This document shows, one piece after another, positions 1 to 64,000 of a stretch of DNA of 64,000 nt. The first letter of the stretch is position 1, and each line of letters begins with the position of its first letter. The DNA is from Vulcanococcus sp. Clear-D1 (lineage in GTDB: Bacteria; Cyanobacteriota; Cyanobacteriia; PCC-6307; Cyanobiaceae): contig NZ_JACVZV010000024.1 in assembly GCF_014654725.1 (NCBI RefSeq), positions 62,001 through 126,000 of the forward strand. Reading direction: 5' to 3'. A program made the position numbers and the translations under genes. The notes under the pieces are model-generated. The model had not been told where the DNA came from. It was given only the letters and a program-made list of their open reading frames with translations, and searched no databases.

Positions 1-87
1 GTCTACGCCTGGTACGACAACGAGTGGGGCTATAGCTCCCGCATGGCGGATCTGGCCTGCCACATCGCCCAGCTCGACGCACGCTGA
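1..87 (+). CDS. Glyceraldehyde-3-phosphate dehydrogenase, C-terminal end (partial)
   Basis: Only the last 28 codons are present, because the gene runs in from the left edge. They read through the family's C-terminal signature (YAWYDNEWGYS), which closes the catalytic domain of NAD(P)-dependent GAPDH. The TGA stop at 85-87 shares one base with the ATG of arsJ (TGATG), so the two genes are translationally coupled. From known arsJ loci, a GAPDH in this position makes 1-arseno-3-phosphoglycerate from arsenate and glyceraldehyde 3-phosphate for ArsJ to export. It is probably a dedicated arsenic-resistance paralogue rather than the Calvin-cycle Gap2, but the fragment alone cannot prove that. Confidence 0.9.
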   Translation, partial: VYAWYDNEWGYSSRMADLACHIAQLDAR

Positions 88-1346
88 TGGGCCTGCTCTC
101 CACGGGCCAGCGCTCCCTCTCAGCGCTGCAGCAATACGCGATCGTGACGGCCAACTACTGGGCCTTCACCCTCACCGACGGCGCCCTGCGCATGCTGGTG
201 GTGTTTCATTTCCACGCGCTGGGTTACACCACGCTTGAGATCGCCTTTCTGTTTCTCTTCTACGAATTCTTCGGCATCATCACCAACCTCTACGGCGGTT
301 GGTTGGGGGCCCGCTTCGGCCTGAGACTCACCCTCTGGAGCGGCACCTTGATGCAGGTGGCAGCGCTGCTGATGCTCATCCCGGTGGCCGACAGCTGGCC
401 GAAGTGGTGGAGCGTGGCCTACGTAATGGTGGCCCAGGCGATCAGCGGGATCGCGAAAGACCTCAACAAGATGAGCGCCAAGAGCGCCATCAAAACCGTG
501 GTGCCGCAAACCCCAGACGATCAGAGCCGGGGCGAGGCGCAGCTGTTCAAGTGGGTGGCCATCCTCACCGGCTCCAAAAACGCGCTCAAGGGTGTGGGCT
601 TTTTTCTGGGGGGCCTGCTGCTCGCCACGATCGGTTTCAACGCCGCCGTGGGAGCGATGGCAGCCGGCCTGTTCGCCGCCTTCCTGCTCACCCTGGTGCT
701 ACCGGCCGATCTCGGCCGGATGAAGGAGAAGCCAAGCTTCACGGCGCTGTTCTCCAAATCGAGGGGGATCAATGTGCTCTCCCTGGCGCGCTTCTTCCTG
801 TTCGGCGCCCGCGATGTGTGGTTTGTGGTGGCCTTGCCGGTGTTCTTGCAGGCGGCCCTGGGCTGGCGCTTCTGGGAGGTGGGCGGCTTCATGGGCCTCT
901 GGGTGATCGGCTACGGGATCGTGCAGGCCTCGGCGCCTGCTCTGCGCCGCAGCTGGGGCCAACACAAACCACCAGGCGTTTCGGCGGTGGAATTCTGGAG
1001 CGGTGTGCTCACCGCCATCCCGGCGCTGATCGCGATCGCGCTTTGGCGGGAGGTGGCTCACCCGGGTGTGGCGATCGTGGTGGGCTTGGCGGCCTTCGGC
1101 GTGGTGTTCGCCATGAATTCCTCGATCCACAGCTACATGGTGCTGGCTTACACCGATGCCGAATCGGTGAGCCTGAATGTGGGCTTCTATTACATGGCGA
1201 ATGCAGCCGGGCGGCTGCTGGGAACGCTGCTCTCTGGAGGCCTGTTCCTACTGGGTGGGATGCAGGCCTGCCTGTGGATGTCGTGCCTGCTGGTGGCCCT
1301 CGCCTTCGGCGCGAGCACCCGGCTCCCACCCGTGCCATCGCACTGA
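87..1346 (+). CDS. arsJ: ArsJ organoarsenical efflux MFS permease
   Basis: A 419-residue major-facilitator-type membrane protein with about 11-12 hydrophobic segments. The N-terminal stretch (NYWAFTLTDGALRMLVV, residues about 23-40) and the following FYEFFGIITNLYGGW motif are typical of ArsJ. ArsJ exports 1-arseno-3-phosphoglycerate, which breaks down outside the cell, so that paired with GAPDH it gives arsenate resistance. The ATG at 87 overlaps the GAPDH stop by one base, which supports both the start and the function. The regulator of this operon, usually an ArsR, would lie left of the window. The next gene starts 88 bp downstream and is unrelated. Confidence 0.88.
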   Translation: MGLLSTGQRSLSALQQYAIVTANYWAFTLTDGALRMLVVFHFHALGYTTLEIAFLFLFYEFFGIITNLYGGWLGARFGLRLTLWSGTLMQVAALLMLIPVADSWPKWWSVAYVMVAQAISGIAKDLNKMSAKSAIKTVVPQTPDDQSRGEAQLFKWVAILTGSKNALKGVGFFLGGLLLATIGFNAAVGAMAAGLFAAFLLTLVLPADLGRMKEKPSFTALFSKSRGINVLSLARFFLFGARDVWFVVALPVFLQAALGWRFWEVGGFMGLWVIGYGIVQASAPALRRSWGQHKPPGVSAVEFWSGVLTAIPALIAIALWREVAHPGVAIVVGLAAFGVVFAMNSSIHSYMVLAYTDAESVSLNVGFYYMANAAGRLLGTLLSGGLFLLGGMQACLWMSCLLVALAFGASTRLPPVPSH

Positions 1347-1433
1347 AGTGCAGCGGCACTACAGTGAATCAATGCGAGGCATCTTGCGTACAATGGAGAT
1401 TCAAAGGATCCGCATTCCTCCTTTGTTCATGCG

Positions 1434-1634
1434 ATGCCTCGCCTCACCATCGCCCTGGACGAGAAAGATCATCTGGCCCTGAAATTGCTGTCGTTGCGTG
1501 AGAATCGGCGCTTGAGCGAGGTGATCGACGATGCCATCAAGTTCTATCTCTCGAGCTCTGGTGGCTATGGGCTCCGCATCAGCGATGCGGCCGCGGATTC
1601 ACACCATCAAACCCCAACAAAGGATGGCGAATGA
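1434..1634 (+). CDS. Short ribbon-helix-helix-like protein (1 of 3)
   Basis: A 66-residue protein. Residues 1-40 fit a ribbon-helix-helix fold: a short N-terminal beta strand (RLTIALDEKD) followed by two helices (ALKLLSLRENRRLSEVIDDAIKFYL). Such proteins are often DNA-binding antitoxins or small repressors, and no toxin-like partner is visible here. A TACAAT at 1389-1394 could be a -10 element. The start of the next gene (1624) lies inside this gene's 3' end, so the pair is probably cotranscribed. The function is an inference from fold only. Confidence 0.6.
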   Translation: MPRLTIALDEKDHLALKLLSLRENRRLSEVIDDAIKFYLSSSGGYGLRISDAAADSHHQTPTKDGE

Positions 1635-1830
1635 GCAGGGCTGGGAGATGGATCCAACCAAACTCCCCAGAACGCTGGATCTGGAGCTTTCCGCAGAAGC
1701 CATGGAGTGGCTGCTAACAACAGCGCAGCAAACCGGTCGCTGCGAAGAGGAGTTGATCCTGGAGATCCTCGATCGAGCCCTGCAGAGCCGAAACCCAGGT
1801 CAAAACAGCCCTGAGAGTGAATCACCCTGA
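1624..1830 (+). CDS. Short ribbon-helix-helix-like protein (2 of 3)
   Basis: A 68-residue protein starting at the ATG preceded by an AAAGG ribosome-binding motif and overlapping the preceding gene by 11 bases. Longer upstream starts in this frame (1531) would lie inside the first gene and are less likely. The core (TLDLELSAEAMEWLLTTAQQ, then a helix to about residue 53) has the strand-helix-helix pattern of a ribbon-helix-helix protein and resembles the minus-strand protein at 62130-62354. The C-terminal tail is polar. The specific role is unknown. Confidence 0.55.
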   Translation: MANEQGWEMDPTKLPRTLDLELSAEAMEWLLTTAQQTGRCEEELILEILDRALQSRNPGQNSPESESP

Positions 1831-1958
1831 TTGCCAGGGTTGCCAGCCCAGAGAAAACAACATCTTTCCACTCAAACCATCACAGAACTTGACGGTCTCC
1901 CTATGGCCAACGGGCAAATCGGAAGACATACTGAAGACGCCCAACACGAGAGGGATCC

Positions 1959-2156
1959 GTGGTTTATGCAAATGGCACTAGAAACAGCCTGAAGGCCTTC
2001 CGCAGTCGCTCACCCAAGCGCCTGACCATCACCATTCCTTACACCGTCTTTCGTGCCCTGGAGACGCGAAGCGCCGAAGAGGGCCGATCGCTCAGCAATC
2101 TTGCTGCGTATCTGTTAGAGAAATCGCTGCCTCCGCTAGCGCCCGAAGGCCAATAA
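1959..2156 (+). CDS. Short CopG-like ribbon-helix-helix protein (3 of 3)
   Basis: A 65-residue protein with a GTG start at 1959, five bases after an AGAGGG Shine-Dalgarno sequence. The central part (RLTITIPYTVFRALETRSAEE, followed by a second helix SLSNLAAYLLEKSL) is a good CopG/Arc match: the beta strand ITIP and then helices carrying the SLSNLAAYLL pattern. The N-terminal 18 residues are basic. It sits 128 bp after the previous small gene and could be a DNA-binding antitoxin or autorepressor. No adjacent toxin is recognisable. Confidence 0.6.
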   Translation: MVYANGTRNSLKAFRSRSPKRLTITIPYTVFRALETRSAEEGRSLSNLAAYLLEKSLPPLAPEGQ

Positions 2157-2678
2157 AACGGCACCGAAGCCTGGTTTAGCGAATGCCGCGAGGCTGTTTC
2201 CCACGTCCTGAAGGGTTCGCCTGCCGTCGATCCCAGAGCGGGCAGGTGTGGGTGGCAGCTTCAGCGGCTGTCATCGTTTTGTGCCAGATCTGACAGACAC
2301 CTTGCGGCCCCATTGGTGGAACAAAGTGCAGACAGGTTTCGCAGCTGGTCAACGCGACCTGTCTGCCGGATGTTCCATCACCCTAGAGGCCCTGGCCAAG
2401 CATCGGCTCGTGCAACGCATCACCCCGCTGCAGTCGCCTGAAGGCGCAAGCCACATAGGGCAACAACACAATCGCCGGCAGCACATGCAGGCCTTTGCGC
2501 GCCAATTCCGCCATGCAGGCAAGTACCACTCAGCCTGTCCTATCCAGCTGCGTTTGGTTTGACGTGGAGTTGGCTTGACCTGCTGCTGATCTGAACAGTG
2601 CGCCGAAGCCAGGCGCGGCAGTCCTGCTGCAACGGCTCACCAAAAAGCCGTGGGGTGGTGCGATCGCCATAGGTTCCG
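2157..2678 (+). other. Gene-poor stretch upstream of the GH3 gene
   Basis: About 520 bp without a convincing long gene. It holds one HIP1 octamer (GCGATCGC, 2660-2667) and a weak minus-strand small ORF at 2383-2514. A plus-strand ORF at 2248-2562 has unconvincing composition and I did not accept it. The region may carry remnants of a decayed gene and the promoter of the GH3 gene, but no clear promoter was seen. Confidence 0.4.
2383..2514 (-). CDS. Possible 43-residue membrane peptide
   Basis: On the minus strand an ATG at 2514 opens a 43-codon frame ending in TAG at 2383-2385. The product has a hydrophobic segment (LHVLPAIVLLPYVACAF, residues about 9-25) followed by a basic stretch (RRLQRG), which looks like a small inner-membrane peptide or the remnant of a larger membrane protein. 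No good ribosome-binding site is seen. It may be noncoding. Confidence 0.22.
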   Translation of the reverse strand: MAELARKGLHVLPAIVLLPYVACAFRRLQRGDALHEPMLGQGL

Positions 2679-4859
2679 GTGGTGAGCAGCGTCAGCCCCA
2701 CCTCTCAAACCCACGCAGAGGCTCTGCTCGATCAGCTCACGCTGGAGGAAAAGCTGGCCTTGATCAGCGGATCCACAGCGTTCTGGCCCGGCATGGCCTC
2801 CATTGCCCTGCGGGATGCGCCCCATCGCCATCCCTGGCCCGCCGGTGTGCTGCCCAGGCGGGGACTCAAAGGGTTGTGGTTTGTGGATGGACCCCGCGGT
2901 GTGGTGCTGCATGGGGGAGCCACCACCTTTCCCGTGGCGATGGCCCGTGGTGCCAGCTGGGATCCAGAGCTGGAGGAGCGAATCGGTGAGGCGATCGGCC
3001 GCGAAGCGCGCAGCTTCGGAGCCAACTGGGTCGCGGCCGTGTGCGTGAACCTGCTGCGCTTTCCCGGCTGGGGCCGGGCCCAGGAAACCTACGGCGAAGA
3101 CCCGGTGCATGTGAGCGCCATGGGGGCCGCGATCACCCGAGGTCTGCAGCGCCGCGCCGTGGCCTGCGTGAAACACCTCGCGCTGAATTCCATCGATCAC
3201 ACCCGCTTTGTGGTGGATGTGCAGATCAGTTCGCGGGCCCTGCACGAGCTCTACCTGCCGCAATTCAGAGCCTGCGTGGAAGCCGGCGCCGGATCGGTGA
3301 TGAGCGCTTACAACCGCGTGAACGGCGAATGGTGCGGCCAGCACCCCCAGCTCCTGCAGCAGATCCTCAAGCAGCGCTGGGGATTTGAGGGCGTGGTGGT
3401 GAGCGATTTCATCTTCGGGATCCGCGATGGCGTGAAGGCTTTGCAAGCCGGCCAGGATCTGGAGATGCCCTTTCAGATGGTGTGGGAGGGCTGCCTGGAG
3501 GAAGCGCTGACCGATGGCCGCTTGCCGCAGCAGCGCCTCAACGACGCCGTGCGCCGGCAGCTGAAGCTGCAACTGGCGGTGCCACCGGGCGAAGAGCCGA
3601 GCGCCGTGCGGGGTTGCCCAGCCCATCGCCGCTTGGCACGCCAGGCGGCCACCGAATCGATCGTGCTGCTGCGCAACCAGGCCGAGGAGCTGCCCTGGCG
3701 AGCGTTGCAATCGCTGGCGGTGATCGGCCAGCTCGCCCAGAAGCCGAACCTCGGCGATCACGGCTCTTCCGATACGCGCCCCCAAGCCGACCAGGTGATC
3801 ACCCCCCTGGAGGGGCTCCGCCAGGGGGCGCCTGAGCTCTTGATCCAGAGCCACAACGGCCGCAACCCTGCGGAAGCGGCTGCCATCGCAGCGCAGTGTG
3901 AGGCTGCTTTGGTGGTGGCCGGCCTGGATTGGCGCCTGGAGGGCGAGCACATCCACCCCGGCGACATCGCTCCGGTGCTGGCGCTCGTGCCACCACCGCA
4001 ATGGCTGCTGCAGCTGTTGGGCCGCCAGCGCTTGCAGCCCTGGTGGCCCGTGCTGGCCCGCGGCATGGCCTGGATCACCAGCCACGCCTCACCCACCCCC
4101 GGCGGCAACTTCGCCAGCGGCGATCGCAGCGATCTGCGTCTCCCGCCGGATCAGATCGCCTTGATTGAGGCTGTTGCGGCAGCCAACCCACGCACCGTGG
4201 TGGCGTTGATGGGCGGCGGCGCGATCCTCACCCGCCCATGGGATCAGCAGCTGGCGGGGTTGCTACTGCTTTGGTATCCCGGCCAGGAAGGCGGCCACGC
4301 CTTGGCGGATGTGCTGCTGGGGCATTTCTCACCCTCGGGGCGATTGCCCTTCGCCATGCCAGCGGAGCAAGCCCATCTACCCAGCATCGAACCCAGGGCT
4401 CTGCAGGTGAGCTATGACCTCTGGCACGGCTACCGGCGCCTGCAACGCGAGGGGCAGCACGCCGCCTATCCTTTCGGCTTTGGACTGTCGTACAGCCGTT
4501 TTGCCTGGTCTGAGCTGAGCCTGAAACTTGGCAAGAGCGCCGTAAAGCTGGCGCTGACGCTGCACAACACCGGTGCGATGCGGGCTGCCTCGGTGGTGCA
4601 GGTGTATCTCGAAGCGCCAGGGCTGCTGATGGAGCGTCCACCGCGCACGCTGGTGGCCTTCCAGCGGGTGGAGCTGGAGCGCGGCGAACAACGCCGCTTG
4701 GAGCTGGAGATCCCCCTGCGCCAACTGGCGGTGTTTGATCCCGCCCAGGATGGCTGGGTGCTCGAGCACGGCGACCATCGCCTGGTGGTGGCCGATCACA
4801 GCGAGCACACCGCCCTCTCGGGCGGGATCACGCTGGAGGGCGGTTGGCTGGAGCCCTGA
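2679..4859 (+). CDS. Glycoside hydrolase family 3 protein (beta-glucosidase-like)
   Basis: A 726-residue GH3 enzyme. The N-terminal TIM-barrel domain includes GRAQETYGEDPVH (about residues 131-143), the KHLALNSID motif and VVSDFIFG. Asp243 in that last motif is the expected catalytic nucleophile (the family usually has SDW). A GH3 C-terminal domain (about 340-590) and a fibronectin-III-like domain (about 610-720) follow. There is no signal peptide, so it is probably cytoplasmic. The likely role is hydrolysis of beta-linked glucosides or other glycosides, with substrate unknown. The GTG start at 2679 is the first in-frame start. The 3' end overlaps the convergent gene at 4828-5346 by 32 bp. 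Confidence 0.85.
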   Translation: MVSSVSPTSQTHAEALLDQLTLEEKLALISGSTAFWPGMASIALRDAPHRHPWPAGVLPRRGLKGLWFVDGPRGVVLHGGATTFPVAMARGASWDPELEERIGEAIGREARSFGANWVAAVCVNLLRFPGWGRAQETYGEDPVHVSAMGAAITRGLQRRAVACVKHLALNSIDHTRFVVDVQISSRALHELYLPQFRACVEAGAGSVMSAYNRVNGEWCGQHPQLLQQILKQRWGFEGVVVSDFIFGIRDGVKALQAGQDLEMPFQMVWEGCLEEALTDGRLPQQRLNDAVRRQLKLQLAVPPGEEPSAVRGCPAHRRLARQAATESIVLLRNQAEELPWRALQSLAVIGQLAQKPNLGDHGSSDTRPQADQVITPLEGLRQGAPELLIQSHNGRNPAEAAAIAAQCEAALVVAGLDWRLEGEHIHPGDIAPVLALVPPPQWLLQLLGRQRLQPWWPVLARGMAWITSHASPTPGGNFASGDRSDLRLPPDQIALIEAVAAANPRTVVALMGGGAILTRPWDQQLAGLLLLWYPGQEGGHALADVLLGHFSPSGRLPFAMPAEQAHLPSIEPRALQVSYDLWHGYRRLQREGQHAAYPFGFGLSYSRFAWSELSLKLGKSAVKLALTLHNTGAMRAASVVQVYLEAPGLLMERPPRTLVAFQRVELERGEQRRLELEIPLRQLAVFDPAQDGWVLEHGDHRLVVADHSEHTALSGGITLEGGWLEP

Positions 4860-5346
4860 GAGCTGGCGTTCTTCGGGCCAGCAACAGCTGCAGGCGCAGC
4901 CGGTTGTAGCGCTGCAGCAGCAAACAGGGCAGGTTGAACAGCGTGGCGAACACGGCGTTGAGGGCCACCCCCGGGCCCGGCAGCCAGAGCAAGGTGAGCA
5001 GCCACAGCGGCCAGAGAACCCAGTGCACCAGCTCAGCCCGGCGGGTTTCGGCCATCAACCGCAACAGCGCCGGCTGATCGCGCCGCGCCAGGCTGGCTTT
5101 GGTGATGCCGCCGGGGAGGGCATTGCCCGCATCGGGAATCCAGTGCTTCCACCGGCGAATCTTGAGGCGCCGCTGGACGCCATCCAGCCGCGCGGCCAAC
5201 ACGTCAGGCGAGCCGGCCGCCGGCCTTGCGCTCAACAAAGCCAGTGGCAGCTGATTGGCCAGGGCTCCCACCACCAGCGAGCCACCGAGCCAAAGAAGCG
5301 CTGAACTGAACACCGGCAGCAGGAATTCAGGGGCCGCCATGGCCAT
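4828..5346 (-). CDS. Carotenoid glycoside acyltransferase (CrtO/CruD-like)
   Basis: A 172-residue membrane protein similar to glycosyl-4,4'-diaponeurosporenoate acyltransferases (CrtO of staphylococci, CruD of green sulfur bacteria). It has a hydrophobic N terminus, then KHWIPDAG, the conserved ETRRAELVHWVLWPLW segment and the NLPCLLLQRYNRLRL motif near the C terminus. These enzymes add a fatty acyl chain to the sugar on a carotenoid glycoside. Its ATG at 5346 overlaps the glycosyltransferase stop by one base (TGATG on the minus strand), which fixes the start and shows coupling. A longer frame beginning at 5649 is read inside the glycosyltransferase and is not used. Confidence 0.75.
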   Translation of the reverse strand: MAMAAPEFLLPVFSSALLWLGGSLVVGALANQLPLALLSARPAAGSPDVLAARLDGVQRRLKIRRWKHWIPDAGNALPGGITKASLARRDQPALLRLMAETRRAELVHWVLWPLWLLTLLWLPGPGVALNAVFATLFNLPCLLLQRYNRLRLQLLLARRTPALRAPANRPPA

Positions 5347-6452
5347 CAACGCGTGCTCACACGGCGCCCCTTCCATTGCACCGATCCCCGCTCGAGATTC
5401 ACGATCGCCATCAGAAACACACCCAGAAAAAAGAGCACCGGAATCGAAAACACCAGCGGACTCCAGCGGAAACGACCCACCCGCTGGGTGATCACCAAAA
5501 GCTGCAGCGCATAGGCCCCGTAGATCACGGCATGGCGCCAAGGCTGAGGGTCGCCCACCAGGGGCCAACCCAGGAGCGACGCCGGCAAACACCAGGCCGC
5601 CCAGAACAGCCCGGAAAGCCACAACACCACCGCCAGCATCCAAGGCCAACGCACCTCGCCAGCGGCCGTGGCGAAGTTCTTGTCGAACCCCACCACGAGA
5701 TCACCCAGCCCGCCCGGGTACATGCGGTAGGCGATCTGGTGATCACCGACGAAAGCGCTCACCGGGAGACCCGCCTGCTCATAGCGATGGGCCAGGAACC
5801 AATCCTCCACCACCTTGTTGGCCACCGCCTGGTGGCCACCGCTGCGCAGGTAGTGCTCACGGCTGGTGGCCATCGCTGGTCCGAAGGCAACGCCGCAACG
5901 GGGCCCCAACGGAACCGCCATCAACCCCACCAGATTGAACAGCAGCGACAACTGCTCATAGAGGCGTTCGGTGCGGTGAAACGGCTGCACCGACACCAGC
6001 CCCCCCAGCCGCTGCTGCTGCGCCACCAGGCTCTCCAACAACCCCGGCGCCGGCTCGGTATCGGCATCGAGAAACACCAACACCTCTCCCGCGCTGCGCT
6101 GCACGCCGTTGTGCAAAGCCCAGGTTTTGCCGCACCAACCCTGGGGAAGGGGAGGTGGCTGCAGCAGCTGCAGGGGCAACAGCTGGGCCGCTGCTTGCGC
6201 GATGTCAGCGGTGTGATCGCTGGAGTGATCGTCAATCACGATCACCTCAAGCGGTTGGAGGGTTTGGGTGCGCAAACCCTCCAACAGATGATTCAAGGTG
6301 GCTTCTTCATTACGGGCCGGGATTAACACCGACACAGCTGGTTTGTGCTGCAGGCGCGCCTGGGGCAATGGGATGAGATGGCGCGCTAACCACCAGCCCA
6401 GCAACCAGCGCACCACCACAGAGACACCCAGCCAATCCACTGCGGTGAGCAC
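5346..6452 (-). CDS. Family 2 glycosyltransferase (CruC/CrtQ-like, carotenoid type)
   Basis: A 368-residue GT2 protein with an N-terminal membrane anchor (residues 6-28), a GT-A domain (VSVLIPARNEE at 40-50, DDHSSD at 74-79, metal-binding DAD at 129-131, EDWFLAHRYEQAG later) and three or four C-terminal transmembrane helices. The architecture and the coupled acyltransferase gene match carotenoid glycosyltransferases such as CrtQ and CruC. It probably glycosylates a carotenoid at the membrane, with a myxoxanthophyll-type or other glycoside as the product. The GTG at 6452 is the chosen start. It lies 51 bp after the hydrolase gene, in the same operon. Confidence 0.75.
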   Translation of the reverse strand: MLTAVDWLGVSVVVRWLLGWWLARHLIPLPQARLQHKPAVSVLIPARNEEATLNHLLEGLRTQTLQPLEVIVIDDHSSDHTADIAQAAAQLLPLQLLQPPPLPQGWCGKTWALHNGVQRSAGEVLVFLDADTEPAPGLLESLVAQQQRLGGLVSVQPFHRTERLYEQLSLLFNLVGLMAVPLGPRCGVAFGPAMATSREHYLRSGGHQAVANKVVEDWFLAHRYEQAGLPVSAFVGDHQIAYRMYPGGLGDLVVGFDKNFATAAGEVRWPWMLAVVLWLSGLFWAAWCLPASLLGWPLVGDPQPWRHAVIYGAYALQLLVITQRVGRFRWSPLVFSIPVLFFLGVFLMAIVNLERGSVQWKGRRVSTR

Positions 6453-6503
6453 CGAACCGTATCCGCAAGCTATGCCGCGAGAGCGAGCTGAATCAGCCTT
6501 GAC

Positions 6504-7094
6504 TCAGATGCGCAGCAATTCCTGAGCCAGCGGCCGCAAGGCTGCGGGATCCCGCAGCAATTGCGGGTGGGTTGCCACGGGCAGCTCGCGGGCTGTGCCA
6601 ACGGGCAACACGGCACGCCACCCCGGCAACACCGCCAGATCGAGGGCCGAATAAAAGCTGTGGCACTCCACCCCACGCAACCCTTCGAGATCACTGTTGA
6701 GCTCCTGCAGTAGCGCACTGCCGCATCGGAGATCGGCCAAACCGCGAAACACATGGCGCGGCCAGGGCTGAGCCGTCCAGGTGCCCTGCTGCGGACTGCC
6801 CAGGCTGATGAAGCGGCGCACCCGCCGCTGACCGCCCAGCTGCTGAATCCAGCTACGGGCAATCACCCCACCCATCGAAAAACCCAGCACATCCAAGGGG
6901 CCCGCACCCTGTGCAACCGCTTCGATCTGCTGCTGCAAGTGCAAGGCCGCCTCCCGCACCGGGGTCAACCCGAAGCGCATCGGCAGGGCCGGGATCAACA
7001 AATCGGGCCTCCGCCCGTCCAGGTGCCTGCGCAGAGAGCGAAACACCTCGGGGGTGTCCAGCAGGCCATGCACCAAAACCAGGGGTGGACGCAC
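6504..7094 (-). CDS. Alpha/beta hydrolase, lipase/esterase-like
   Basis: A 196-residue alpha/beta hydrolase. It has the oxyanion-hole motif VLVHGLLDTPEVF (residues 6-18), the nucleophile elbow GFSMGG (Ser73) and a SLGSPQQGTW segment typical of small lipases. There is no signal peptide, so it is probably cytoplasmic. It is the first gene of a minus-strand operon with the carotenoid-type glycosyltransferase and acyltransferase, so a lipid or acyl-glycoside substrate is plausible but unproven. Confidence 0.75.
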   Translation of the reverse strand: MRPPLVLVHGLLDTPEVFRSLRRHLDGRRPDLLIPALPMRFGLTPVREAALHLQQQIEAVAQGAGPLDVLGFSMGGVIARSWIQQLGGQRRVRRFISLGSPQQGTWTAQPWPRHVFRGLADLRCGSALLQELNSDLEGLRGVECHSFYSALDLAVLPGWRAVLPVGTARELPVATHPQLLRDPAALRPLAQELLRI

Positions 7095-7319
7095 GCGCCC
7101 CGATCTCCAACGTGAGATCTCAATTCAAGACAAACCAGACCAATCCCCAGAGCTGATGGCCGGTGCGGATCTCCGCCTTCGCACAAGCACGCAGGCCAGA
7201 GAACATCGCCATGTCGCGCAACAAACGCCTTAAACGGATTGCCGCGATCCCTTAACCGCAACCTAATCACCACGCAAGGAATCCAAAGAGGATTACCCAA
7301 GACATTGAGTGACCAAGCG

Positions 7320-8942
7320 ATGGCCTTTCTACGCGCCCCTCAATCGAGCGTGGACCTCGGTGGAGCCGAGATCGTTGCCTATCACGACGACCGCAAGATT
7401 GCTGCGGTGATTACGGGCGGATCCAGTCTCTCGCTGGTGAGCTACAAGAAAGGATTCGACAACCCCAAGGCGATCAGCGAGCTGGAATTACCCGGCAACG
7501 CACAGAGCGTGGATATCAACGAGGCTGGCCTGATCGCCGTCGCCGTGGCGGTCAACGAGCTCAACGATGGCCGCATTTACTTTTATAAGCTCAACAATCA
7601 GAATGAACCCATTGCCAAAGGGAGTGTGGCCGTCGGCAATCTGCCCGACTCCGTGAGCTTCACACCAGATGGCAAAACAGTGGTGAGCGCCAATGAAGGA
7701 GAACCTAATAAGTTCTATGGCACCGAAGATGGCCTTGATCCCAACGGAAGCATCTCGGTGGTGCGTATCAATCCAGACAAGCCAGGGCGCTCAAAGGTGA
7801 CCACCCTCGACTTCGCTCATTACGACACCAATGACCTCCGCAGCCAGGGCATCCGCATCAGCGGCGAGAATCCCAACCCCTTACAAGATATTGAACCGGA
7901 GTATGTGAGCATCAGCCCCAACGGCCGAGACGCCTACATCACCCTGCAGGAGAACAACGCCATCGCCAGGGTTAATCTAAAGAAGCGCAAAATCCGGGAC
8001 ATTTTCAGCCAGGGGCTCAAAGATTGGTCCGGCACTGACACTGACACCACTGACGGAGATGGCGTCTATGCCCCAGGTCTGCGTAATTTCTTCGGTCTAC
8101 GCATGGCCGATGGCATCGACACCTTTAAGCACAGGGGGCAGACCTACCTGATCACCGCTAACGAAGGGGATGGCCGTGTTCGCCCCGATGACGTGAATTT
8201 TGAAGCCACTCTGGCTGACGGAACCACCTATTCCTACGGCGACAACCTGACGGACGGGGTGTTAGCGGAAATCGAAGACGAACTGACTGGCGGGAGCATC
8301 TATGTGTACAGCGAGGCGGATATCGGCAACCGTGGCAACTTCGAAGCAGACGAAGGCGATGAATTATTCATCACACTAAAATACGGAGCTGTCAGCGATG
8401 ATGATTTTTACAGCGACGAAGTTCGCTCTGAAGATCTGAAAACGGGTAATAGCTTTCTGATCAAGGAAGGTCGCCTCAAAACCGTCAAAGATGCCAATGA
8501 TCCGATCACCGGACTCAAAGGATTCGGTGGCCGCAGCTTCAGCATCTACGACACCAAGGGCACTCTGGTATACGACTCCGGCAACCTGCTGGATCAGATC
8601 ACCAACGCCGCTGGCTTCTACGACGATGGCCGTAGCGACGACAAAAGTGTTGAACCTGAATCCGTGGTCACAGCCTTGATCGGCAAACGTCGCTTTGCCT
8701 TTGTCGGCCTCGAGCGTCCTTACAACCAGAGCGACGCTGACGAGCTGGGCACCTTCATCCCGGTGTTTGACATCACCCAACCCAAGAGCCCCACCTATGT
8801 GGGCGCGTTCAGCGCAGCACAGTCGCTCTCACCCGAAGGGCTCACCTGGGTGGCCGGCGGCAACCGTGGCGGCCACCTGCTGGTTGCCAATGAAGTGAGC
8901 GGCACGCTCGATGCCTTCAGCTTCAATCTGGGCATGCTCTGA
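7320..8942 (+). CDS. Choice-of-anchor I domain protein (beta-propeller-like)
   Basis: A 540-residue protein of the choice-of-anchor I family, often annotated as alkaline-phosphatase-like in cyanobacteria. Diagnostic segments include VSFTPDGKTVVSANEGEP, DIEPEYVSISPNGRDAYITLQENNAIA, FGGRSFSIYDT, VYDSGNLLDQI and the DDGRSDDKSVEPESV region. The ATG at 7320 is preferred. An upstream TTG at 7239 would add 27 unusual residues, and a TTG at 7302 is also possible. No signal peptide or C-terminal anchor is seen, although relatives are exported. Its DNA is visibly less GC-rich than its neighbours, with more AAA, ATT and TTT codons, which suggests transfer or expression-linked codon choice. Confidence 0.8.
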   Translation: MAFLRAPQSSVDLGGAEIVAYHDDRKIAAVITGGSSLSLVSYKKGFDNPKAISELELPGNAQSVDINEAGLIAVAVAVNELNDGRIYFYKLNNQNEPIAKGSVAVGNLPDSVSFTPDGKTVVSANEGEPNKFYGTEDGLDPNGSISVVRINPDKPGRSKVTTLDFAHYDTNDLRSQGIRISGENPNPLQDIEPEYVSISPNGRDAYITLQENNAIARVNLKKRKIRDIFSQGLKDWSGTDTDTTDGDGVYAPGLRNFFGLRMADGIDTFKHRGQTYLITANEGDGRVRPDDVNFEATLADGTTYSYGDNLTDGVLAEIEDELTGGSIYVYSEADIGNRGNFEADEGDELFITLKYGAVSDDDFYSDEVRSEDLKTGNSFLIKEGRLKTVKDANDPITGLKGFGGRSFSIYDTKGTLVYDSGNLLDQITNAAGFYDDGRSDDKSVEPESVVTALIGKRRFAFVGLERPYNQSDADELGTFIPVFDITQPKSPTYVGAFSAAQSLSPEGLTWVAGGNRGGHLLVANEVSGTLDAFSFNLGML

Positions 8943-8955
8943 GCCAGGGCAGCCC

Positions 8956-9360
8956 TCACGAGGGGTTGAACAGCTGACGAATCTGGGGGCTCCTCTCCGG
9001 GCAGAGCATGGGGGCGTAGTAGCGAACAGCTGCCGTCTCCACCTGCTCCGGGGTGATCCCTCGGAAGTCGATCGCGGCCTGGTCGTATTGATCCGCGAGC
9101 TGCGTTTCCAAGCGCTCCAGCTCACCTTCACCGCTGACTCCGCTCGCGGCGCCCATCGATGCGCAGAGCAGCTGGGCGTAGAGCCGAGCAGCACAACCGG
9201 TGTGGCCGAAACGGCGAACGCAGCCCTCAAGCTCGGGGCTGATCACGGTTTCGGGCACCGACGGCAAGGGTGGGGGCACCGGGATCTGAGCCAGAACGGG
9301 AAACTCCAGCCCAGTGAAGAGTGCCAGGCTGAAGCCCCATCGCCTCCAGCCGGCAGTCAC
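8956..9360 (-). CDS. Small exported protein, conserved type unknown
   Basis: A 134-residue protein with a cleavable signal peptide (positive WRRW, hydrophobic FSLALFTGLEFPVLA, cleavage near residue 25). The mature part has four cysteines (two close together in CVRRFGHTGC, plus ALLCAS and MLCPE regions), which suggests disulfides in the periplasm. The start overlaps the end of the upstream lipoprotein gene by four bases (ATGA), so the two are coupled. I do not recognise the family. Confidence 0.7.
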   Translation of the reverse strand: MTAGWRRWGFSLALFTGLEFPVLAQIPVPPPLPSVPETVISPELEGCVRRFGHTGCAARLYAQLLCASMGAASGVSGEGELERLETQLADQYDQAAIDFRGITPEQVETAAVRYYAPMLCPERSPQIRQLFNPS

Positions 9361-9878
9361 CGAAACTGCTCCGGTTGGCAGCTGCGAAAACGCTCCACCT
9401 CCTCAGGGTTCAAGCGCGGCGAAGCACCATCCAGCAGCAGCTCGGGATGCACCTGCCGCAAGGCGGAGGCTGCGGCCTTGAGGGCCTCGCCGGCCGCAGC
9501 CTCCTTCTCAGCCTGGGCGCGCTCCCAGCGCTCTCGCCGTTCAGCCTCCTGCTGCCGCCAGGCATCCACAGCCTGTTCGTAGAGGTCCTGCTCGGTTTGC
9601 TGGTCGTAAATGGTGAGCCGGCGATGTTCCTCCGGATCCAGGGGCTTTGGCCCGGGGCTGGGTGTGTAAACGGTTTGGCGCACCGAAGCCAAGCGGCTCT
9701 GCGCTGCATCAAAACGCTCCAGCAAGCCGGGCAGCCGCTGCTGATTCCTGGTGCACAGGCTGAGCAAGCGCTGCTGTTCGGCCAGGCGCTCCCGCTCCTG
9801 GGGTGATGGAGCCGTGGAACGGCAACCGGTCACAACCACCACGGCCAGCAGAGCCAGCAGCCTGAAACGGCGGATCAC
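9357..9878 (-). CDS. Small lipoprotein with charged coiled-coil region
   Basis: The frame is open from 9941, but the GTG at 9878 is preferred because it has a CAGGG ribosome-binding motif and places a signal sequence directly at the N terminus (RRFRLLALLAVVVVTGC). The lipobox VTGC puts the lipidated cysteine near residue 19. The mature protein is Gln/Arg/Glu rich with a probable coiled coil in the second half (QEAERRERWERAQAEKEAAA). It is coupled by ATGA overlap to the exported protein downstream, and the pair may act together in the envelope. Function unknown. Confidence 0.65.
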   Translation of the reverse strand: MIRRFRLLALLAVVVVTGCRSTAPSPQERERLAEQQRLLSLCTRNQQRLPGLLERFDAAQSRLASVRQTVYTPSPGPKPLDPEEHRRLTIYDQQTEQDLYEQAVDAWRQQEAERRERWERAQAEKEAAAGEALKAAASALRQVHPELLLDGASPRLNPEEVERFRSCQPEQFR

Positions 9879-10002
9879 ACGAACCCTGGGGGCTGAGGCC
9901 ACTCTGACAGGAGAGGCGCAACTCTGACGGGTTGCCCCCAAATGGGGGTAGCGATGGCCAGCGGAGCGTTCGTAGCTGTACCCAGCCGATCACACCCGAT
10001 CC

Positions 10003-10221
10003 TTGGAGAACATCGAAGCCCACCTGGCCAAGCTGAAGGCTGAGCTTGATCAGGCCCGCCAGAGCGGCGACGCCGGCAAGATCAACCACCTCGAAGGCGA
10101 GCTCAAGGATCTCGAGGCCTATCAGCAGCACCATCCCGGTGAGCAGAAGGATCCATCACCGCTTGAGGTTTATTGCGACCTCAACCCCACTGCCCCTGAG
10201 TGCCTCGTCTACGACGACTGA
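10003..10221 (+). CDS. CP12 domain protein
   Basis: A 72-residue protein whose C terminus (EVYCDLNPTAPECLVYDD) is the CP12 signature, with the two cysteines spaced C-x8-C. CP12 is an intrinsically disordered redox switch that, when oxidised, ties GAPDH and phosphoribulokinase into an inactive complex and so turns the Calvin cycle off in the dark. The N-terminal half lacks the usual cysteine pair and has LEGELKDLEAYQQ instead of the usual AWDxVEEL core, so this is a divergent or short form. An upstream in-frame TAG at 9973 leaves the TTG at 10003 as the most likely start. Confidence 0.82.
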   Translation: MENIEAHLAKLKAELDQARQSGDAGKINHLEGELKDLEAYQQHHPGEQKDPSPLEVYCDLNPTAPECLVYDD

Positions 10222-10224
10222 ACC

Positions 10225-10452
10225 ATGAGCCAGGACGCCAGCATCACGATCGGCGAACTCGAAGCCAATTACCAGCTGTATTGCAAAGCGCTGAAGATGT
10301 TGATCGCTGAAAAGCGAACCCTCAACAAGATTCAACGCACGGTGTGCTGGGGTCGGCTTGAAACACTGCATCACTGCCTGCCACGGCATTACAAGTCGCC
10401 GCAGTATCTGTACGCCCAACTCACACGCGACGAACAAAAGGTTGCGATCTGA
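10225..10452 (+). CDS. Conserved small protein of unknown function
   Basis: A 75-residue soluble protein that starts three bases after the CP12 stop, so it is probably in the same operon. It is helical, with an N-terminal ITIGELEANYQLYCKALKMLI segment, a basic middle (AEKRTLNKIQRT) and three cysteine/histidine-bearing stretches (VCWGRLETLHHCL). I do not recognise the family. Its position suggests a link to carbon-metabolism control, but that is only context. Confidence 0.6.
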   Translation: MSQDASITIGELEANYQLYCKALKMLIAEKRTLNKIQRTVCWGRLETLHHCLPRHYKSPQYLYAQLTRDEQKVAI

Positions 10453-10504
10453 GCCGCCCCTGCGCAGCCGGGCGCGATGATTGGCACTTGCCTGGGGCTG
10501 AGCG

Positions 10505-11191
10505 ATGGACTTCACGCCTTATCTCGAAAGCCTCAGCGCCGGCAACCTCGACGAGGTGCTCCTATCGGTAGCCGTTCAGGGCAAGGTTGCGCTTGCTCTG
10601 AAAGGGCGATTCTTCCTGCGCTGCCTCTGCGAGAGCTTCAGCACATCCACCCACATCGGTTGCGCGGTCACCGATGAGGAGAGCTGTCTCACCTACTTAC
10701 AGAACGAGCCCTACGAGCTGCTGATCTGCACCGACTTTCTCGAGAATGGCAACGGCTTCGAACTGGCTCGTAAAGCACGCCAGTTGCAACCGCAGCTCAA
10801 GGTGGTGGTGCTGGCCCTGGGCGATGCGATCCCGGTGGAATACGCCGAAGCCAGCTGGCTGGAGGCAGTGGTCGCCGAAGCCGATTTCATCGAAGATCAG
10901 AAACCCCTCGAAGCAGCTGTGATGGCTGTGATGGGACATCACTCCTACCGCAGTCCATCGCTCCGCTCCGGCCAGCTGCCCTACCTGAGCTGCCCAAGGC
11001 TGACGCCCCGTGAATACGAGGTGCTCGATCTGCTCGCCAGTGGCCTCACCGACCGTGAAATCGCCGAGCAGCTGGTGGTAAGTGAAGAAACAGCACGCAC
11101 CTACACCAAACGCCTGCTGAAAACCCTCGAGGTGAACAACCGCGTGCAGGCCGTGCTCAAAGGCATGCGCTGCGGCATGGTTCAGATCTGA
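10505..11191 (+). CDS. LuxR/NarL-type response regulator
   Basis: A 228-residue protein. Residues about 28-150 resemble a receiver domain, with Asp77 in LLICTDFLENGNG at the phosphorylation position. Residues about 163-222 form a LuxR helix-turn-helix (LTPREYEVLDLLASGLTDREIAEQLVVSEETARTYTKRLLKTL), with the recognition-helix SEETARTYTKRLL. The receiver is divergent in its first half. It probably activates or represses genes in response to an unlinked histidine kinase. No kinase gene is adjacent. Confidence 0.8.
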   Translation: MDFTPYLESLSAGNLDEVLLSVAVQGKVALALKGRFFLRCLCESFSTSTHIGCAVTDEESCLTYLQNEPYELLICTDFLENGNGFELARKARQLQPQLKVVVLALGDAIPVEYAEASWLEAVVAEADFIEDQKPLEAAVMAVMGHHSYRSPSLRSGQLPYLSCPRLTPREYEVLDLLASGLTDREIAEQLVVSEETARTYTKRLLKTLEVNNRVQAVLKGMRCGMVQI

Positions 11192-11260
11192 ACCGAAGCC
11201 TGAAGTCAGCGCCGCGCAACCCGCCCATACTGCGGTGGCTATGTGTGCAGCGACCAGTCC

Positions 11261-12055
11261 ATGGTCCATCGTCTGTCGGCTCTGATCTCCATCGCAGCCA
11301 TGGGGATCAGCCTGCCTCTTGCCAGCCTGAGCGCCCCAGCGCAAGCAGCCCAAAACACCTGCCCAACCCCTGTGCTGGGGCGCTACGCCGTGATGGGGAT
11401 GGGCGTGCAGAGCGGTAGTGGCCGCAACACACCCACGGCCCACGTGCTCGAGGAGCGCTGGCTTACCGGCGGCAAGCTGCAGGGCACGCTGGTGGAGCGG
11501 GTGGGCCGCAGCGAGCGCCAGGCCACCTACACCGGTGTGGCCCGCATGGGGCCGAGCTGCGTGCTGCAACTGGAGCGCAAGCTGCCCTGGGGGACTGAGC
11601 GCAGTGAGGCGGTGCTCGATGGCAAAGGCCGCCCGCTCTACAGCCTCAACCGCAACGCCGGCAGCGTGATCACCAGCCGCTGGCTACCGATGGCACCGGG
11701 CAGTTGCCAGGTTGCCGATCTCAATGGCCTGGTGCTGAGCAGCCAGGTGGGCCTCAGCTGGCGCAACGGCGGCTGGAGCCCCAACGCCGTGGTGCAACGA
11801 GAGCAGTGGAGCGATGGCCGCGTCAGCGGTGTAGCCCTCTCGAGCTACAGCGGCATGGGCGAAACAGCCGGCTACAGCGGCGAGCTCAAGCTGGATCCGA
11901 ACAGCTGCTGGGGCACCCTGAATGAGCGTGATGCACTCGGTGTCAGCTATCGCTACCGCACCCTGTTGGTGAAGGGTCGCTCCGGTGCACGGGGCTACTA
12001 CTACCTCCAGAGCGACCTTGACGATCTCACCGCCGGCTGGCTGGTGCGCGACTAG
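11261..12055 (+). CDS. Exported protein of unknown function
   Basis: Read from the ATG at 11261 (a GTG at 11243 is possible), this is a 264-residue protein with a signal peptide (HRLSALISIAAMGISLPLASLSAPAQA, cleavage after AQA). The mature part contains two similar halves, each with a GRYAVMGMG/YSGMGETAGYSGEL-like segment, and a few cysteines (NTCP, PSCV, GSCQ, NSCW). It may be a beta-rich periplasmic or surface protein. It ends four bases into the convergent selD fusion gene. Family not recognised. Confidence 0.65.
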   Translation: MVHRLSALISIAAMGISLPLASLSAPAQAAQNTCPTPVLGRYAVMGMGVQSGSGRNTPTAHVLEERWLTGGKLQGTLVERVGRSERQATYTGVARMGPSCVLQLERKLPWGTERSEAVLDGKGRPLYSLNRNAGSVITSRWLPMAPGSCQVADLNGLVLSSQVGLSWRNGGWSPNAVVQREQWSDGRVSGVALSSYSGMGETAGYSGELKLDPNSCWGTLNERDALGVSYRYRTLLVKGRSGARGYYYLQSDLDDLTAGWLVRD

Positions 12056-14157
12056 AGCACCCGGCCGATCAGGGCCGCCTGAGGGAAACCCGCGGCCCTG
12101 ATCGCCTCCAGTGCCCCCTGGGCCGCCGCTGCAGGCAGGGCCGCCAACAGCGGACCGCAGGTCTGAGGGTCGATCCAGAGCTGCTGCTCGGCTCCACTGG
12201 CCGCGCGATGGAGCGTGATCGAGCCCGGGCCATCCAGCAAAGCCAGGGCACGGGCATTGGCCGGCGCCAGGCTGCTGCTCAGCCCCTGCTCCAGCAGCTC
12301 GAGGGCACCAGGGAGGGCTGGGATCGCATCGGGATCGAGGGCGACCCGCTGGCCGGGCCCGAGCATTTCACCCAGGTGCCCCAGCAGACCAAAACCCGTG
12401 ATATCCGTGCAGGCCTGGCAGCCATGGGTCGCCAGTTGCTCCACCAGGGGGGCCTGGCTCTGCTGCATCACGGCCAAGGCCGCATCCAGCCAGCCTGGCT
12501 TGGCCGCACCAGCCATCGCCGCGGCAAACAGCACGCCCGTGCCAATCGGGCGGGTGAGCAGCAACACCTGGCCTGCCGCGAGCGGGCCCTTGGGCCAGAA
12601 ACGCTGCGGCAGCACTGCTCCATTCACCGCGAGGCTCAGCCCGAGGCCAGCCCCATCACGGCCCTCCAGGGTGTGCCCCCCCAGCAGCGTTGCCCCCAGC
12701 GGATCGAGCACCGAACGCACGCCAGCCAGGCTGTGGAGCAGCCACTCCTCCTGCAAAGCGGGTGCGGCTTCCGGCAGGGTCACCACCGCCTGCAGGCTTC
12801 GCACCTGAGCGCCGCAGGCCCAGAGATCACTGCAGGCGTGGAGGGTGGTGAGGCGGGCATTGAGCCAGGGGTCGTCGAGGAGAGCGGGAAAGCCATCCAC
12901 GCTCTGCAGCAGCAGCTCACCGCGATCGTTCACATCCAAGCGGGCAGCATCTTCCGCAGGAGGCGCATCGCCCGTGGGCGACAGGCGCCCCAGGGCCGCA
13001 GCCAAAGGAGCAGCCGCTAATTTGGCGGCGCATCCGCGGCAGGCCATGGGGGCTGCCCCAGCCGCCATCGCGGCTGCAGGCGCAAAACCCCGCATGAAGC
13101 GGCGATCAATCCAGTCTTTCCAGCGCCATAACGCCCGCGAAGGGCCCCAACACAACGGCCCGTACACCGCCAGCGCCCGCGGCGATGGCTGTCCGTGCAT
13201 GCCCCCATCACCCAGCAGCTGCAGGGCCCAGCGCTGCGGCCGCCAGCGGCGCAGCGCCAAGGGCGGCTCTGCCTGCAGGCGCCTCAGGTTCTCCGCCAAC
13301 AGCGGCGCCGCCCGCACCGCCCACACCCCCGCCGGGGGCCTCGGATCGGAGGCGATCAGCGCGCAATCACCGCTGGCAAACAGCCGCTCAAACCCCTGCA
13401 CGATCAGGCTGGCATCGGTGAGCACCCGGCCGGTTCCCGGCTGCACGGGCAAACCACTGGCGGCGAGCCAAGCGGGCGCCCTGCTGCCCGTGCAGGCCAG
13501 ATCGGCGGCGGCCTGATCCTCCACCCCGCGCTGCACGGGGATCCCGGCTTCAGCCAGCAACCGTTCAGCCGCCTGATGGGCCGCAGCACAACCCAACTGC
13601 AAGCGATCGCCACGCAACAGCAGCTCAGGCCGCAGACCGCGGCTCCGCAGCGCCAAAGCAACCTCCACAGCAGCAGCCCCACCGCCGCGGATCCGCACGT
13701 GTGAATCCGCGGCGGGATCGTTGAGCCGCCGCTCCAACCAAGCGAGGAAGGGCTCAAGCGGCTTCACCATTTGCAGCGCGCCGGTGTCCGCGGAGGCCCC
13801 AGCGGGCCAGAGGGTTTCACAGCCCACATTCAGGCTCAGGGTGTGAAACCGCAGCGGCGGGCGCCCCTGTAGCTGCAGCTCACGGCGAGCGAGGTCGACC
13901 CCGGTGATATCCGACTTTACAAAGCCCACAGCCGCACGCCGGCAGAGATCGCGCAGATCGATGGCGCAGGCCTCCCGCGGATACAGCCCGGCCAACAAGC
14001 CAGGCACCATGCCCGAATAGAGCGCTGTACTGGTGCGGTTCAGCAGCAACACCGCCAGATTTGCAGGGCGGCTGGCGGGCCGCATGATCCAGCGGCGCAG
14101 CAGCAGTGCGTGGGTGTGGCCGCCACCGGCCAACACCAACAGCCCCGCAGGATGCAA
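12052..14157 (-). CDS. selD: FAD-dependent oxidoreductase / selenide, water dikinase fusion
   Basis: A 701-residue fusion. Residues 1 to about 345 form a type-II NADH-dehydrogenase-like FAD/NAD(P) domain (dinucleotide motif VLAGGGHTHALLL at the start, then RGGGAAAVEVALALRSRG and ASGDCALI). Residues about 370-701 are SelD, which makes selenophosphate from selenide and ATP. The catalytic pair is Cys376 and Lys379 in CRGCAAKL, so this is a Cys rather than Sec enzyme. LLGGHTLEGRDG and DITGFGLLGHLGEML are further SelD motifs. This fusion is known in cyanobacteria. Selenophosphate would most likely feed 2-selenouridine tRNA modification. No selA, selB or selU is in the window. Confidence 0.88.
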   Translation of the reverse strand: MHPAGLLVLAGGGHTHALLLRRWIMRPASRPANLAVLLLNRTSTALYSGMVPGLLAGLYPREACAIDLRDLCRRAAVGFVKSDITGVDLARRELQLQGRPPLRFHTLSLNVGCETLWPAGASADTGALQMVKPLEPFLAWLERRLNDPAADSHVRIRGGGAAAVEVALALRSRGLRPELLLRGDRLQLGCAAAHQAAERLLAEAGIPVQRGVEDQAAADLACTGSRAPAWLAASGLPVQPGTGRVLTDASLIVQGFERLFASGDCALIASDPRPPAGVWAVRAAPLLAENLRRLQAEPPLALRRWRPQRWALQLLGDGGMHGQPSPRALAVYGPLCWGPSRALWRWKDWIDRRFMRGFAPAAAMAAGAAPMACRGCAAKLAAAPLAAALGRLSPTGDAPPAEDAARLDVNDRGELLLQSVDGFPALLDDPWLNARLTTLHACSDLWACGAQVRSLQAVVTLPEAAPALQEEWLLHSLAGVRSVLDPLGATLLGGHTLEGRDGAGLGLSLAVNGAVLPQRFWPKGPLAAGQVLLLTRPIGTGVLFAAAMAGAAKPGWLDAALAVMQQSQAPLVEQLATHGCQACTDITGFGLLGHLGEMLGPGQRVALDPDAIPALPGALELLEQGLSSSLAPANARALALLDGPGSITLHRAASGAEQQLWIDPQTCGPLLAALPAAAAQGALEAIRAAGFPQAALIGRVL

Positions 14158-14159
14158 GG

Positions 14160-14342
14160 TCAGTCCACGTTCAGCTGACCGTCGTCATCCCAGCTGAGCA
14201 GCGACGGCAGACCATCACGGCCGTGGGATGAGCCCACCCGGGCCACGCGCGAACGGCCGTTCACCAGCGGGATCAACCGGCCGAGCTGCTCGGTGATGCG
14301 CTCGCTGGCGGGCGTTTCAGAACGTGGGGCCTGGTCGGTCAT
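14160..14342 (-). CDS. Small conserved hypothetical protein
   Basis: A 60-residue acidic soluble protein with an N-terminal helix (ERITEQLGRLIPLVNGR) and a C-terminal LPSLLSWDDDGQLNVD tail. It is followed only two bases later by the ATG of the selD fusion on the same strand, so the two are probably cotranscribed. I do not recognise a family. Confidence 0.55.
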   Translation of the reverse strand: MTDQAPRSETPASERITEQLGRLIPLVNGRSRVARVGSSHGRDGLPSLLSWDDDGQLNVD

Positions 14343-14351
14343 GCCATCACT

Positions 14352-15893
14352 TTAAAGAGATGCAGGCGCACGCTCCTGGGCCAGCCCAGAGCCGGTTTCC
14401 AGCTCCAGTCCAGCGCGGCTGATGTTCCAGCGATGGATGGCTGCGGCCTCGGCTGAACGGGCCGCCTGCAGATTGCGCTGCGCAATCAACAGCTCCGTGA
14501 TCGGTGCCACACCGGCGCGGTAGCGGAGTAGGGCATCGCGCACCGCCTCAGCGCCCGCGGCAGCGGCAGCAGCAGAAGCCCTCATCTGGGGCCCGGAGGC
14601 TTGATGGGTGGCATAGAAGGTTTCCACCTGTTGGGTGATCGTTTGGCGAGCGAGCTCCAGGGCCACCTCACCCTGCTCGGCACGGCGGCGAGCGAGGGCC
14701 ACCGATTCACGGGTGAGGCCGCCATCGAAGAGGGGCTGACGCAGCGAGATCACGGCACCCCAGTCATAAAAACTGCCGGAGGCACTGCCACTGCTGCTGA
14801 GGGTGGGTAGATCGGGGCCCTGGTTGCCATTCACGCCAACGCGGGGGGTGTTGTTGAGCACCGGCACGTTCAGCCAATCACCGTTGATGCCGCCGCCGAG
14901 CAACAACCCCACCTGGGGCAGGGCTCCAGCGCGGGCCACCTGCACCTGGGCCTGCTGAGCGCGGCGCTGCTGCTCCAGCGCTTCGAGGGCCGGGCGATCC
15001 TCCGCAAGAGCCTTCGCCAGGCTGGCGCTGAGGCTCAAAGTCCAGGCCGGCAGCGGCCGCAGCGGCTCAGCAACGCTGACGGCTTGCTCAGCCGGCAGGT
15101 TGAGGTTGCGGGCCAAGGCGCTCAGCGCCACCTCCCTTTGGCTTCGGGCTTCGGCCAGCCCTTGGCGGTCGGTCTCCACCAAGGCTTCGGCCTGCAGCGT
15201 GTCGATCCGAGCCGCCAGGCCCTCACGCCGAATCGCCCGCGCATCGCTGAGCAGCCGAGTGGACACCTCCAGCGCGCTCTCCCACACCGGAATCAGTGCT
15301 TCAGCGAGCTGGGCATTGAGGTAGGCGCTCTGAATAGCGAAGCGGGTGCGCCGTTGCTGCTCGCTCTGCTCCGCCTGGGCGGCTTGAACGCCAGCGCGAG
15401 CAGCCTGCTGCAACGGGCCACGGCCGAAATCGATCAGCGGCATCGTGAGGGCCAGGCCCACATTCACAAAGGTGTTCTGCACCACGGCGTAGCCATCGCC
15501 GCCGAGATCGAAGTTGAGGTCGCCGATGGCGGGCAGGTTGGAGATGAAGCCCACATCGGTGCCCACCTGGGCATAGGTGCCCAGACCCACCAAATCGAGC
15601 TTCGGCATGAAGCGCGCCCGCGCCAGCCCCTGCAAAGCCCGGCTTTCAGCCAAAGCCAGGCTGCTGTTGCGCATGGCGAGCGATCGCCCCATCCCCAAAT
15701 CAATCGCTTGCTGGAGGCTCAAGCTGAGCGGGGGCTGTTCAGCGACGGGCTTTGGCCTGGCGTTGGCTGATGGCGGCTCCGGTTGAGCAGCCGTGTTGAT
15801 GGATTGAGCAGCCACGGGTGCCGCGCTGTGCAACAGCAACGGCAAACAAAACAAGCTGCGGCGAAAACGGCGGCGCAAGCCTTTTGGCTGCAA
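14352..15893 (-). CDS. TolC-family outer membrane efflux protein
   Basis: A 513-residue outer-membrane channel. It has a signal peptide (RSLFCLPLLLHSAAPVAA), a proline-rich linker to residue about 55, and two TolC-type repeats (first LSLSLQQAIDLGMGRSLAMRNSSLALAE, second after about residue 280). Long helices with RAGVQAAQAEQSEQQ and a DFGRGPL/DGGLTRE pair mark the repeat loops. TolC proteins form the exit duct of tripartite pumps. The gene diverges from hlyD across a 50-bp gap, so both probably share a promoter region. The start is a TTG at 15893. Confidence 0.85.
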   Translation of the reverse strand: MQPKGLRRRFRRSLFCLPLLLHSAAPVAAQSINTAAQPEPPSANARPKPVAEQPPLSLSLQQAIDLGMGRSLAMRNSSLALAESRALQGLARARFMPKLDLVGLGTYAQVGTDVGFISNLPAIGDLNFDLGGDGYAVVQNTFVNVGLALTMPLIDFGRGPLQQAARAGVQAAQAEQSEQQRRTRFAIQSAYLNAQLAEALIPVWESALEVSTRLLSDARAIRREGLAARIDTLQAEALVETDRQGLAEARSQREVALSALARNLNLPAEQAVSVAEPLRPLPAWTLSLSASLAKALAEDRPALEALEQQRRAQQAQVQVARAGALPQVGLLLGGGINGDWLNVPVLNNTPRVGVNGNQGPDLPTLSSSGSASGSFYDWGAVISLRQPLFDGGLTRESVALARRRAEQGEVALELARQTITQQVETFYATHQASGPQMRASAAAAAAGAEAVRDALLRYRAGVAPITELLIAQRNLQAARSAEAAAIHRWNISRAGLELETGSGLAQERAPASL

Positions 15894-15943
15894 ACGCCAG
15901 GTACCGTAACCGCAGATTGCAGCACCTACGGCGGCGAGATGCG

Positions 15944-17116
15944 ATGGCGGTGCTGAGCGAGCGCATCCCCCAGCTGATGCCTATGGCCGCCGTGAGTGCT
16001 GCCTGCGCAGCATGGGGGCTTGCACCATCGGTGCCGGTGAAGGTGGAGGGCAGTGCCGTGCTTCTCTCTCCCGAGAGCCGCGTTGGTGTCTACGCCCGAT
16101 CGGCCGGTCAGGTGCAGGAGGTATTCCGCCGCATTGGCGATCCGGTGCAACAGGGGGAGCTCTTGATGAGCATCAATCGCATCGATCAACAAGCGGCAGG
16201 TGGTGGTGTGATTGGCCCCGCCAGCAATGCCCTGATCGATCAAATCAAAGCAGTCGATCAACAGAAGCAAACCATCGTTTCGCGGATCGGAACCCTCCGC
16301 ACCGCCAACCAACCGGTTGGGTTGCAGCTTCAAGCCCTGGAGAACCTGCGCCGTGATGAGGTGATCCCTCGTTACAGCCCCCTCTGGGTGGGAGCGCAGG
16401 ACCTCTACCTGCGCAACCAAAGCTCCATCAAAGAACTGCAGGCTCAACTGGCGCAGTTGGAGGCCACCCGCGCTGCCCTAGTGGCCCAGCGCCAGAGCCA
16501 ATCGGTGTTCGCCCCGCGCAGCGGCATGTTGCTGGGCCTGAGCGTGGACCCTGGCCAGGCGGTGGTTCCAGGCCAAAGGCTCGCTTCCGTTGGCCTGGGC
16601 CCCGAGCCCAACACAGGCGATGGCGAGCGCACGGCGATCGCCTTGTTCAGCGATGCCGATGTGGCCCGCCTCAAACCCGGTATGGCCATCGAGCTGGATT
16701 TGCAACTGCAAACGCGGGATCGCTATGGCGGCAGCTCACAACGCTATGGCCTGGTGGAGGGCCGGATCGCAAGCATCGCCCCAGCCAGCGCCGATCTGGC
16801 CGAAGTGTCTCGCGCTGTGGGTGACGCCGATCTCGCCACGAGCCTGATCGCCCGCAGCCGTCAGGCGGCATTTGGCGAAGGAGGCGATCCTTTGGCCACC
16901 CTGCCCGATAAGGCCACCGCCCCGGTGCGCATCGTCACGGTGAGCCTCGAGCGGGCTGACACCCCTTCGGGCTTGCGCTGGAGCGGCGGTGGCAGCGGGC
17001 CCAACCTCAGCCTCGAGAATGGAACGCCCGCCAAAAGTGAAGTGGTTGTGGAACGGCGCAGCCCCGTGAGTTTCGTGCTGCCGTTCCTGCGTTGGCTGGG
17101 AGGCACGGAACGATGA
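15944..17116 (+). CDS. HlyD-family membrane fusion protein
   Basis: A 390-residue periplasmic adaptor. The ATG at 15944 gives an N-terminal hydrophobic segment (MPMAAVSAACAAWGLAPSV), then a biotinyl-lipoyl-like half (GRVGVYARSAGQVQEVFRRIGDPVQQGELLMSI), a coiled-coil region (LQALENLRRDE, KELQAQLAQLEATRAAL), the return lipoyl half (FAPRSGMLLGLSVDPGQAVVPGQ) and a beta-barrel domain. It would link the inner-membrane FUSC exporter to TolC. Its TGA overlaps the ATG of the following small membrane gene (ATGA). Confidence 0.85.
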   Translation: MAVLSERIPQLMPMAAVSAACAAWGLAPSVPVKVEGSAVLLSPESRVGVYARSAGQVQEVFRRIGDPVQQGELLMSINRIDQQAAGGGVIGPASNALIDQIKAVDQQKQTIVSRIGTLRTANQPVGLQLQALENLRRDEVIPRYSPLWVGAQDLYLRNQSSIKELQAQLAQLEATRAALVAQRQSQSVFAPRSGMLLGLSVDPGQAVVPGQRLASVGLGPEPNTGDGERTAIALFSDADVARLKPGMAIELDLQLQTRDRYGGSSQRYGLVEGRIASIAPASADLAEVSRAVGDADLATSLIARSRQAAFGEGGDPLATLPDKATAPVRIVTVSLERADTPSGLRWSGGGSGPNLSLENGTPAKSEVVVERRSPVSFVLPFLRWLGGTER

Positions 17117-17301
17117 ACCACGCCCTGCAGCGCTGGCTCAAACCCTGGCGCCAACCTGCCCCCTGGCTGGCCTTGATCCTGCTGGCGATCACAGCCGCGA
17201 GCCAGCCCCCGCGGCTGTGGTTCTGGCTGGCATTGCTGTTGATCGTGGTGCTGGTGGGCTGGCTCCAAGCGCTCAAACGCCCCCCCGCCGATGGCGGCTG
17301 A
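17113..17301 (+). CDS. Small two-helix membrane protein of efflux operon
   Basis: A 62-residue protein starting at the ATG that overlaps the hlyD stop. Two closely spaced hydrophobic segments (APWLALILLAITAASQ and LWFWLALLLIVVLVGWLQAL) predict two transmembrane helices. Its end overlaps the start of the FUSC gene by 11 bases. By position it resembles the small AaeX protein of enterobacterial aaeXAB operons, which also accompanies a HlyD protein and a FUSC exporter, but I see no direct sequence match. Confidence 0.65.
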   Translation: MNHALQRWLKPWRQPAPWLALILLAITAASQPPRLWFWLALLLIVVLVGWLQALKRPPADGG

Positions 17302-18448
17302 AGCAGGCCGGCCCGGGCTGGGGCTAGACCTGCGGGCAGCCCTGGTGATCGGCCTCGCCACCGCCATCAGCGATGCCGCCTGCAAAGGCGTGGGCCTCAG
17401 CGGCGGTTCGGTGGCCTACGGGGCAGTGATTGCTGCCTTGGTGATCCGGCCCGACTTCAGCCGTTGGCCCCTGAAGATCTACCCGGTGCTGGTGATCCTC
17501 TTTGGCGTGTGTCTGGCCATCGGGGTGAGCCTTGGGCTCGGGCTCTCCAACGTGCCGGAGCTGTTCTCCTTCGGGCTGGTGGCGGCGCTGATGCAACTGA
17601 TCACCTTGCTGCTGCCCAGCTCATTACGGATCCTGAGTGGCGTGGTTGCCGTTGCGGGAGTGTTGCCCCTGCTGGGCACCCCCAGCTGGGAAGGCTGGCG
17701 CGACCAGATGCTGGCCCTGGTGATCGGACTCACCATCGGCACGCTGGTGCAGCTGATCTTCACGCCCGAGTCAGCAGCAAGCCCGTCCGAAACTGAACCC
17801 AAGCACAGCAAAAACCCTGGCGCTACTCCGGGCGATCCCCCCTTGGCGGAGCGTGTGGCAGCAGGGCTGCGCACTCCGTTTTTCTGGCGCAAGCTTGTGT
17901 TCGCCAGCCTGGCCTACACGATTGGCGTCGGCCTGGGAGCCGTCACCCCGAAATACCTCTACTTCGGGGTGGTGTTATTGCTGAACGACAGCATCGGTGA
18001 CACCCTGGCCCGCGTCCGCGATCGCATGGTGGGGGTGAGCCTCGGCATCCTGATGCCGTTGCTGGTGTTCAACACCATCGGGATGAGTGAGGTCGCAATC
18101 GGGTTGGTGATGGGCGGCACCGCTGCCCTGATGACAGCCCTGAACCGCCAAAGCCATTTGCGCACAGCCCTGATCTCGAGCGGTGTGGCCTTCGTTGGTT
18201 ACGGGCCGCTGGTGGCCTGGTACATCCCCCACCGCTGGATCGACTACCTGATGGGCTGCGGACTGGCCCTGGCCGTTGGGCTGCTGCTCTTCCCCAATTC
18301 GGCCCTGCGCCGCTTCAATCAGCTCACCGCTGGCGCCAGGAATCCGAGTGTGGCGGGCGAGCTGAAGCAGTTGCTTCCAGCCGCCACGGAGGAGGCCCGC
18401 TGGCTGGGCCTACCCAAACCACAACTCCCCGCCTGGTCCAACCCATGA
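17291..18448 (+). CDS. FUSC/aromatic-acid-exporter family membrane protein
   Basis: A 385-residue membrane protein with two blocks of transmembrane helices (residues about 12-165 and about 205-345) separated by a polar loop (SPSETEPKHSKNPGATPGDPPLAE). This duplicated arrangement and the GSVAYGAVIAALVIRPDFSRWPLKI motif fit the FUSC/DUF939 exporters (AaeB-like), which pump aromatic or other small acids with HlyD and TolC partners. It lies between the small membrane gene and the channel gene, overlapping both. The substrate is unknown. Confidence 0.78.
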   Translation: MAAEAGRPGLGLDLRAALVIGLATAISDAACKGVGLSGGSVAYGAVIAALVIRPDFSRWPLKIYPVLVILFGVCLAIGVSLGLGLSNVPELFSFGLVAALMQLITLLLPSSLRILSGVVAVAGVLPLLGTPSWEGWRDQMLALVIGLTIGTLVQLIFTPESAASPSETEPKHSKNPGATPGDPPLAERVAAGLRTPFFWRKLVFASLAYTIGVGLGAVTPKYLYFGVVLLLNDSIGDTLARVRDRMVGVSLGILMPLLVFNTIGMSEVAIGLVMGGTAALMTALNRQSHLRTALISSGVAFVGYGPLVAWYIPHRWIDYLMGCGLALAVGLLLFPNSALRRFNQLTAGARNPSVAGELKQLLPAATEEARWLGLPKPQLPAWSNP

Positions 18449-18993
18449 CACCACGCCAGCGCACCCTGCTTCTCGGTGCCGTGGGGCTTCTCGTGCCCCT
18501 GAGTGGCCAGGCCAAGGCTGCAACAACGATGGCGGGCTGCACGAGTCCAGGTATTGCCATCCAACTGCTGATCTGCAGCGCCATGTTGGTGATCGCCTGT
18601 GTGGTGCAACTGGGGCTGACCACCCTGATTACGGAATGGACCCACCACCCGGGCTTGATGCACTGGTGCGCAGCCAAGGCCTATCACCGAGCCCTTGCGG
18701 TGTTGATCGGAGCCAAGCTGGTGGTGCTAACGCTCTTGGGTTACATCCTGATGTGGGCGCTGCTGTTTGCGGGTCTTGGTTTGCTGCCAGACCTGGAAAC
18801 CAGTTTTTATTTCAGTGGCATCACCTTCACCACGGTTGGCTACGGCGATGAGATCTTGCCCACCTGCTGGCGCCTCCTCAGCGTGGGGCTGGCCGTGAAC
18901 GGGGTGCTGATGGCTGGGTGGAGCACCGCGTTGCTGGTGTACATCGTGCAACGTTCCATGGAACTGCGGCTCCAGCAGCGCAACAGCCCCTAA
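18445..18993 (+). CDS. Potassium-channel-like protein (two-helix pore domain)
   Basis: A 182-residue protein. After an N-terminal hydrophobic segment (TLLLGAVGLLVPLSGQAKA) and a helix at about 38-63, it has a helix-pore-helix unit with the selectivity filter TTVGYGDE (residues 129-136) and a final helix (LSVGLAVNGVLMAGWSTALLVYIV). That filter is typical of K+ channels (Ion_trans_2). Its ATG overlaps the FUSC stop by four bases, so it is a true operon member. The end overlaps the convergent diguanylate cyclase gene by four bases. Confidence 0.8.
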   Translation: MTPRQRTLLLGAVGLLVPLSGQAKAATTMAGCTSPGIAIQLLICSAMLVIACVVQLGLTTLITEWTHHPGLMHWCAAKAYHRALAVLIGAKLVVLTLLGYILMWALLFAGLGLLPDLETSFYFSGITFTTVGYGDEILPTCWRLLSVGLAVNGVLMAGWSTALLVYIVQRSMELRLQQRNSP

Positions 18994-20198
18994 GCGGTCT
19001 GCACGGTCCATCCCATCGGGTGGAGGCGTTGCAGATCCATCACCTGATTGCGGCCCTGATCCTTAGCGACATACAGCGCGGCATCCGCCGCCTGGAGCAA
19101 TTCCGTCAAGTGTTGGCGGCCTTCACTGCCCTTCTCCACCATGCCGATGGAGAGGGTGAGTTGCGGCTCACTGCCGTCGGCCAACGTCCAGCGCTGGGAG
19201 GCCACCCGCTGGCGCAAGCGCTCCAACAAATCATGGGCTTGCGGCGCTGCCGCAGCCACCAGCAGAGCGAATTCATCACCTCCGAGGCGCCCCACCAAAT
19301 CGCCCCGCCGAACAGCTCCGTTGAGAAAATCCGCCATGCGACGAATCACCTCATCACCAGCAGCATGGCCATAGGTGTCGTTGATTGTTTTGAAGTGATC
19401 AATGTCGATCAAGGCCACCACCATCGGCTGATCTAAGCCAGGCAGTTCCAACCGTTCATCAGCGGCTTCGAGAAAGGCTCCACGATTGAGCACACCGGAG
19501 AGGCTGTCGGTCTGGGCCAGGCTGATCAACTCCGGCAGCAGCTGGCGCCGCACCACAAGCACCAATGCACCTGTGGTGAGGAAGAGAGGCACCAAACCAA
19601 GCAGAAACACCAGCCCCGTGAGCTGCAGGGCCCGGCCCACCAGGGGCTGGAGGTCGAGATCGATCACCAACAGCCCTTGCTGGCCAAAGGCCGGCAACCC
19701 CTCAAGCGCCAGGGGGGTGGGCAACACACGCACCATGTGGTCGCCCCCAACCCAGGGGATGGGGCCATCGAGCAGCGACGAGGCACGGTCGGGTGCGCAA
19801 AAACCGGTCTGACTCTCCACAAAACAGGCTCTCAGATGAGCTCCCAGATCGCCCAAACCATCCGACAAACTGAGATCCTGCACGCGCTTCCCCACCAGAG
19901 CGTTGTCGCTGGCGGCCAGGATCAGGCCCCGTTGGTCAAGCAACAACGCCGAGCGCAATTCACGCGATGCCGCTGCCAGCTGCAGCTGCCGCTGCACCTC
20001 ATACATCGGCTGAAAACTGGTGAGATTGCCCGCGAGATCACGCTCAAGCGTGCGGGCATGGTTCTCCAATTCCTGGAGTGTGGTTCGCAACACCAGGGCA
20101 CCACTCACCGTGCCCAAGGCCGTGGATCCAAACGCTGCCGCCGCCAGGGCAATCCCCAGCAGACGCCGATTCACCCGTTGCCGAAGCGGCCCCTTCAT
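18990..20198 (-). CDS. Membrane diguanylate cyclase with periplasmic sensor
   Basis: A 402-residue protein with transmembrane helices at about 13-37 and 190-217 flanking a periplasmic domain of about 150 residues, then a GGDEF domain. The active site GGDEF (306-310) is intact. An RxxD inhibitory site (RRGD, 297-300) sits exactly five residues before it, as in feedback-regulated cyclases. It should make c-di-GMP from two GTP. Its ATG overlaps the stop of the binding-protein gene at 20195 by four bases, so sensor domain and binding proteins are probably made together. Confidence 0.88.
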   Translation of the reverse strand: MKGPLRQRVNRRLLGIALAAAAFGSTALGTVSGALVLRTTLQELENHARTLERDLAGNLTSFQPMYEVQRQLQLAAASRELRSALLLDQRGLILAASDNALVGKRVQDLSLSDGLGDLGAHLRACFVESQTGFCAPDRASSLLDGPIPWVGGDHMVRVLPTPLALEGLPAFGQQGLLVIDLDLQPLVGRALQLTGLVFLLGLVPLFLTTGALVLVVRRQLLPELISLAQTDSLSGVLNRGAFLEAADERLELPGLDQPMVVALIDIDHFKTINDTYGHAAGDEVIRRMADFLNGAVRRGDLVGRLGGDEFALLVAAAAPQAHDLLERLRQRVASQRWTLADGSEPQLTLSIGMVEKGSEGRQHLTELLQAADAALYVAKDQGRNQVMDLQRLHPMGWTVQTA

Positions 20199-21166
20199 CG
20201 CACCAACTCCGGAGCGATCTGGGGCAGTGGCACACCCTGCGGCAAGCGATTGGCCTGGCGCATCTGAGCCTGCAACTGCAACAAGGTGCGCTGCACCGGT
20301 CCAGAGGGGGCGAGCAGCTCAGCCTGTTGCGCTTGATCGGGGTAGCGGATCAAGCGCTGGGAGAGCAGAAATTGCTCGGATGTCACCCCCTGGCGCTGGG
20401 CCATTAAGGCCGTGGATTGCTGCGGCTCTTGCTGGGCCAACTGGCGAGACGCCCACCAGGAGCGCACCAGGGCCGCCACCAACGGCTGGTTCGAGCGCTG
20501 CAGCTCCGGGCTCACCGCCAACACATCCACCACCTCTCCGGGAATCTCGCTGGAGCTGAACAACACGCGCCAACGAGGATCAGCCAGCAGCGCATCGCTG
20601 TGGGGCACGTAGGTCACCACCGCCTCCAGCGCCCCACGCTTGAGCTGAGCGACCAAGGCTTTCGGGCTGTCGTAGCGGAGCTGAACATCCGCAAGCCCGA
20701 AGCCGTGGGGGCGCACAGCGCTCAGGAGCATGAATTCACCGAGCACGCTGCGCTCGAGCCCAACCCGTTTGCCTTTGAGATCGGCAGGTGAGCGCAGCGG
20801 GGCAGCAGCGATCAATTGATCGGCACCGTTGGAGTCGTCCAACACCAGCACAATCACCGGACAGCGGGCCGGCACCTCGCGGCAAATCGCGATCGCCTCG
20901 GGCAGGGTGGTGGCGATGGCATCGACATCACCACGGCTGAAGGCGCGGCGCTGATCCTGCAGGGAGCCGAACTGATCCACCTGCAGGCTGAAGCCTTGCT
21001 CACGATCCAAGCCTTTGCGGCTGGCGAGATAGAAGTATTCGTAGGCCGGCCAATCCACAATGGCCAGCCGCACCTGGCGCTCTCGCCACGGCGCCAAACA
21101 CGACACCAAACCCAAAGCCAGGCCAGCCGAGCCCACAACCGCTGCGAGCAAGCCACGCCGCTTCAT
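20195..21166 (-). CDS. NMT1/ThiY-like periplasmic binding lipoprotein 2
   Basis: A 323-residue substrate-binding protein of the ABC-transporter (NMT1/SsuA-like) fold. The N terminus has a lipobox-like LVSC with Cys23. The fold starts with RLAIVDWPAYEYFYLASRKGLDREQG and includes GDVDAIATTLPEAIAICRE and LKGKRVGLERSVLGEFMLLSA, both shared with the preceding paralogue. It is coupled at both ends (ATGA at 21163-21166 and 20195-20198). No permease or ATPase gene is near, so a sensory rather than transport role is inferred. Confidence 0.8.
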   Translation of the reverse strand: MKRRGLLAAVVGSAGLALGLVSCLAPWRERQVRLAIVDWPAYEYFYLASRKGLDREQGFSLQVDQFGSLQDQRRAFSRGDVDAIATTLPEAIAICREVPARCPVIVLVLDDSNGADQLIAAAPLRSPADLKGKRVGLERSVLGEFMLLSAVRPHGFGLADVQLRYDSPKALVAQLKRGALEAVVTYVPHSDALLADPRWRVLFSSSEIPGEVVDVLAVSPELQRSNQPLVAALVRSWWASRQLAQQEPQQSTALMAQRQGVTSEQFLLSQRLIRYPDQAQQAELLAPSGPVQRTLLQLQAQMRQANRLPQGVPLPQIAPELVR

Positions 21167-22167
21167 CGGGCGGCCTCCACAAAGCGGGGGGTCACTGTTG
21201 GCACCGGCGCCCCAGACCCCATGATCTTCAGGCGCTCCTGCACGGCCTGCACCGCTTTGAGATTGCGGGCCAACACACCACCGGGCTGCAACATCGGCCC
21301 TTGTTGATCCAGGCTGAAATACACCAACCCCTGCTCCGCCTGGCGGTATTCCTCGGGGCTGAGTTGCTCGCGCTGGGCTGCCAAGGCAAGGGCCTTAGCA
21401 GGGTTTTGGCGCGCCGCCTGGTGGGCTGCCGCCCAAGCCCGAATCAACCTGGTGATCGTGTCGCCATGGCGGGCCAGATACTGCGGATCCACCGCCAACA
21501 CATCAAACACCTCACCGGGGATGGCGCGGCTATCGAAGAGCGGACGCGACACCCCATCACGGGCGGCGTAATCACTGAACGGCGGGAAGAACACCGCCGC
21601 CTTCACCTCACCCTTGCGCAAAGCATCAGGCATCTGCGCCAAGGGAATGTTCTGCAACCGCACATCGGAGAGCTCCAAGCCCACCTGGTCCAGGGCGCGA
21701 CTCAGCACATAAGGGCCCAAGGTGGAGAAGGTCACCGCCACGGGTTCGCCCTTCAAGGCGGCGAGGTTGGGGATCGAGCGGGCCACAGCGATCTGATCGC
21801 CGCCCCTCGACTCATCGAGGATCAACACGACCACCGGGCAGCGGCGCGGTGCACGGCTGCACAAATCCACCGCCTCCACCGTGGTGAGCTGGGCCAAGGG
21901 CACATCACCGCGCAGGTAGGCATGCACGATCGTTTGCGGATCCGGGAACTGCAGAGGCTTCAGCTCAAGCCCCTCGCGCCGATCCAAGCCCAGCTTGTGG
22001 GCCAGATACATGTATTCGTACCCCGGCCAGTTCGACACCGGCACTTCAATGCTTGGGCGCTGGCCTTGGCACCCGGTCAAAACCCCAAGCGCTGCGGCAG
22101 CGCTGAACGCTGCCAGGGATCCACGGCAGATCCGGCGGTGAACGGAGCGCACTGGGGCAGGAATCAT
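21163..22167 (-). CDS. NMT1/ThiY-like periplasmic binding lipoprotein 1
   Basis: A 334-residue substrate-binding protein with a clear lipobox (LTGC, Cys33) and the same opening (VSNWPGYEYMYLAHKLGLDRREGLEL) as its downstream paralogue. GDVPLAQLTTVEAVDLCSRAPRRCPVVVLILDESRG also aligns with the paralogue, which shows a duplication. It is the first gene of the three-gene operon with the second binding protein and the diguanylate cyclase. It diverges from the EAL gene at 22255 across 87 bp. The ligand is unknown. Family members bind pyrimidines, sulfonates, nitrate or similar small molecules. Confidence 0.8.
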   Translation of the reverse strand: MIPAPVRSVHRRICRGSLAAFSAAAALGVLTGCQGQRPSIEVPVSNWPGYEYMYLAHKLGLDRREGLELKPLQFPDPQTIVHAYLRGDVPLAQLTTVEAVDLCSRAPRRCPVVVLILDESRGGDQIAVARSIPNLAALKGEPVAVTFSTLGPYVLSRALDQVGLELSDVRLQNIPLAQMPDALRKGEVKAAVFFPPFSDYAARDGVSRPLFDSRAIPGEVFDVLAVDPQYLARHGDTITRLIRAWAAAHQAARQNPAKALALAAQREQLSPEEYRQAEQGLVYFSLDQQGPMLQPGGVLARNLKAVQAVQERLKIMGSGAPVPTVTPRFVEAAR

Positions 22168-22254
22168 GTCCCAGGCTAGTCAGGGAAGGCGATCTGGCAA
22201 CGCCGATGCCAGCACAGCGGGCCTTCCTAAGCTCCACTCACCTTGAGGTGATCT

Positions 22255-24003
22255 GTGCTCGATCCCGCCCTGGTTGAGCAGGCCAACCCACGGTTGTGTG
22301 GCGGGGTGAGTGAGCTCCTGGCGGAAGCGGAGCGCATGCAGCGCTGCGGCAGCTGGCGGATTCAGCACGGCAGCGGCGAAGTGCTCTGGTCACCTGAGAC
22401 TTACCGCTTGTTGAACGTTGATCCCAACCTGCCGGCCAGCCTTGAACTGCTCCTGGAGCAAGTCCACCCCGAGGACCGTGACCTACTCGCCGCCAGTGTG
22501 CGGCAATCGTGGTTGAGCGGCAGGCCGTTCCGGCTGGAGCATCGGCTTGCACTCGCCAACGATCAAATCGTGCAGGTGTTGCATCGCGGTGAAACCATCT
22601 GCGACGACAACGGCAAAGCGCTGTACACCGTCAGCACGCTGCAACGCCTCTCGCAGCAACGCAATCTGCAACTGGAGCTGGAGCAGGCCACCCACACCGA
22701 TGCGATCACCGGGCTTCCTAACCGCCTGGCATCCATCAGTTACTTGGAGCAGCGCATTCGCGAACTGCCCTACAACCGCCAGATCGCCATTCTCTGCCTC
22801 GATCTCGACAACTTCCAGGGCATCAATGACAGCTTTGGCGTTGAGATCGGCAATCGACTGCTGCACTGGACTGGCGAACACCTGCGCCAACAGCTGCAAC
22901 CAAGCGACTGGTTGGCCCGCCTGGATAGCGACACGTTCCTGGTGGTGCGCAGCGACAACCTGGGCAACATTTCTCAGGCCATTGATCTGGCCCAGCAACT
23001 GCAGGAATCGCTGCGGCAGGTGGTGCCTCGGCTCGACACACCGCTACCGATCAAGCTCAGCGCCTGCGTGGGGGTGAGCATCGCGCCCGACCATGGCAGC
23101 GATGCCTCCAGCCTGTTGCAGTGGGCCAACACAGCCCTCACCGAATCCAAACGCCAGGGCAAGGGCGGATGCAAGGTGTACTCCACGGCCATCAGCCAGA
23201 AAATTCGCGAAACCCTCGACCTGGAGCAGCGCTTGGCGCGCGCCATGGATCGCCAGGAGTTGCTGCTGCACTATCAACCCCAATGGGACCGGCAGCAGCG
23301 TCTGATCGGTGCGGAAGCTCTCCTGCGCTGGCATACCCGTCGCGGCGAAACCATCCCGCCGAACCGCTTCATCCCCCTGGCCGAACAGAGCGGCTTGATC
23401 GCAAGCATTGGGCATTGGGTCTTGGAGCAGGCGGTTGCCCAACTGAGCCAATGGCAGCAGCAAGGACTCCACTTGGGGCGGCTGGCGATCAACGTGTCTG
23501 GCCATCAACTCGATCCCGATCAGCACCCCCTCGATCAGCGACTGCTCAGCCTTTGTGATCACTGGAAGGTGGAGCCCAATCAATTGGAGGTGGAAGTCAC
23601 GGAAACGGCCTTGATCAGCAATCCCTCGGCCGCCGCCGCCACGCTCAAACAACTCGCAGCAGCAGGCGTCAGCCTGGCGATTGACGACTTCGGCACCGGT
23701 TTTTCATCCCTGGCGAGCTTGCAGCGTCTGCCGCTGCAACGGCTCAAGATTGACCGCTGCTTTGTGAGCGATCTACCGAACACCCCCTCCGATCGCAGCA
23801 TCGTGAAAGCCACGATCCTGATGGCCCACGAGCTGGGGCTGAGTTGTCTGGCTGAAGGGGTGGAAACAGAGGAGCAACGGCAACAGTTACTGGACCTAGG
23901 CTGCGACAGTTTTCAGGGTTACCTCCTCGGCAAACCGATGCCCGCTGCACAGCTGCAGGAGCTGATGACCGCACAAACAGCAATGTCCTCAAATGGGAAC
24001 TGA
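22255..24003 (+). CDS. PAS-GGDEF(degenerate)-EAL protein, probable c-di-GMP phosphodiesterase
   Basis: A 582-residue cytoplasmic protein. Residues about 25-135 form a PAS-like domain (CGSWRIQHGSGEVLWSPETYRLL). A GGDEF domain at about 145-305 has DSDTF (224-228) in place of GGDEF and is therefore probably inactive. The EAL domain from about 325 keeps EALLRW (354-359), IDDFGTGFSSL and the later EGVETEEQ motif. It should hydrolyse c-di-GMP under control of the PAS and GGDEF domains. The GTG at 22255 has a GAGG ribosome-binding site nine bases upstream. It is divergent from the binding-protein/cyclase operon. Confidence 0.87.
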   Translation: MLDPALVEQANPRLCGGVSELLAEAERMQRCGSWRIQHGSGEVLWSPETYRLLNVDPNLPASLELLLEQVHPEDRDLLAASVRQSWLSGRPFRLEHRLALANDQIVQVLHRGETICDDNGKALYTVSTLQRLSQQRNLQLELEQATHTDAITGLPNRLASISYLEQRIRELPYNRQIAILCLDLDNFQGINDSFGVEIGNRLLHWTGEHLRQQLQPSDWLARLDSDTFLVVRSDNLGNISQAIDLAQQLQESLRQVVPRLDTPLPIKLSACVGVSIAPDHGSDASSLLQWANTALTESKRQGKGGCKVYSTAISQKIRETLDLEQRLARAMDRQELLLHYQPQWDRQQRLIGAEALLRWHTRRGETIPPNRFIPLAEQSGLIASIGHWVLEQAVAQLSQWQQQGLHLGRLAINVSGHQLDPDQHPLDQRLLSLCDHWKVEPNQLEVEVTETALISNPSAAAATLKQLAAAGVSLAIDDFGTGFSSLASLQRLPLQRLKIDRCFVSDLPNTPSDRSIVKATILMAHELGLSCLAEGVETEEQRQQLLDLGCDSFQGYLLGKPMPAAQLQELMTAQTAMSSNGN

Positions 24004-24058
24004 CAACACGTCGCAGGCTGGTTAGGTTTCCCGTACCACCAGAGCTGAACCTGCACCG

Positions 24059-25915
24059 ATGCTGCAGGCCCCGATCCCTCCGGACGACACCGCACGCCTT
24101 CAGGAGCTGCGTAGTTACGGCGTGCTCGACAGCCCGGATGAGCCGTCGTTCGATGACATCGGCGCCTTGGTGCGCGACATCGCCAACACGCCGATCGGGA
24201 TCATCTCGCTGGTGGATGAGAACCGGCAATGGTTCAAAAGCTGCATCGGGCTCGATGCCAAAGAAACGCCGCGCAATATCTCCTTCTGCGGCCACACGAT
24301 CCTGCAGCGCACGCCGCTGATCATCGAAGACGCCCTCGAGGATCCGCGCTTCTGCGACAACCCCCTGGTGCTGCAGGAGCCCCACATCCGCTTCTACGCC
24401 GGGTTTCCACTGATCTCCAGCAATGGCCTGGCCCTCGGCAGCCTCTGCGCGGTGGATCAGCAACCCCGCCACCTGGAGGCCCACCAGATCCAGGCCTTGG
24501 AACGCCTGGCACGGCTCGCGGTTCGCCAAATGGAGCTCAAACGGCAGAGCCGGCTGCTGGAGCAGGCTGCCCAGGCAGCGCCAGAAGCCCAAGAGGGCCT
24601 AGCGCCCACCAGCACACCACGCCTCAACCAACTGCTCACCAGCAAAGAGCAGTTGCTCAGCATGGTGGAGCTGATGCTCAGCCAGAGCAGCCAGGCCTTC
24701 TTCGGGGTGATGCGGCTGGAGTTCAAAGAGTTGCGCCGCATTGCCAATGCCCTCGGCGAAGCCACCGCCATGGTGCTCCGCCAAGAGCTGCAGGAGCGCC
24801 TCGCCGCACTGCTCCCGGATAACGCCAGCTGCTGCGAACTCAACGATCAAGAGTGGCTGGTGCTCACCCCCTTCACCGCCACCGATGAGCAACTCGGCGC
24901 GCTAGCCGCGGCGATCACCCAACAACTCCAACAACCCGTAGGCGTTGCGCAGCAGTTGCTGAGCTCACAAGTGGCTGTGGGAGCTGCGCTCTTCCAAGGC
25001 AACTACAGCAGCGCCAACGACCTGCTCAGTGATGCCGCCATTGCCCTGCGCAATGCGGCACGGCGCCCTGGCAGCCACTACAGCTGCATTGATCTGGCGA
25101 GCCGCATCCAGGCCCAACAAGACCTCCAACTCGAATCCGAACTGCGCCGTGGACTCAGCACCGGCCAGCTCGAGCCCCACTTCCAACCCCTCTTCGACCT
25201 CCAAACCAAACGTTTGATGGGCGTGGAAGCCCTGGCCCGCTGGCGCAGTGTGAATGGCGATCTGTTGATGCCCAGCCTGTTTCTGGCAGCCGCTGAGCGC
25301 GCCGAACTGTTGGGGGAGCTGGATCTGCAGATGATCCGCCAATCGATCGCGGCCAGTCATGCGATGGCGCGGGTGCATCCGCAGCAAGCGATGGTCCTGA
25401 GCCTCAACCTCTCAGGCGCCTTACTGGAGAGCCCCACGCTCCTCGATGAGCTGTTTGCCTTGATTGATGCGGAGCCACTCCCGCCGAACTGGCAACTGCA
25501 ACTGGAGATGCTGGAGGTGAACCTGCAGCAACCGGAAGCCGACATTGCCCACACCCTCGATCAGCTCCACCAACGCGGCGTGCTGCTCGCCATCGACGAC
25601 TTCGGCACCGGCTACTCCTCCCTCAGCCGCCTGAATCGCTTCCCCTTCCACAGCCTGAAGGTCGACATGAGCTTCGTGAAGCTCCTCGATGCCCCCGATC
25701 AACCCAGCAACCGCATCCTGGAGGTGATCCAGGCCATGGCCGAAGCGCTCGAGCTGCACACCACCGCAGAAGGCGTGGAGACAGAAGCCCAGCGCCAGTG
25801 GCTGCAGCGCCAGGGTTTCCACTGGGGCCAGGGCTACCTGCTGGCCAAGCCCATGCCCCTGCAGGAGACCCTCAACCTGCTGCTCACGCACCAGGGCGCA
25901 GCAGTGCCGCTCTGA
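24059..25915 (+). CDS. GAF-GGDEF(degenerate)-EAL protein, probable c-di-GMP phosphodiesterase
   Basis: A 618-residue cytoplasmic protein. An N-terminal GAF domain (about 15-160) carries NRQWFKSCIGLDAKETPRNISFCGHT and HIRFYAGFPLIS, as in GAF sensors. The following GGDEF-derived domain (about 185-350) has NDQEW where the active site should be. The EAL domain (about 365-610) retains EALARW (390-395), DDFGTGYSS and EGVETEAQ and should be an active phosphodiesterase. It lies 55 bp after the PAS-EAL gene, probably in the same transcript. The 3' end overlaps the convergent DUF167 gene by 32 bp. Confidence 0.87.
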   Translation: MLQAPIPPDDTARLQELRSYGVLDSPDEPSFDDIGALVRDIANTPIGIISLVDENRQWFKSCIGLDAKETPRNISFCGHTILQRTPLIIEDALEDPRFCDNPLVLQEPHIRFYAGFPLISSNGLALGSLCAVDQQPRHLEAHQIQALERLARLAVRQMELKRQSRLLEQAAQAAPEAQEGLAPTSTPRLNQLLTSKEQLLSMVELMLSQSSQAFFGVMRLEFKELRRIANALGEATAMVLRQELQERLAALLPDNASCCELNDQEWLVLTPFTATDEQLGALAAAITQQLQQPVGVAQQLLSSQVAVGAALFQGNYSSANDLLSDAAIALRNAARRPGSHYSCIDLASRIQAQQDLQLESELRRGLSTGQLEPHFQPLFDLQTKRLMGVEALARWRSVNGDLLMPSLFLAAAERAELLGELDLQMIRQSIAASHAMARVHPQQAMVLSLNLSGALLESPTLLDELFALIDAEPLPPNWQLQLEMLEVNLQQPEADIAHTLDQLHQRGVLLAIDDFGTGYSSLSRLNRFPFHSLKVDMSFVKLLDAPDQPSNRILEVIQAMAEALELHTTAEGVETEAQRQWLQRQGFHWGQGYLLAKPMPLQETLNLLLTHQGAAVPL

Positions 25916-26171
25916 CCTGATCTGCGCTCCAGCCCGCCACCCGAATCCATTTGCTGCGGCCAGTGGCGCCGCGCACCAGCTCCACCGCCGCGGCAGACAC
26001 CTTCAGCTGGCGGGCGATCAGCTTGAGCAGCGCCTCATTCGCCGCCCCATCCACTGGCGGCGCCTTCAGGGCAATGGCGATGGCCTCGCCGCGCAGACCC
26101 AGCACCCGCTCGCGGCTGGCCCGGGGCTGCACCCGGATTGCCACCAATTGCTCCGGGGCTGCAGGCTCCAT
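25884..26171 (-). CDS. DUF167 (YggU-like) protein
   Basis: A 95-residue protein of the DUF167/YggU family. Diagnostic segments are [34 protein letters not shown] and [13 protein letters not shown]. The family has a compact alpha/beta fold and no settled function. The ATG at 26171 is chosen over a GTG at 26192. It is convergent with the GAF-EAL gene and divergent from pyrC (about 40 bp). Confidence 0.85.
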
Positions 26172-26212
26172 CAACAACGAAACTAAGAGCACAGCAGCAG
26201 GGCTTCACTGCG

Positions 26213-27322
26213 ATGGCCGGCACTTCGCCCCGACAGACCCTCACCTTCCGCAAGCCCGACGACTGGCACGTGCACCTGCGCGATGGGGCGTTGCTGCAGG
26301 CCGTGGTGGGCCACACCGCCGCCCAATTTGCCCGGGCGATCGTGATGCCCAACCTCAAACCGCCGATCACCACCACAGAGCAGGCCAGCGCTTACCGCGA
26401 TCGAATCCTGACGGCCCTTGAGCGCAGCGCAGGCCCCGAGGCGGCGGCGGGGTTCACACCCTTGATGACGGCCTACCTCACGGAAACGATCGCGCCGGCG
26501 GAGCTGGAAACAGGCTTTGCGGCTGGGGTGTTCACCGCGGCGAAGCTCTACCCGGCTGGAGCCACCACCAACTCCGATGCCGGCGTGCGCGATCTCGCCC
26601 ACATCACCCCGGTGCTCACCTGCATGGAGCGCATCGGCATGCCGCTGCTGATCCACGGGGAGGTGACCGATCCAGCGGTGGACATCTTTGATCGCGAAGC
26701 CGTGTTCATCGAGCGCCACCTCAAGCCCCTGCTGGAGCGGCACCCGGCTCTGAAGGTGGTGCTCGAACACATCACCACCGCTGACGCCGTGCAGTTTGTG
26801 GAAGCGGGCCCCAGCAATCTGGCGGCCACCATCACCCCCCACCACCTGCACATCAACCGCAATGCCCTGTTCCAGGGCGGATTGCGGCCGGATCTGTATT
26901 GCCTGCCGGTGGCCAAGCGCGAGCAGCACCGCCTGGCGCTGCGAGCGGCGGCCACCTCCGGCAACCCGAAGTTTTTCCTGGGCACCGATTCAGCCCCGCA
27001 CCTGCGCCATGCCAAGGAGAGCAGCTGCGGCTGCGCCGGCATCTACAACGCGCCCTATGCCCTGGAGAGCTACGCCCAGGTGTTCAGCGACGAGAACGCC
27101 CTCGAGCAACTCGAGGCCTTCGCGAGCCTGAACGGACCCCGCTTCTACGGCCTACCGCTGAATGCCGGCAGCGTCACCCTGGAGCGGCGCGCCCCCGATC
27201 CGGATGAGCCTGGCCTGCCCGCGATTCTGGAACTGCCCAATGGCACCACGGAGCCCAGCCGGCTCGTGCCGTTCCATGCCGGAGAACAGCTGGACTGGCA
27301 CATCGAAGACAACAACGCTTAG
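26213..27322 (+). CDS. pyrC: Dihydroorotase
   Basis: A 369-residue class-II dihydroorotase, which catalyses the third step of pyrimidine synthesis (carbamoyl aspartate to dihydroorotate). The N terminus has the zinc-binding HVHLR motif (His19, His21), followed by MPNLKPP, the [13 protein letters not shown] segment with the carbamylated-lysine motif, [35 protein letters not shown] and LGTDSAPH. The ATG at 26213 matches the family's usual start. Length is typical (E. coli PyrC about 348 residues). Confidence 0.95.
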
Positions 27323-27414
27323 GCGCTTTACGTTCTCTTAATCATTTGGTGCCGAAAAGCACTTGATGCACCCTGCCGCACATCGTTAACTGGCGAGCAA
27401 GCTCAACGCTCGGG

Positions 27415-27741
27415 ATGGCCCTGTTTTCCTGGATCACCAGCGTGGACAGCGACGCTCTCCTCGATGCTCTGGCTGAACCGCTGCAGCAGCTGGGATTGGT
27501 GATCGATCCGCACGTGAGCAGCGCCAGCCAGGTTTTGGCGGCGGATCGTCCCAACTGCGGACTCCCCATGTCCCAGCGGGTCACAGTGCTGGCCTCCTGG
27601 AATTGCAGCCGCTCCCGAGAAGCCCAACTCGAGGTGCGCAGCTCTGAGCCGCAACTGCGTGCCGGCACCCGCTGCCAGCAGATCGCTGAACAACTGCAAC
27701 GGGCCAAGCCGGGTCAGGCGCAAATCGGAAGAGATTCCTAA
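27415..27741 (+). CDS. Conserved hypothetical protein
   Basis: A 108-residue soluble protein with a helical N terminus (DSDALLDALAEPLQQLGLVID) and a beta-rich second half (RVTVLASWNCSRSREAQLEVRSSEPQL) ending in a helix (CQQIAEQLQRA). The fold might be ferredoxin-like, but I do not recognise a family. It lies 92 bp after pyrC and 78 bp before the next small gene on the same strand. Confidence 0.6.
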   Translation: MALFSWITSVDSDALLDALAEPLQQLGLVIDPHVSSASQVLAADRPNCGLPMSQRVTVLASWNCSRSREAQLEVRSSEPQLRAGTRCQQIAEQLQRAKPGQAQIGRDS

Positions 27742-27819
27742 ATCGGTAGCCGCTGTTACCTAAACGGGCTGCATCGCTCCATAGGGTCCGGCCCAACGGA
27801 TTTCAGGAGGCCGAGCTCC

Positions 27820-27993
27820 ATGCAAACCCAGGTTCTGATGCAGGCCACCGATGGCAGCTGGAACACCAGCAAGACCTACCCCAATCCCCTCCTCGCCTAC
27901 ATCGCCGCCCGCAAACTGAGCCGGCAGCAACAGCGCACCTGCCGCACAGTGTGCTCCAGCGGTCAGGTGCTCGATGAGATTCATCCCCACTGA
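27820..27993 (+). CDS. Small conserved-looking protein with strong RBS
   Basis: A 57-residue reading frame, too short for most gene lists, that starts at the ATG nine bases after a strong CAGGAGG Shine-Dalgarno sequence (27804-27810) and ends at TGA 27991-27993. The product is soluble, with ATDGSWNTSKTYPNPLLAYIAARKLSRQQQ and two cysteines close together (CRTVCSS). The strong ribosome-binding site and protein-like composition support translation. It sits 144 bp before the phycobilisome linker gene, but the role is unknown. Confidence 0.6.
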   Translation: MQTQVLMQATDGSWNTSKTYPNPLLAYIAARKLSRQQQRTCRTVCSSGQVLDEIHPH

Positions 27994-28137
27994 TGCACCC
28001 TCACAGGCCTGAATCAACGCGGCAGGGTGGTCTCTGCAGCCGCGATCAGGCGGCGTAAAGAGCTCGCAACGTTTGGCAGACAACGGCGAACAACGCCCCT
28101 ACGGTCCGGCTGGTTCAACCCTGCCAGCCCGAACGTT

Positions 28138-29175
28138 ATGTCTCTCGTTCAAGCACCTGCCCTGGGCATTGAGCGTTTTGCCGCCGGACAACGCAAAGAG
28201 CACCGGCCTCATGCCTCCAACAATGATCTGAACGCGATCATCCGCGCGGTGTATCAGCAGGTGCTGGGCGGCCAATATCTGATGAGCAATGAGCGCCTGA
28301 CCGGCGCTGAATCGCTGTTCCGCAATGGCTACCTGAATGTGCGCGAGCTGGTGCGCACCGTGGCCAAGAGCGCGCTGTATCGCTCGCGCTTCTTCGAGAA
28401 CTGCAACCCCTATCGCTTCATTGAGCTCAACCACAAACACCTGCTGGGCCGCGCTCCTCAGAACAAGGAGGAGATGCTCCACCACTTCACGATCCTGCAG
28501 GAGCAGGGCTACGACGCCGAGATCGATTCCTATCTCGACAGCGCTGAGTACAACCGCAACTTCGGCAACGACACGGTTCCTCACCTCCACGGCTGGACCT
28601 ACACCGCTGGCCATGAAGGTCGCCAATTCAGCTGGCTGATGCAGCTGGCCCGGGGTGCTGCCGCCTCAGCGAAAGGTGATGGCAGTGGCACCCAGTTCAA
28701 GCTCGGCCGTGCCCTCCACCAGAACCGGCCGGTGCCCGTGGCTGTGTCGGCCGCCAGCCGCTACGCCCACATCAGCACCGATGGCCCGTTCCGCGCCGCC
28801 ACTTCGGACAGCAGCGAGCTGCCGGTGGCCGAGCTGAGCAACGCCCGCCGCATCGATGGCACCCCGGCCTACGGCTTCCGCAGCCAGGAACTGCTGGTGT
28901 CGAGCCCGAGCGCCGGTGCCGCCGGCGAAGGCAGCCGCGTGGTCACGATCACCGCCACGGGCATCGCCAACAATCGCTTCCTCCGCCATGGCGCTTACAC
29001 CACCCGCGTGCCCTTCAGCCGCATGAATGAGGCGTTGCAGCGCGTGATCCGCCAGGGCGGCCGCGTGGTGAGCGTGGTGGTGAGCGGCGAAGGCGAACTC
29101 GCGCCGCTGCCGCTGGCCGCCGCCCAAGCGGAGGCAGCCCCTGCCAAGGGCAAAGGCCGCGCCAAGAAGGGCTGA
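28138..29175 (+). CDS. Phycobilisome rod linker polypeptide (CpcC-like)
   Basis: A 345-residue linker. It has an N-terminal PBS-linker domain (about 20-150: NDLNAIIRAVYQQVLGGQYLMSNERL, ESLFRNGYLNVRELVRTVAKS, YRSRFFENCNPYRFIELNHKHLLGRAP) and a C-terminal CpcD-like domain (about 265-320: RVVTITATGIANNRFLRHGAYTTRVPFSRMNEALQRVI). That two-domain layout is the rod linker type that joins phycocyanin or phycoerythrin hexamers. A lysine-rich C-terminal tail (AKGKGRAKKG) is present. No other phycobilisome gene is near, so this is an orphan linker. The ATG at 28138 matches typical linker N termini. Confidence 0.88.
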   Translation: MSLVQAPALGIERFAAGQRKEHRPHASNNDLNAIIRAVYQQVLGGQYLMSNERLTGAESLFRNGYLNVRELVRTVAKSALYRSRFFENCNPYRFIELNHKHLLGRAPQNKEEMLHHFTILQEQGYDAEIDSYLDSAEYNRNFGNDTVPHLHGWTYTAGHEGRQFSWLMQLARGAAASAKGDGSGTQFKLGRALHQNRPVPVAVSAASRYAHISTDGPFRAATSDSSELPVAELSNARRIDGTPAYGFRSQELLVSSPSAGAAGEGSRVVTITATGIANNRFLRHGAYTTRVPFSRMNEALQRVIRQGGRVVSVVVSGEGELAPLPLAAAQAEAAPAKGKGRAKKG

Positions 29176-29244
29176 TCATCCCTCCCTGGTGGTTGCCAAA
29201 TCCGGCCGCAGGGCAGATCCTGTCGCCGGATTGAGGCCCCAGTG

Positions 29245-30570
29245 ATGCGCCAGCAACGCCGCCTTCCCAGGCGGGCGCATGGGCTGCTGGGCCTGATCAC
29301 AGCTCTGGCTCTGGCCAGCCCGGCTCGCTGCGCTGAAGCCGAGCCGCTTGCGGAGCAGCCGCCTGAGCCGATCTCCCTAAGCGCTCCCTGGCCCAGCGTG
29401 CAGGAGCTGCTTCAGCTGCCCGACTGGATGCAGCTGGCGCTGAGCGTGACGGCCGAGCCGCTGTTCAATCCCCTGGGTGGGGAGCGCTCTGCGGGCAGTT
29501 GGATTCAACAGGGAACGCTCAACCTCGACATCAGTTCAGGCCTCAACAAAGCCAGCGCCAACTGGCATGAACTGGACCACTGGCAGCTGAGCGTCACCGT
29601 GAATCACGACGCCGGAGACGCCTACTACAACACCGCCATTGGGGCGCTGTTTCCGCTGCAGCAGGTGGCCTACCCGGCTGGCTTCTACCTCTCGGAAATC
29701 GCGATCCAAAGGCAGCACGGCGATGGCTGGCTGAACGTGAAAGCCGGCATCCTGCCGATCAATCCGGATTTCGTGGAAGTGCCGGTGCTCGGCAACTACG
29801 TGCACTCAGCATTCAACAACACGCTCAACATCACCGTGGCGGGCCTGCCGATCAATCCCTACACCGCCTTCGGCGGTGTAGTGACGGCCCATGCCAGCCC
29901 CGAGCTGAGCCTGCGCTATGGCCTGTTCGATCTCAGCAGCACCGACACCCTCTCCCGCTGGCTCGGCCTCTCCGATGGCGGTATCGGGCCCAACAGCGGT
30001 GTCGCGCAGTTTCTGCAGGTCGATCTCATGCCCAGCGCGATGAACGCCCAGCCCGTGCCGGCCTGCCGCACGGAGCGGGGAATCGTGCGCTGGAGCCAGC
30101 GGCGCGGCGTTTGCCCGGCCCCGGTGAGCGTGGAGAACCAGCTGCCGGACGGCCTGCTCAGCCTCGGTGGATTTCTCACCAGCGAGAACGGCAACGGCGT
30201 TTACGGCAGCCTCACGCTGCCCAGCGGGCTACCGCTGGGGCTCGCAGACCGCCTCTGGCTCGGCGCCTCCTATGCGCCGGATGCCTCTCAGGTGATCGCC
30301 CCCACCTTTGTAGGGGGCGGCCTGGTGGTGCAGGGTCCCCTACCTGGTCGCCCTCTGGATGTGGCCCTGCTGGGCCTTGGCCGAGGCGGGCTGAGCAACC
30401 AACTGAGCAGCAGCGCCTACGAAGGCATGCTCGAGCTGGGCTACCGCATTCAGATCAACCAAAGCCTCAATCTGCAGCCCACGCTGCAGTGGATCTTCAA
30501 CCCCAGCGGCACACTGCAACCCGTGCCGGGGATCCTGGCGGCCGGGGTGCAGATTCAGCTGAACTTCTAA
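29245..30570 (+). CDS. OprB-type carbohydrate-selective porin
   Basis: A 441-residue outer-membrane protein with a signal peptide (GLLGLITALALASPARC), followed by a beta-barrel of the OprB family: SGLNKASANWHELDHWQLSVTVNH, NVKAGILPINPDFVEVP, and the C-terminal GYRIQINQSLNLQPTLQWIFNPSG with a final aromatic residue (QLNF), typical of barrel proteins. It has no SLH domain, unlike many cyanobacterial porins. A two-cysteine loop (PACRTERG to GVCP) may be extracellular. It is convergent with the DUF2252 gene (four-base overlap). Confidence 0.8.
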   Translation: MRQQRRLPRRAHGLLGLITALALASPARCAEAEPLAEQPPEPISLSAPWPSVQELLQLPDWMQLALSVTAEPLFNPLGGERSAGSWIQQGTLNLDISSGLNKASANWHELDHWQLSVTVNHDAGDAYYNTAIGALFPLQQVAYPAGFYLSEIAIQRQHGDGWLNVKAGILPINPDFVEVPVLGNYVHSAFNNTLNITVAGLPINPYTAFGGVVTAHASPELSLRYGLFDLSSTDTLSRWLGLSDGGIGPNSGVAQFLQVDLMPSAMNAQPVPACRTERGIVRWSQRRGVCPAPVSVENQLPDGLLSLGGFLTSENGNGVYGSLTLPSGLPLGLADRLWLGASYAPDASQVIAPTFVGGGLVVQGPLPGRPLDVALLGLGRGGLSNQLSSSAYEGMLELGYRIQINQSLNLQPTLQWIFNPSGTLQPVPGILAAGVQIQLNF

Positions 30571-31901
30571 CTGTTGAGCCGCCCGGAGGCCATGGCCTGC
30601 AGCAGGCGACCGTGATCGTGTTCCACCTGATCGGCGTAGGCGATGGCATCCACACTGAGGGCGCGATCGGTCGCCTTTTGCCCCTCCAGCGCCGCGGCCA
30701 GGGTGAAGCGATCGCCGGAGCGGGCATGGGCCCGCGCCAGCACCGAAGCGCAAAGACGGCCATAGGCCTTCAGGGCATCGGGTTTCATCGCCTCCACCGC
30801 CAGCGAAGCTTTCCAATCCCGCAGCTGGCGCCAGTACATGTTGTGGTGGCCAGGAGTGGTGGTCCAGCCCAGGAAGGGATCACTCACGCACTGGAGCAGG
30901 CGCTGACCCTGCACCACCCGTTGGCCCTGGTGAACGTCGGCACTGGCCTGCCGTTGTCCAAGGGGCTCTGCCAGGGCCGAGGCCAGCGCCTGCTTGCTCT
31001 GCAGCAACAGCAGGTCATCGGGATGGGGGCCCTGCAACAGGGCGATGCTGCAACGGGTGCCCACCGATCCCACGCCCACCGCCTTGTAGGCGGTGTCGAG
31101 AATGCGGAAGCCGCTGATCAGGTGACGCCGGTGCGCCTGAATCGTGCTCAGATACCCCTCCAGCAACACAGCCAGGGCGTGGTCGTGATCAGGCTGGGCG
31201 AAGAAGCTTGGATCCATCTGCCGGTGGCGCCAGAGCAGGGGCGGCTCGTGGCGCAGCTGCCAGCCGCCATCGGCCCGGCATTCGCCGTAGCGCGCCACCG
31301 CCTGGCTGCCGCTGCGGCGACGCGCCGAGGCGGCCGCCGCGCGCAGGTGCTGGCGAAAGGGGCCGCTGCGCTGCTCCTCCACAAACTGCTCCACGTGCAG
31401 CAGGGTGCTCCACAGCTCAAGCGTGGGCATGGCCGCATACCCCGCAATCGCCTTGCGATAGCTCGAAGCCACCTTGCGAACCAGCCAGCCCTGCTCATCG
31501 CGATCCAGCCCCAACGGCCGGGCCACTAACACCAGGCTCACCAGCAGGCGCTTGAGATCCCATTCCCACGGGCCCGGGAACGTCTCATCGAAGTCGTTGA
31601 TGTCGAACACCAACGTGCGCTCCGGTGAGGCGTAGAACCCGAAATTGAGCAGATGGGCATCGCCGCAGAGCTGCACGGTCAGCCCACTGTTGGGCATCGA
31701 GCCCAAGTCACGGGCCATCACGGCTGCCGTGCCGCGGAACCAGGCGAACGGGCTCTTGGCCATGCGCCGGTGTCGCTCGGCAATCAACCAGGGCAGACGG
31801 TTGGCATTTTGCTGCTCGAGCAGATCGATCGGATCCGGCCGCTCGGCACAGGCCTGCCAGGTTTCAAGACAGGCCTCCACGCTTGCCATCTGCTGCGCCA
31901 C
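30567..31901 (-). CDS. DUF2252 family protein
   Basis: A 444-residue soluble protein of the DUF2252 family. Characteristic parts are PFAWFRGTAAVMARDL near residue 50, VQLCGDAHLLNFGFYASPERTLVFDINDFDETFPGPWEWDLKRLLVSLVLVAR (about 78-130), DTAYKAVGVGSVGTRCSIALLQG and GHHNMYWRQLRDWK near the C terminus. The CGDAHLLNFG and DINDFDE segments resemble the catalytic loops of kinase-fold enzymes, so a phosphotransferase-like role is possible. It is divergent from the ATP-grasp gene at 31966. Confidence 0.85.
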   Translation of the reverse strand: MAQQMASVEACLETWQACAERPDPIDLLEQQNANRLPWLIAERHRRMAKSPFAWFRGTAAVMARDLGSMPNSGLTVQLCGDAHLLNFGFYASPERTLVFDINDFDETFPGPWEWDLKRLLVSLVLVARPLGLDRDEQGWLVRKVASSYRKAIAGYAAMPTLELWSTLLHVEQFVEEQRSGPFRQHLRAAAASARRRSGSQAVARYGECRADGGWQLRHEPPLLWRHRQMDPSFFAQPDHDHALAVLLEGYLSTIQAHRRHLISGFRILDTAYKAVGVGSVGTRCSIALLQGPHPDDLLLLQSKQALASALAEPLGQRQASADVHQGQRVVQGQRLLQCVSDPFLGWTTTPGHHNMYWRQLRDWKASLAVEAMKPDALKAYGRLCASVLARAHARSGDRFTLAAALEGQKATDRALSVDAIAYADQVEHDHGRLLQAMASGRLNS

Positions 31902-31965
31902 ACGGCTCCCTGTTCACCGAATAGCAGGCAGATTGAGGCGGTGGTGAATCCGCACTGACTTCTTC

Positions 31966-33465
31966 ATGGCCCTGTCATTCCAGGAGCTTCAGGCGCAGCT
32001 CCAACCCGACTGGGGCTGTGAGCACAACGGCGACGGCAGCCAGTTCGATGTGCTGGTGGTGCCATCGCTCTCGATGGAGCAGGCCCTGATGGCCCTGGTG
32101 ACCGGAGCGCATCACTACGAGGAACGGCAACTGTTCTCGCTGATGCGCCTGCGCGATCCCGGTGTGCGCGCCATCTACGTGACCAGCAAGCTGCTGCCGG
32201 AATTGGTGGTGGATGCGGTGCTCGAGCTGATGCCGGGCGTGCCCACCTCCCACGCCCGCCGGCGCCTGCACCTGTTCGACACCGACGACGCCTCCAACCG
32301 CCCCCTCACCGCCAAACTGCTGGAGCGCCCCGCCCTGCTCGGCCGCATCCGCGATTTGTTGCGTCCCGGCCGCAGCTTCATCAGCTGTTTTGTGGTCACT
32401 GAACTGGAGAAACGGCTCTCCGAGGTGTTGCAGGTGCCGCTGCTCGGCACCGATCCCGCCCTGGGCTACTGGGGCAGCAAAGCCGGCAGCCGCGCCCTGT
32501 TTTCGCGCTGCGGCGTGCCCCATCCCCCCGGCAGCGACCTCGCCTTCAACCTCTCCGACCTGGCGGAAGCCACCGCCGAGCTGTGGGAAGCACATCCCGA
32601 GCTGCGCCGCTGTGTGGTGAAGCTGAATGAGGGCATCAGCGGCGAAGGCAATGCCTGCCTGGAGCTGGCGCCGTTGCAGTTGGCGGAGCTGAACAGTCGC
32701 GAGCGTCGCCTGCGGATCCTGGCGGCCTTGGATCAGTTGCCAATGCCAGCGGCGCTCTGGCAGGAGCTGCTGACCCACCAAGGGGCGCTGGTGGAGGCCT
32801 GGTTGGAGGGCGGCGACTCGCTGAGTTCCCCCAGCGTGCAGGGCACCATCCACCCCGGTGGCCGGGTGGAGCTGCTCTCCACCCATGAGCAGATCCTGGG
32901 GGGTACTGGCGGGCAGACCTATCTCGGCTGCCGCTTCCCTGCCGAGGAGCCTTACCGGCTGGAGCTCATGCGCCACGGCCAGGCCGTAGGGGAGGCGCTC
33001 GCCGCGGAAGGGGCGTTGGAGCGCTACGCCGTGGATTTCATCGCCCGCCGCATCAACGGCAACTGGGACCTGCAGGCGATCGAGGTGAACCTGCGCCAGG
33101 GGGGCACCACCCACCCCACCATGGCCCTGCGGGCGATCACCACCGGGCGGCTGGATCCAGCCACGGGCCTGTTCATGGCACCCACCGGCCAGGCGGTGTA
33201 CTACACCGCCACCGACAACCTCACCGCTCCGCAACTGCGGGGGTTATTGCCCGCTGATCTGATCGACATCGTGGCTGAGGCCGATCTGCACTACGACCCG
33301 GCTCGGCTGCGGGGCAGCGTGTTTCATCTATTGGGCTGCCTGTCGGAATACGGCAAGCTCGGGATGACTTGCATCGGCAGAAGCGCCGAGGAAGCCGAAG
33401 CGGTGTATCGCGCCACCGCCGATGGCCTGATCGCCCGGGCCAGCCAGCTGCAGGCTCAGCTCTGA
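31966..33465 (+). CDS. PGM1-related ATP-grasp peptide ligase-like protein
   Basis: A 499-residue protein of the PGM1-related peptide-ligase family. An N-terminal domain (1 to about 170) is followed by an ATP-grasp region with CVVKLNEGISGEGNACLEL, LVEAWLEGG, and the metal-binding EVNLRQGGTTHP motif near residue 375. Such ligases join amino acids or peptides using ATP; the actinobacterial PGM1 is a peptidyl-guanidine ligase of a pheganomycin pathway. No biosynthetic cluster is adjacent, so the substrate is unknown. Confidence 0.75.
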   Translation: MALSFQELQAQLQPDWGCEHNGDGSQFDVLVVPSLSMEQALMALVTGAHHYEERQLFSLMRLRDPGVRAIYVTSKLLPELVVDAVLELMPGVPTSHARRRLHLFDTDDASNRPLTAKLLERPALLGRIRDLLRPGRSFISCFVVTELEKRLSEVLQVPLLGTDPALGYWGSKAGSRALFSRCGVPHPPGSDLAFNLSDLAEATAELWEAHPELRRCVVKLNEGISGEGNACLELAPLQLAELNSRERRLRILAALDQLPMPAALWQELLTHQGALVEAWLEGGDSLSSPSVQGTIHPGGRVELLSTHEQILGGTGGQTYLGCRFPAEEPYRLELMRHGQAVGEALAAEGALERYAVDFIARRINGNWDLQAIEVNLRQGGTTHPTMALRAITTGRLDPATGLFMAPTGQAVYYTATDNLTAPQLRGLLPADLIDIVAEADLHYDPARLRGSVFHLLGCLSEYGKLGMTCIGRSAEEAEAVYRATADGLIARASQLQAQL

Positions 33466-33920
33466 GCCGGAATCACCAACACCGGCAGCCGCGCCTTGGT
33501 GAGCACCCGCTGGGTTTCACTGCCGATCAACAAGCCGGCCAAACCGCGGCGGCCATGGGAAGCCATGGCGATCAGGTCGCAGCCCAACCGTTCAGCGGCC
33601 TCGAGGATCGCCTCATGCACCAGCGGGCTCACGCAGGTGTCGCTGCTGGCCTCCACCCCTTCGGCCCGGGCCTGCTCGAGCGCCTTGTCCAAAATCGTGG
33701 CGGCGAAGCGGGCATTGGCTTGGCTGAACTGCTCACTGAGGGCTGGATCGAGCACCAAACCCTCGCCGTAGATCGCCACATCCGGCCGGCCGTAGTAGCT
33801 CGGCTGCACATGGAAGAAACTCACCCGCGCGCCGCTCTGCTTCGCCAACGCCAATGCCGCACGCACCGCTGTATCGGAGAGATCGGAGCCGTCGATCGGC
33901 ACCAGGAGATGACGAACCAT
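33456..33920 (-). CDS. Universal stress protein (UspA family)
   Basis: A 154-residue protein spanning one Usp domain. The start HLLVPIDGSDLSDTAVRAALALA and the nucleotide-binding loop ASHGRRGLAGLLIGSETQRVL (G-x2-G-x9-G-S/T) are diagnostic and suggest ATP binding. Usp proteins are cytoplasmic stress or signalling modulators. The gene is convergent with the ATP-grasp gene (10-base overlap). Confidence 0.9.
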   Translation of the reverse strand: MVRHLLVPIDGSDLSDTAVRAALALAKQSGARVSFFHVQPSYYGRPDVAIYGEGLVLDPALSEQFSQANARFAATILDKALEQARAEGVEASSDTCVSPLVHEAILEAAERLGCDLIAMASHGRRGLAGLLIGSETQRVLTKARLPVLVIPAQS

Positions 33921-33957
33921 GGCAACCCCAGCGCGGCCTTCACCAAAACGCTAGGTA

Positions 33958-34614
33958 CTAAGCAGCGATCCAACCAGCCAGATGGGAAGCCGCTTGGGAG
34001 CGCACCAGCGCCCGCGCCGCCGGCAGGGCGGGATCCAAGCGCTCCGAGCTGAACGGTGGCAGATTGCGGCTGCGCAGCCAGGCGCCCCAGCGGAATTCAT
34101 GGAAGGGGATCAGCGGAGCAGCGGCCACCAGGCCCTCGCGCTTGAGCTTCCAGACGAGGCTGCGGTAGGGATCGTCCTGGGTGCCGCTGAGGCTGGATGG
34201 CAGAGCCGTGGGGTGGAGCGGCCCCAGGCCGCGGCCGTCATAGAGGTAGAGCCAGCCGCGTTGATGCAACTGCTCGAGCACCGCGTGGCGCTCCGACACC
34301 TCCAGCTGCAGCACCACATAACCGAAGGCGGTGGCGTTGGGATCGAGCTCGAGCAAGGCCCGCAGCCGGTGATGGCGATCCACCATCCACAACTCGCCGG
34401 CGGCACTGCGCACCAGCGGCGTGGGCTTGCGCTTGAGGTAGCGGCGCCGCTGCTTGGCATCGTCGGCGGCGAAATCGAGCTGGCGGCTGCGGATCTCAGC
34501 CATGCCCACACACAGCTGGGTGGGCTGCAGCGCCTGCAACGGCACCTCCAGCAGATCAGCCTCATCACCGGTGGGAGCCGGCAACGGTTGGTAGGGGGGC
34601 AACCGCAACGCCAT
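33958..34614 (-). CDS. ParB/Srx-like N-terminal domain protein
   Basis: A 218-residue protein with a ParB/sulfiredoxin-like fold. The segment MAEIRSRQLDFAADDAKQRRRYLKRKPTPLVR followed by LWMVDRHHRLRALLEL (residues about 76-91) matches the ParB-like domain, with DRHHRLRA as its core motif. There is no helix-turn-helix of true chromosomal ParB and no partner parA, so it is probably a CTP- or nucleotide-linked enzyme or regulator rather than a segregation protein. It is divergent from the SnoaL-like gene. Confidence 0.75.
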   Translation of the reverse strand: MALRLPPYQPLPAPTGDEADLLEVPLQALQPTQLCVGMAEIRSRQLDFAADDAKQRRRYLKRKPTPLVRSAAGELWMVDRHHRLRALLELDPNATAFGYVVLQLEVSERHAVLEQLHQRGWLYLYDGRGLGPLHPTALPSSLSGTQDDPYRSLVWKLKREGLVAAAPLIPFHEFRWGAWLRSRNLPPFSSERLDPALPAARALVRSQAASHLAGWIAA

Positions 34615-34617
34615 CGG

Positions 34618-35091
34618 CTGACCTTAAGCCGATTTGCCAGGGCGTGGCTCAGCGCCTGCCTGGCCGTGCTGCTCTGGCTGGGCTGGGCGCTGCCGGTTCG
34701 GGCCGCCGAAGCCTGCGCGCCGATGGATGCCCGGGGAGTGGCGCAGCTGTTTGATCAGTGGAACGGAGCCCTGCGCAGCGGCGATCCCGATCAGGTGGAG
34801 GCGCTGTACAGCAACGACGCCCTGCTGCTGCCCACCCTCTCGAGCCAGCCCCGCACGAGCCCCGCCGGCATCCGCGACTACTTCACAGGCTTCCTGGCCG
34901 GCGAGCCGCAGGGGCACATCGACAGCCGCAGCATTCAGCTGGGCTGCAACGAAGCGATGGCAGCCGGCACCTACAGCTTTCGTTTCGCCGATGGCCATCA
35001 GGTGCAAGCCCGCTACACGTTTGTGTATGTGTTCAGCGATGGCCGCTGGCTGATTCAGCACCACCATTCCTCGCTGATGCCCAGCGTTTAA
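34618..35091 (+). CDS. Exported SnoaL/DUF4440-like protein
   Basis: About 157 residues read from a CTG at 34618. The exact start is uncertain because no ATG is available; GTG codons inside the signal region are alternatives. A signal peptide (ARAWLSACLAVLLWLGWALPVRAAEA) precedes a SnoaL-like domain with VAQLFDQWNGALRSGDPDQVEALYSNDALLLPTLS and IRDYFTGFLAG, plus RYTFVYVFSDGRWLIQHHHSS at the C terminus. This is the DUF4440/CaMKII-association-domain group, often exported in bacteria. It is convergent with the AraC-type gene. Confidence 0.7.
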   Translation: MTLSRFARAWLSACLAVLLWLGWALPVRAAEACAPMDARGVAQLFDQWNGALRSGDPDQVEALYSNDALLLPTLSSQPRTSPAGIRDYFTGFLAGEPQGHIDSRSIQLGCNEAMAAGTYSFRFADGHQVQARYTFVYVFSDGRWLIQHHHSSLMPSV

Positions 35092-35498
35092 GCGCTCTGG
35101 CTGAGCTCAGCAACACGCGGTTCGCTGGAGCTCTTGTAGCGGCAGGCATCCTGGTGCTCACGCACCGTGCAGCCATACATCTCGAGGAACAGATCGCGAT
35201 CTGCCAGCGATCCGGTGAGACCACAATTGAGGTAGTGCTGGCGCAGCGGAGTCCAAGGCCTGCTGTGTATTTGGCCATGCAATTTCTGCAAGCGAAAGCG
35301 GCGCAGAGCCTTCAGGGGCGCTTCACCGCAGTGGGCATGGCAGAGGTTTTGCAGCGTGCGCGCACTCACATGGCAATGGCGGGCCAGATCCGCCATGCGT
35401 AGCGGGCTGGCGTAATGCTCAGCCACGTAGGCCGCCAGCTCGGCCATCACCCCTGCATCCGCCGTCGAGGCCGCAAGCATGAGGGAGTGAGGCGCCAT
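35088..35498 (-). CDS. AraC-type DNA-binding protein (short)
   Basis: A 136-residue protein consisting mainly of an AraC-type double helix-turn-helix: MAELAAYVAEHYASPLRMADLARHCHVSARTLQNLCHAHCGEAPLKALRRFRLQKLHGQI (residues about 18-77), with the recognition helix SARTLQNLC. The usual ligand-binding domain is missing, so this is a short-form regulator. It has several cysteines (C43, C53, C57 and later) and might sense redox. It is convergent with the SnoaL-like gene. Confidence 0.78.
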   Translation of the reverse strand: MAPHSLMLAASTADAGVMAELAAYVAEHYASPLRMADLARHCHVSARTLQNLCHAHCGEAPLKALRRFRLQKLHGQIHSRPWTPLRQHYLNCGLTGSLADRDLFLEMYGCTVREHQDACRYKSSSEPRVAELSQSA

Positions 35499-35635
35499 TC
35501 CACCGCCGGGGCATTAGTGCGTTAGTGGAAACCTACGCAACAGCTGAGCCTGAAGTGGTAAGGCACAACACAAGATTGCGCGTTATACCGAATCTGCATC
35601 AATCACCAGAGCCTGCACAACCGAGCAGGCACAGT

Positions 35636-36187
35636 TCAGAGCCTGATGCCATCGAAGATCGGCATCGTGGCAAAACCCAGGGAGGCGGGCACGGGGTTGG
35701 GGCCTGCCGGCAAGGCCTGGACTGAGAACATGTAGGTGTCGGCCTGGAACGGGTTGTTCCAGGGTTTGAGCGCCACCGTGATCGTCTGCCCCGGCTGCGG
35801 CGGCTGAGGGAACTGCACCGTGATGCGGCGGGCCTGCGGATCAAAGCTGGCCTGCACAGGAATCGCCGCTCCCTCCCGGCGCGGCAACCCCACGAACGCC
35901 TGGGTGCGCGCCGGAGCGAACTGGAAGCTGCGGTCCACACCGCGGGTCTGCTGGATAACCAGAGCGCCCAACCCCGCACCGGCCTCATCCGGCAACGTGA
36001 TCGTGAAGTAATAGATGGCGGCCGTCTGCCCCACATAGGCGTAGTAGTTGGTGAACGTCACCTTCCAAGGGGGGCGCGCAAACCAGGTCTGACCATCAAG
36101 CTCGAGGGCTTGAACAGGTGCGGACACCACCTGCACGGCCACGAGGGGCGCAGCCACCAGGGCGGGCACGATCCAGGGGTTTGCCAT
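35636..36187 (-). CDS. DUF2808 exported protein
   Basis: A 183-residue protein with a signal peptide (ANPWIVPALVAAPLVAVQVVSAPVQA) and a DUF2808 domain (WKVTFTNYYAYVGQTAAIYYFTITLPDEAG, then LPRREGAAIPVQASFDPQARRITVQFPQ, and NPFQADTYMFSVQALPAG). The family is cyanobacterial and probably periplasmic; its function is unknown. The ATG at 36187 is chosen over an upstream M at 36211. A 6-bp inverted repeat (GCCTGC...GCAGGC, 35613-35632) lies just after the stop and could be a weak transcription end. Confidence 0.82.
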   Translation of the reverse strand: MANPWIVPALVAAPLVAVQVVSAPVQALELDGQTWFARPPWKVTFTNYYAYVGQTAAIYYFTITLPDEAGAGLGALVIQQTRGVDRSFQFAPARTQAFVGLPRREGAAIPVQASFDPQARRITVQFPQPPQPGQTITVALKPWNNPFQADTYMFSVQALPAGPNPVPASLGFATMPIFDGIRL

Positions 36188-36264
36188 CCGGCCAGCATCA
36201 GCTGGGCGCAAGGTAGCGGCGGTTCAGGCCGTTGATAGGGTCAGGAAGCTTGTCTGCCGGATCG

Positions 36265-36438
36265 ATGAACCGAGCTGAACTCGACGCCATCGACCTGATG
36301 CTGCGCGACCTGAACACGCGCCACGACGAGATCCGCCATCGCGCCGCCTTCCGCGGCTGCACCCGTGAGCTGCTCACCCTCCAAGAGGAGCTGGTGCGCT
36401 ATCTAATGGCGAAACGCGAAGGCCACAACCTGCGCTGA
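36265..36438 (+). CDS. Small conserved cyanobacterial protein
   Basis: A 57-residue helical protein starting at ATG 36265. The sequence (ELDAIDLMLRDLNTRHDEIRHRAAFRGCTRELLTLQEELVRYLMAKREG) reads like a coiled-coil or helix-bundle subunit with one Cys. The two-base gap to the convergent GST stop leaves no room for a terminator. I do not recognise a named family. Confidence 0.6.
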   Translation: MNRAELDAIDLMLRDLNTRHDEIRHRAAFRGCTRELLTLQEELVRYLMAKREGHNLR

Positions 36439-36441
36439 TCC

Positions 36442-37743
36442 TCAGACCGCCTGCAAAAACGGCTGTGGGTTCTGATCACGGCGGTGTTGCCGTGGCAGTT
36501 CAGGCCCCTGCTGATCACCGGCCAACGCAGCTGTGGCCTCCAGGGCACTGCGCATCCGCCGGGCGGCGTGCAGGCTCATGTCGCGCGGCACGCTGATGCG
36601 ATCACGCCAGTAGCGCAGCCCCGCGGCCGTACCCGGCGGCGGGGCCAGCGGGGGGAGCGAAGCATCGCGCAGCAGATTGGTGAGCGCGCAGCGCAGGGCC
36701 TGATCAAGGGCAAGGCCGGCAGCGGCGCTGCGGCGCGCACCTTCGGGGTTCACCTCCAGCAACCGTTGCTTGTGGCGGAGCATGCGGGCCAGAGCTTCCT
36801 GAACAGCCGTGGACGGCGGGCTCTGGCGGGTCTCCACCACAGCGGGGTGGGCGGCGTGATCAGTGGGCCAGGGGCCCTGATCGATCAGGCGCGCCACGCG
36901 CTGCTGCTCGGCGCTGCCGCTGGCCAGGCAGCAACCCATCTGGGGCGGCAGGTCGTGGGCGTGGGTGTGGATGTCGCTCTGGGTGCCGAGATAGGTACTG
37001 CGCTGCTCAAGGGCGGCAAACCAGCGATCGATCGCCGGGTGCTGCGTGCGCAGGCCGTATCCCTTGTAGTAGGCGAGTGAAGCATTCATCCGCTCCAGGT
37101 ACGGCACGAAGATCACATCGGCCGTACCGAAGTGCTCCCGGAAGAAGGGGCCCGGGGTGGCCTCCAATGCCTCCTCCACCAGGCCGGCCATGCGCGCGAA
37201 ATGCTGCTCCGCCGGCGCCGTCTGCGGCCCCTCTCCCTCGCAGTAGCAAAGCCACTGGCACCAGGCGCGGAACAAGCGCCGCTCCAGCTGGCGCAGCGCA
37301 AACACATCAGGGTTCTGCATCCCCTCGCCCAGGGGGCCGAACGCCTCCTCGAGTGCCTGCAGGATCAGATCGCTTTCGGTGATCAGGTGACCATCGAGCT
37401 CAAGGGCGGGCAGCATCCCCGAGGGAACGATCTGCTTGAACCAGCGCTCCTTTTCGCCGTAGCAGAACATCGTCACCTTGCGGATCCGATAGGGGATCCG
37501 CTTCTCCTCGAGCCACAGCCACACCTTCTGGCAATAAGGGCACCAGGCGTGGTGATCGCGATAGAGGGTGACGCGCACCTCGGATTCCGGCCGCCCGAAC
37601 AGACGCAGGCGGGCCTGAGCATTCGTGGGGCCTTCCACTCGCCGCTGCTGCAGCTCTGCTTCGCTGCAGGGATCGCACTGCTCCTCCAGCTGCTGCCAGC
37701 TCAAGGGCTCAGCCAGGGCCATCGATGGGGCGGGTGGATGCAT
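36442..37743 (-). CDS. Glutathione S-transferase family protein
   Basis: A 433-residue GST-like protein. The N-terminal thioredoxin-like domain has WCPYCQ (Cys68, Cys71), VPSGMLPALELDGHLITESDLIL (cis-Pro and the Glu-Ser glutathione-binding pair) and starts at about residue 55. The C-terminal helical domain contains GPFFREHFGTADVIFVPYLERMNAS. An additional C-terminal region (about 320-433) is not part of the usual GST. The WCPYC motif is glutaredoxin-like, so a thiol-disulfide or dehalogenation-type activity is possible. The start at 37743 or 37722 is uncertain. Confidence 0.8.
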   Translation of the reverse strand: MHPPAPSMALAEPLSWQQLEEQCDPCSEAELQQRRVEGPTNAQARLRLFGRPESEVRVTLYRDHHAWCPYCQKVWLWLEEKRIPYRIRKVTMFCYGEKERWFKQIVPSGMLPALELDGHLITESDLILQALEEAFGPLGEGMQNPDVFALRQLERRLFRAWCQWLCYCEGEGPQTAPAEQHFARMAGLVEEALEATPGPFFREHFGTADVIFVPYLERMNASLAYYKGYGLRTQHPAIDRWFAALEQRSTYLGTQSDIHTHAHDLPPQMGCCLASGSAEQQRVARLIDQGPWPTDHAAHPAVVETRQSPPSTAVQEALARMLRHKQRLLEVNPEGARRSAAAGLALDQALRCALTNLLRDASLPPLAPPPGTAAGLRYWRDRISVPRDMSLHAARRMRSALEATAALAGDQQGPELPRQHRRDQNPQPFLQAV

Positions 37744-37814
37744 GGGTCCAGCATCGCTCAAACACGCCATGCGTCGCTGAAGGGCTGAGCCGTTGAGGCC
37801 GATGCAACGGAATC

Positions 37815-38198
37815 GTGTTGACGCAGTTCTCGCAATCACAGGATCTTGAAAACACAGGCAAGGGCTACGCTGCCCACACGCTGATCACCCCTATGGAGCA
37901 CCTGGCCGAGTACTTCAAGGTGTTCTCAGAGCCGAATCGTCTGGCCGTGCTGGAGGCCCTCCGCAACGGGCCCCTCAACGTCACCGCGGTGGTGGACAAA
38001 ACGGGCCTGAGCCAAGCGCTGGTGTCGAAGCACCTGAAGTTGCTCACCATCGCCGGCGTCGTGCAGCGACGACCCCAGGGCTCCCTGGTGTTTTACGAGG
38101 TGAACGACAAGGCGGTGTTCAAGCTGATGGCCCAGGCCGAGAAACTGATGCTCGCCTCGCGCCGCCAACAGCTCAATGCCCTGGCCGCCATCCTCTAA
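37815..38198 (+). CDS. ArsR-type winged-helix regulator
   Basis: A protein of 127 residues from GTG 37815, or 101 from ATG 37893 (MEHLAEYF...). The winged helix-turn-helix is clear: FSEPNRLAVLEALRNGPLNVTAVVDKTGLSQALVSKHLKLLTIAGVVQRRPQGSLVFYEVND. No cysteine occurs anywhere, so a thiolate metal-sensing site of the SmtB/ArsR type is excluded. It is more likely of the SdpR-like or metabolite-sensing group. It lies 103 bp upstream of the aroE-family gene and may control it, but that is only position. Confidence 0.8.
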   Translation: MLTQFSQSQDLENTGKGYAAHTLITPMEHLAEYFKVFSEPNRLAVLEALRNGPLNVTAVVDKTGLSQALVSKHLKLLTIAGVVQRRPQGSLVFYEVNDKAVFKLMAQAEKLMLASRRQQLNALAAIL

Positions 38199-38301
38199 GA
38201 GGTGAGGCACCCCCACAACCCTCGAACACCTGCAAAGCCCCCGCAGGGTTGCCGGCCACCCGAGGCCTGAGCAGCCTGGAGAGGCCAAGGCTGCCGCTGC
38301 C

Positions 38302-39150
38302 GTGATCCCTCCCCAGAAACAGATGACCGGCATGCTCGGCCATCCGGTGGCTGAGAACCCGATTGATCGGATGTTCGACGCGGTCTATGCCCACTACGGG
38401 TTGCAGTGGCAGTTCTGGAAGAACGACATCGCGTCTGAGCACGATCTCGCCAAGGCGATCGCCGCCCTGCGTCCCCTCGGATACCAGGGAATGGCGATCA
38501 CCGTGCCCTACAAGGTGGCTGTGATTCCGATGCTCGATGCCGTCGACGACGACGTGCACGCCATCGGCGCCGCCAACTACATCACGATCGAGCAGGGGCG
38601 CCTGATCGGCCACAACAACGATGGCAAGGGTGTGGTGAAGGCGATCGAGAAGGTTGCTCCGCTAAAGGGCCGCAAGGTTGTGATGCTCGGCGCCGGCGGC
38701 GCGGGCCGCGCCATGGCGGTGGAGATCGCCTGGGCCGGCGCCGCGCAGCTGACGCTGATCACCCGCCGCGAAGCCCACGGCCGCGAGGTGGCGGAGCTGG
38801 TGCAGCAGGCCAGCGGCGTGCCCTGCACGTGGCAGAGCTGGCAGGCGCCGTTGCAGGTGCCCTCCGGCACCGATCTGCTGATGAACGCCACCCACCTGGG
38901 CTGCGCTCCTGAACTCGAACCGGTCCCCGTGGACTGGGCCAGCGTGGAACCGGGCTGCATCGCTGTTGACGTGATCACCAACCCCCGCATCACACCCTTC
39001 CTGGCCGCCGCTCGCGAGCACGGCTGCCCCGTGGTGGACGGCGTGGAGATGCTGGTGCAGCTGGCGATGCAGATCTTCGAGCGCTGGACAGGCATCACCC
39101 CAGAGGAGGCCGTGTTCCAGAGCGCCGTGGCGGAAGCCTTAGGGGAGTGA
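38302..39150 (+). CDS. Shikimate dehydrogenase family protein (AroE paralogue)
   Basis: A 282-residue protein with the AroE fold. The shikimate-type Lys (TVPYKVAV, Lys71), the HNNDGKG segment (104-110), the dinucleotide-binding GAGGAGRA (130-137) and a C-terminal VDGVEMLVQLAMQIFERWTG are present. The usual N-terminal GxPIxHSxSPxxHN loop reads GHPVAENPIDRMFD, so the Ser/Ser substrate-binding pair is missing. It may use quinate or another substrate, and the main AroE may lie elsewhere. The GTG start at 38302 or ATG 38323 are both possible. Confidence 0.85.
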   Translation: MIPPQKQMTGMLGHPVAENPIDRMFDAVYAHYGLQWQFWKNDIASEHDLAKAIAALRPLGYQGMAITVPYKVAVIPMLDAVDDDVHAIGAANYITIEQGRLIGHNNDGKGVVKAIEKVAPLKGRKVVMLGAGGAGRAMAVEIAWAGAAQLTLITRREAHGREVAELVQQASGVPCTWQSWQAPLQVPSGTDLLMNATHLGCAPELEPVPVDWASVEPGCIAVDVITNPRITPFLAAAREHGCPVVDGVEMLVQLAMQIFERWTGITPEEAVFQSAVAEALGE

Positions 39151-39252
39151 CCCGCGCGGCGCACCCCAAAGAGACAACAACACCGGCTTATGCGTCAATC
39201 GCCATACAGTTACGCTTAAGCGATCGCTGTTGGCCATCCGCCACCCTTCGGC

Positions 39253-40614
39253 ATGAGTAAGCATTTCGACCTGGTGGTGATCGGCGCCGGATCCGGCGGC
39301 CTGGCCGCCGCCAAGCGCGCCGCCAGTTATGGCGCCCGGGTGGCGATCGTGGAGGGGGATCGCGTGGGCGGCACCTGCGTGATCCGCGGCTGTGTGCCCA
39401 AGAAGCTGATGGTGTACGGCTCGGCCATGCGCCATCACCTCCACGACGCCGCCAGCTACGGCTGGAGCGTGGGGGATGTCTCCCATAACAGCGCCGAGCT
39501 GCTGCAACGGGTGCGCGCCGAGGTGGACCGGCTCAATCAACTGCACATCGGCTTCTTAGAGAAAGCGGGAGTGGAACTTGTCCGCGGCTGGGGGCGTTTC
39601 GCCGATGCCAACAGCGTGAGCGTGGTGGACCCAAGCGGATCTGAACTGCAGCTCCTGCGGGGCGAGCGGATCCTGATCGCCGTAGGCGGCCGCCCCCACC
39701 GCCCCGCCATCCCCGGCGCTGAGCTGGGCTGGGTGAGCGATGACCTGTTCAACCTCGAACGCCTGCCGGAGCGGGTGGTGGTGGTGGGCGCCGGCTTCAT
39801 CGCCTGCGAGTTCGCCTGCATCCTTAACGGCCTCGGCGTGCAGGTGACCCAACTGGTGCGCGGCGACCACCTGCTGCGCGGCTTCGACCTCGAATCGAGC
39901 CGCGCCGTGCAGGAGGCGATGGAAGCCGATGGCATCGAGATTCGCTTCGCCCACAGTCCCGCCGCGATCGAGGGAACGCCGGGGGATCTCAGTGTGATCA
40001 CGCAGAGCGGCGAACGCCTGCCCTGCAACGGCGTACTGCTGGCCACCGGCCGCCGCCCCTTCCTGCAGGGCCTGAACCTGGAAGCCGCCGGTGTGGCGAT
40101 CGAGGGTCATCGCATCCCGGTGACTGCCGATCAAGCCACCAACGTCTCCAACATCTACGCCGTTGGAGACGTGACCGACCGGGTGAACCTCACCCCTGTT
40201 GCCATCGATGAAGGCCGGGCCCTGGCCGACACGATCTGGGGCCGCAAGCCACGTCTGGTGGATCACGAACTGATCGCCAGTGCCGTGTTCTCCCAGCCGG
40301 AACTCTCCGGGGTGGGGCTCACCGAAGAAGCCGCGATCGAGCGCTACGGGGCCGATGGGGTGAAGGTGCACCGGGCCCGCTTCCGGCCGATGAGCCAGGC
40401 GCTACCGGCACGCGACCCGAAGGTGCTGCTGAAGCTGGTGGTGGATCAGGCCAGCGGCAAGGTGGTGGGCTGCCACATGGTTGGCGAGCACGCCGCCGAG
40501 ATCATTCAGATGGCGGCAATCGCCATCGGCATGGGAGCCACCAAGGCCGACTTCGATCGCACCATGGCTCTGCATCCCACCGTGGCGGAAGAGTTCGTCA
40601 CCATGCCGAACTGA
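39253..40614 (+). CDS. gor: Glutathione-disulfide reductase
   Basis: A 453-residue flavoprotein that reduces GSSG with NADPH. The FAD motif VIGAGSGGLAAAK (9-21), the redox-active CVIRGC (Cys42, Cys47), the NADPH-binding VVVGAGFIACEFACIL, the YAVGDVTDRVNLTPVAI motif, and the C-terminal HPTVAEEFVT with the active-site His are all present. The gene starts after a HIP1 site (39220-39227) and lies 17 bp upstream of the SDR gene. Confidence 0.93.
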   Translation: MSKHFDLVVIGAGSGGLAAAKRAASYGARVAIVEGDRVGGTCVIRGCVPKKLMVYGSAMRHHLHDAASYGWSVGDVSHNSAELLQRVRAEVDRLNQLHIGFLEKAGVELVRGWGRFADANSVSVVDPSGSELQLLRGERILIAVGGRPHRPAIPGAELGWVSDDLFNLERLPERVVVVGAGFIACEFACILNGLGVQVTQLVRGDHLLRGFDLESSRAVQEAMEADGIEIRFAHSPAAIEGTPGDLSVITQSGERLPCNGVLLATGRRPFLQGLNLEAAGVAIEGHRIPVTADQATNVSNIYAVGDVTDRVNLTPVAIDEGRALADTIWGRKPRLVDHELIASAVFSQPELSGVGLTEEAAIERYGADGVKVHRARFRPMSQALPARDPKVLLKLVVDQASGKVVGCHMVGEHAAEIIQMAAIAIGMGATKADFDRTMALHPTVAEEFVTMPN

Positions 40615-40630
40615 GCCGGTGCCGCCGCTG

Positions 40631-41368
40631 ATGCCTGTCTCATCGACCCGCACCATTCTGATCAGCGGCGCCAGCCGTGGCATAGGCCGCGCCATCGCCG
40701 AACACCTGCTCGCCGCTGGTCATCGGCTCAGCCTGGGACTACGCAACCCGGCGGCCCTCGATGGCACCGCACTGGACCCGACCTGCGCTGGCGTGGATGA
40801 GCAGGGCCTCCCCCGCGTGCTGCTGCACCCCTACAACGCTGAAGATCCCGCTTCGGCCGAAGCCTGGGTGGCGCAGAGCCTGAGCCATTTCGGCGCGATC
40901 GACTCACTCGTCCACAGCGCCGGTGTGTTCTCAAGGGTTCCGCTGCTGTTCGAGAGCGGCCAGGAACACGACATCCAACAGCTCTGGGATGTGAATGTGA
41001 TGGGTCCCTGGTGGCTCACCCGTGCCGCGTGGCCTGAGCTTGCCGCCCATGGCTCCGGGCGAATCGTGGTGTTGGTGTCGATGAGCGGCAAACGCTCCAA
41101 GGGTCGCCTCGCCGGTTACACCGCCAGCAAGTTTGCCCTGATGGGTCTTTGCCAAACGATGCGCAATGAGGGCTGGGAGCAGGGGATCCGCGTGACGGCG
41201 ATCTGTCCCAGCTGGGTGAATACCGACATGGCCGCCGCCGTGAATGCCATGCCGAAAGAGGCGATGAGCCAACCGGGCGACATCGCCGCGCTCACCACCC
41301 AATTGCTGGAGCTGCCCAACAGCTGCGTGCCGTTTGAGCTGGCGGTGAGCTGCAACCTTGAGGTGTGA
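40631..41368 (+). CDS. Short-chain dehydrogenase/reductase
   Basis: A 245-residue classical SDR with the cofactor motif ISGASRGIGRAIA (residues about 10-22), SAGVF (the NAG region), VSMSGKRSKGRLAGYTASKFA (catalytic Ser, Tyr-x3-Lys) and WVNTDMA. It probably reduces or oxidises a small alcohol or keto substrate with NAD(P)H. The start is the ATG 17 bp after the gor stop, in the same operon. Confidence 0.85.
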   Translation: MPVSSTRTILISGASRGIGRAIAEHLLAAGHRLSLGLRNPAALDGTALDPTCAGVDEQGLPRVLLHPYNAEDPASAEAWVAQSLSHFGAIDSLVHSAGVFSRVPLLFESGQEHDIQQLWDVNVMGPWWLTRAAWPELAAHGSGRIVVLVSMSGKRSKGRLAGYTASKFALMGLCQTMRNEGWEQGIRVTAICPSWVNTDMAAAVNAMPKEAMSQPGDIAALTTQLLELPNSCVPFELAVSCNLEV

Positions 41369-41378
41369 GTTCGGCCGC

Positions 41379-41861
41379 TCAGCTGTAGCCGAGCACCGGC
41401 TTGAGCAAGAGGATCACCACCGGAAAGGCCATGAACAACACCGAGAGCGGCATGGCAATGAACAGCGCCTTGCGGTGGTGCCGGTAAGCGGTGATCACAC
41501 ACCAGCCCGCGAGAGGAAAGAACAACAGGATTGCCGTGATCAGCCCGGGCGAATAGAGACCGGTGCGCAGGGCGGGCAGCACGTGAAAGCCCACGGCATT
41601 CACCAACATCAAGCCTGGCAGCAGCAAGGCCGCCGCTGGCACCTGCCAACCCACACCGCCCGCCAACAAACCGAGCGGAATCACCCCGAAGCCATTGGTG
41701 ATGTAGAAGTCGCCCCAGGTCACGGGTAGGCCCAGCACCTGTTCAGCCCAGGGCTTCCAGCCCAAGTCGTATTCCTCGATCACGTGCAGCCCGTAGGCCA
41801 TCAGACAGAGCCAGAAGATGGCCTTGCCCAACGGCGAGGCTGGATGAAAGCGCTCGTTCAT
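41379..41861 (-). CDS. HXXEE domain membrane protein
   Basis: A 160-residue membrane protein. The HVIEEY motif (residues about 26-31) is the HXXEE signature, followed by four or five hydrophobic segments (GVIPLGLLAGGVGWQVPAAALLLPGLML, FHVLPALRTGLYSPGLITAILLFFPLAGWCV, LFIAMPLSVLFMAFPVVILLLKPVL). The family has no known function. The start at ATG 41861 is preferred over TTG 41870. It is convergent with the SDR gene. Confidence 0.75.
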   Translation of the reverse strand: MNERFHPASPLGKAIFWLCLMAYGLHVIEEYDLGWKPWAEQVLGLPVTWGDFYITNGFGVIPLGLLAGGVGWQVPAAALLLPGLMLVNAVGFHVLPALRTGLYSPGLITAILLFFPLAGWCVITAYRHHRKALFIAMPLSVLFMAFPVVILLLKPVLGYS

Positions 41862-41889
41862 AGCAAACAATCAGCGAGGGAATGGAAGA

Positions 41890-42897
41890 TCAGTGCTGCC
41901 GTGGCGGGATGCCATAGCGCTGGCGGAGCTCGTGCACCGGCACGGCGGCATCGGCGAACAGATCCCAGTCGCCGATGAGGTTGTGGTTCATCTGCAATCC
42001 ACGCTCCACACCGTCAAACAGCACTGCAGGATCGAAATCGTTTTGATGGTCGCCGGTTTCAATCGGCACAACCGAGCGCCCCAACTGGAATTCAGCCAAG
42101 ACGAGCAGAATCGAGAAGAAGGGATCGCTGTTGCGGCTCATGCCCGCCTGCAAGCCAGCCACCCCACCTTCTTCTGCTGGCGTGGTTCCGTAGTTGCCCA
42201 ACACATGGAGGCAATCGTGGCGGGCGAGCGTGCCGGGAGGACCACCAGGCTCGCCGGGCACGGAAAAACCGTTGGCGTTGATGAACTGGATGTAGGCATG
42301 GCCCAGTGTTCCCTCCGGTAAGTCTCCGAGGGCGCGGTAACGGGCCGCCTCAGCCTGATCGTTCTGCTTGAGCACGTAGTGGGCCAAATCCATGGCGGCT
42401 TGAAGCCGGCCACGGCCTAGAAAATCGCGTAAGGCTCCTGCAATGAAGCCGCGACGCGCCATATCCAGCCGAACTAGGCCCATGCGTTCATGCACGAGGT
42501 TGGCGTAGGTGTTCACCACCTCGTCACCCTCCCCAAAAACCCGGGCTGCACGGCGCAGGTAGGCGAGACGTTCCTCGCTGAGCTCACCATCCATCAGGGC
42601 GACCACAGTCATGCCCCGCAGGATGCGGGCTCGCCAGATCGGATCGCTCAGCTGATCAGCAAGGTCTTCGGGACTGAGGAGGGTGAGTGTGTCGAGATCG
42701 ATCTGGGGTTGGTGGGCCAGGTGATCGCGAATCGCTTCGATCGTGCGACGTTCTGCCGGGTCGATCGCCGAGCCTCCGGCACAGAACTGAGCCACCCCCA
42801 GCAGCGCCCCGAGTGCGATCCGGGCCGTGGCCTCATCGGCCCGGATCGATCGATCGGTGAGTGACGCGCGGTGCCGATGCGGAACCGACTGAACCAT
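41890..42897 (-). CDS. TerB-like / Coq4-like two-domain protein
   Basis: A 335-residue protein. The N-terminal part (about 20-165) is helical and resembles a TerB-like domain (ILRGMTVVALMDGELSEERLAYLRRAARVFG). The C-terminal part (about 190-335) has HDCLHVLGNYGTTPAEE, which fits the HDxxH-x11-E motif of the COQ4 family involved in quinone biosynthesis. LGHAYIQFINANGFSVPGEPGGPPG and RGLQMNHNLIGDWDLFADAAVPVHELRQRYGIPP also fit. The likely site is at the membrane surface, with metal at the His/Asp cluster. A quinone-related role is an inference. Confidence 0.7.
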   Translation of the reverse strand: MVQSVPHRHRASLTDRSIRADEATARIALGALLGVAQFCAGGSAIDPAERRTIEAIRDHLAHQPQIDLDTLTLLSPEDLADQLSDPIWRARILRGMTVVALMDGELSEERLAYLRRAARVFGEGDEVVNTYANLVHERMGLVRLDMARRGFIAGALRDFLGRGRLQAAMDLAHYVLKQNDQAEAARYRALGDLPEGTLGHAYIQFINANGFSVPGEPGGPPGTLARHDCLHVLGNYGTTPAEEGGVAGLQAGMSRNSDPFFSILLVLAEFQLGRSVVPIETGDHQNDFDPAVLFDGVERGLQMNHNLIGDWDLFADAAVPVHELRQRYGIPPRQH

Positions 42898-42985
42898 CGC
42901 CCTTGTAGCGGTGTGCTGCCTTGTGGTTAGCCACGTGCTGCTGCAGGGTCAACAGCCATTCACACCGCACAAGCACGATGTTGCT

Positions 42986-44332
42986 TTAGTCGCGGAAGCG
43001 AGCAGCGCTGAAGTCGTAGCGGCGGGTGAGTTGGAACACGGTGCCGCTGAGCAACAGCAGGCTGATCAGGTTGGGGATCGCCATCAATCCGTTGAGGATG
43101 TCGGCCACGGTCCACACCAGATCGAAACTCGCGACTGCGCCGATCACCACCACCGCCACCCACACCAGACGGAAGGGTTTGATCCCCTTCACACCCACCA
43201 GGAATTCGAGGCAGCGCTCGCTGTAGTAGCCCCAGCCCAGGATCGTGGTAGCGGTGAAGAACACCGTGCCGAAGGTCACCAGCCAGGCACCGCCGGGTAG
43301 ACCCCAATCGAATGCAGCCATGGTGAGGGCCACACCCGTGGGGGTATCGGCGCCCTCGATCGGCATCCAGGCGCCGCTGGTCACGATCACGAGCGCCGTC
43401 ATCGTGCAAACGATGATCGTGTCGATGAAGGTTCCGAGCATGGCGACTGAACCCTGCAGCACCGGATCGCCGGGCTTGGCCGCGGCCTGAGCAATCGGGG
43501 CCGTGCCGAGGCCCGCCTCGTTCGAGAACACTCCGCGGGCGATGCCCTTCTGAATCATCACGCCAATGGCACCACCAGCCAGGGCCTGGGCACTGAAGGC
43601 ATCACGGCAGATCAGCGAAAGGGCTGCAGGAATCTCACTGATGTGAGCCAACAGGATCGTGGCCGCGCCACCCACGTAGATCACCGCCATGAACGGCACC
43701 ACCGCGGAGGCAACGCGGCCGATGCGCTCAATGCCGCCGATGATCACCGCAAAGGTGATCGCAGCGAACACGACGCCTGTCGCCAGGGGCGGAATCCCCA
43801 TGGAGATGTTCAGCGCTTTGGCCAGCTCATGGGCCTGCACGCCGTTGCCGATGCCAAAACCTGCGAGGGTGCCAAACAGGGCGAACAACACCGCCAACCA
43901 ATTCCAGCCCTTGCCGAGGCCGTTGCGGATCACATACATCGGCCCGCCTACGTGTTCACCGAGCTCGTCGACCTCTCGGTGATGCACGGCGAGGAGCGAC
44001 TCGGCGTATTTGGTGGCCATACCCACCAGAGCGATCAGCCACATCCAGAACACCGCCCCCGGGCCACCAACGCCGATGGCACCGGCGACGCCGGCCACAT
44101 TCCCCGTGCCGATGGTGGCGGCCAGCGCCGTCATCAACGACTCGAACGCGCTCACATCACCTTCACCACCGGAGTGGCGAATGGAGCGCAGGGTCTGGCG
44201 AACGGCAAAACCGATCTGCCGCAAGGGCATCAGCCGCAGCCCCAGCATCAGATAGAGGCCGGTGAGACCGATCAACCAGAGGGTGATCGGTCCCCACACC
44301 ACGCCATTGATTTGATCCAGCAGGTCTTTCAA
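42986..44332 (-). CDS. Sodium:amino acid symporter, AGCS (AlsT-like) family
   Basis: A 448-residue membrane protein of the alanine/glycine:cation symporter family, with about 10-11 helices. Typical segments are ALAATIGTGNVAGVAGAIGVGGPGAVFWMWLIALVGMATKYAESLLAV, GGPMYVIRNGLG, RGVFSNEAGLGTAPIAQAAA and GTFIDTIIVCTMTALVIV. It imports alanine, glycine or related amino acids with Na+. It stands between the Coq4-like gene and the DUF3386 gene on the same strand, without obvious functional link. Confidence 0.9.
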   Translation of the reverse strand: MKDLLDQINGVVWGPITLWLIGLTGLYLMLGLRLMPLRQIGFAVRQTLRSIRHSGGEGDVSAFESLMTALAATIGTGNVAGVAGAIGVGGPGAVFWMWLIALVGMATKYAESLLAVHHREVDELGEHVGGPMYVIRNGLGKGWNWLAVLFALFGTLAGFGIGNGVQAHELAKALNISMGIPPLATGVVFAAITFAVIIGGIERIGRVASAVVPFMAVIYVGGAATILLAHISEIPAALSLICRDAFSAQALAGGAIGVMIQKGIARGVFSNEAGLGTAPIAQAAAKPGDPVLQGSVAMLGTFIDTIIVCTMTALVIVTSGAWMPIEGADTPTGVALTMAAFDWGLPGGAWLVTFGTVFFTATTILGWGYYSERCLEFLVGVKGIKPFRLVWVAVVVIGAVASFDLVWTVADILNGLMAIPNLISLLLLSGTVFQLTRRYDFSAARFRD

Positions 44333-44382
44333 CGGGCCTCCCGCGGCAAAAACTTGCGGGATCGTGTCACATCCGCCGCAAC

Positions 44383-45060
44383 TCAGCTGTTAGGGCTGAG
44401 AGCTTCGAAACGGAACACCTGACGGCCAGCCGGGGACTCTCCAAAGGCCTCGGTCTCCACCACACGCTCACTCAACACCCAGGGGCCTTCACCAGCGAGG
44501 GGCACAAAGGTGTCGGTGAAGGTGCTCTTGCCACCGCGGGCGGCGCCAGTGGCGGGATCGGCGTACTGGCTGGTATAGCTGTGGCTGAGATAGCCACTGC
44601 CGGTATCGGTGGTGCTTTCGGTGAAGATCGTGACCACGGTGCCGTGGATGTGGCGGTGCACCATCGTCACCACGTCATCTTTGATGCGATAGCGATCACC
44701 GGCGTTTTTGCCGCCCACGATCACCTCAGTGCCCACCGCATCGGTGTCGCCGGCGGTGAAGGTGTTCTCGCCGTGGGTCTGCTCAAAGCTGCGGCGCACC
44801 CGGTGGATGCACACCTCCCAGAGCTGGGAGGCGATTGCCTTGTGAATCTCCTCGTTGTCGATGCCCTCCACCTGGGCCTTCAGATCAGCACCCACTTTGA
44901 AAGTGCCCTCCACGCGCTGGTCGCCCTGCTCCCACACACAACGGCCGCTGTAACCAGCGAAGCCCGGGGCCCAGGTGTAACGGTTTTCGTAAGCAGCGCG
45001 GAACGCGGCGGTGCAATCGCTGCCGGCAGTGAGCACAGCAGGGCTGGGGGCAACGGTCAC
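44383..45060 (-). CDS. DUF3386 family protein
   Basis: A 225-residue soluble protein of the cyanobacterial DUF3386 family: SDCTAAFRAAYENRYTWAPGFAGYSGRCVWEQGDQRVEGTFKVGADLKAQVEG, then IASQLWEVCIHRVRRSFEQTHGENTFT and SHSYTSQYADPATGAARGGKSTFTDTFVPL. It has no signal peptide and no assigned function. The GTG at 45060 is taken as start. It follows carB by 53 bp on the same strand. Confidence 0.85.
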   Translation of the reverse strand: MTVAPSPAVLTAGSDCTAAFRAAYENRYTWAPGFAGYSGRCVWEQGDQRVEGTFKVGADLKAQVEGIDNEEIHKAIASQLWEVCIHRVRRSFEQTHGENTFTAGDTDAVGTEVIVGGKNAGDRYRIKDDVVTMVHRHIHGTVVTIFTESTTDTGSGYLSHSYTSQYADPATGAARGGKSTFTDTFVPLAGEGPWVLSERVVETEAFGESPAGRQVFRFEALSPNS

Positions 45061-45113
45061 GGCAACAAGGCAGGTGGATTCAGGCTACGGGGTTGAGCTC
45101 GGTGGCTGCCCCT

Positions 45114-48407
<3,294 letters not shown>

Positions 48408-48489
48408 GGGCGGATTTCCGGCAGGCAAACCTCCCTACCCTCTCACGCGGGCGCGGCTACTCTGATTTCAAGCAAGCGATGAAGCCGGC

Positions 48490-49125
48490 ATGAGCGAACT
48501 CCAGCGCCTGAAGGGGCTGCTGCCTCCCGAGATGCAGAGCTGGGTGTTTGTGGAAGCCGCCGCTTCGGCCGATCCGCCGCTGATCACCATTGAGGAGATC
48601 GGCCGCGACGAAGTGGAGATCCAGCTGGATCTGCAGAAGTGGGATGCCCTGGCGATCGACCACCGCAACCTGCTGTTCTGGCATGAAGTGGGCCGGATCC
48701 AGAACGACGCCGTACCCCGCGACGGCTGGGAAATGGCCGCGCTGGCGATCGGCCTCGGCGGAGCGATCGGCGAGCTGTGGGTGCAAGACGGCCTGCTGCT
48801 GCTGATGGCCCTGGGCCTCTCCGGCTTCGCCGGCTACCGCCTCTACCTCAAAAACAACTCCGAAAAGCGCCTGCAGGACGCGATCGCGGCCGACGAGCGC
48901 GCCATCGACCTGGCCTGCCGCTTTGGCTACAGCCTGCCTAATGCGTACAAGAGCCTGGGCGGCGCCCTGAAGGAGCTGGTGGAGCAGACCCGCAAGAAGA
49001 AAAAACGCGGTTTCTACGAAGACCGTCTGGAGGCGCTGCGCAAGAGTGCAGGCAAGGCCCGGGCCGAGATGGCTCAGCAACAGGGGTCCCGTCAATCCGT
49101 GAGCAGCGAGAACGTGTATGGCTGA
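48490..49125 (+). CDS. DUF3318 family membrane protein
   Basis: A 211-residue protein of the DUF3318 family, with a central hydrophobic region (AALAIGLGGAIGELWVQDGLLLLMALGLSGFAGYRLYL, about 96-133) and a C-terminal basic helix (EQTRKKKKRGFYEDRLEALRKS). In cyanobacteria it is commonly found just upstream of rsfS, as here, where it overlaps rsfS by eight bases. Function unknown. It diverges from carB across 82 bp. Confidence 0.85.
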   Translation: MSELQRLKGLLPPEMQSWVFVEAAASADPPLITIEEIGRDEVEIQLDLQKWDALAIDHRNLLFWHEVGRIQNDAVPRDGWEMAALAIGLGGAIGELWVQDGLLLLMALGLSGFAGYRLYLKNNSEKRLQDAIAADERAIDLACRFGYSLPNAYKSLGGALKELVEQTRKKKKRGFYEDRLEALRKSAGKARAEMAQQQGSRQSVSSENVYG

Positions 49126-49552
49126 GGCCGTAAGCCCCCAGAAGCCCAGTCCTGACCCCAGCCGCCCCCGGCTCAACCTCGACGACAGCCATCAGCTCGC
49201 GCTTCTGGCCGCTGATGCCTGCGATGACCGCAAAGCGGCCGACATCGTGCTGCTGCGGGTGGAGGAGATCTCCTCGATCGCCGACTGGTTTGTGATCGCC
49301 ACCGGCTTCTCCGATGTGCAGGTGCGCGCCATCGCCCGCTCGGTGGAGGACAAGATTGAGGAGGAGAGCGGCGGACGGCTGCCCCTACGCAAAGAAGGAC
49401 AGAAGGAGGGGCGCTGGATCCTGCTGGATTACGGCGAAGTGATCGTGCATGCCCTCACCCCGGATGAGCGCAGCTACTACGACCTCGAGTCGTTCTGGGG
49501 CCACGGCGAGAAAGAGGTCTACCTAGGGTCGGAGCAAGATTCGCCGGCCTGA
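49118..49552 (+). CDS. rsfS: Ribosome silencing factor RsfS
   Basis: A 144-residue protein of the RsfS/Iojap family. LALLAADACDDRKAADIVLLRVEEISSIADWFVIATGFSDVQVRAIARSVED and GRWILLDYGEVIVHALTPDERSYYDLESFWG are characteristic. RsfS binds uL14 on the large ribosomal subunit and blocks subunit joining in stationary or stress states. The N-terminal 25 residues are polar and disordered. The start overlaps the DUF3318 gene and the CGLD27 gene begins 12 bp after the stop. Confidence 0.92.
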   Translation: MAEAVSPQKPSPDPSRPRLNLDDSHQLALLAADACDDRKAADIVLLRVEEISSIADWFVIATGFSDVQVRAIARSVEDKIEEESGGRLPLRKEGQKEGRWILLDYGEVIVHALTPDERSYYDLESFWGHGEKEVYLGSEQDSPA

Positions 49553-49564
49553 GGCCGGGCCCCG

Positions 49565-50074
49565 ATGGCCGGCAGCAGCGACCTGAGCTCAACGGTGTGC
49601 CCGGTGCCGCGGGAGCAGCGGCCGCTGGAGCAATACAAGGAGCTGCAGGCCAGCTGGTTTTTCGTGTGGCCCCACAACGGGGATCGAGGCCTGGCCACAC
49701 CGCTGCTGCGCGCCTGGCTGATTGTGTTGCCGCTCACGATGCTCGTGGCCAGTGGCAGCGTGCCGTTGCGCCACAACCTGCCCCGGCTGGTGGTGGCCGG
49801 TGCAGTGGCAGGCCTGGTGGTGCCGTTGTTGCTCTTAGTGCGGCAATGGCTGGGCTGGACCAACCTGCAGCGCCGCCTGATCGCCACCTCCGTGGAATAC
49901 GAGGAATCCGGCTGGTACGACGGCCAGGTGTGGGAGAAGCCGGTGGAGTGGCGTCAGCAAGACCTGCTGGTGGCCACCCACGAGGTGAAGCCCGTGCTCT
50001 GGCGGCTTCAGCAAGCGATGGCCATCATTGCGGCCTTGATGCTGGTGGGGGCGAGCCTCTGTCAGGCTCTGTGA
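49565..50074 (+). CDS. CGLD27 family membrane protein
   Basis: A 169-residue protein of the CGLD27 (DUF1230) family, conserved in cyanobacteria, green plants and diatoms. The N terminus CPVPREQRPLEQYKELQASWFFVWP is diagnostic. Three hydrophobic segments follow (AWLIVLPLTMLVASG, LVVAGAVAGLVVPLLLLVRQWLG, and MAIIAALMLVGASLC at the end), with the TSVEYEESGWYDGQVWEKP motif between. Its algal homologue is tied to chloroplast function. It lies in the rsfS operon. Confidence 0.87.
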   Translation: MAGSSDLSSTVCPVPREQRPLEQYKELQASWFFVWPHNGDRGLATPLLRAWLIVLPLTMLVASGSVPLRHNLPRLVVAGAVAGLVVPLLLLVRQWLGWTNLQRRLIATSVEYEESGWYDGQVWEKPVEWRQQDLLVATHEVKPVLWRLQQAMAIIAALMLVGASLCQAL

Positions 50075-50095
50075 GCGATTGGGCCTGAGCCCTGC

Positions 50096-51076
50096 ATGAG
50101 TTTCTCGAGCAGCTTCGGATCCAGCGGACGCCCGAGCGTGCCGCCCCTCGAGGTGCGTCTCACCCGCAACGGCATCCATGAGTCGCTGCATCGGGTGCAT
50201 GCGGTGGTGTGCGACCAGCGCGGCCGCGTGTTGATGCGCGCCGGCGACCCTCAACAGCTCAGCTTCATCCGCTCGGCGCTCAAGCCTTTCCAAGCCCAGG
50301 TGTTCGTGAGCAGCGGCGCTGCCGACCTGGGCAACCACGACGACCGCGCCCTGGCCATCGCCTGCGCCTCCCATGCCGGCGAAGCCGAGCAAGCCCGCGA
50401 AGCTTTCAAGATCCTTTGGAAATCGGATCTGGAGAGCGAACAACTCCAGTGCCCCACACCAAAAGGGCGCCAGAGCCCCCTGGAACACAACTGCTCGGGC
50501 AAACACGCGGCTTTCCTGGCTACCTGCAAACGCATGCAATGGCCGCTGGAGAACTATCTCCAGCTCGATCACCCACTGCAGCAGCAGGTGCTCAAGCGCG
50601 TGGGCGAACTCCTCGGCATGCCCGCCGCTGAACTGCTGGCCGCCCGCGACGACTGCGGCGCCCCCACCCTGCAACTCCAGCTCTCGCAGATGGCCCTGCT
50701 GTTTGCCCACCTCGGCGCCAGCGAGCAACCGGAGCTGGAACGCCTCAGCCGGGCAATGCTCGCCCACCCCGATCTAGTAGCCGGCGAAGGCCGCTTCGAC
50801 ACCGTGGTGATGCGCAGCGGCCACGGCCAGGTGCTGAGCAAAGGCGGCGCCGAAGGCATCCAGTGCCTGAGCCGTGTGGGCGAAGGCCTCGGCCTGGCGA
50901 TCAAGGTGGAAGACGGCGCCAGCCGCGCCAAACACGCCGTGGCCCTGCACCTGATGCAGCAGCTCGAGTGGCTCACACCGATGACGCTGGAGGAGCTCGG
51001 CCAGCAGTTCCTCCACCCCAACGAAGGCGTGAAGCTCGAAGTGAGCGGCGAACTGCGCTTCGACAACGGCCGCTAA
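50096..51076 (+). CDS. Asparaginase (Rhizobium etli AnsA-type, PF06089)
   Basis: A 326-residue protein of the R. etli-type L-asparaginase family. LTRNGIHESLHRVHAVV, IRSALKPFQAQVFVSSGAAD, LAIACASHAGE and LEHNCSGKHAAFLATCKRMQWP (the Ser-Lys tandem active-site region, with two Cys) are typical, as is DDCGAPTLQLQLSQMALLFA. It hydrolyses L-asparagine to aspartate and ammonia. The gene starts 21 bp after CGLD27 and is probably the last gene of that operon. Confidence 0.9.
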   Translation: MSFSSSFGSSGRPSVPPLEVRLTRNGIHESLHRVHAVVCDQRGRVLMRAGDPQQLSFIRSALKPFQAQVFVSSGAADLGNHDDRALAIACASHAGEAEQAREAFKILWKSDLESEQLQCPTPKGRQSPLEHNCSGKHAAFLATCKRMQWPLENYLQLDHPLQQQVLKRVGELLGMPAAELLAARDDCGAPTLQLQLSQMALLFAHLGASEQPELERLSRAMLAHPDLVAGEGRFDTVVMRSGHGQVLSKGGAEGIQCLSRVGEGLGLAIKVEDGASRAKHAVALHLMQQLEWLTPMTLEELGQQFLHPNEGVKLEVSGELRFDNGR

Positions 51077-51182
51077 AACCGATCGAGCCCCATCTGCGGG
51101 GGTCAGTCGAACTTCTGCGACGCACTGTCGGCAGGTGCGCCCACATCGGTCGAAATGTGGTCCCACCCATGGACACCTTGAT

Positions 51183-51860
51183 TCAGGTGCCTTGGGCGTC
51201 CCGCTCGAACTGGGATGCCGCCGCGAGGGTGGGCTCCACGGCGAACAGGGCTGTGGCGATGTCAGGACTGATGGTGAAGGTGTCGAGCCCTTCAGCGGCT
51301 AGGTGGGCCAGATCGTTGGGGGACCTCAGGCTGGCCACGAGCAACCGCGGCGCAGCACCCGGACTGTCTGGATCCGCCCGACGGAGGGTGTCCACGATTC
51401 GCTGCATGCGGGTGAGCTCGGCGTGGCCATCACGGCCCAGGTCGGAGATGCGGCCCAGATAGGGCGCGATGTAGTCGGCGCCCAGGGCGGCGGCCAGGAG
51501 CACCTGAGCGGGTTCGTAGCAAGCGGTGAAGGTGACGGAGCACCCTTCACTGATCAAGGCGCGAGCGGCAGCGGCACCGGCGAAGGTGATCGGCAGCTTC
51601 ACCCAAATGCGGCCAGGGGCCAGTTGGGCCAGGGCGCGACCGCAGGCCAGTAGATCCTCTCCCCAGGCCTGCAGGTGCAACTCCTCCACCCCCAGCTCCA
51701 GGGCCCGCGCCGTGAGCTCAACCAGGTGCTCGAGGCTGCAGGGCTGAACGGCGCGGCGCAGCAGCGTCGGGTTGGTGGTCACGCCGCGGAACAGACCCGT
51801 GGGCAACCACTCGCCCCAGGCGTCGGGATCGGCACTGTCGAGGAGCAGACGCAAGGTCAT
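51183..51860 (-). CDS. Transaldolase / fructose-6-phosphate aldolase-like protein
   Basis: A 225-residue TIM-barrel enzyme. LRLLLDSADPDAWGEWLPTGLFRGVTTNPTLLRRAV at the N terminus, IWVKLPITFAGAAAARAL (catalytic Lys in VKLP) and GADYIAPYLGRISDLGRDG (ring residues) fit the FSA/TalC subgroup of transaldolases. It would form or split fructose 6-phosphate or related sugar phosphates. The ATG at 51860 is preferred because longer starts reach into the tRNA promoter region. It is convergent with the asparaginase gene. Confidence 0.85.
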   Translation of the reverse strand: MTLRLLLDSADPDAWGEWLPTGLFRGVTTNPTLLRRAVQPCSLEHLVELTARALELGVEELHLQAWGEDLLACGRALAQLAPGRIWVKLPITFAGAAAARALISEGCSVTFTACYEPAQVLLAAALGADYIAPYLGRISDLGRDGHAELTRMQRIVDTLRRADPDSPGAAPRLLVASLRSPNDLAHLAAEGLDTFTISPDIATALFAVEPTLAAASQFERDAQGT

Positions 51861-51967
51861 CGGCGGAGGCGCTGCCGCATCACAGCCGCGCGCAGCGGAT
51901 CCCATGCTGCCGTCCACAACGAACACAAGCAGCCCAGACACCCTGCGATGTATAGTTCTGGGGTCGC

Positions 51968-52044
<77 letters not shown>

Positions 52045-52049
52045 AACCA

Positions 52050-52086
52050 AAAGCCCCGGCCATCGCAAGATCGGCTGGGGCTTTTT
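52050..52086 (+). terminator. Rho-independent terminator after tRNA-fMet
   Basis: An inverted repeat (AAAGCCCCGGCC paired with GGCTGGGGCTTT, one mismatch, about 10-nt loop) ends in a T run at 52082-52086. It lies six bases after the tRNA CCA end, so it should terminate the tRNA transcript. Confidence 0.8.
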
Positions 52087-52192
52087 GATGTTCAGTGCTT
52101 ATGCGAACCGGTGTCAGCAACACCGATTCGCCGGCAACTGAGCGAATCGCCCTTGAATGGCGACCCAGCTTCGCCGTTCACACCCTCAAGCC

Positions 52193-52405
52193 ATGGACAG
52201 CGCACCCACCGCCACGTCGCCCGCCAGCACCGCAGCCGCCACCAGCCCGGTGATGACGGCCGCCAACAAAGCAGCCGCTACCCACCCGCTGATCCTGGCG
52301 GCGGCGCTGGTGTGGCTGAGCGTGGATCTGATCGGTGATGGCTTGCTGGCGCTGCGCAGCCTGATTGCGAGCGTCACCAGCGAGCGCACCACCACCCCCT
52401 CCTGA
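52193..52405 (+). CDS. Small membrane protein
   Basis: About 70 residues from ATG 52193 (a start at 52157 would add 12). The N-terminal half is Ala/Thr/Ser rich and disordered. The C-terminal half has one hydrophobic helix (HPLILAAALVWLSVDLIGDGLLALRSLIA). Its stop overlaps the ATG of the GMC oxidoreductase by one base (TGATG), so the pair is coupled. Function unknown; it might help anchor the oxidoreductase. Confidence 0.55.
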   Translation: MDSAPTATSPASTAAATSPVMTAANKAAATHPLILAAALVWLSVDLIGDGLLALRSLIASVTSERTTTPS

Positions 52406-54039
52406 TGGCCGATGCGATCGTGGTGGGCAGCGGCGCCAGCGGTGGCGTCGCTGCCCTGGCCCTGGCGGAAGCCGGCCTCAAGGTGCTCGTGCTCGAGGCC
52501 GGCCCCGAGCTCAGTGCCCCGCGCGCCTTCGGCAGTGAGCCGGCCAACACCCTCAAGCGGCTAGCGGCTGTGAACAGCGGTCGCCAAAGCCTGGCCGCCC
52601 AGCACCCCGGCTACTGGAAGGCCAACCCCGATCTCTACGTCAACGAGTGGGACAACCCCTACAGCACCCCTGAAGGGCAACCGTTCCTCTGGACCCGCGG
52701 CCGCCAGGTGGGCGGCAAAAGCCTCACCTGGGGCGGCATCACTCTGCGCCTCTCCGACGCGGAATTTCAAGCCGGCGAGCGCGATGGTCATGGCCCGAGT
52801 TGGCCGATCCGCCACGCCGATCTGGCCCCCTACTACGAACGCCTCGAAGCACTACTGCAGATCCATGGCCAGTGCGATGGCCTCCCCCAGCTGCCCGACC
52901 CGACCGGTGCGCCGAAGCCCGCCCTGCCGCTCACACCAGCTGAGCAACACCTGCAGCACTGCATCCACCGCGATCTCGATCTGCCCCTGATCCCCTCACG
53001 GGGCTTTGCACTGCGCCGCGCCGCCGATGGCCCATGGCCGCGCTCCTGCTCCCAAGGCGGAGCCCTGAAGGCAGCACTGGCCACGGGCCGGGTGCAACTG
53101 CAGAGCGAAGCGGTGGTAAGCCACGTGCAAGTGGATCCCCGAAGCGGGCGGGCCACTGGGGTGGAATGGATTCACGCACGCACGCGGCAGCACCACAACA
53201 GCGCGGCGCCGCTGGTGGTGCTCTGCGCCTCCACAATCGAGAGCTTGCGGCTGCTGCTCCATTCCCAACAGGTGGGCGGCCTGCAAGAGGTGAGCGGCCT
53301 GCTGGGGCAGGGGCTGATGGATCACGTGTCGGCCAGTTGCTTCTTTGCACTGCCCGAGCTGCCCGCACCGGGCGCCACGGAGCTCTCGGGAGCCGGCAGC
53401 TGCTTCATCCCCAACACCGTGAATCTCGGCACGCCCGAGAGCGAAGCCACGGATTTCCGGCGCGGTTATGGCCTCTGGTGCGGCATCCAGCGCTTTGATC
53501 CACCGCAGCTGCTCAAGCGCCAGCGCAACGCCGCGGTGGGTTTCTTGATCGGCCACGGCGAGGTGCTCAGCCGCCCCGAGAACCACGTCAGCCTCCACAG
53601 CGAGCGCACGGATGCCTGGGGCCTCCCCATCGCCCATATCGACTGCCGCTGGAGCGCCAACGAGGAGCGGATGGTGGATCACATGCAGGCGCGCATGCAG
53701 GCGGTGGTGAGCAGCGCCGGCGGCCGGATTGCGCCGCTGGCGGATTTGTTTGTGATGCCGCTGATCGAGCCGATGGTGCAGGGCAGCCTGGCGATGGCAG
53801 CGGGGGCGGCACCACCCGGCTACTACATCCATGAGCTGGGCGGCGCCCCAATGGCCGCAAGCGAAGAGCGCGGCGTGCTGAATCCCTGGAACCAGCTGTG
53901 GCGCACCCCCAACCTGCTCGTGTGCGACGGCAGTGCCTGGCCCAGCGCCGGCTGGCAAAGCCCCACGCTCACCACCATGGCCCTGAGCTGGCGCGCCTGC
54001 GCTCACGCGGCTGAAGCACTGAAGCGCGGTGAGCTTTAG
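52405..54039 (+). CDS. GMC-family FAD oxidoreductase
   Basis: A 544-residue flavoprotein of the glucose-methanol-choline family. The FAD-binding motif DAIVVGSGASGGVAALALAEAGLKVLVLEAGPEL spans residues 3-37. GRQVGGKSLTWGGITLRLSD and the C-terminal segment with SAWPSAGWQSPTLTTMALSWR (catalytic His region replaced or shifted) complete the family pattern. It probably oxidises an alcohol or sugar; the substrate is unknown. It is coupled to the preceding small membrane gene. Confidence 0.85.
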   Translation: MADAIVVGSGASGGVAALALAEAGLKVLVLEAGPELSAPRAFGSEPANTLKRLAAVNSGRQSLAAQHPGYWKANPDLYVNEWDNPYSTPEGQPFLWTRGRQVGGKSLTWGGITLRLSDAEFQAGERDGHGPSWPIRHADLAPYYERLEALLQIHGQCDGLPQLPDPTGAPKPALPLTPAEQHLQHCIHRDLDLPLIPSRGFALRRAADGPWPRSCSQGGALKAALATGRVQLQSEAVVSHVQVDPRSGRATGVEWIHARTRQHHNSAAPLVVLCASTIESLRLLLHSQQVGGLQEVSGLLGQGLMDHVSASCFFALPELPAPGATELSGAGSCFIPNTVNLGTPESEATDFRRGYGLWCGIQRFDPPQLLKRQRNAAVGFLIGHGEVLSRPENHVSLHSERTDAWGLPIAHIDCRWSANEERMVDHMQARMQAVVSSAGGRIAPLADLFVMPLIEPMVQGSLAMAAGAAPPGYYIHELGGAPMAASEERGVLNPWNQLWRTPNLLVCDGSAWPSAGWQSPTLTTMALSWRACAHAAEALKRGEL

Positions 54040-54099
54040 CTGACGCACCCCACCATTTGGTTGCAACCACCACATCCGACTGCGCCGGTGCCCCGCATG

Positions 54100-54172
54100 C
54101 TGTGCAGGCGACCTTTCAACGGGTCGGGCAAGGGAGAAACACCAGGCGGGAGCTCGGCACTCCCGCTTTTTT
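54100..54172 (+). ncRNA. Candidate small RNA ending in a terminator (possibly Yfr2-like)
   Basis: After the GMC stop there is about 150 bp of noncoding DNA. It contains GGGAGAAACACC (54132-54143) just before a perfect hairpin terminator. From memory, Yfr2-family (Cyano-1) RNAs of cyanobacteria carry a conserved AAAC-rich element of this sort directly 5' of a terminator, so a Yfr2-like RNA is possible. The 5' end was not located and no clear promoter is visible. Alternatively this is only the 3' UTR of the GMC gene. Confidence 0.3.
54146..54172 (+). terminator. Rho-independent terminator
   Basis: A perfect 7-bp stem (GCGGGAG/CTCCCGC), a 7-nt loop and six T residues (54167-54172). It terminates plus-strand transcription from the GMC operon or a small RNA. 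The minus-strand DUF2811 gene ends just beyond it. Confidence 0.85.
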
Positions 54173-54194
54173 GTGTGTTGCGATCAGGCGCCAA

Positions 54195-54518
54195 TCATTC
54201 GCCGGGCTTCATGAACAGGCCGTTGAGATAGTGCTGCGCCACGCAGCGATCGCCGCAACCGTTCTGAAACAGAAAACCCGCCAGGGCGGAGGTGATCACG
54301 CGGTATTGGTCCCACTCTGGGCGGCTGCTGAGGAAGGCGCGCATGCCATCAAACAGGGCCTCAGGCACCTCGGCCTCGAGGCTGATCCGGGCAGCGCCAG
54401 CGGCGTCGCCTTGATCGAGGCAGCGGCTGAGGTGATCGCGGGCGCCCGCTGCCTGCATCGACTCCAGTTGCACCTGCTGCTCCGGCTCCAATCGATCTCC
54501 ATCCGTCGGTGCAGCCAT
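54195..54518 (-). CDS. DUF2811 family protein
   Basis: A 107-residue soluble protein. The C-terminal half (ISLEAEVPEALFDGMRAFLSSRPEWDQYRVITSALAGFLFQNGCGDRCVAQHYLNGLF) matches the cyanobacterial DUF2811 domain. The N-terminal half is a short acidic/Gln-rich helix. ATG 54518 is used rather than TTG 54521. Function unknown. Confidence 0.75.
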   Translation of the reverse strand: MAAPTDGDRLEPEQQVQLESMQAAGARDHLSRCLDQGDAAGAARISLEAEVPEALFDGMRAFLSSRPEWDQYRVITSALAGFLFQNGCGDRCVAQHYLNGLFMKPGE

Positions 54519-54857
54519 CAATCCACACCGAAGCCGGCGGCGTCAAAGGGGCAAATGCAGCTCAAAACCACCCCGAGACGCAGCGAGACCGCCCACCGCA
54601 GCAGCACCCTGCTCCGCCACCAAGGCGCACGGCTAGCGCGCTCTAGCCATGGGCACAAGGCTGTCAAGAACGATTCAAACGAAATGGCGCAATCCCCAGA
54701 TCGCCCCTCTCACCGATCGAGAGCCCCATTGACCTGTGGAAAACCAGGACTCAACCTGGGGAAAGCGCGGCGATCCTGGGGAAACGCCAAAACCATCAGC
54801 AGGGCTTATAGGCGCGGGTCTCGTGCGACCAGGCCGCAACCGAGACGGTTGAGCCGC
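54519..54857. other. Noncoding region between DUF2811 and cbiX
   Basis: About 340 bp with no convincing gene. It holds the CCTGKGGAAA repeat array (54734-54784) and an opposite-orientation ATCCCCAG. The region lies upstream of the minus-strand DUF2811 gene and downstream of cbiX, so the array may be its control region. Confidence 0.5.
54734..54784. repeat. Three in-phase CCTGKGGAAA repeats (one a DnaA-box match)
   Basis: CTGTGGAAA at 54734, CTGGGGAAA at 54756 and CTGGGGAAA at 54776 lie 22 and 20 bases apart, about two helical turns, on the same strand. The first contains TGTGGAAAA, the reverse complement of the DnaA-box form TTTTCCACA. The arrangement suggests cooperative protein binding on one DNA face. 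The binding protein is unknown. Confidence 0.5.
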
Positions 54858-56057
54858 TCAAACCCCCGGGTTCTCTTCCGGTTTCTGCCGCGGTTTGTAA
54901 AGCGTGCGCGGCCCCAGCGGGTGGTCGGCATGGGGATAGGGCGCATGGGTGTGGCCGTGGTCATGCGCGTGGTCATGCCCGTGGGCGTGATCGTGGGAAT
55001 GACCGTGCGCATGGTCATGGCTGTGGTCATGTGAGTGACCATGGCTGTGGTGCCCGAGCGGGATCGGGATGCCATCGGGCTGACAGGCGCCGGTGCACTC
55101 GAGCTCGCAGAGGGTGCAGGCTTCCACCAGGCCTTCCACGTGGTGGTGATGGCTCTGCTGCGGAGCGCCCACCTCGGTTTCAAACCCCAGCACCTGGGCG
55201 CGGTATTTGCAGAGAGAGCAGTTCATCTGCGTCTCACCGCGCACCACCTCCTGCACGCGCTCCAGGAAGGTATTGAGCACCAGCGGGTGATCGCCCAGGT
55301 AGCTCGCGTCCACAAACTCCAGCTCCGGGTGATCGGCCGCCACCAGCTGGGTGTGCTGGCGGATGCGGCTCACCAACACCCCCGAAAAGAGGAAGTAGGG
55401 GAACACCACGATGCGCCGGAAGCCGAGCTTCACGGCATGGCGCAGGCCAGGCTCCACCAAGGGGAAGGTGACGCCCGAATACACGGTTTCGCCCCAGCCA
55501 AAGCCAAAGCCTTCCACCAACATCCGCGCCACCTTGGCCACGTTGGAGTTGGCATCGGGATCCGACGAACCGCGACCCACCACCACCAGCAACGTGTCGC
55601 TGAGGGGCACCGGCTCCTCCCCGCGTGAAGCAGCGGCGCTCTCTGACGCATCCAGCGCTTCGCGGATGCGGGCTCCGGCCGCCTGGATCATGCTCAAGTC
55701 AACGCCGAGCTCGCGGCCGTAATCAATGCGCAGGCCGGTTTCCGCCGCATAGGTATTGAGCACGGAGGGGATGTCGTTCTTGGCATGGCCGGCGGCGAAC
55801 AGCATCCCGGGCACCGCCAACACCCGCTTCACGCCCTGGGCCCGCAGGCTGTCGAGCCCATCGCGCAGGATCGGCCGCGCGAATTCCAAATACCCGTATT
55901 CCACTGGCACACCCGGCAACAGCTCGCGTAAGCCTTCAGCGAGCTGGGCAAATTCACCCACTGCCTGGCGGTTGCGGCTGCCGTGGCCACAGATCAACAC
56001 CCCGATCGGGCCACCTTCAACGGCGTTGAAATCAAGCTGCGGCGAGGGGTTGCCCAT
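54858..56057 (-). CDS. cbiX: CbiX-type sirohydrochlorin chelatase with His-rich tail
   Basis: A 399-residue protein. Two CbiX-like halves are visible (N-terminal IGVLICGHGSRNRQAVGEFAQLAEGL and PGMLFAAGHAKNDIPSVLN, then DTLLVVVGRGSSDPDANSNVAKVARML and IVVFPYFLFSGVLVSRI), as in long sirohydrochlorin cobaltochelatases. Cys-rich segments follow (MNCSLCKYR, CTLCELECTGAC), possibly an Fe-S site. The C-terminal tail (about 334-378) is almost all His/Asp/Gly/Ala and should store or deliver cobalt or nickel. It inserts Co2+ (or Fe2+) into sirohydrochlorin for cobamide or siroheme. The start is ATG 56057. Confidence 0.87.
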   Translation of the reverse strand: MGNPSPQLDFNAVEGGPIGVLICGHGSRNRQAVGEFAQLAEGLRELLPGVPVEYGYLEFARPILRDGLDSLRAQGVKRVLAVPGMLFAAGHAKNDIPSVLNTYAAETGLRIDYGRELGVDLSMIQAAGARIREALDASESAAASRGEEPVPLSDTLLVVVGRGSSDPDANSNVAKVARMLVEGFGFGWGETVYSGVTFPLVEPGLRHAVKLGFRRIVVFPYFLFSGVLVSRIRQHTQLVAADHPELEFVDASYLGDHPLVLNTFLERVQEVVRGETQMNCSLCKYRAQVLGFETEVGAPQQSHHHHVEGLVEACTLCELECTGACQPDGIPIPLGHHSHGHSHDHSHDHAHGHSHDHAHGHDHAHDHGHTHAPYPHADHPLGPRTLYKPRQKPEENPGV

Positions 56058-56160
56058 GGGAACACATTCCTGAACCGACCCTATCGGCACAACACCACCC
56101 AACCCTGATCAGCCAAGGAAGACCCAACACCTAGGGTGCCTCCAAACAACCGATCCACCC

Positions 56161-56826
56161 GTGCAGAAAGGAGAAAGCAACCGCGCCGGTGAACTGAAGG
56201 AGCTGGGCTGGAGCGCCGAAGACGTGCGCCGCTACGAAGAGCTGTGGGAATACCGCCAGCGTTGGGGTGCGATCAACCTCGAACGTGAAGACCGTCAGTT
56301 CCTGCGCAAGGCTGAAGCCGCCCTGCCCAAGATCGTGGCCAAGGGCTCTGAGAAGAAGCGCACGCAGGACAAATCCCACTACCGCTGGCTCTCCTTCTAC
56401 TTAGAGGCCATGCAGGCCGCTCCGCTCAACGAGGGGGAAGTAGCTGCCTGGCCGATCGTGCTGCAGGAAGAACTGCGCACCATCGATTACTACGAGCCGG
56501 TGCTCGGCCTCCCCGACACGCTCAAGGCCAAAGAACTGCTGCCGATGCGCGAGCAGCTGGTGGCGCAAGCGGCGGCATCGGCCACCCGCAGCATCAGCTT
56601 TGATTTCGTGGCGCCGCTGGAAGAGCTCAAGCAGCGCGAGAAAACCAGCTGGAAGCCCCTGCGCGGCGACGGCAACACCGACACCACCTACCCGGTACTC
56701 AGCGCCGATGCCGCTGAAGCATTCCGCCAGCAGGCTCGCGCCACTGTCACAATCACCATCCGCGAGCTGTTCCCGTCGCTGAAGGACACCGAGAAGCCGG
56801 AGCCTCCGGCGGACTGGATGCCCTGA
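56161..56826 (+). CDS. Conserved hypothetical protein
   Basis: A 221-residue soluble charged protein with a GTG start at 56161. The N terminus (LKELGWSAEDVRRYEELWEYRQRWGAINLEREDRQFLRKAEAALPK) and later LSFYLEAMQAAP are helical; the C terminus (ATVTITIRELFPSLKDTEKPE) is mixed. I do not recognise the family. It is divergent from cbiX (about 100 bp) and convergent with the SulP gene (20 bp). Confidence 0.65.
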   Translation: MQKGESNRAGELKELGWSAEDVRRYEELWEYRQRWGAINLEREDRQFLRKAEAALPKIVAKGSEKKRTQDKSHYRWLSFYLEAMQAAPLNEGEVAAWPIVLQEELRTIDYYEPVLGLPDTLKAKELLPMREQLVAQAAASATRSISFDFVAPLEELKQREKTSWKPLRGDGNTDTTYPVLSADAAEAFRQQARATVTITIRELFPSLKDTEKPEPPADWMP

Positions 56827-56846
56827 CGCCGAGGGGGCCGCGCCCC

Positions 56847-58388
56847 TCAGTGCCCGGCCGCGAGCGCTCCGCCTCGACCACCAGCTTCCTCCGCCACGCC
56901 GATCCGGGCAAACAGATCGGTGCTCTCGCGGTTGAGGTGCAGCACCTCCACGGCGCTGCCGCCCAGCTTGAGGCGGCGGATCACCTGATCCAGGGCCGTC
57001 ACGCCGCTTTGATCCCAGATGTGGGCGTCGGCCATGTCGATGGTGACGCGGGCCGGGTGCTCGTGCAGCTCGAAGCCCTGGCGGAAGTAGATGCTGCTGA
57101 CAAAGAACAGTTGGCCGCGCACGGTGTAGACGCGGTGATCGGGTGCCACCAGCGCGCTGTCAACGGCAATCACCTTGGCCACCTTTCGGCTGAAGAGCAG
57201 GCCTGCCAGGGCTACGCCGGCGAGCAGGCCCACCGCGAGGTTGTGGGTAAGCACGGTAACCACCACGGTGAGGAGCATCACAGCGGTGTCGCTCTTGGGG
57301 ATGCGGCGGATGCCGCTGATCGAGCCCCAGTTGGCGGTGTTGATCGCGATCATGATCATCACGCCCACCAGCGTGGCCATCGGGATCTGATTCACCCACT
57401 GGCTGGCCAGCAGGATCATCGCCAGCAGCGCCACACCCGAGGTGAGGGTGGAGAGGCGGGTGCGGCCGCCGTAGCCCACGTTCATCACCGACTGACCCAC
57501 GAGGGCGCAGCCGGCCATGCCGCCGAACAGCGAACTCACGATGTTGCCGATGCCTTGGCCACGGGCCTCGGCGTTTTTGTGGCTGGAGCTATCGGTAATG
57601 TCGTCGAGGATGTCTTGGGTGAGGAAGGTTTCCATCAGGCCCACCAGCGAGATCGCCAGGGCCGTGGGCAGGATCAGGCCGAGGGTTTCCAGGTTGAACG
57701 CCACCTGCGGTAGGCCCAGCTGCGGCAGGCCCTCCGGCAGGGTGCCGAGACTGGCCACGGTGGGTACCTCCAGCCCCAACTGAATCGAAAGGCCGGTGCT
57801 GATCATGATCGCCACCAGGGCCGAGGGCACCGCGGTGGTGAGGCGGGGCAGCAGATAAATGATCGCCAGGGTGAGCGCCATCAGGCCCCACACCGCCGGC
57901 AGCTGGGCAGCGGCCACCACCACCTTCTCGGGATGGAACACATCCAGCCCCAGCTGCGGTAACTGCGCCAGGAAGATCAGGATCGCCAGCGCATTCACAA
58001 ATCCAGCCATCACGGGCTGGGGCACGAAGCGCATCTGGTGGGCTAGGCGCAGATAGCCCCAGGCGATCTGCAACACGCCGGTGAGCAGTCCGGCGGCCAG
58101 GAGGTATTGCAGGCCCATACCCTCGCCCAGGCCATTGCCCTGTTGCACCAGCCCGGTCATCAGCAGGGCGGTGGAGCCCGTGGCGGAGGTGATCATCGCG
58201 GTGCGGCCACCCACCACCGCCAGGGTCACCGACAGCAGAAACGCCCCGAACAGACCCACCCGCGGATCCACGCCGGCAATGCCTGAGAAAGCGATCGCCT
58301 CGGGGATCATCGCGAAGGCCACCACCAGGCCGGAGAGGATGTCGCGGTGGGGGCGATCCCACCATTGCTTCAGGGAGTCCTGCACCAC
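56847..58388 (-). CDS. SulP-family anion transporter (BicA/sulfate type)
   Basis: About 514 residues from a GTG at 58388 (GTG 58400 and 58385 are alternatives; no ATG). It has 10-12 membrane segments with SulP motifs: LSGLVVAFAMIPEAIAFSGIAGVDPRVGLFGAF, TGSTALLMTG, FGGMAGCALVGQSVMNVGYGGRTRLSTLTSG, and a C-terminal STAS domain (about 430-514, VTIDMADAHIWDQSGVTALDQVI). Cyanobacterial members take up bicarbonate (BicA) or sulfate with Na+. Substrate cannot be fixed from sequence here. Two tiny genes precede it in the same operon. Confidence 0.85.
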   Translation of the reverse strand: MVQDSLKQWWDRPHRDILSGLVVAFAMIPEAIAFSGIAGVDPRVGLFGAFLLSVTLAVVGGRTAMITSATGSTALLMTGLVQQGNGLGEGMGLQYLLAAGLLTGVLQIAWGYLRLAHQMRFVPQPVMAGFVNALAILIFLAQLPQLGLDVFHPEKVVVAAAQLPAVWGLMALTLAIIYLLPRLTTAVPSALVAIMISTGLSIQLGLEVPTVASLGTLPEGLPQLGLPQVAFNLETLGLILPTALAISLVGLMETFLTQDILDDITDSSSHKNAEARGQGIGNIVSSLFGGMAGCALVGQSVMNVGYGGRTRLSTLTSGVALLAMILLASQWVNQIPMATLVGVMIMIAINTANWGSISGIRRIPKSDTAVMLLTVVVTVLTHNLAVGLLAGVALAGLLFSRKVAKVIAVDSALVAPDHRVYTVRGQLFFVSSIYFRQGFELHEHPARVTIDMADAHIWDQSGVTALDQVIRRLKLGGSAVEVLHLNRESTDLFARIGVAEEAGGRGGALAAGH

Positions 58389-58417
58389 AACCCAACGCAC
58401 CCGCTGGCCGGACCCTA

Positions 58418-58513
58418 TCAACGCAGCAACCGCAGCCAGGCCCACCAGATCAACACCACCGGCACCAGGGCCAGGGCCAGCACTTGCAGGCTTTGCAGCT
58501 GCTCTGGGTTCAT
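58418..58513 (-). CDS. 31-residue single-helix membrane peptide
   Basis: A reading frame below normal size limits. Its ATG (58513-58511) overlaps the TGA (58512-58510) of the gene upstream as ATGA, so translation is coupled. The product is a 31-residue peptide with one hydrophobic helix (residues about 10-28: LALALVPVVLIWWAWLRLL) and a charged N terminus. Its stop is about 20-30 bases before the SulP start. This layout resembles small membrane subunits that regulate a transporter, but no family match is known to me. Confidence 0.6.
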   Translation of the reverse strand: MNPEQLQSLQVLALALVPVVLIWWAWLRLLR

Positions 58514-58731
58514 CGCACTGGGCAGGGCTGGGAGTTGATCAACAGCAACCCCAACAGGCCGCATTGAAGGCGTGTGAGGTCATCGAGGGCCAGCTCCACA
58601 TCGGACGCGAATCCAGGGTTGGTGGCGGGTTCCGCCACCACCGGGGCAGGCTCCAGAGGCAGTGGCAGCGCTTCAGCCAAGGCTGCGGGAGCCGCAGCAA
58701 CCACGAGCAAGCCAAGCAACAGAGCCTTCAT
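58510..58731 (-). CDS. Small exported protein upstream of SulP gene
   Basis: A 73-residue protein with a signal peptide (KALLLGLLVVAAAPAALAEA) followed by a proline-rich acidic segment and a CGLLGLLLINSQPCPVR C terminus containing two Cys. It is the first of three minus-strand genes leading to the SulP transporter. Its TGA overlaps the next ATG. It lies 24 bp after the cupin gene, which is on the same strand. Function unknown. Confidence 0.6.
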   Translation of the reverse strand: MKALLLGLLVVAAAPAALAEALPLPLEPAPVVAEPATNPGFASDVELALDDLTRLQCGLLGLLLINSQPCPVR

Positions 58732-58755
58732 GGCACCAGGGCAGATATGTCCGCT

Positions 58756-59430
58756 CTAGCCAAAGCTCGAGGTTGTAGCCGGCAGGTGCCCGGTTTTCAC
58801 CCAAATCGTGCAACCGGCATCGCTCCAGGGGCGGTGCACGCTGCCCGGTGGATTGCGCAACCAACTGCCAGCGGGATAGGTGCCGTGTTCGTCTTGGAAC
58901 ACACCATCAATCACGTAGATCTCCTCGCCACCGGGATGGCTGTGGGCCTGGAAACGGGTTCCCGGCGCCCAGCGCACCAGCGCCACCTGTTCGCTGCCGA
59001 AGGCGTGCAACGGCAACACCGCCAGACCTGGCACCAAGCCCGGATGCCAGGCGGCCGCATGGGTGTCAATCACCACCCGCTGCTGATCCTCAGGATGCAT
59101 CTGCTGCAGCTTCACCAACAGCGTGCAACCGCTCTCGCTAAAAGGTGCGTGGGCTGATCCGGGCGGATTGCGCAGGTAGGTGCCGGCGGGGTAGAGGCCT
59201 TGCTCATCCGCGAAGGTTCCCTCGAGCACCAGGATCTCCTCGCCACCCCCGTGCCCATGCAGGGCAAAACGGCTGCCAGCTGCGTAACGCACCACCGATG
59301 TAGCCCGTGCCACTTCAGCGCCGATCCGCTCGAGCAGGCGCCGCTCCACACCCGGTGAGGGCGAAGCCACCCAGGCCAGCTCTGCAGTGTTGAGCGCCAC
59401 CGGTTGGCGCCAATCGCCATGGAGAGTCAT
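58756..59430 (-). CDS. Two-cupin protein, ChrR-like
   Basis: A 224-residue protein made of two similar cupin halves. Each has a metal-binding HxH-x3-E cluster (ALHGHGGGEEILVLEG near residue 57; QAHSHPGGEEIYVIDG near 165) and a GTYLRNPPGS/GSWLRNPPGSVH segment, as in the ChrR/cupin-2 domain of zinc anti-sigma factors. There is no adjacent ECF sigma gene and no anti-sigma N-terminal zinc domain, so enzymatic or sensing roles remain open. Its start overlaps the stop of the small membrane gene at 59427 (ATGA). Confidence 0.82.
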   Translation of the reverse strand: MTLHGDWRQPVALNTAELAWVASPSPGVERRLLERIGAEVARATSVVRYAAGSRFALHGHGGGEEILVLEGTFADEQGLYPAGTYLRNPPGSAHAPFSESGCTLLVKLQQMHPEDQQRVVIDTHAAAWHPGLVPGLAVLPLHAFGSEQVALVRWAPGTRFQAHSHPGGEEIYVIDGVFQDEHGTYPAGSWLRNPPGSVHRPWSDAGCTIWVKTGHLPATTSSFG

Positions 59431-59720
59431 CCGTTCTGGCGAACGCGCTTCACGGCCAAACCGGCTTCTGTGGCGGTGACGCCAGCTAACACCAGGAGAC
59501 CGATCAACCCCACCAGCTGGTTCTGAGCTTCAGCAGCCGCATCGGCGTTTTGAGCCAGAACGGCACCAGCCACAAACCAGGCCGTGACCAAGGCTGAGGT
59601 GATCCAGTAGGCGCGCCAACGGCGCTGATAGAGGTAGCCAGCGCCCAGGCCCGGCACCACATTCAGCACCACCGCCACCCAACCAGCCGAGGCGGCAAGG
59701 ATCTGCTCACGGGTGGGCAC
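59427..59720 (-). CDS. Small membrane protein
   Basis: A 97-residue protein with three hydrophobic stretches (ILAASAGWVAVVLNVVPGLGAGYL, ITSALVTAWFVAGAVLAQ, LVGLIGLLVLAGVTATEAGLAV). The sequence VPGLGAGYLYQRRWRAYWI resembles TM2-type small membrane proteins. The TGA overlaps the cupin start (ATGA), so the two are coupled. Function unknown. Confidence 0.6.
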   Translation of the reverse strand: MPTREQILAASAGWVAVVLNVVPGLGAGYLYQRRWRAYWITSALVTAWFVAGAVLAQNADAAAEAQNQLVGLIGLLVLAGVTATEAGLAVKRVRQNG

Positions 59721-59871
59721 GATCGCGGCTCCAACACAGGTTCCACTCTGGCGAGCCGGATTGCCGAGCGGCGGGTGGTGAAGTGGCGCTGCTGGGGTGA
59801 AGCGAATGCTTTCGGCAACGTTGCCGATAGTTCACCTCCGCCTCCATGGTGGAGACAGCAGCGCAGGCTCC

Positions 59872-60213
59872 ATGCCCCAAGGGATCAGCAACAGCCCGCT
59901 GGCACCGGCGCTTCAGCGCATCAGCGCCTGGGTTCTCGACCGTCCACCGTTGCCCGAACTGCTCGGGCAGTGCTGCGATCGACTGCGGCCGACCCCGATC
60001 GGCTTGGAGCTCCGCGAAGCGCTCCGGGCACACGGCCACGGAACCAGCGAGCTGCTTGAGTGGCATTGGGATCACCGCCTGGGCCGCGCCGAGGGATGGC
60101 TGTGGCAAGAAGGCGTGGTGCACCACTTCCGCTGGTGCCGCCGGGATGGCCGCCTGGTGGTGCAAGCGCAGCTGCGCTGCACTGAGCGAGCAACCCTGCA
60201 ACTGCTGACCTGA
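59872..60213 (+). CDS. Hypothetical protein
   Basis: A 113-residue protein from ATG 59872; GTG 59797 and ATG 59806 would add 22-25 residues of uncertain reality. SAWVLDRPPLPELLGQCCDRLRPTPIGLELREALRAHG is helical, followed by a basic beta region (HHFRWCRRDGRLVVQAQLRCTERATLQLLT). It may be a small DNA- or RNA-binding protein, but no family is recognised. It is divergent from the small membrane gene and convergent with the gene at 60229. Confidence 0.5.
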   Translation: MPQGISNSPLAPALQRISAWVLDRPPLPELLGQCCDRLRPTPIGLELREALRAHGHGTSELLEWHWDHRLGRAEGWLWQEGVVHHFRWCRRDGRLVVQAQLRCTERATLQLLT

Positions 60214-60228
60214 ACGACCAGCCAGCCC

Positions 60229-60528
60229 TCAAGCGGATTGCATAGACCAGGCGATCGATCCGCTGGACGACTGCAGATGGCGGCTGCTCACCAGTTCACC
60301 GGTGCAGGCCACAGGCAACAGGCTGGAGCGGCCCGCTGCATACCAGGCAGCCACAAGAGCAGCGCTCGAGCCTGGCGTGAGCTCTCCGGCCAGGATCCAG
60401 AGCTCGTCGTGGAGAACCTGGGTCTGATCCGGCGTTCCCACGTACCAGGGCGCTTCGGGATCCACGGACAACTCCTCATGGAGCAGCAAGAGGCCCTCCA
60501 GAACGCAGGCGGCGAGCTCGGGTGTCAT
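60229..60528 (-). CDS. Hypothetical protein
   Basis: A 99-residue protein from ATG 60528 (an ATG at 60549 adds seven residues). The sequence TPELAACVLEGLLLLHEELSVDPEAPWYVGTPDQTQVLHDELWILAGELTPGSSAALVAAWYAAGRSS is mostly helical and acidic. No signal, membrane segment or known motif is seen. Confidence 0.5.
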   Translation of the reverse strand: MTPELAACVLEGLLLLHEELSVDPEAPWYVGTPDQTQVLHDELWILAGELTPGSSAALVAAWYAAGRSSLLPVACTGELVSSRHLQSSSGSIAWSMQSA

Positions 60529-60675
60529 CCGCTGGAGAAGAACAACCATCCACGCACAGCAGCGGGGACGGACGCAAGCGAATCAACGCCATGACCATCC
60601 CGATGCTGCAGATGCGCTGCAAGGGAGGGGCTGCCGAATTCGCGTTCTTAGGACTGGATCACAAGGGAGTGAGCC

Positions 60676-60879
60676 ATGACCCACACCACAGCCCAAAGCA
60701 CCCACCACGAGGTGTTGAGCACGCAAGAGATCGCACTGCACATGATTGCCAGCGCGGCTCGGGTGTTGCTGATGATCGGCACCGCTGTGCTCGTGGGTGA
60801 GGTAGCGGCAGGACCAGCCAGGCGGTTGATCACCGCGCGCCAACACCACCACGAGCATCCGGGCAACGGCGGCGGTTGA
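60676..60879 (+). CDS. Small single-helix membrane protein
   Basis: A 67-residue protein with one central hydrophobic helix (ASAARVLLMIGTAVLVGEVAAGPA) and a His/Gln-rich C terminus. A GGGAGTGAG ribosome-binding region precedes the ATG, which supports translation. It leads the AT-richer accessory stretch. Function unknown. Confidence 0.5.
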   Translation: MTHTTAQSTHHEVLSTQEIALHMIASAARVLLMIGTAVLVGEVAAGPARRLITARQHHHEHPGNGGG

Positions 60880-60991
60880 AATGCGGGGTGTGGAAGGTAA
60901 CTCAAGATCTGGATCTGAGCAGAAATTCTCTTGCTTTTCTTTGACAAGCCGGCTTAGAGCTCAAGCAGAAGACTGCAGAGCAGAGGCCCCA

Positions 60992-61366
60992 GTGGACATC
61001 CATGACGAGCGGAGATCTGAGGCGCGTTTAGCATTGTATCGCACCTGGAATGTCAGCGTCGAGAGCGACGTGCTTGGCTCTCGCGTAGCCCAGGTGCTCG
61101 ACTACAGCCCATCTGGCATCAAACTCTCCCTGGCAGCCGTCAGCGGACTCAAACCTGGCTCGCGACTGGCGATCCATCATCCCGGCACCAGCTGCTCCTA
61201 TGTGGCAACCGTTGCTTGGTGCCGGCAACAGCACAGCACAACCCTTGTTGGCGCTCAACTGGTGCAAACAGCGCAGCCATGCGCCAGGCGTGTTGAAGAC
61301 ACCCTGCAGCGAACAGGCCAAACAATGGCGACCCTTGGGCTCAACAAGAAAAAGCAGGGTCTCTAG
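60992..61366 (+). CDS. PilZ-domain-like c-di-GMP binding protein
   Basis: About 124 residues from the GTG at 60992. An ATG at 60881 is in frame, but the extra 37 residues read as low-complexity and are not protein-like. The domain carries the PilZ-type RxxxR motif (ERRSEAR) followed by DYSPSGIKLSL (DxSxxG) at about residue 33, and further VATVAWCRQQHSTTLVGAQLV. These two motifs bind c-di-GMP in PilZ proteins. A TTGACA at 60941-60946 could be a -35 box. It would be a possible effector for the cyclase/phosphodiesterase locus at 19-26 kb. Confidence 0.6.
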   Translation: MDIHDERRSEARLALYRTWNVSVESDVLGSRVAQVLDYSPSGIKLSLAAVSGLKPGSRLAIHHPGTSCSYVATVAWCRQQHSTTLVGAQLVQTAQPCARRVEDTLQRTGQTMATLGLNKKKQGL

Positions 61367-61382
61367 CCCTGCCTCATCTCCC

Positions 61383-61544
61383 GTGGAGCATGACGCCCTC
61401 ATCACCACACTACCGAGAGCAGTCAGCAACGACCCATCAAAGAGCCCAAACAGCAGAATGTCTCAAGGCGTCATGTCGGTTGATCAAGCAACCGTGAAGA
61501 AAGTGCTACTGGCGTGCCTCAAGAGCGATCCACGCACAGAATGA
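61383..61544 (+). CDS. Possible 53-residue protein
   Basis: A short frame from GTG 61383 to TGA 61544 (ATG 61459 would give 28 residues). The C-terminal part (SVDQATVKKVLLACLKSDPRTE) is protein-like, but no ribosome-binding site is seen at either start. It lies between the PilZ-like gene and the AraC-type gene. Evidence is weak. Confidence 0.25.
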   Translation: MEHDALITTLPRAVSNDPSKSPNSRMSQGVMSVDQATVKKVLLACLKSDPRTE

Positions 61545-61563
61545 AGGGAGGAAGGAGGACCAA

Positions 61564-62076
61564 CTGTTACACGTTCTGCATAACCCACATCCACTTGAAA
61601 GCTTCGAGCAGCACAAGATCATTCTGACTGTCGTTCATTACTTTTCAGAGCATTACAACGAACCGATCACCATCCCTGGATTGAGCAAGCAGCTCGGAAT
61701 CTCAATCCTGCACATCGAAACAGCTTTCGATCTCTACAAAGGAAAAACTGCCAACCAGGCACTCCTGGAGTACAGGCTCAATCGCCTGTGCGATCTGATG
61801 TCGAAGGATCCATCTCAGGAAATCGGCGAACAGATCCAACACTGCGGCCTCAGCGCCAAGGTGAGCCCATGGGTGGCTTCGTTTGCGGAAACGAACCTTC
61901 AGTTCATCGCTTGCTTCGGCATTGATCTGATCGAATACCACCAGCAATGCTTCCTGGCCAAGGCCGCTCGCCTGCTGAGCGACAACCAAACCACCAGCAA
62001 CGGTGACGATGATGCACGCATCGGCTCACCCCCGCGAGAAACCCTGTTGATGACGCGCTTCCACTGCGTGCCCTGA
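61564..62076 (+). CDS. AraC-type HTH protein with probable CTG start
   Basis: A 170-residue protein. The AraC helix-turn-helix pattern runs from about residue 17 (EHYNEPITIPGLSKQLGISILHIETAFDLYKGKTANQALLEYRLNRLCDLM to about 80). It only begins correctly if translation starts upstream of the TTG at 61681. A CTG at 61564 is in frame and sits five bases after a perfect AAGGAGG Shine-Dalgarno sequence (61552-61558). No stop lies between CTG and TTG. This is therefore a likely CTG-initiated regulator. The region is AT-richer than its surroundings, which suggests recent transfer. Confidence 0.65.
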   Translation: MLHVLHNPHPLESFEQHKIILTVVHYFSEHYNEPITIPGLSKQLGISILHIETAFDLYKGKTANQALLEYRLNRLCDLMSKDPSQEIGEQIQHCGLSAKVSPWVASFAETNLQFIACFGIDLIEYHQQCFLAKAARLLSDNQTTSNGDDDARIGSPPRETLLMTRFHCVP

Positions 62077-62129
62077 CAGGCCGGAGGCCGCATCTTGGCC
62101 GCAAGGCCAGACATCAACAGAGGGAGTGC

Positions 62130-62354
62130 TCACGGCTCCTTTGCCTTCTCGTTGAGCTGTTGGCAGATCAGGTTGTGAACAAGCTCAGAGAGCGAAAAAC
62201 CGGTTTCATTAGCGAGGCGCTGCAAGCGTTCCACCAACTCCTCGGGCAACTCGAGCTCTAGGGGCTGCGGGAAGGAGGCTGGGTCCAAGCGAAAGCGGGG
62301 GTCGGGTTCACCCTGAACACCCTGATCGGCCTGCGGGGGATTGGAGTTCTTCAT
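62130..62354 (-). CDS. Ribbon-helix-helix-like small protein
   Basis: A 74-residue protein. The N-terminal third is polar; residues about 30-68 form a ribbon-helix-helix pattern (PLELELPEELVERLQRLANETGFSLSELVHNLICQQL). It resembles the second small protein near 1.6-1.8 kb. It is divergent from the noncoding stretch at 62355-62709 and may regulate its own promoter there. No toxin partner is visible. Confidence 0.6.
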   Translation of the reverse strand: MKNSNPPQADQGVQGEPDPRFRLDPASFPQPLELELPEELVERLQRLANETGFSLSELVHNLICQQLNEKAKEP

Positions 62355-62709
62355 GATTCCTGATCAGCAGATTATTGCCGCCTTGGTCGCACTGGAACAG
62401 CCAGGACACATCGCAGCCAAGGTCGGATAGGGAGCTTATGCCTGATCCACCAGCTTTAAACCACAGCCCAAAAGGTTATCGCCCACAGTCAGCCACTGAC
62501 TGTGGGGGCGAATACGGATCCTTGGCGACACAGCAGGGCATGGAGGCGCAGGATGAATTGGATCAACAGCCTCGACTTCACCATCGAGTCACATCTGGTT
62601 AGATCCTGGTCAAGGTCCAGTCACCCTTCTTCTGTCAGGTCCGAGTTGGCTGGTGACAGGTCAACGAGCACGGCTGCTCGCTGGCCTCCTCACACACACC
62701 AGGACCGTT
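62355..62709. other. Noncoding stretch with a perfect inverted repeat
   Basis: About 355 bp between the ribbon-helix-helix gene and the exported protein. A 25-codon plus-strand frame at 62354 and others in the stretch are not convincing. The main feature is the perfect inverted repeat at 62482-62506. Confidence 0.5.
62482..62506. promoter_or_regulatory. 10-bp perfect inverted repeat (possible operator)
   Basis: CCCACAGTCA and TGACTGTGGG are separated by five bases. There is no T run after it, so it is not a typical terminator. It may be an operator for the divergent ribbon-helix-helix gene, or an RNA hairpin. Confidence 0.4.
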
Positions 62710-63129
62710 ATGACCTTGCTTGCGTTTCAGCGCCGCTGGCTGCGTCGCACTGTTGTCAGCTGCCTTGGCGTCTCAGCATCCATCAGCGCGCTGCTGCCGC
62801 AGATGGCCATGGCGCGCCCCTGGCCAATCCCGCAATCCAGCTGGAGCGGCAGCGTTCAGGACTATCCCGCCCCTTCTGCACCGCCACGCCCCTGGTGGAT
62901 GGGGAATGCCGCAAACGGCTATCAGGCCTACGGCACCCCGCCCCTCACCCCCGAGCAACAGGCCCAGCGCTGCAACACCGGCCGACTGATCGGTGGCCTC
63001 GGCGGAGGTGCTGTGGCCTACGCCATGTCTCGCGATGACGGCCGCGCCTGGGCCATTCCGCTCGGCGCTTTGCTCGGTTCGCAGGTGGGCTGCAACGCCG
63101 CGGCTGGGCGTGGGCCACTGCCCTGGTGA
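62710..63129 (+). CDS. Exported protein with glycine-rich segment
   Basis: A 139-residue protein from ATG 62710. A signal peptide (WLRRTVVSCLGVSASISALLPQMAMA, cleavage near residue 34) precedes a proline/tryptophan-rich part (RPWPIPQSSWSG, APPRPWWMGNAANGYQAYG) and a C-terminal glycine-rich segment (GRLIGGLGGGAVAYAMSRDDGRAWAIPLGALLGSQVGCNAAAG) that resembles glycine-zipper envelope proteins. It ends nine bases before the broken DUF429 gene on the other strand. Function unknown. Confidence 0.6.
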   Translation: MTLLAFQRRWLRRTVVSCLGVSASISALLPQMAMARPWPIPQSSWSGSVQDYPAPSAPPRPWWMGNAANGYQAYGTPPLTPEQQAQRCNTGRLIGGLGGGAVAYAMSRDDGRAWAIPLGALLGSQVGCNAAAGRGPLPW

Positions 63130-63137
63130 GTGGCCGC

Positions 63138-63835
63138 TCAGATCTCAGCCGTCCAGATCCAGCCCTCTTGTTGCGCTGTCTCCCGATCCACAGGAGGGCG
63201 TGCACGTCCTTGGATGAAATCAGCCGCAGCCACCACTCAGACCAGGGCATCGATGGCGTCGCCGGAGGCTGGGAGCTCTCCATCGAATGCGGAGAGATCC
63301 ATCAACGACTCCAAACCCTCGATGGAGCCGCCCCTGGCCTTCGAGCCATGGGCAAGTCGCGTAGCAGTCGGATACACCTCGATGGCAGCCGATTGCTGGA
63401 GATCGGCTGGAGACAAGGCCAGAGGAATTGACTGACCCGTGATCAGCCGCAGTTGGTCCAACAGGTTGAGCGCTGCCAAGGCCGTCCGTGAGATGAAGTT
63501 GGCTCCACCTCGAGGGGTCTCTTGTTGAACCGTTGGTGGATGGCGTCATCGGTTTGACGGCGAAACAGTTCGTGGGTCGCTGCTCCAATCCCAGCCCCTG
63601 CCTGATGCGTGCTCAGGGCTTCTCCCATCGCCCGCGGCCAGCCCAGTGGCGCATCGAGGGCCAGCAACGCCGTGCCGTGGTCAGCCATCCATCGGCTCAC
63701 AATCCAGGCCGGCTCCTCCCGCGGGCTTGCGGTTCTACACGCCTTGATGCGAATGATCTCGCCGTCCAGCTCAGCAAGAGCAAGGCCGACCTTTCGAGGC
63801 TGTGTAGCGCAGTCGATGCCAATCAGCGCAACCAT
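63138..63835 (-). pseudogene. DUF429 family gene, broken by frameshift and in-frame TGA
   Basis: The gene opens at ATG 63835 (VALIGIDCATQPRKVGLALAELDGE) and reads as a DUF429 protein through DAPLGWPRAMGEALS and RFNKRPLEV. Near 63504-63506 one G is missing, and the homologous reading GANFISRTALAALNLLDQL continues in another frame. That frame meets a TGA at 63237-63239 exactly where DUF429 proteins continue (DALV, stop, VVAAADFIQGRARPPV). After it the homology runs to a natural stop at 63138. Two lesions make a pseudogene, or a sequencing error plus one lesion, more likely than recoding. Confidence 0.75.
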
Positions 63836-63852
63836 GCCTGTTGGGCAGCTGT

Positions 63853-64000
63853 TCAGACTTTCGCCCGGATCCACTCCTGCAGCAGCTGCTCTCGATCAAC
63901 GCCCTCCAGCAGCGCATCAGGGATTACCGCCACACGACGCAGGTCGGGTGTGGCACTGCGCACCTGGGCGATGGCATGGTCTGGATCCATCGCCCGCACC
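63853..64000 (-). CDS. Unidentified protein, C-terminal end (partial)
   Basis: The last 48 codons of a gene entering from the right edge on the minus strand, ending at TGA 63853-63855. They read as a soluble acidic segment (MDPDHAIAQVRSATPDLRRVAVIPDALLEGV, then REQLLQEWIRAKV). The fragment is too short for a family call. Its stop lies 17 bases before the DUF429 start, so the two may form an operon. Confidence 0.5.
   Translation of the reverse strand, partial: VRAMDPDHAIAQVRSATPDLRRVAVIPDALLEGVDREQLLQEWIRAKV

Follow-up and report, generated by a model that had tools for sequence, protein, structure and literature searches.

PsaM, PsbM, PetL, PetN and PsbT are small single-helix subunits of photosystem or cytochrome complexes. 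KdpF, AcrZ and CydX are small accessory subunits of transporters or oxidases and stay with their partner. Two micropeptides of Synechocystis are comparable to the peptide studied here. Norf4, 31 aa long with one transmembrane segment, is a conserved micropeptide without known function, and its homologues are reported to be missing from alpha-cyanobacteria (PMC5126843). SliP4/HliR1, of 37 aa, is described in excerpts of two articles as acting in the association of NDH1 with PSI or PSII (PMC12850537, PMC5126843); these passages report no homologues beyond Synechocystis (PMC5126843) and control by RpaB (PMC12850537).

The window, i.e. the whole stretch of 64,000 nucleotides of Vulcanococcus sp. 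Clear-D1 that was analysed, carries on its minus strand a run of ORFs ordered, 5′ to 3′, p97, tandem cupin, p73, p31 and SulP. The head of the run, p97 (59427..59720), encodes a conserved membrane protein of 97 aa that matches Pfam DUF6677 below the cut-off only. It is followed by a tandem ChrR-like cupin (58756..59430; Pfam Cupin_7, 1e-67, two stretches) and by p73 (58510..58731), a 73-aa exported protein with a signal-peptide-like N-terminus and two conserved Cys near the C-terminus. p31 (58418..58513, ATG start, TGA stop) encodes a 31-aa single-span membrane peptide, MNPEQLQSLQVLALALVPVVLIWWAWLRLLR, and precedes a SulP-family transporter with Sulfate_transp and STAS domains (56847..58391; Pfam PF00916, 1e-50). 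Past SulP lie a 221-aa gene on the opposite strand and then, again on the minus strand, a CbiX-family protein (54858-56102). The long His-rich tail of the latter (HSHGHSHDHSHDHAHG...) is likely a metal-binding segment.

The first-pass annotation of this DNA had pointed to an ATGA overlap between the exported protein and the peptide, and to a short gap between the peptide and SulP. Both agree with the ORFs of the window: the ATGA at 58513-58510 combines the p73 stop with the p31 start, and the most likely SulP starts, GTG at 58391 or 58388, lie 26–29 nt past the p31 stop. An alternative in-frame GTG at 58445 (532-aa ORF) would make SulP overlap p31.

A single-sequence search with p31 found relatives in 15 of 151 genomes at E<=0.1. 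A profile built from 12 relatives recovered 34 of 400 genomes of the family Cyanobiaceae at E<=0.01, and a wider profile, seeded like the other wider ones with earlier matches, raised this to 84 of the 400 at E<=0.001. In a sample of 339 genomes from the phylum, searched with a profile narrower than the one that gave 84/400, the peptide was present in 20, every one from its own family, and none was found outside it. A scan of named genomes gave 18 loci from Vulcanococcus, Cyanobium, Synechococcus HJ21-Hayes, CS-1330, CS-1331 and MAGs. By genus, the peptide was present in 17/25 genomes of the own genus (11/14 good ones), 27/34 of genus g5 (18/19 good ones), 22/31 of g34 (17/24 good ones) and 11/16 of g45 (9/11 good ones). 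In g5 it is mostly single copy, with 29 matches in 27 genomes. The peptide was not found in 316 of the 400 family genomes, many of them incomplete, nor in 7 of the 24 good g34 genomes, and it is therefore strictly required by no core complex. Decayed copies also occur, with a stop (G195), without the WW (G143) or with a broken 5′ end (G223), so the peptide must be dispensable in places.

That the peptide is translated had been proposed from its coupling to p73, and frames broken in relatives had been named as the observation that would speak against it. Conservation of the frame extends over many genomes, and selection upon it makes translation very probable. For seven unique sequences, namely the six SulP-adjacent copies and that of G263, whose locus has no SulP, pN/pS was 0.099, with pN<pS in 21 of 21 pairs. 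For 27 sequences of the MNPEQ type it was 0.335 in frame (pN<pS in 351/351 pairs), whereas the two shifted frames gave 0.84 and 2.32; it was, for 47 unique sequences of the marine type 0.272 (1077/1081 pairs); pairs in all these counts are not independent. The p31 frame is under strong purifying selection, and it presents the conserved short coding frame under selection that is expected of cyanobacterial micro-proteins. In favour of an untranslated chance ORF carried within a DNA repeat, some non-syntenic copies in Cyanobium have flanking DNA in common, over ~15 to 100 nt on the upstream side and at most ~28 nt on the downstream side. However, among the distant pairs listed, homology in many ends at the ORF ends, and pN/pS is well below 1 in the true frame only. 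We rejected the chance ORF on account of this selection: it has scarcely any likelihood left, and the p31 ORF is almost certainly a real gene, as far as sequence can tell. Separately, repeated DNA lies beside the peptide at four loci (L112, L069, L101 and L053); read by eye on the opposite strand, it resembles a protein gene at its 3′ end (...DRHKLLAAWLRR).

Family members are mostly 31–44 aa long, with one (G141) of 57 aa as read, and share the consensus M-[ND]-P-E ... L ... P-V ... W/F ... W-[IL] ... [ML]-L, followed by a variable, mostly basic tail. AlphaFold2, supplied with 14 aligned sequences, predicted p31 as one helix spanning residues 3–30 (mean pLDDT 95.9), which agrees with the single transmembrane helix expected of cyanobacterial micro-proteins. 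Of 78 unique peptides, 74 carry more positive charge on the C-side than on the N-side, and in the remaining 4 the two sides are equal; by the positive-inside rule this suggests an N-out/C-in topology.

Relatedness between sub-types was examined by training a profile on one sub-family and scoring the remaining ones with it, next to 4,918 real small ORFs and 1,540 shuffles for comparison. With the marine-trained profile, 17 of 27 MNPEQ peptides beat the best decoy or shuffle, and with the MNPEQ-trained profile 19 of 50 marine peptides did so; the best decoy was thus not beaten directly by 10/27 and 31/50, respectively. The bridging EELRF/EELQF type (6/6) and the MDPEAQ type (3/3) scored above decoys both ways. 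Marine and freshwater forms would therefore constitute one family by way of these bridging types, a grouping that has to be read in the light of short hydrophobic sequences.

No model naming the peptide was found in four libraries. Pfam and NCBIfam gave no match near the cut-off, with three stray matches to unrelated models at E 0.1–0.8 (HMMER filters drop weak matches in these searches). PADLOC had no match, and PHROGs had no naming model and one weak match, to a marine form (E 0.052). The family was thus previously unmodelled in Pfam, NCBIfam, PHROGs and PADLOC, and no published description of the peptide appeared among the best-ranked matches listed from a largely open-access literature. 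Taken with its conservation, the selection and the predicted helix, p31 appears to represent an undescribed family of small single-span peptides of alpha-cyanobacterial Cyanobiaceae.

The first-pass annotation had also proposed that the peptide serves the adjacent transporter as an accessory, and had suggested looking for the ORF beside sulP genes in relatives. Within the genus, the order p73-p31-SulP is kept in six genomes (G000, G134, G165, G177, G281 and G064), which makes the arrangement more than accidental. Among 91 oriented loci sorted by a crude immediate-neighbour rule into 29 context groups, some cut by short contigs, SulP lies within 3 kb of the peptide in 2: the window's group of six genomes and G141/G213, in which the peptide follows another SulP, from its sequence a putative BicA, with one gene between. 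Two of 29 is slightly above what chance would give by a rough estimate (P about 0.018), a figure which, like those given below for p97 and tRNA genes, is post hoc and assumes random placement, a given genome size and gene number, and independent groups. The window SulP itself scores 174.8 bits with the curated BicA model, whose cut-off is 880, and so is not a BicA by that measure; the NCBIfam cut-offs for sulP and DauA are not reached either.

Accessory proteins that stabilise or gate a transporter are expected to co-occur with it and to stay adjacent across relatives. Neither pattern was observed. A PF00916 search of 38 genomes left nine without a match at E<=1e-10, of which seven carry the peptide (G200, G209, G244, G263, G081, G126 and G158; G244 and G263 are 83–85% complete). 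At the G263 locus, the DNA homologous to the window takes in the gene at 60276-60565, goes on with p31 alone (95 nt, 80%) and passes directly into the 221-aa gene and CbiX; SulP, p73, the cupin and p97 are all absent between these same outer neighbours. Conversely, in four genomes of the own genus (G009, G092, G115 and G258) a SulP in a similar score class lies apart from the peptide, and the adjoining SulP is not always the same orthologue: in G064 (L050, 5996-7546) the slot after p31 holds another SulP with an identity of about 56%. At this locus p73, p31 and the 221-aa neighbour were seen to be kept despite the changed transporter.

As the peptide persists without SulP at the G263 locus and in the seven genomes, and the G064 slot holds another SulP, p31 appears independent of SulP, which is very probably not its obligate partner. 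The accessory role was accordingly rejected as a general function and is now quite improbable even with the conserved order in six genomes and the position behind SulP in G141 and G213 in its favour. A minor link between peptide and transporter may exist, because 2/29 slightly exceeds rough chance. Retention in genomes lacking the neighbouring transporter indicates that the peptide probably acts elsewhere in the membrane.

The remaining contexts are diverse. The peptide starts 3 nt after an AAA-domain protein (G024/G097/G138), 2–3 nt after a protein of about 130 aa (eight g34 genomes), or, in the Cyanobium group, 4 nt after a 43-aa membrane peptide without Pfam match (L052, L250 and L248; G045b/G214/G254a). 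At its 3′ end the peptide gene overlaps, in 13 genomes of g5, an ORF that in the one instance tested was DUF1499. Close gene spacing is common in bacterial operons and therefore proves nothing by itself. With 29, the number of distinct contexts is if anything overestimated, because G254b was grouped apart yet carries the 43-aa-plus-peptide block of group 8, and G263 was grouped apart from the window's group although the outer neighbours match. We also considered an unusually mobile, 'nomadic' gene, and discarded it with a control: in the same 40 genomes p97 fell into 11 context groups and the peptide, counted by its first copies only, into 14, which gives the peptide no clear lead over p97 in mobility. 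The NtcA pattern occurred in 0 of 91 upstream regions (<=300 nt), with ~4.6 matches in shuffles.

p97 could itself be the partner, perhaps as the original neighbour of the peptide. It heads the run in the window; in G119 and G154 the p97 ORF and the start of the peptide gene overlap directly; and it lies 5.5–6.0 kb upstream on the same strand in eight g34 genomes and, in G143, on the opposite strand at a distance of 4.5 kb. Altogether, 4 of the 29 groups have p97 at 6 kb or less (P about 1.5e-5 on the same rough assumptions), and such nearness above rough chance could reflect a neighbour-bound function. It may equally be leftover synteny, and in most genomes with both genes on one contig they are far apart, for example separated by 35–45 kb in both G162 and G112 and by some 300 kb in G174 as well as G131. 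Distributions also differ, p97 being present in 297 of 400 family genomes vs 84 for the peptide: genera without the peptide, which we take to be Prochlorococcus-like, carry p97, whereas G263 has the peptide and no p97 match. We consider this partnership unlikely. As for the other neighbour, p73 was found at eight places, itself included, at E<1e-7 in 151 genomes, without Pfam or NCBIfam match; it forms an exported-protein family of its own, marked by the two conserved Cys near the C-terminus. In five genomes (L022-L026) no p31, cupin, p97 or SulP was found near p73 within about 1.5 kb on each side, less at contig ends and more for three of them.

Some copies lie close to tRNA or tmRNA genes. 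At 7 of 91 loci (L052, L247, L248, L250, L051, L251 and L155), a tRNA-Pro or a permuted tmRNA ends within 400 nt upstream of the peptide on the same strand. These belong to 4 of 29 groups, in g45 and g5 (G045b/G214/G254a; G158; G045a/G183; G147). The rough P is 4e-6, or 0.002 at fivefold intergenic bias; it becomes 2e-4 to 0.016 when G158 is merged with the G045b group, with which it has a tRNA in common. G045b (L052) carries on the 5′ side of the tRNA a DUF3987 gene and a recombinase-like ORF, the latter without Pfam match and, from its motifs, a putative integrase. In G223 (L112/L252), a 16-nt match to the tRNA-Pro 3′ end and flank, resembling an attachment-site scar, was noted about 140–150 nt upstream of the broken copy. 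The proximity fits, without proving it, a spread through islands at such genes.

The peptide might then be a type I toxin-like or selfish membrane peptide travelling on these islands, which would suit its patchy presence, its decayed copies and the several copies of some genomes (three in G045, two each in G106, G254, G209 and G207). Against this, the peptide is near-core and mostly single copy in g5 and is under strong purifying selection, and its tight coupling behind other genes differs from type I toxin leaders. Moreover, viral contigs searched with profile A3 yielded 11 pattern matches and no confirmed relative, phage records queried with one marine form a single weak match (E 0.5), and plasmids queried with one freshwater form none. 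A phage or plasmid origin found no support in these searches, and the toxin-like or selfish reading is, to judge from sequence, improbable.

The reading that we favour, at a probability of roughly 0.4, is that p31 is a translated, trans-acting small membrane protein modulating another membrane complex and located in variable regions, with several copies beside tRNA-Pro or tmRNA genes. The strong selection, its occurrence in the majority of the genomes sampled from four genera, its independence from neighbours and the single helix with a central Pro-Val argue together for a trans modulator or small subunit; trans action in particular is suggested by the context, since the peptide may follow, precede or stand clear of many unrelated genes. 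In the window, p31 would be translated by coupling to p73 through the ATGA overlap. It would then act in trans rather than on its neighbour, its Pro-Val/Trp helix packing against a widely conserved membrane complex whose assembly or activity it may tune, by analogy with small photosynthetic and respiratory subunits; its place before SulP would be incidental. More speculatively, and with considerably less confidence, the peptide, near-core and confined to alpha-cyanobacteria, could serve a photosynthetic or respiratory membrane complex as a small subunit or in its assembly, having moved between chromosomal sites partly via tRNA-Pro/tmRNA islands, in marine Synechococcus and freshwater Cyanobium/Vulcanococcus alike. 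Marine Synechococcus are major primary producers of the ocean. If this holds, a near-universal small membrane protein of one marine Synechococcus genus would be missing from the four libraries searched, and its signature, PV...W...L in 31–41 aa, offers a concrete target. Gene adjacency can also mislead for micropeptides, the apparent partner here, SulP, being dispensable.

Compared by description, Norf4 is like p31 in having 31 aa and one transmembrane span, and unlike it in being missing, according to the excerpts cited above, from alpha-cyanobacteria, exactly the host group of p31. SliP4/HliR1 is likewise a small one-span peptide and is RpaB-controlled in the passages cited, whereas an HLR1-like pattern was found in 0 of 91 regions upstream of the p31 family (<=300 nt). 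PsaM, PsbM, PetL, PetN and PsbT resemble p31 in size and in their single helix; p31 differs in not being universal in its family, and gave no match to curated models of the PsaM/PsbM/PetL type in Pfam and NCBIfam, where HMMER filters drop weak ones. With KdpF, AcrZ and CydX, p31 shares the layout of a single-helix peptide beside a larger membrane protein; these keep their partner, whereas p31 does not stay with SulP.
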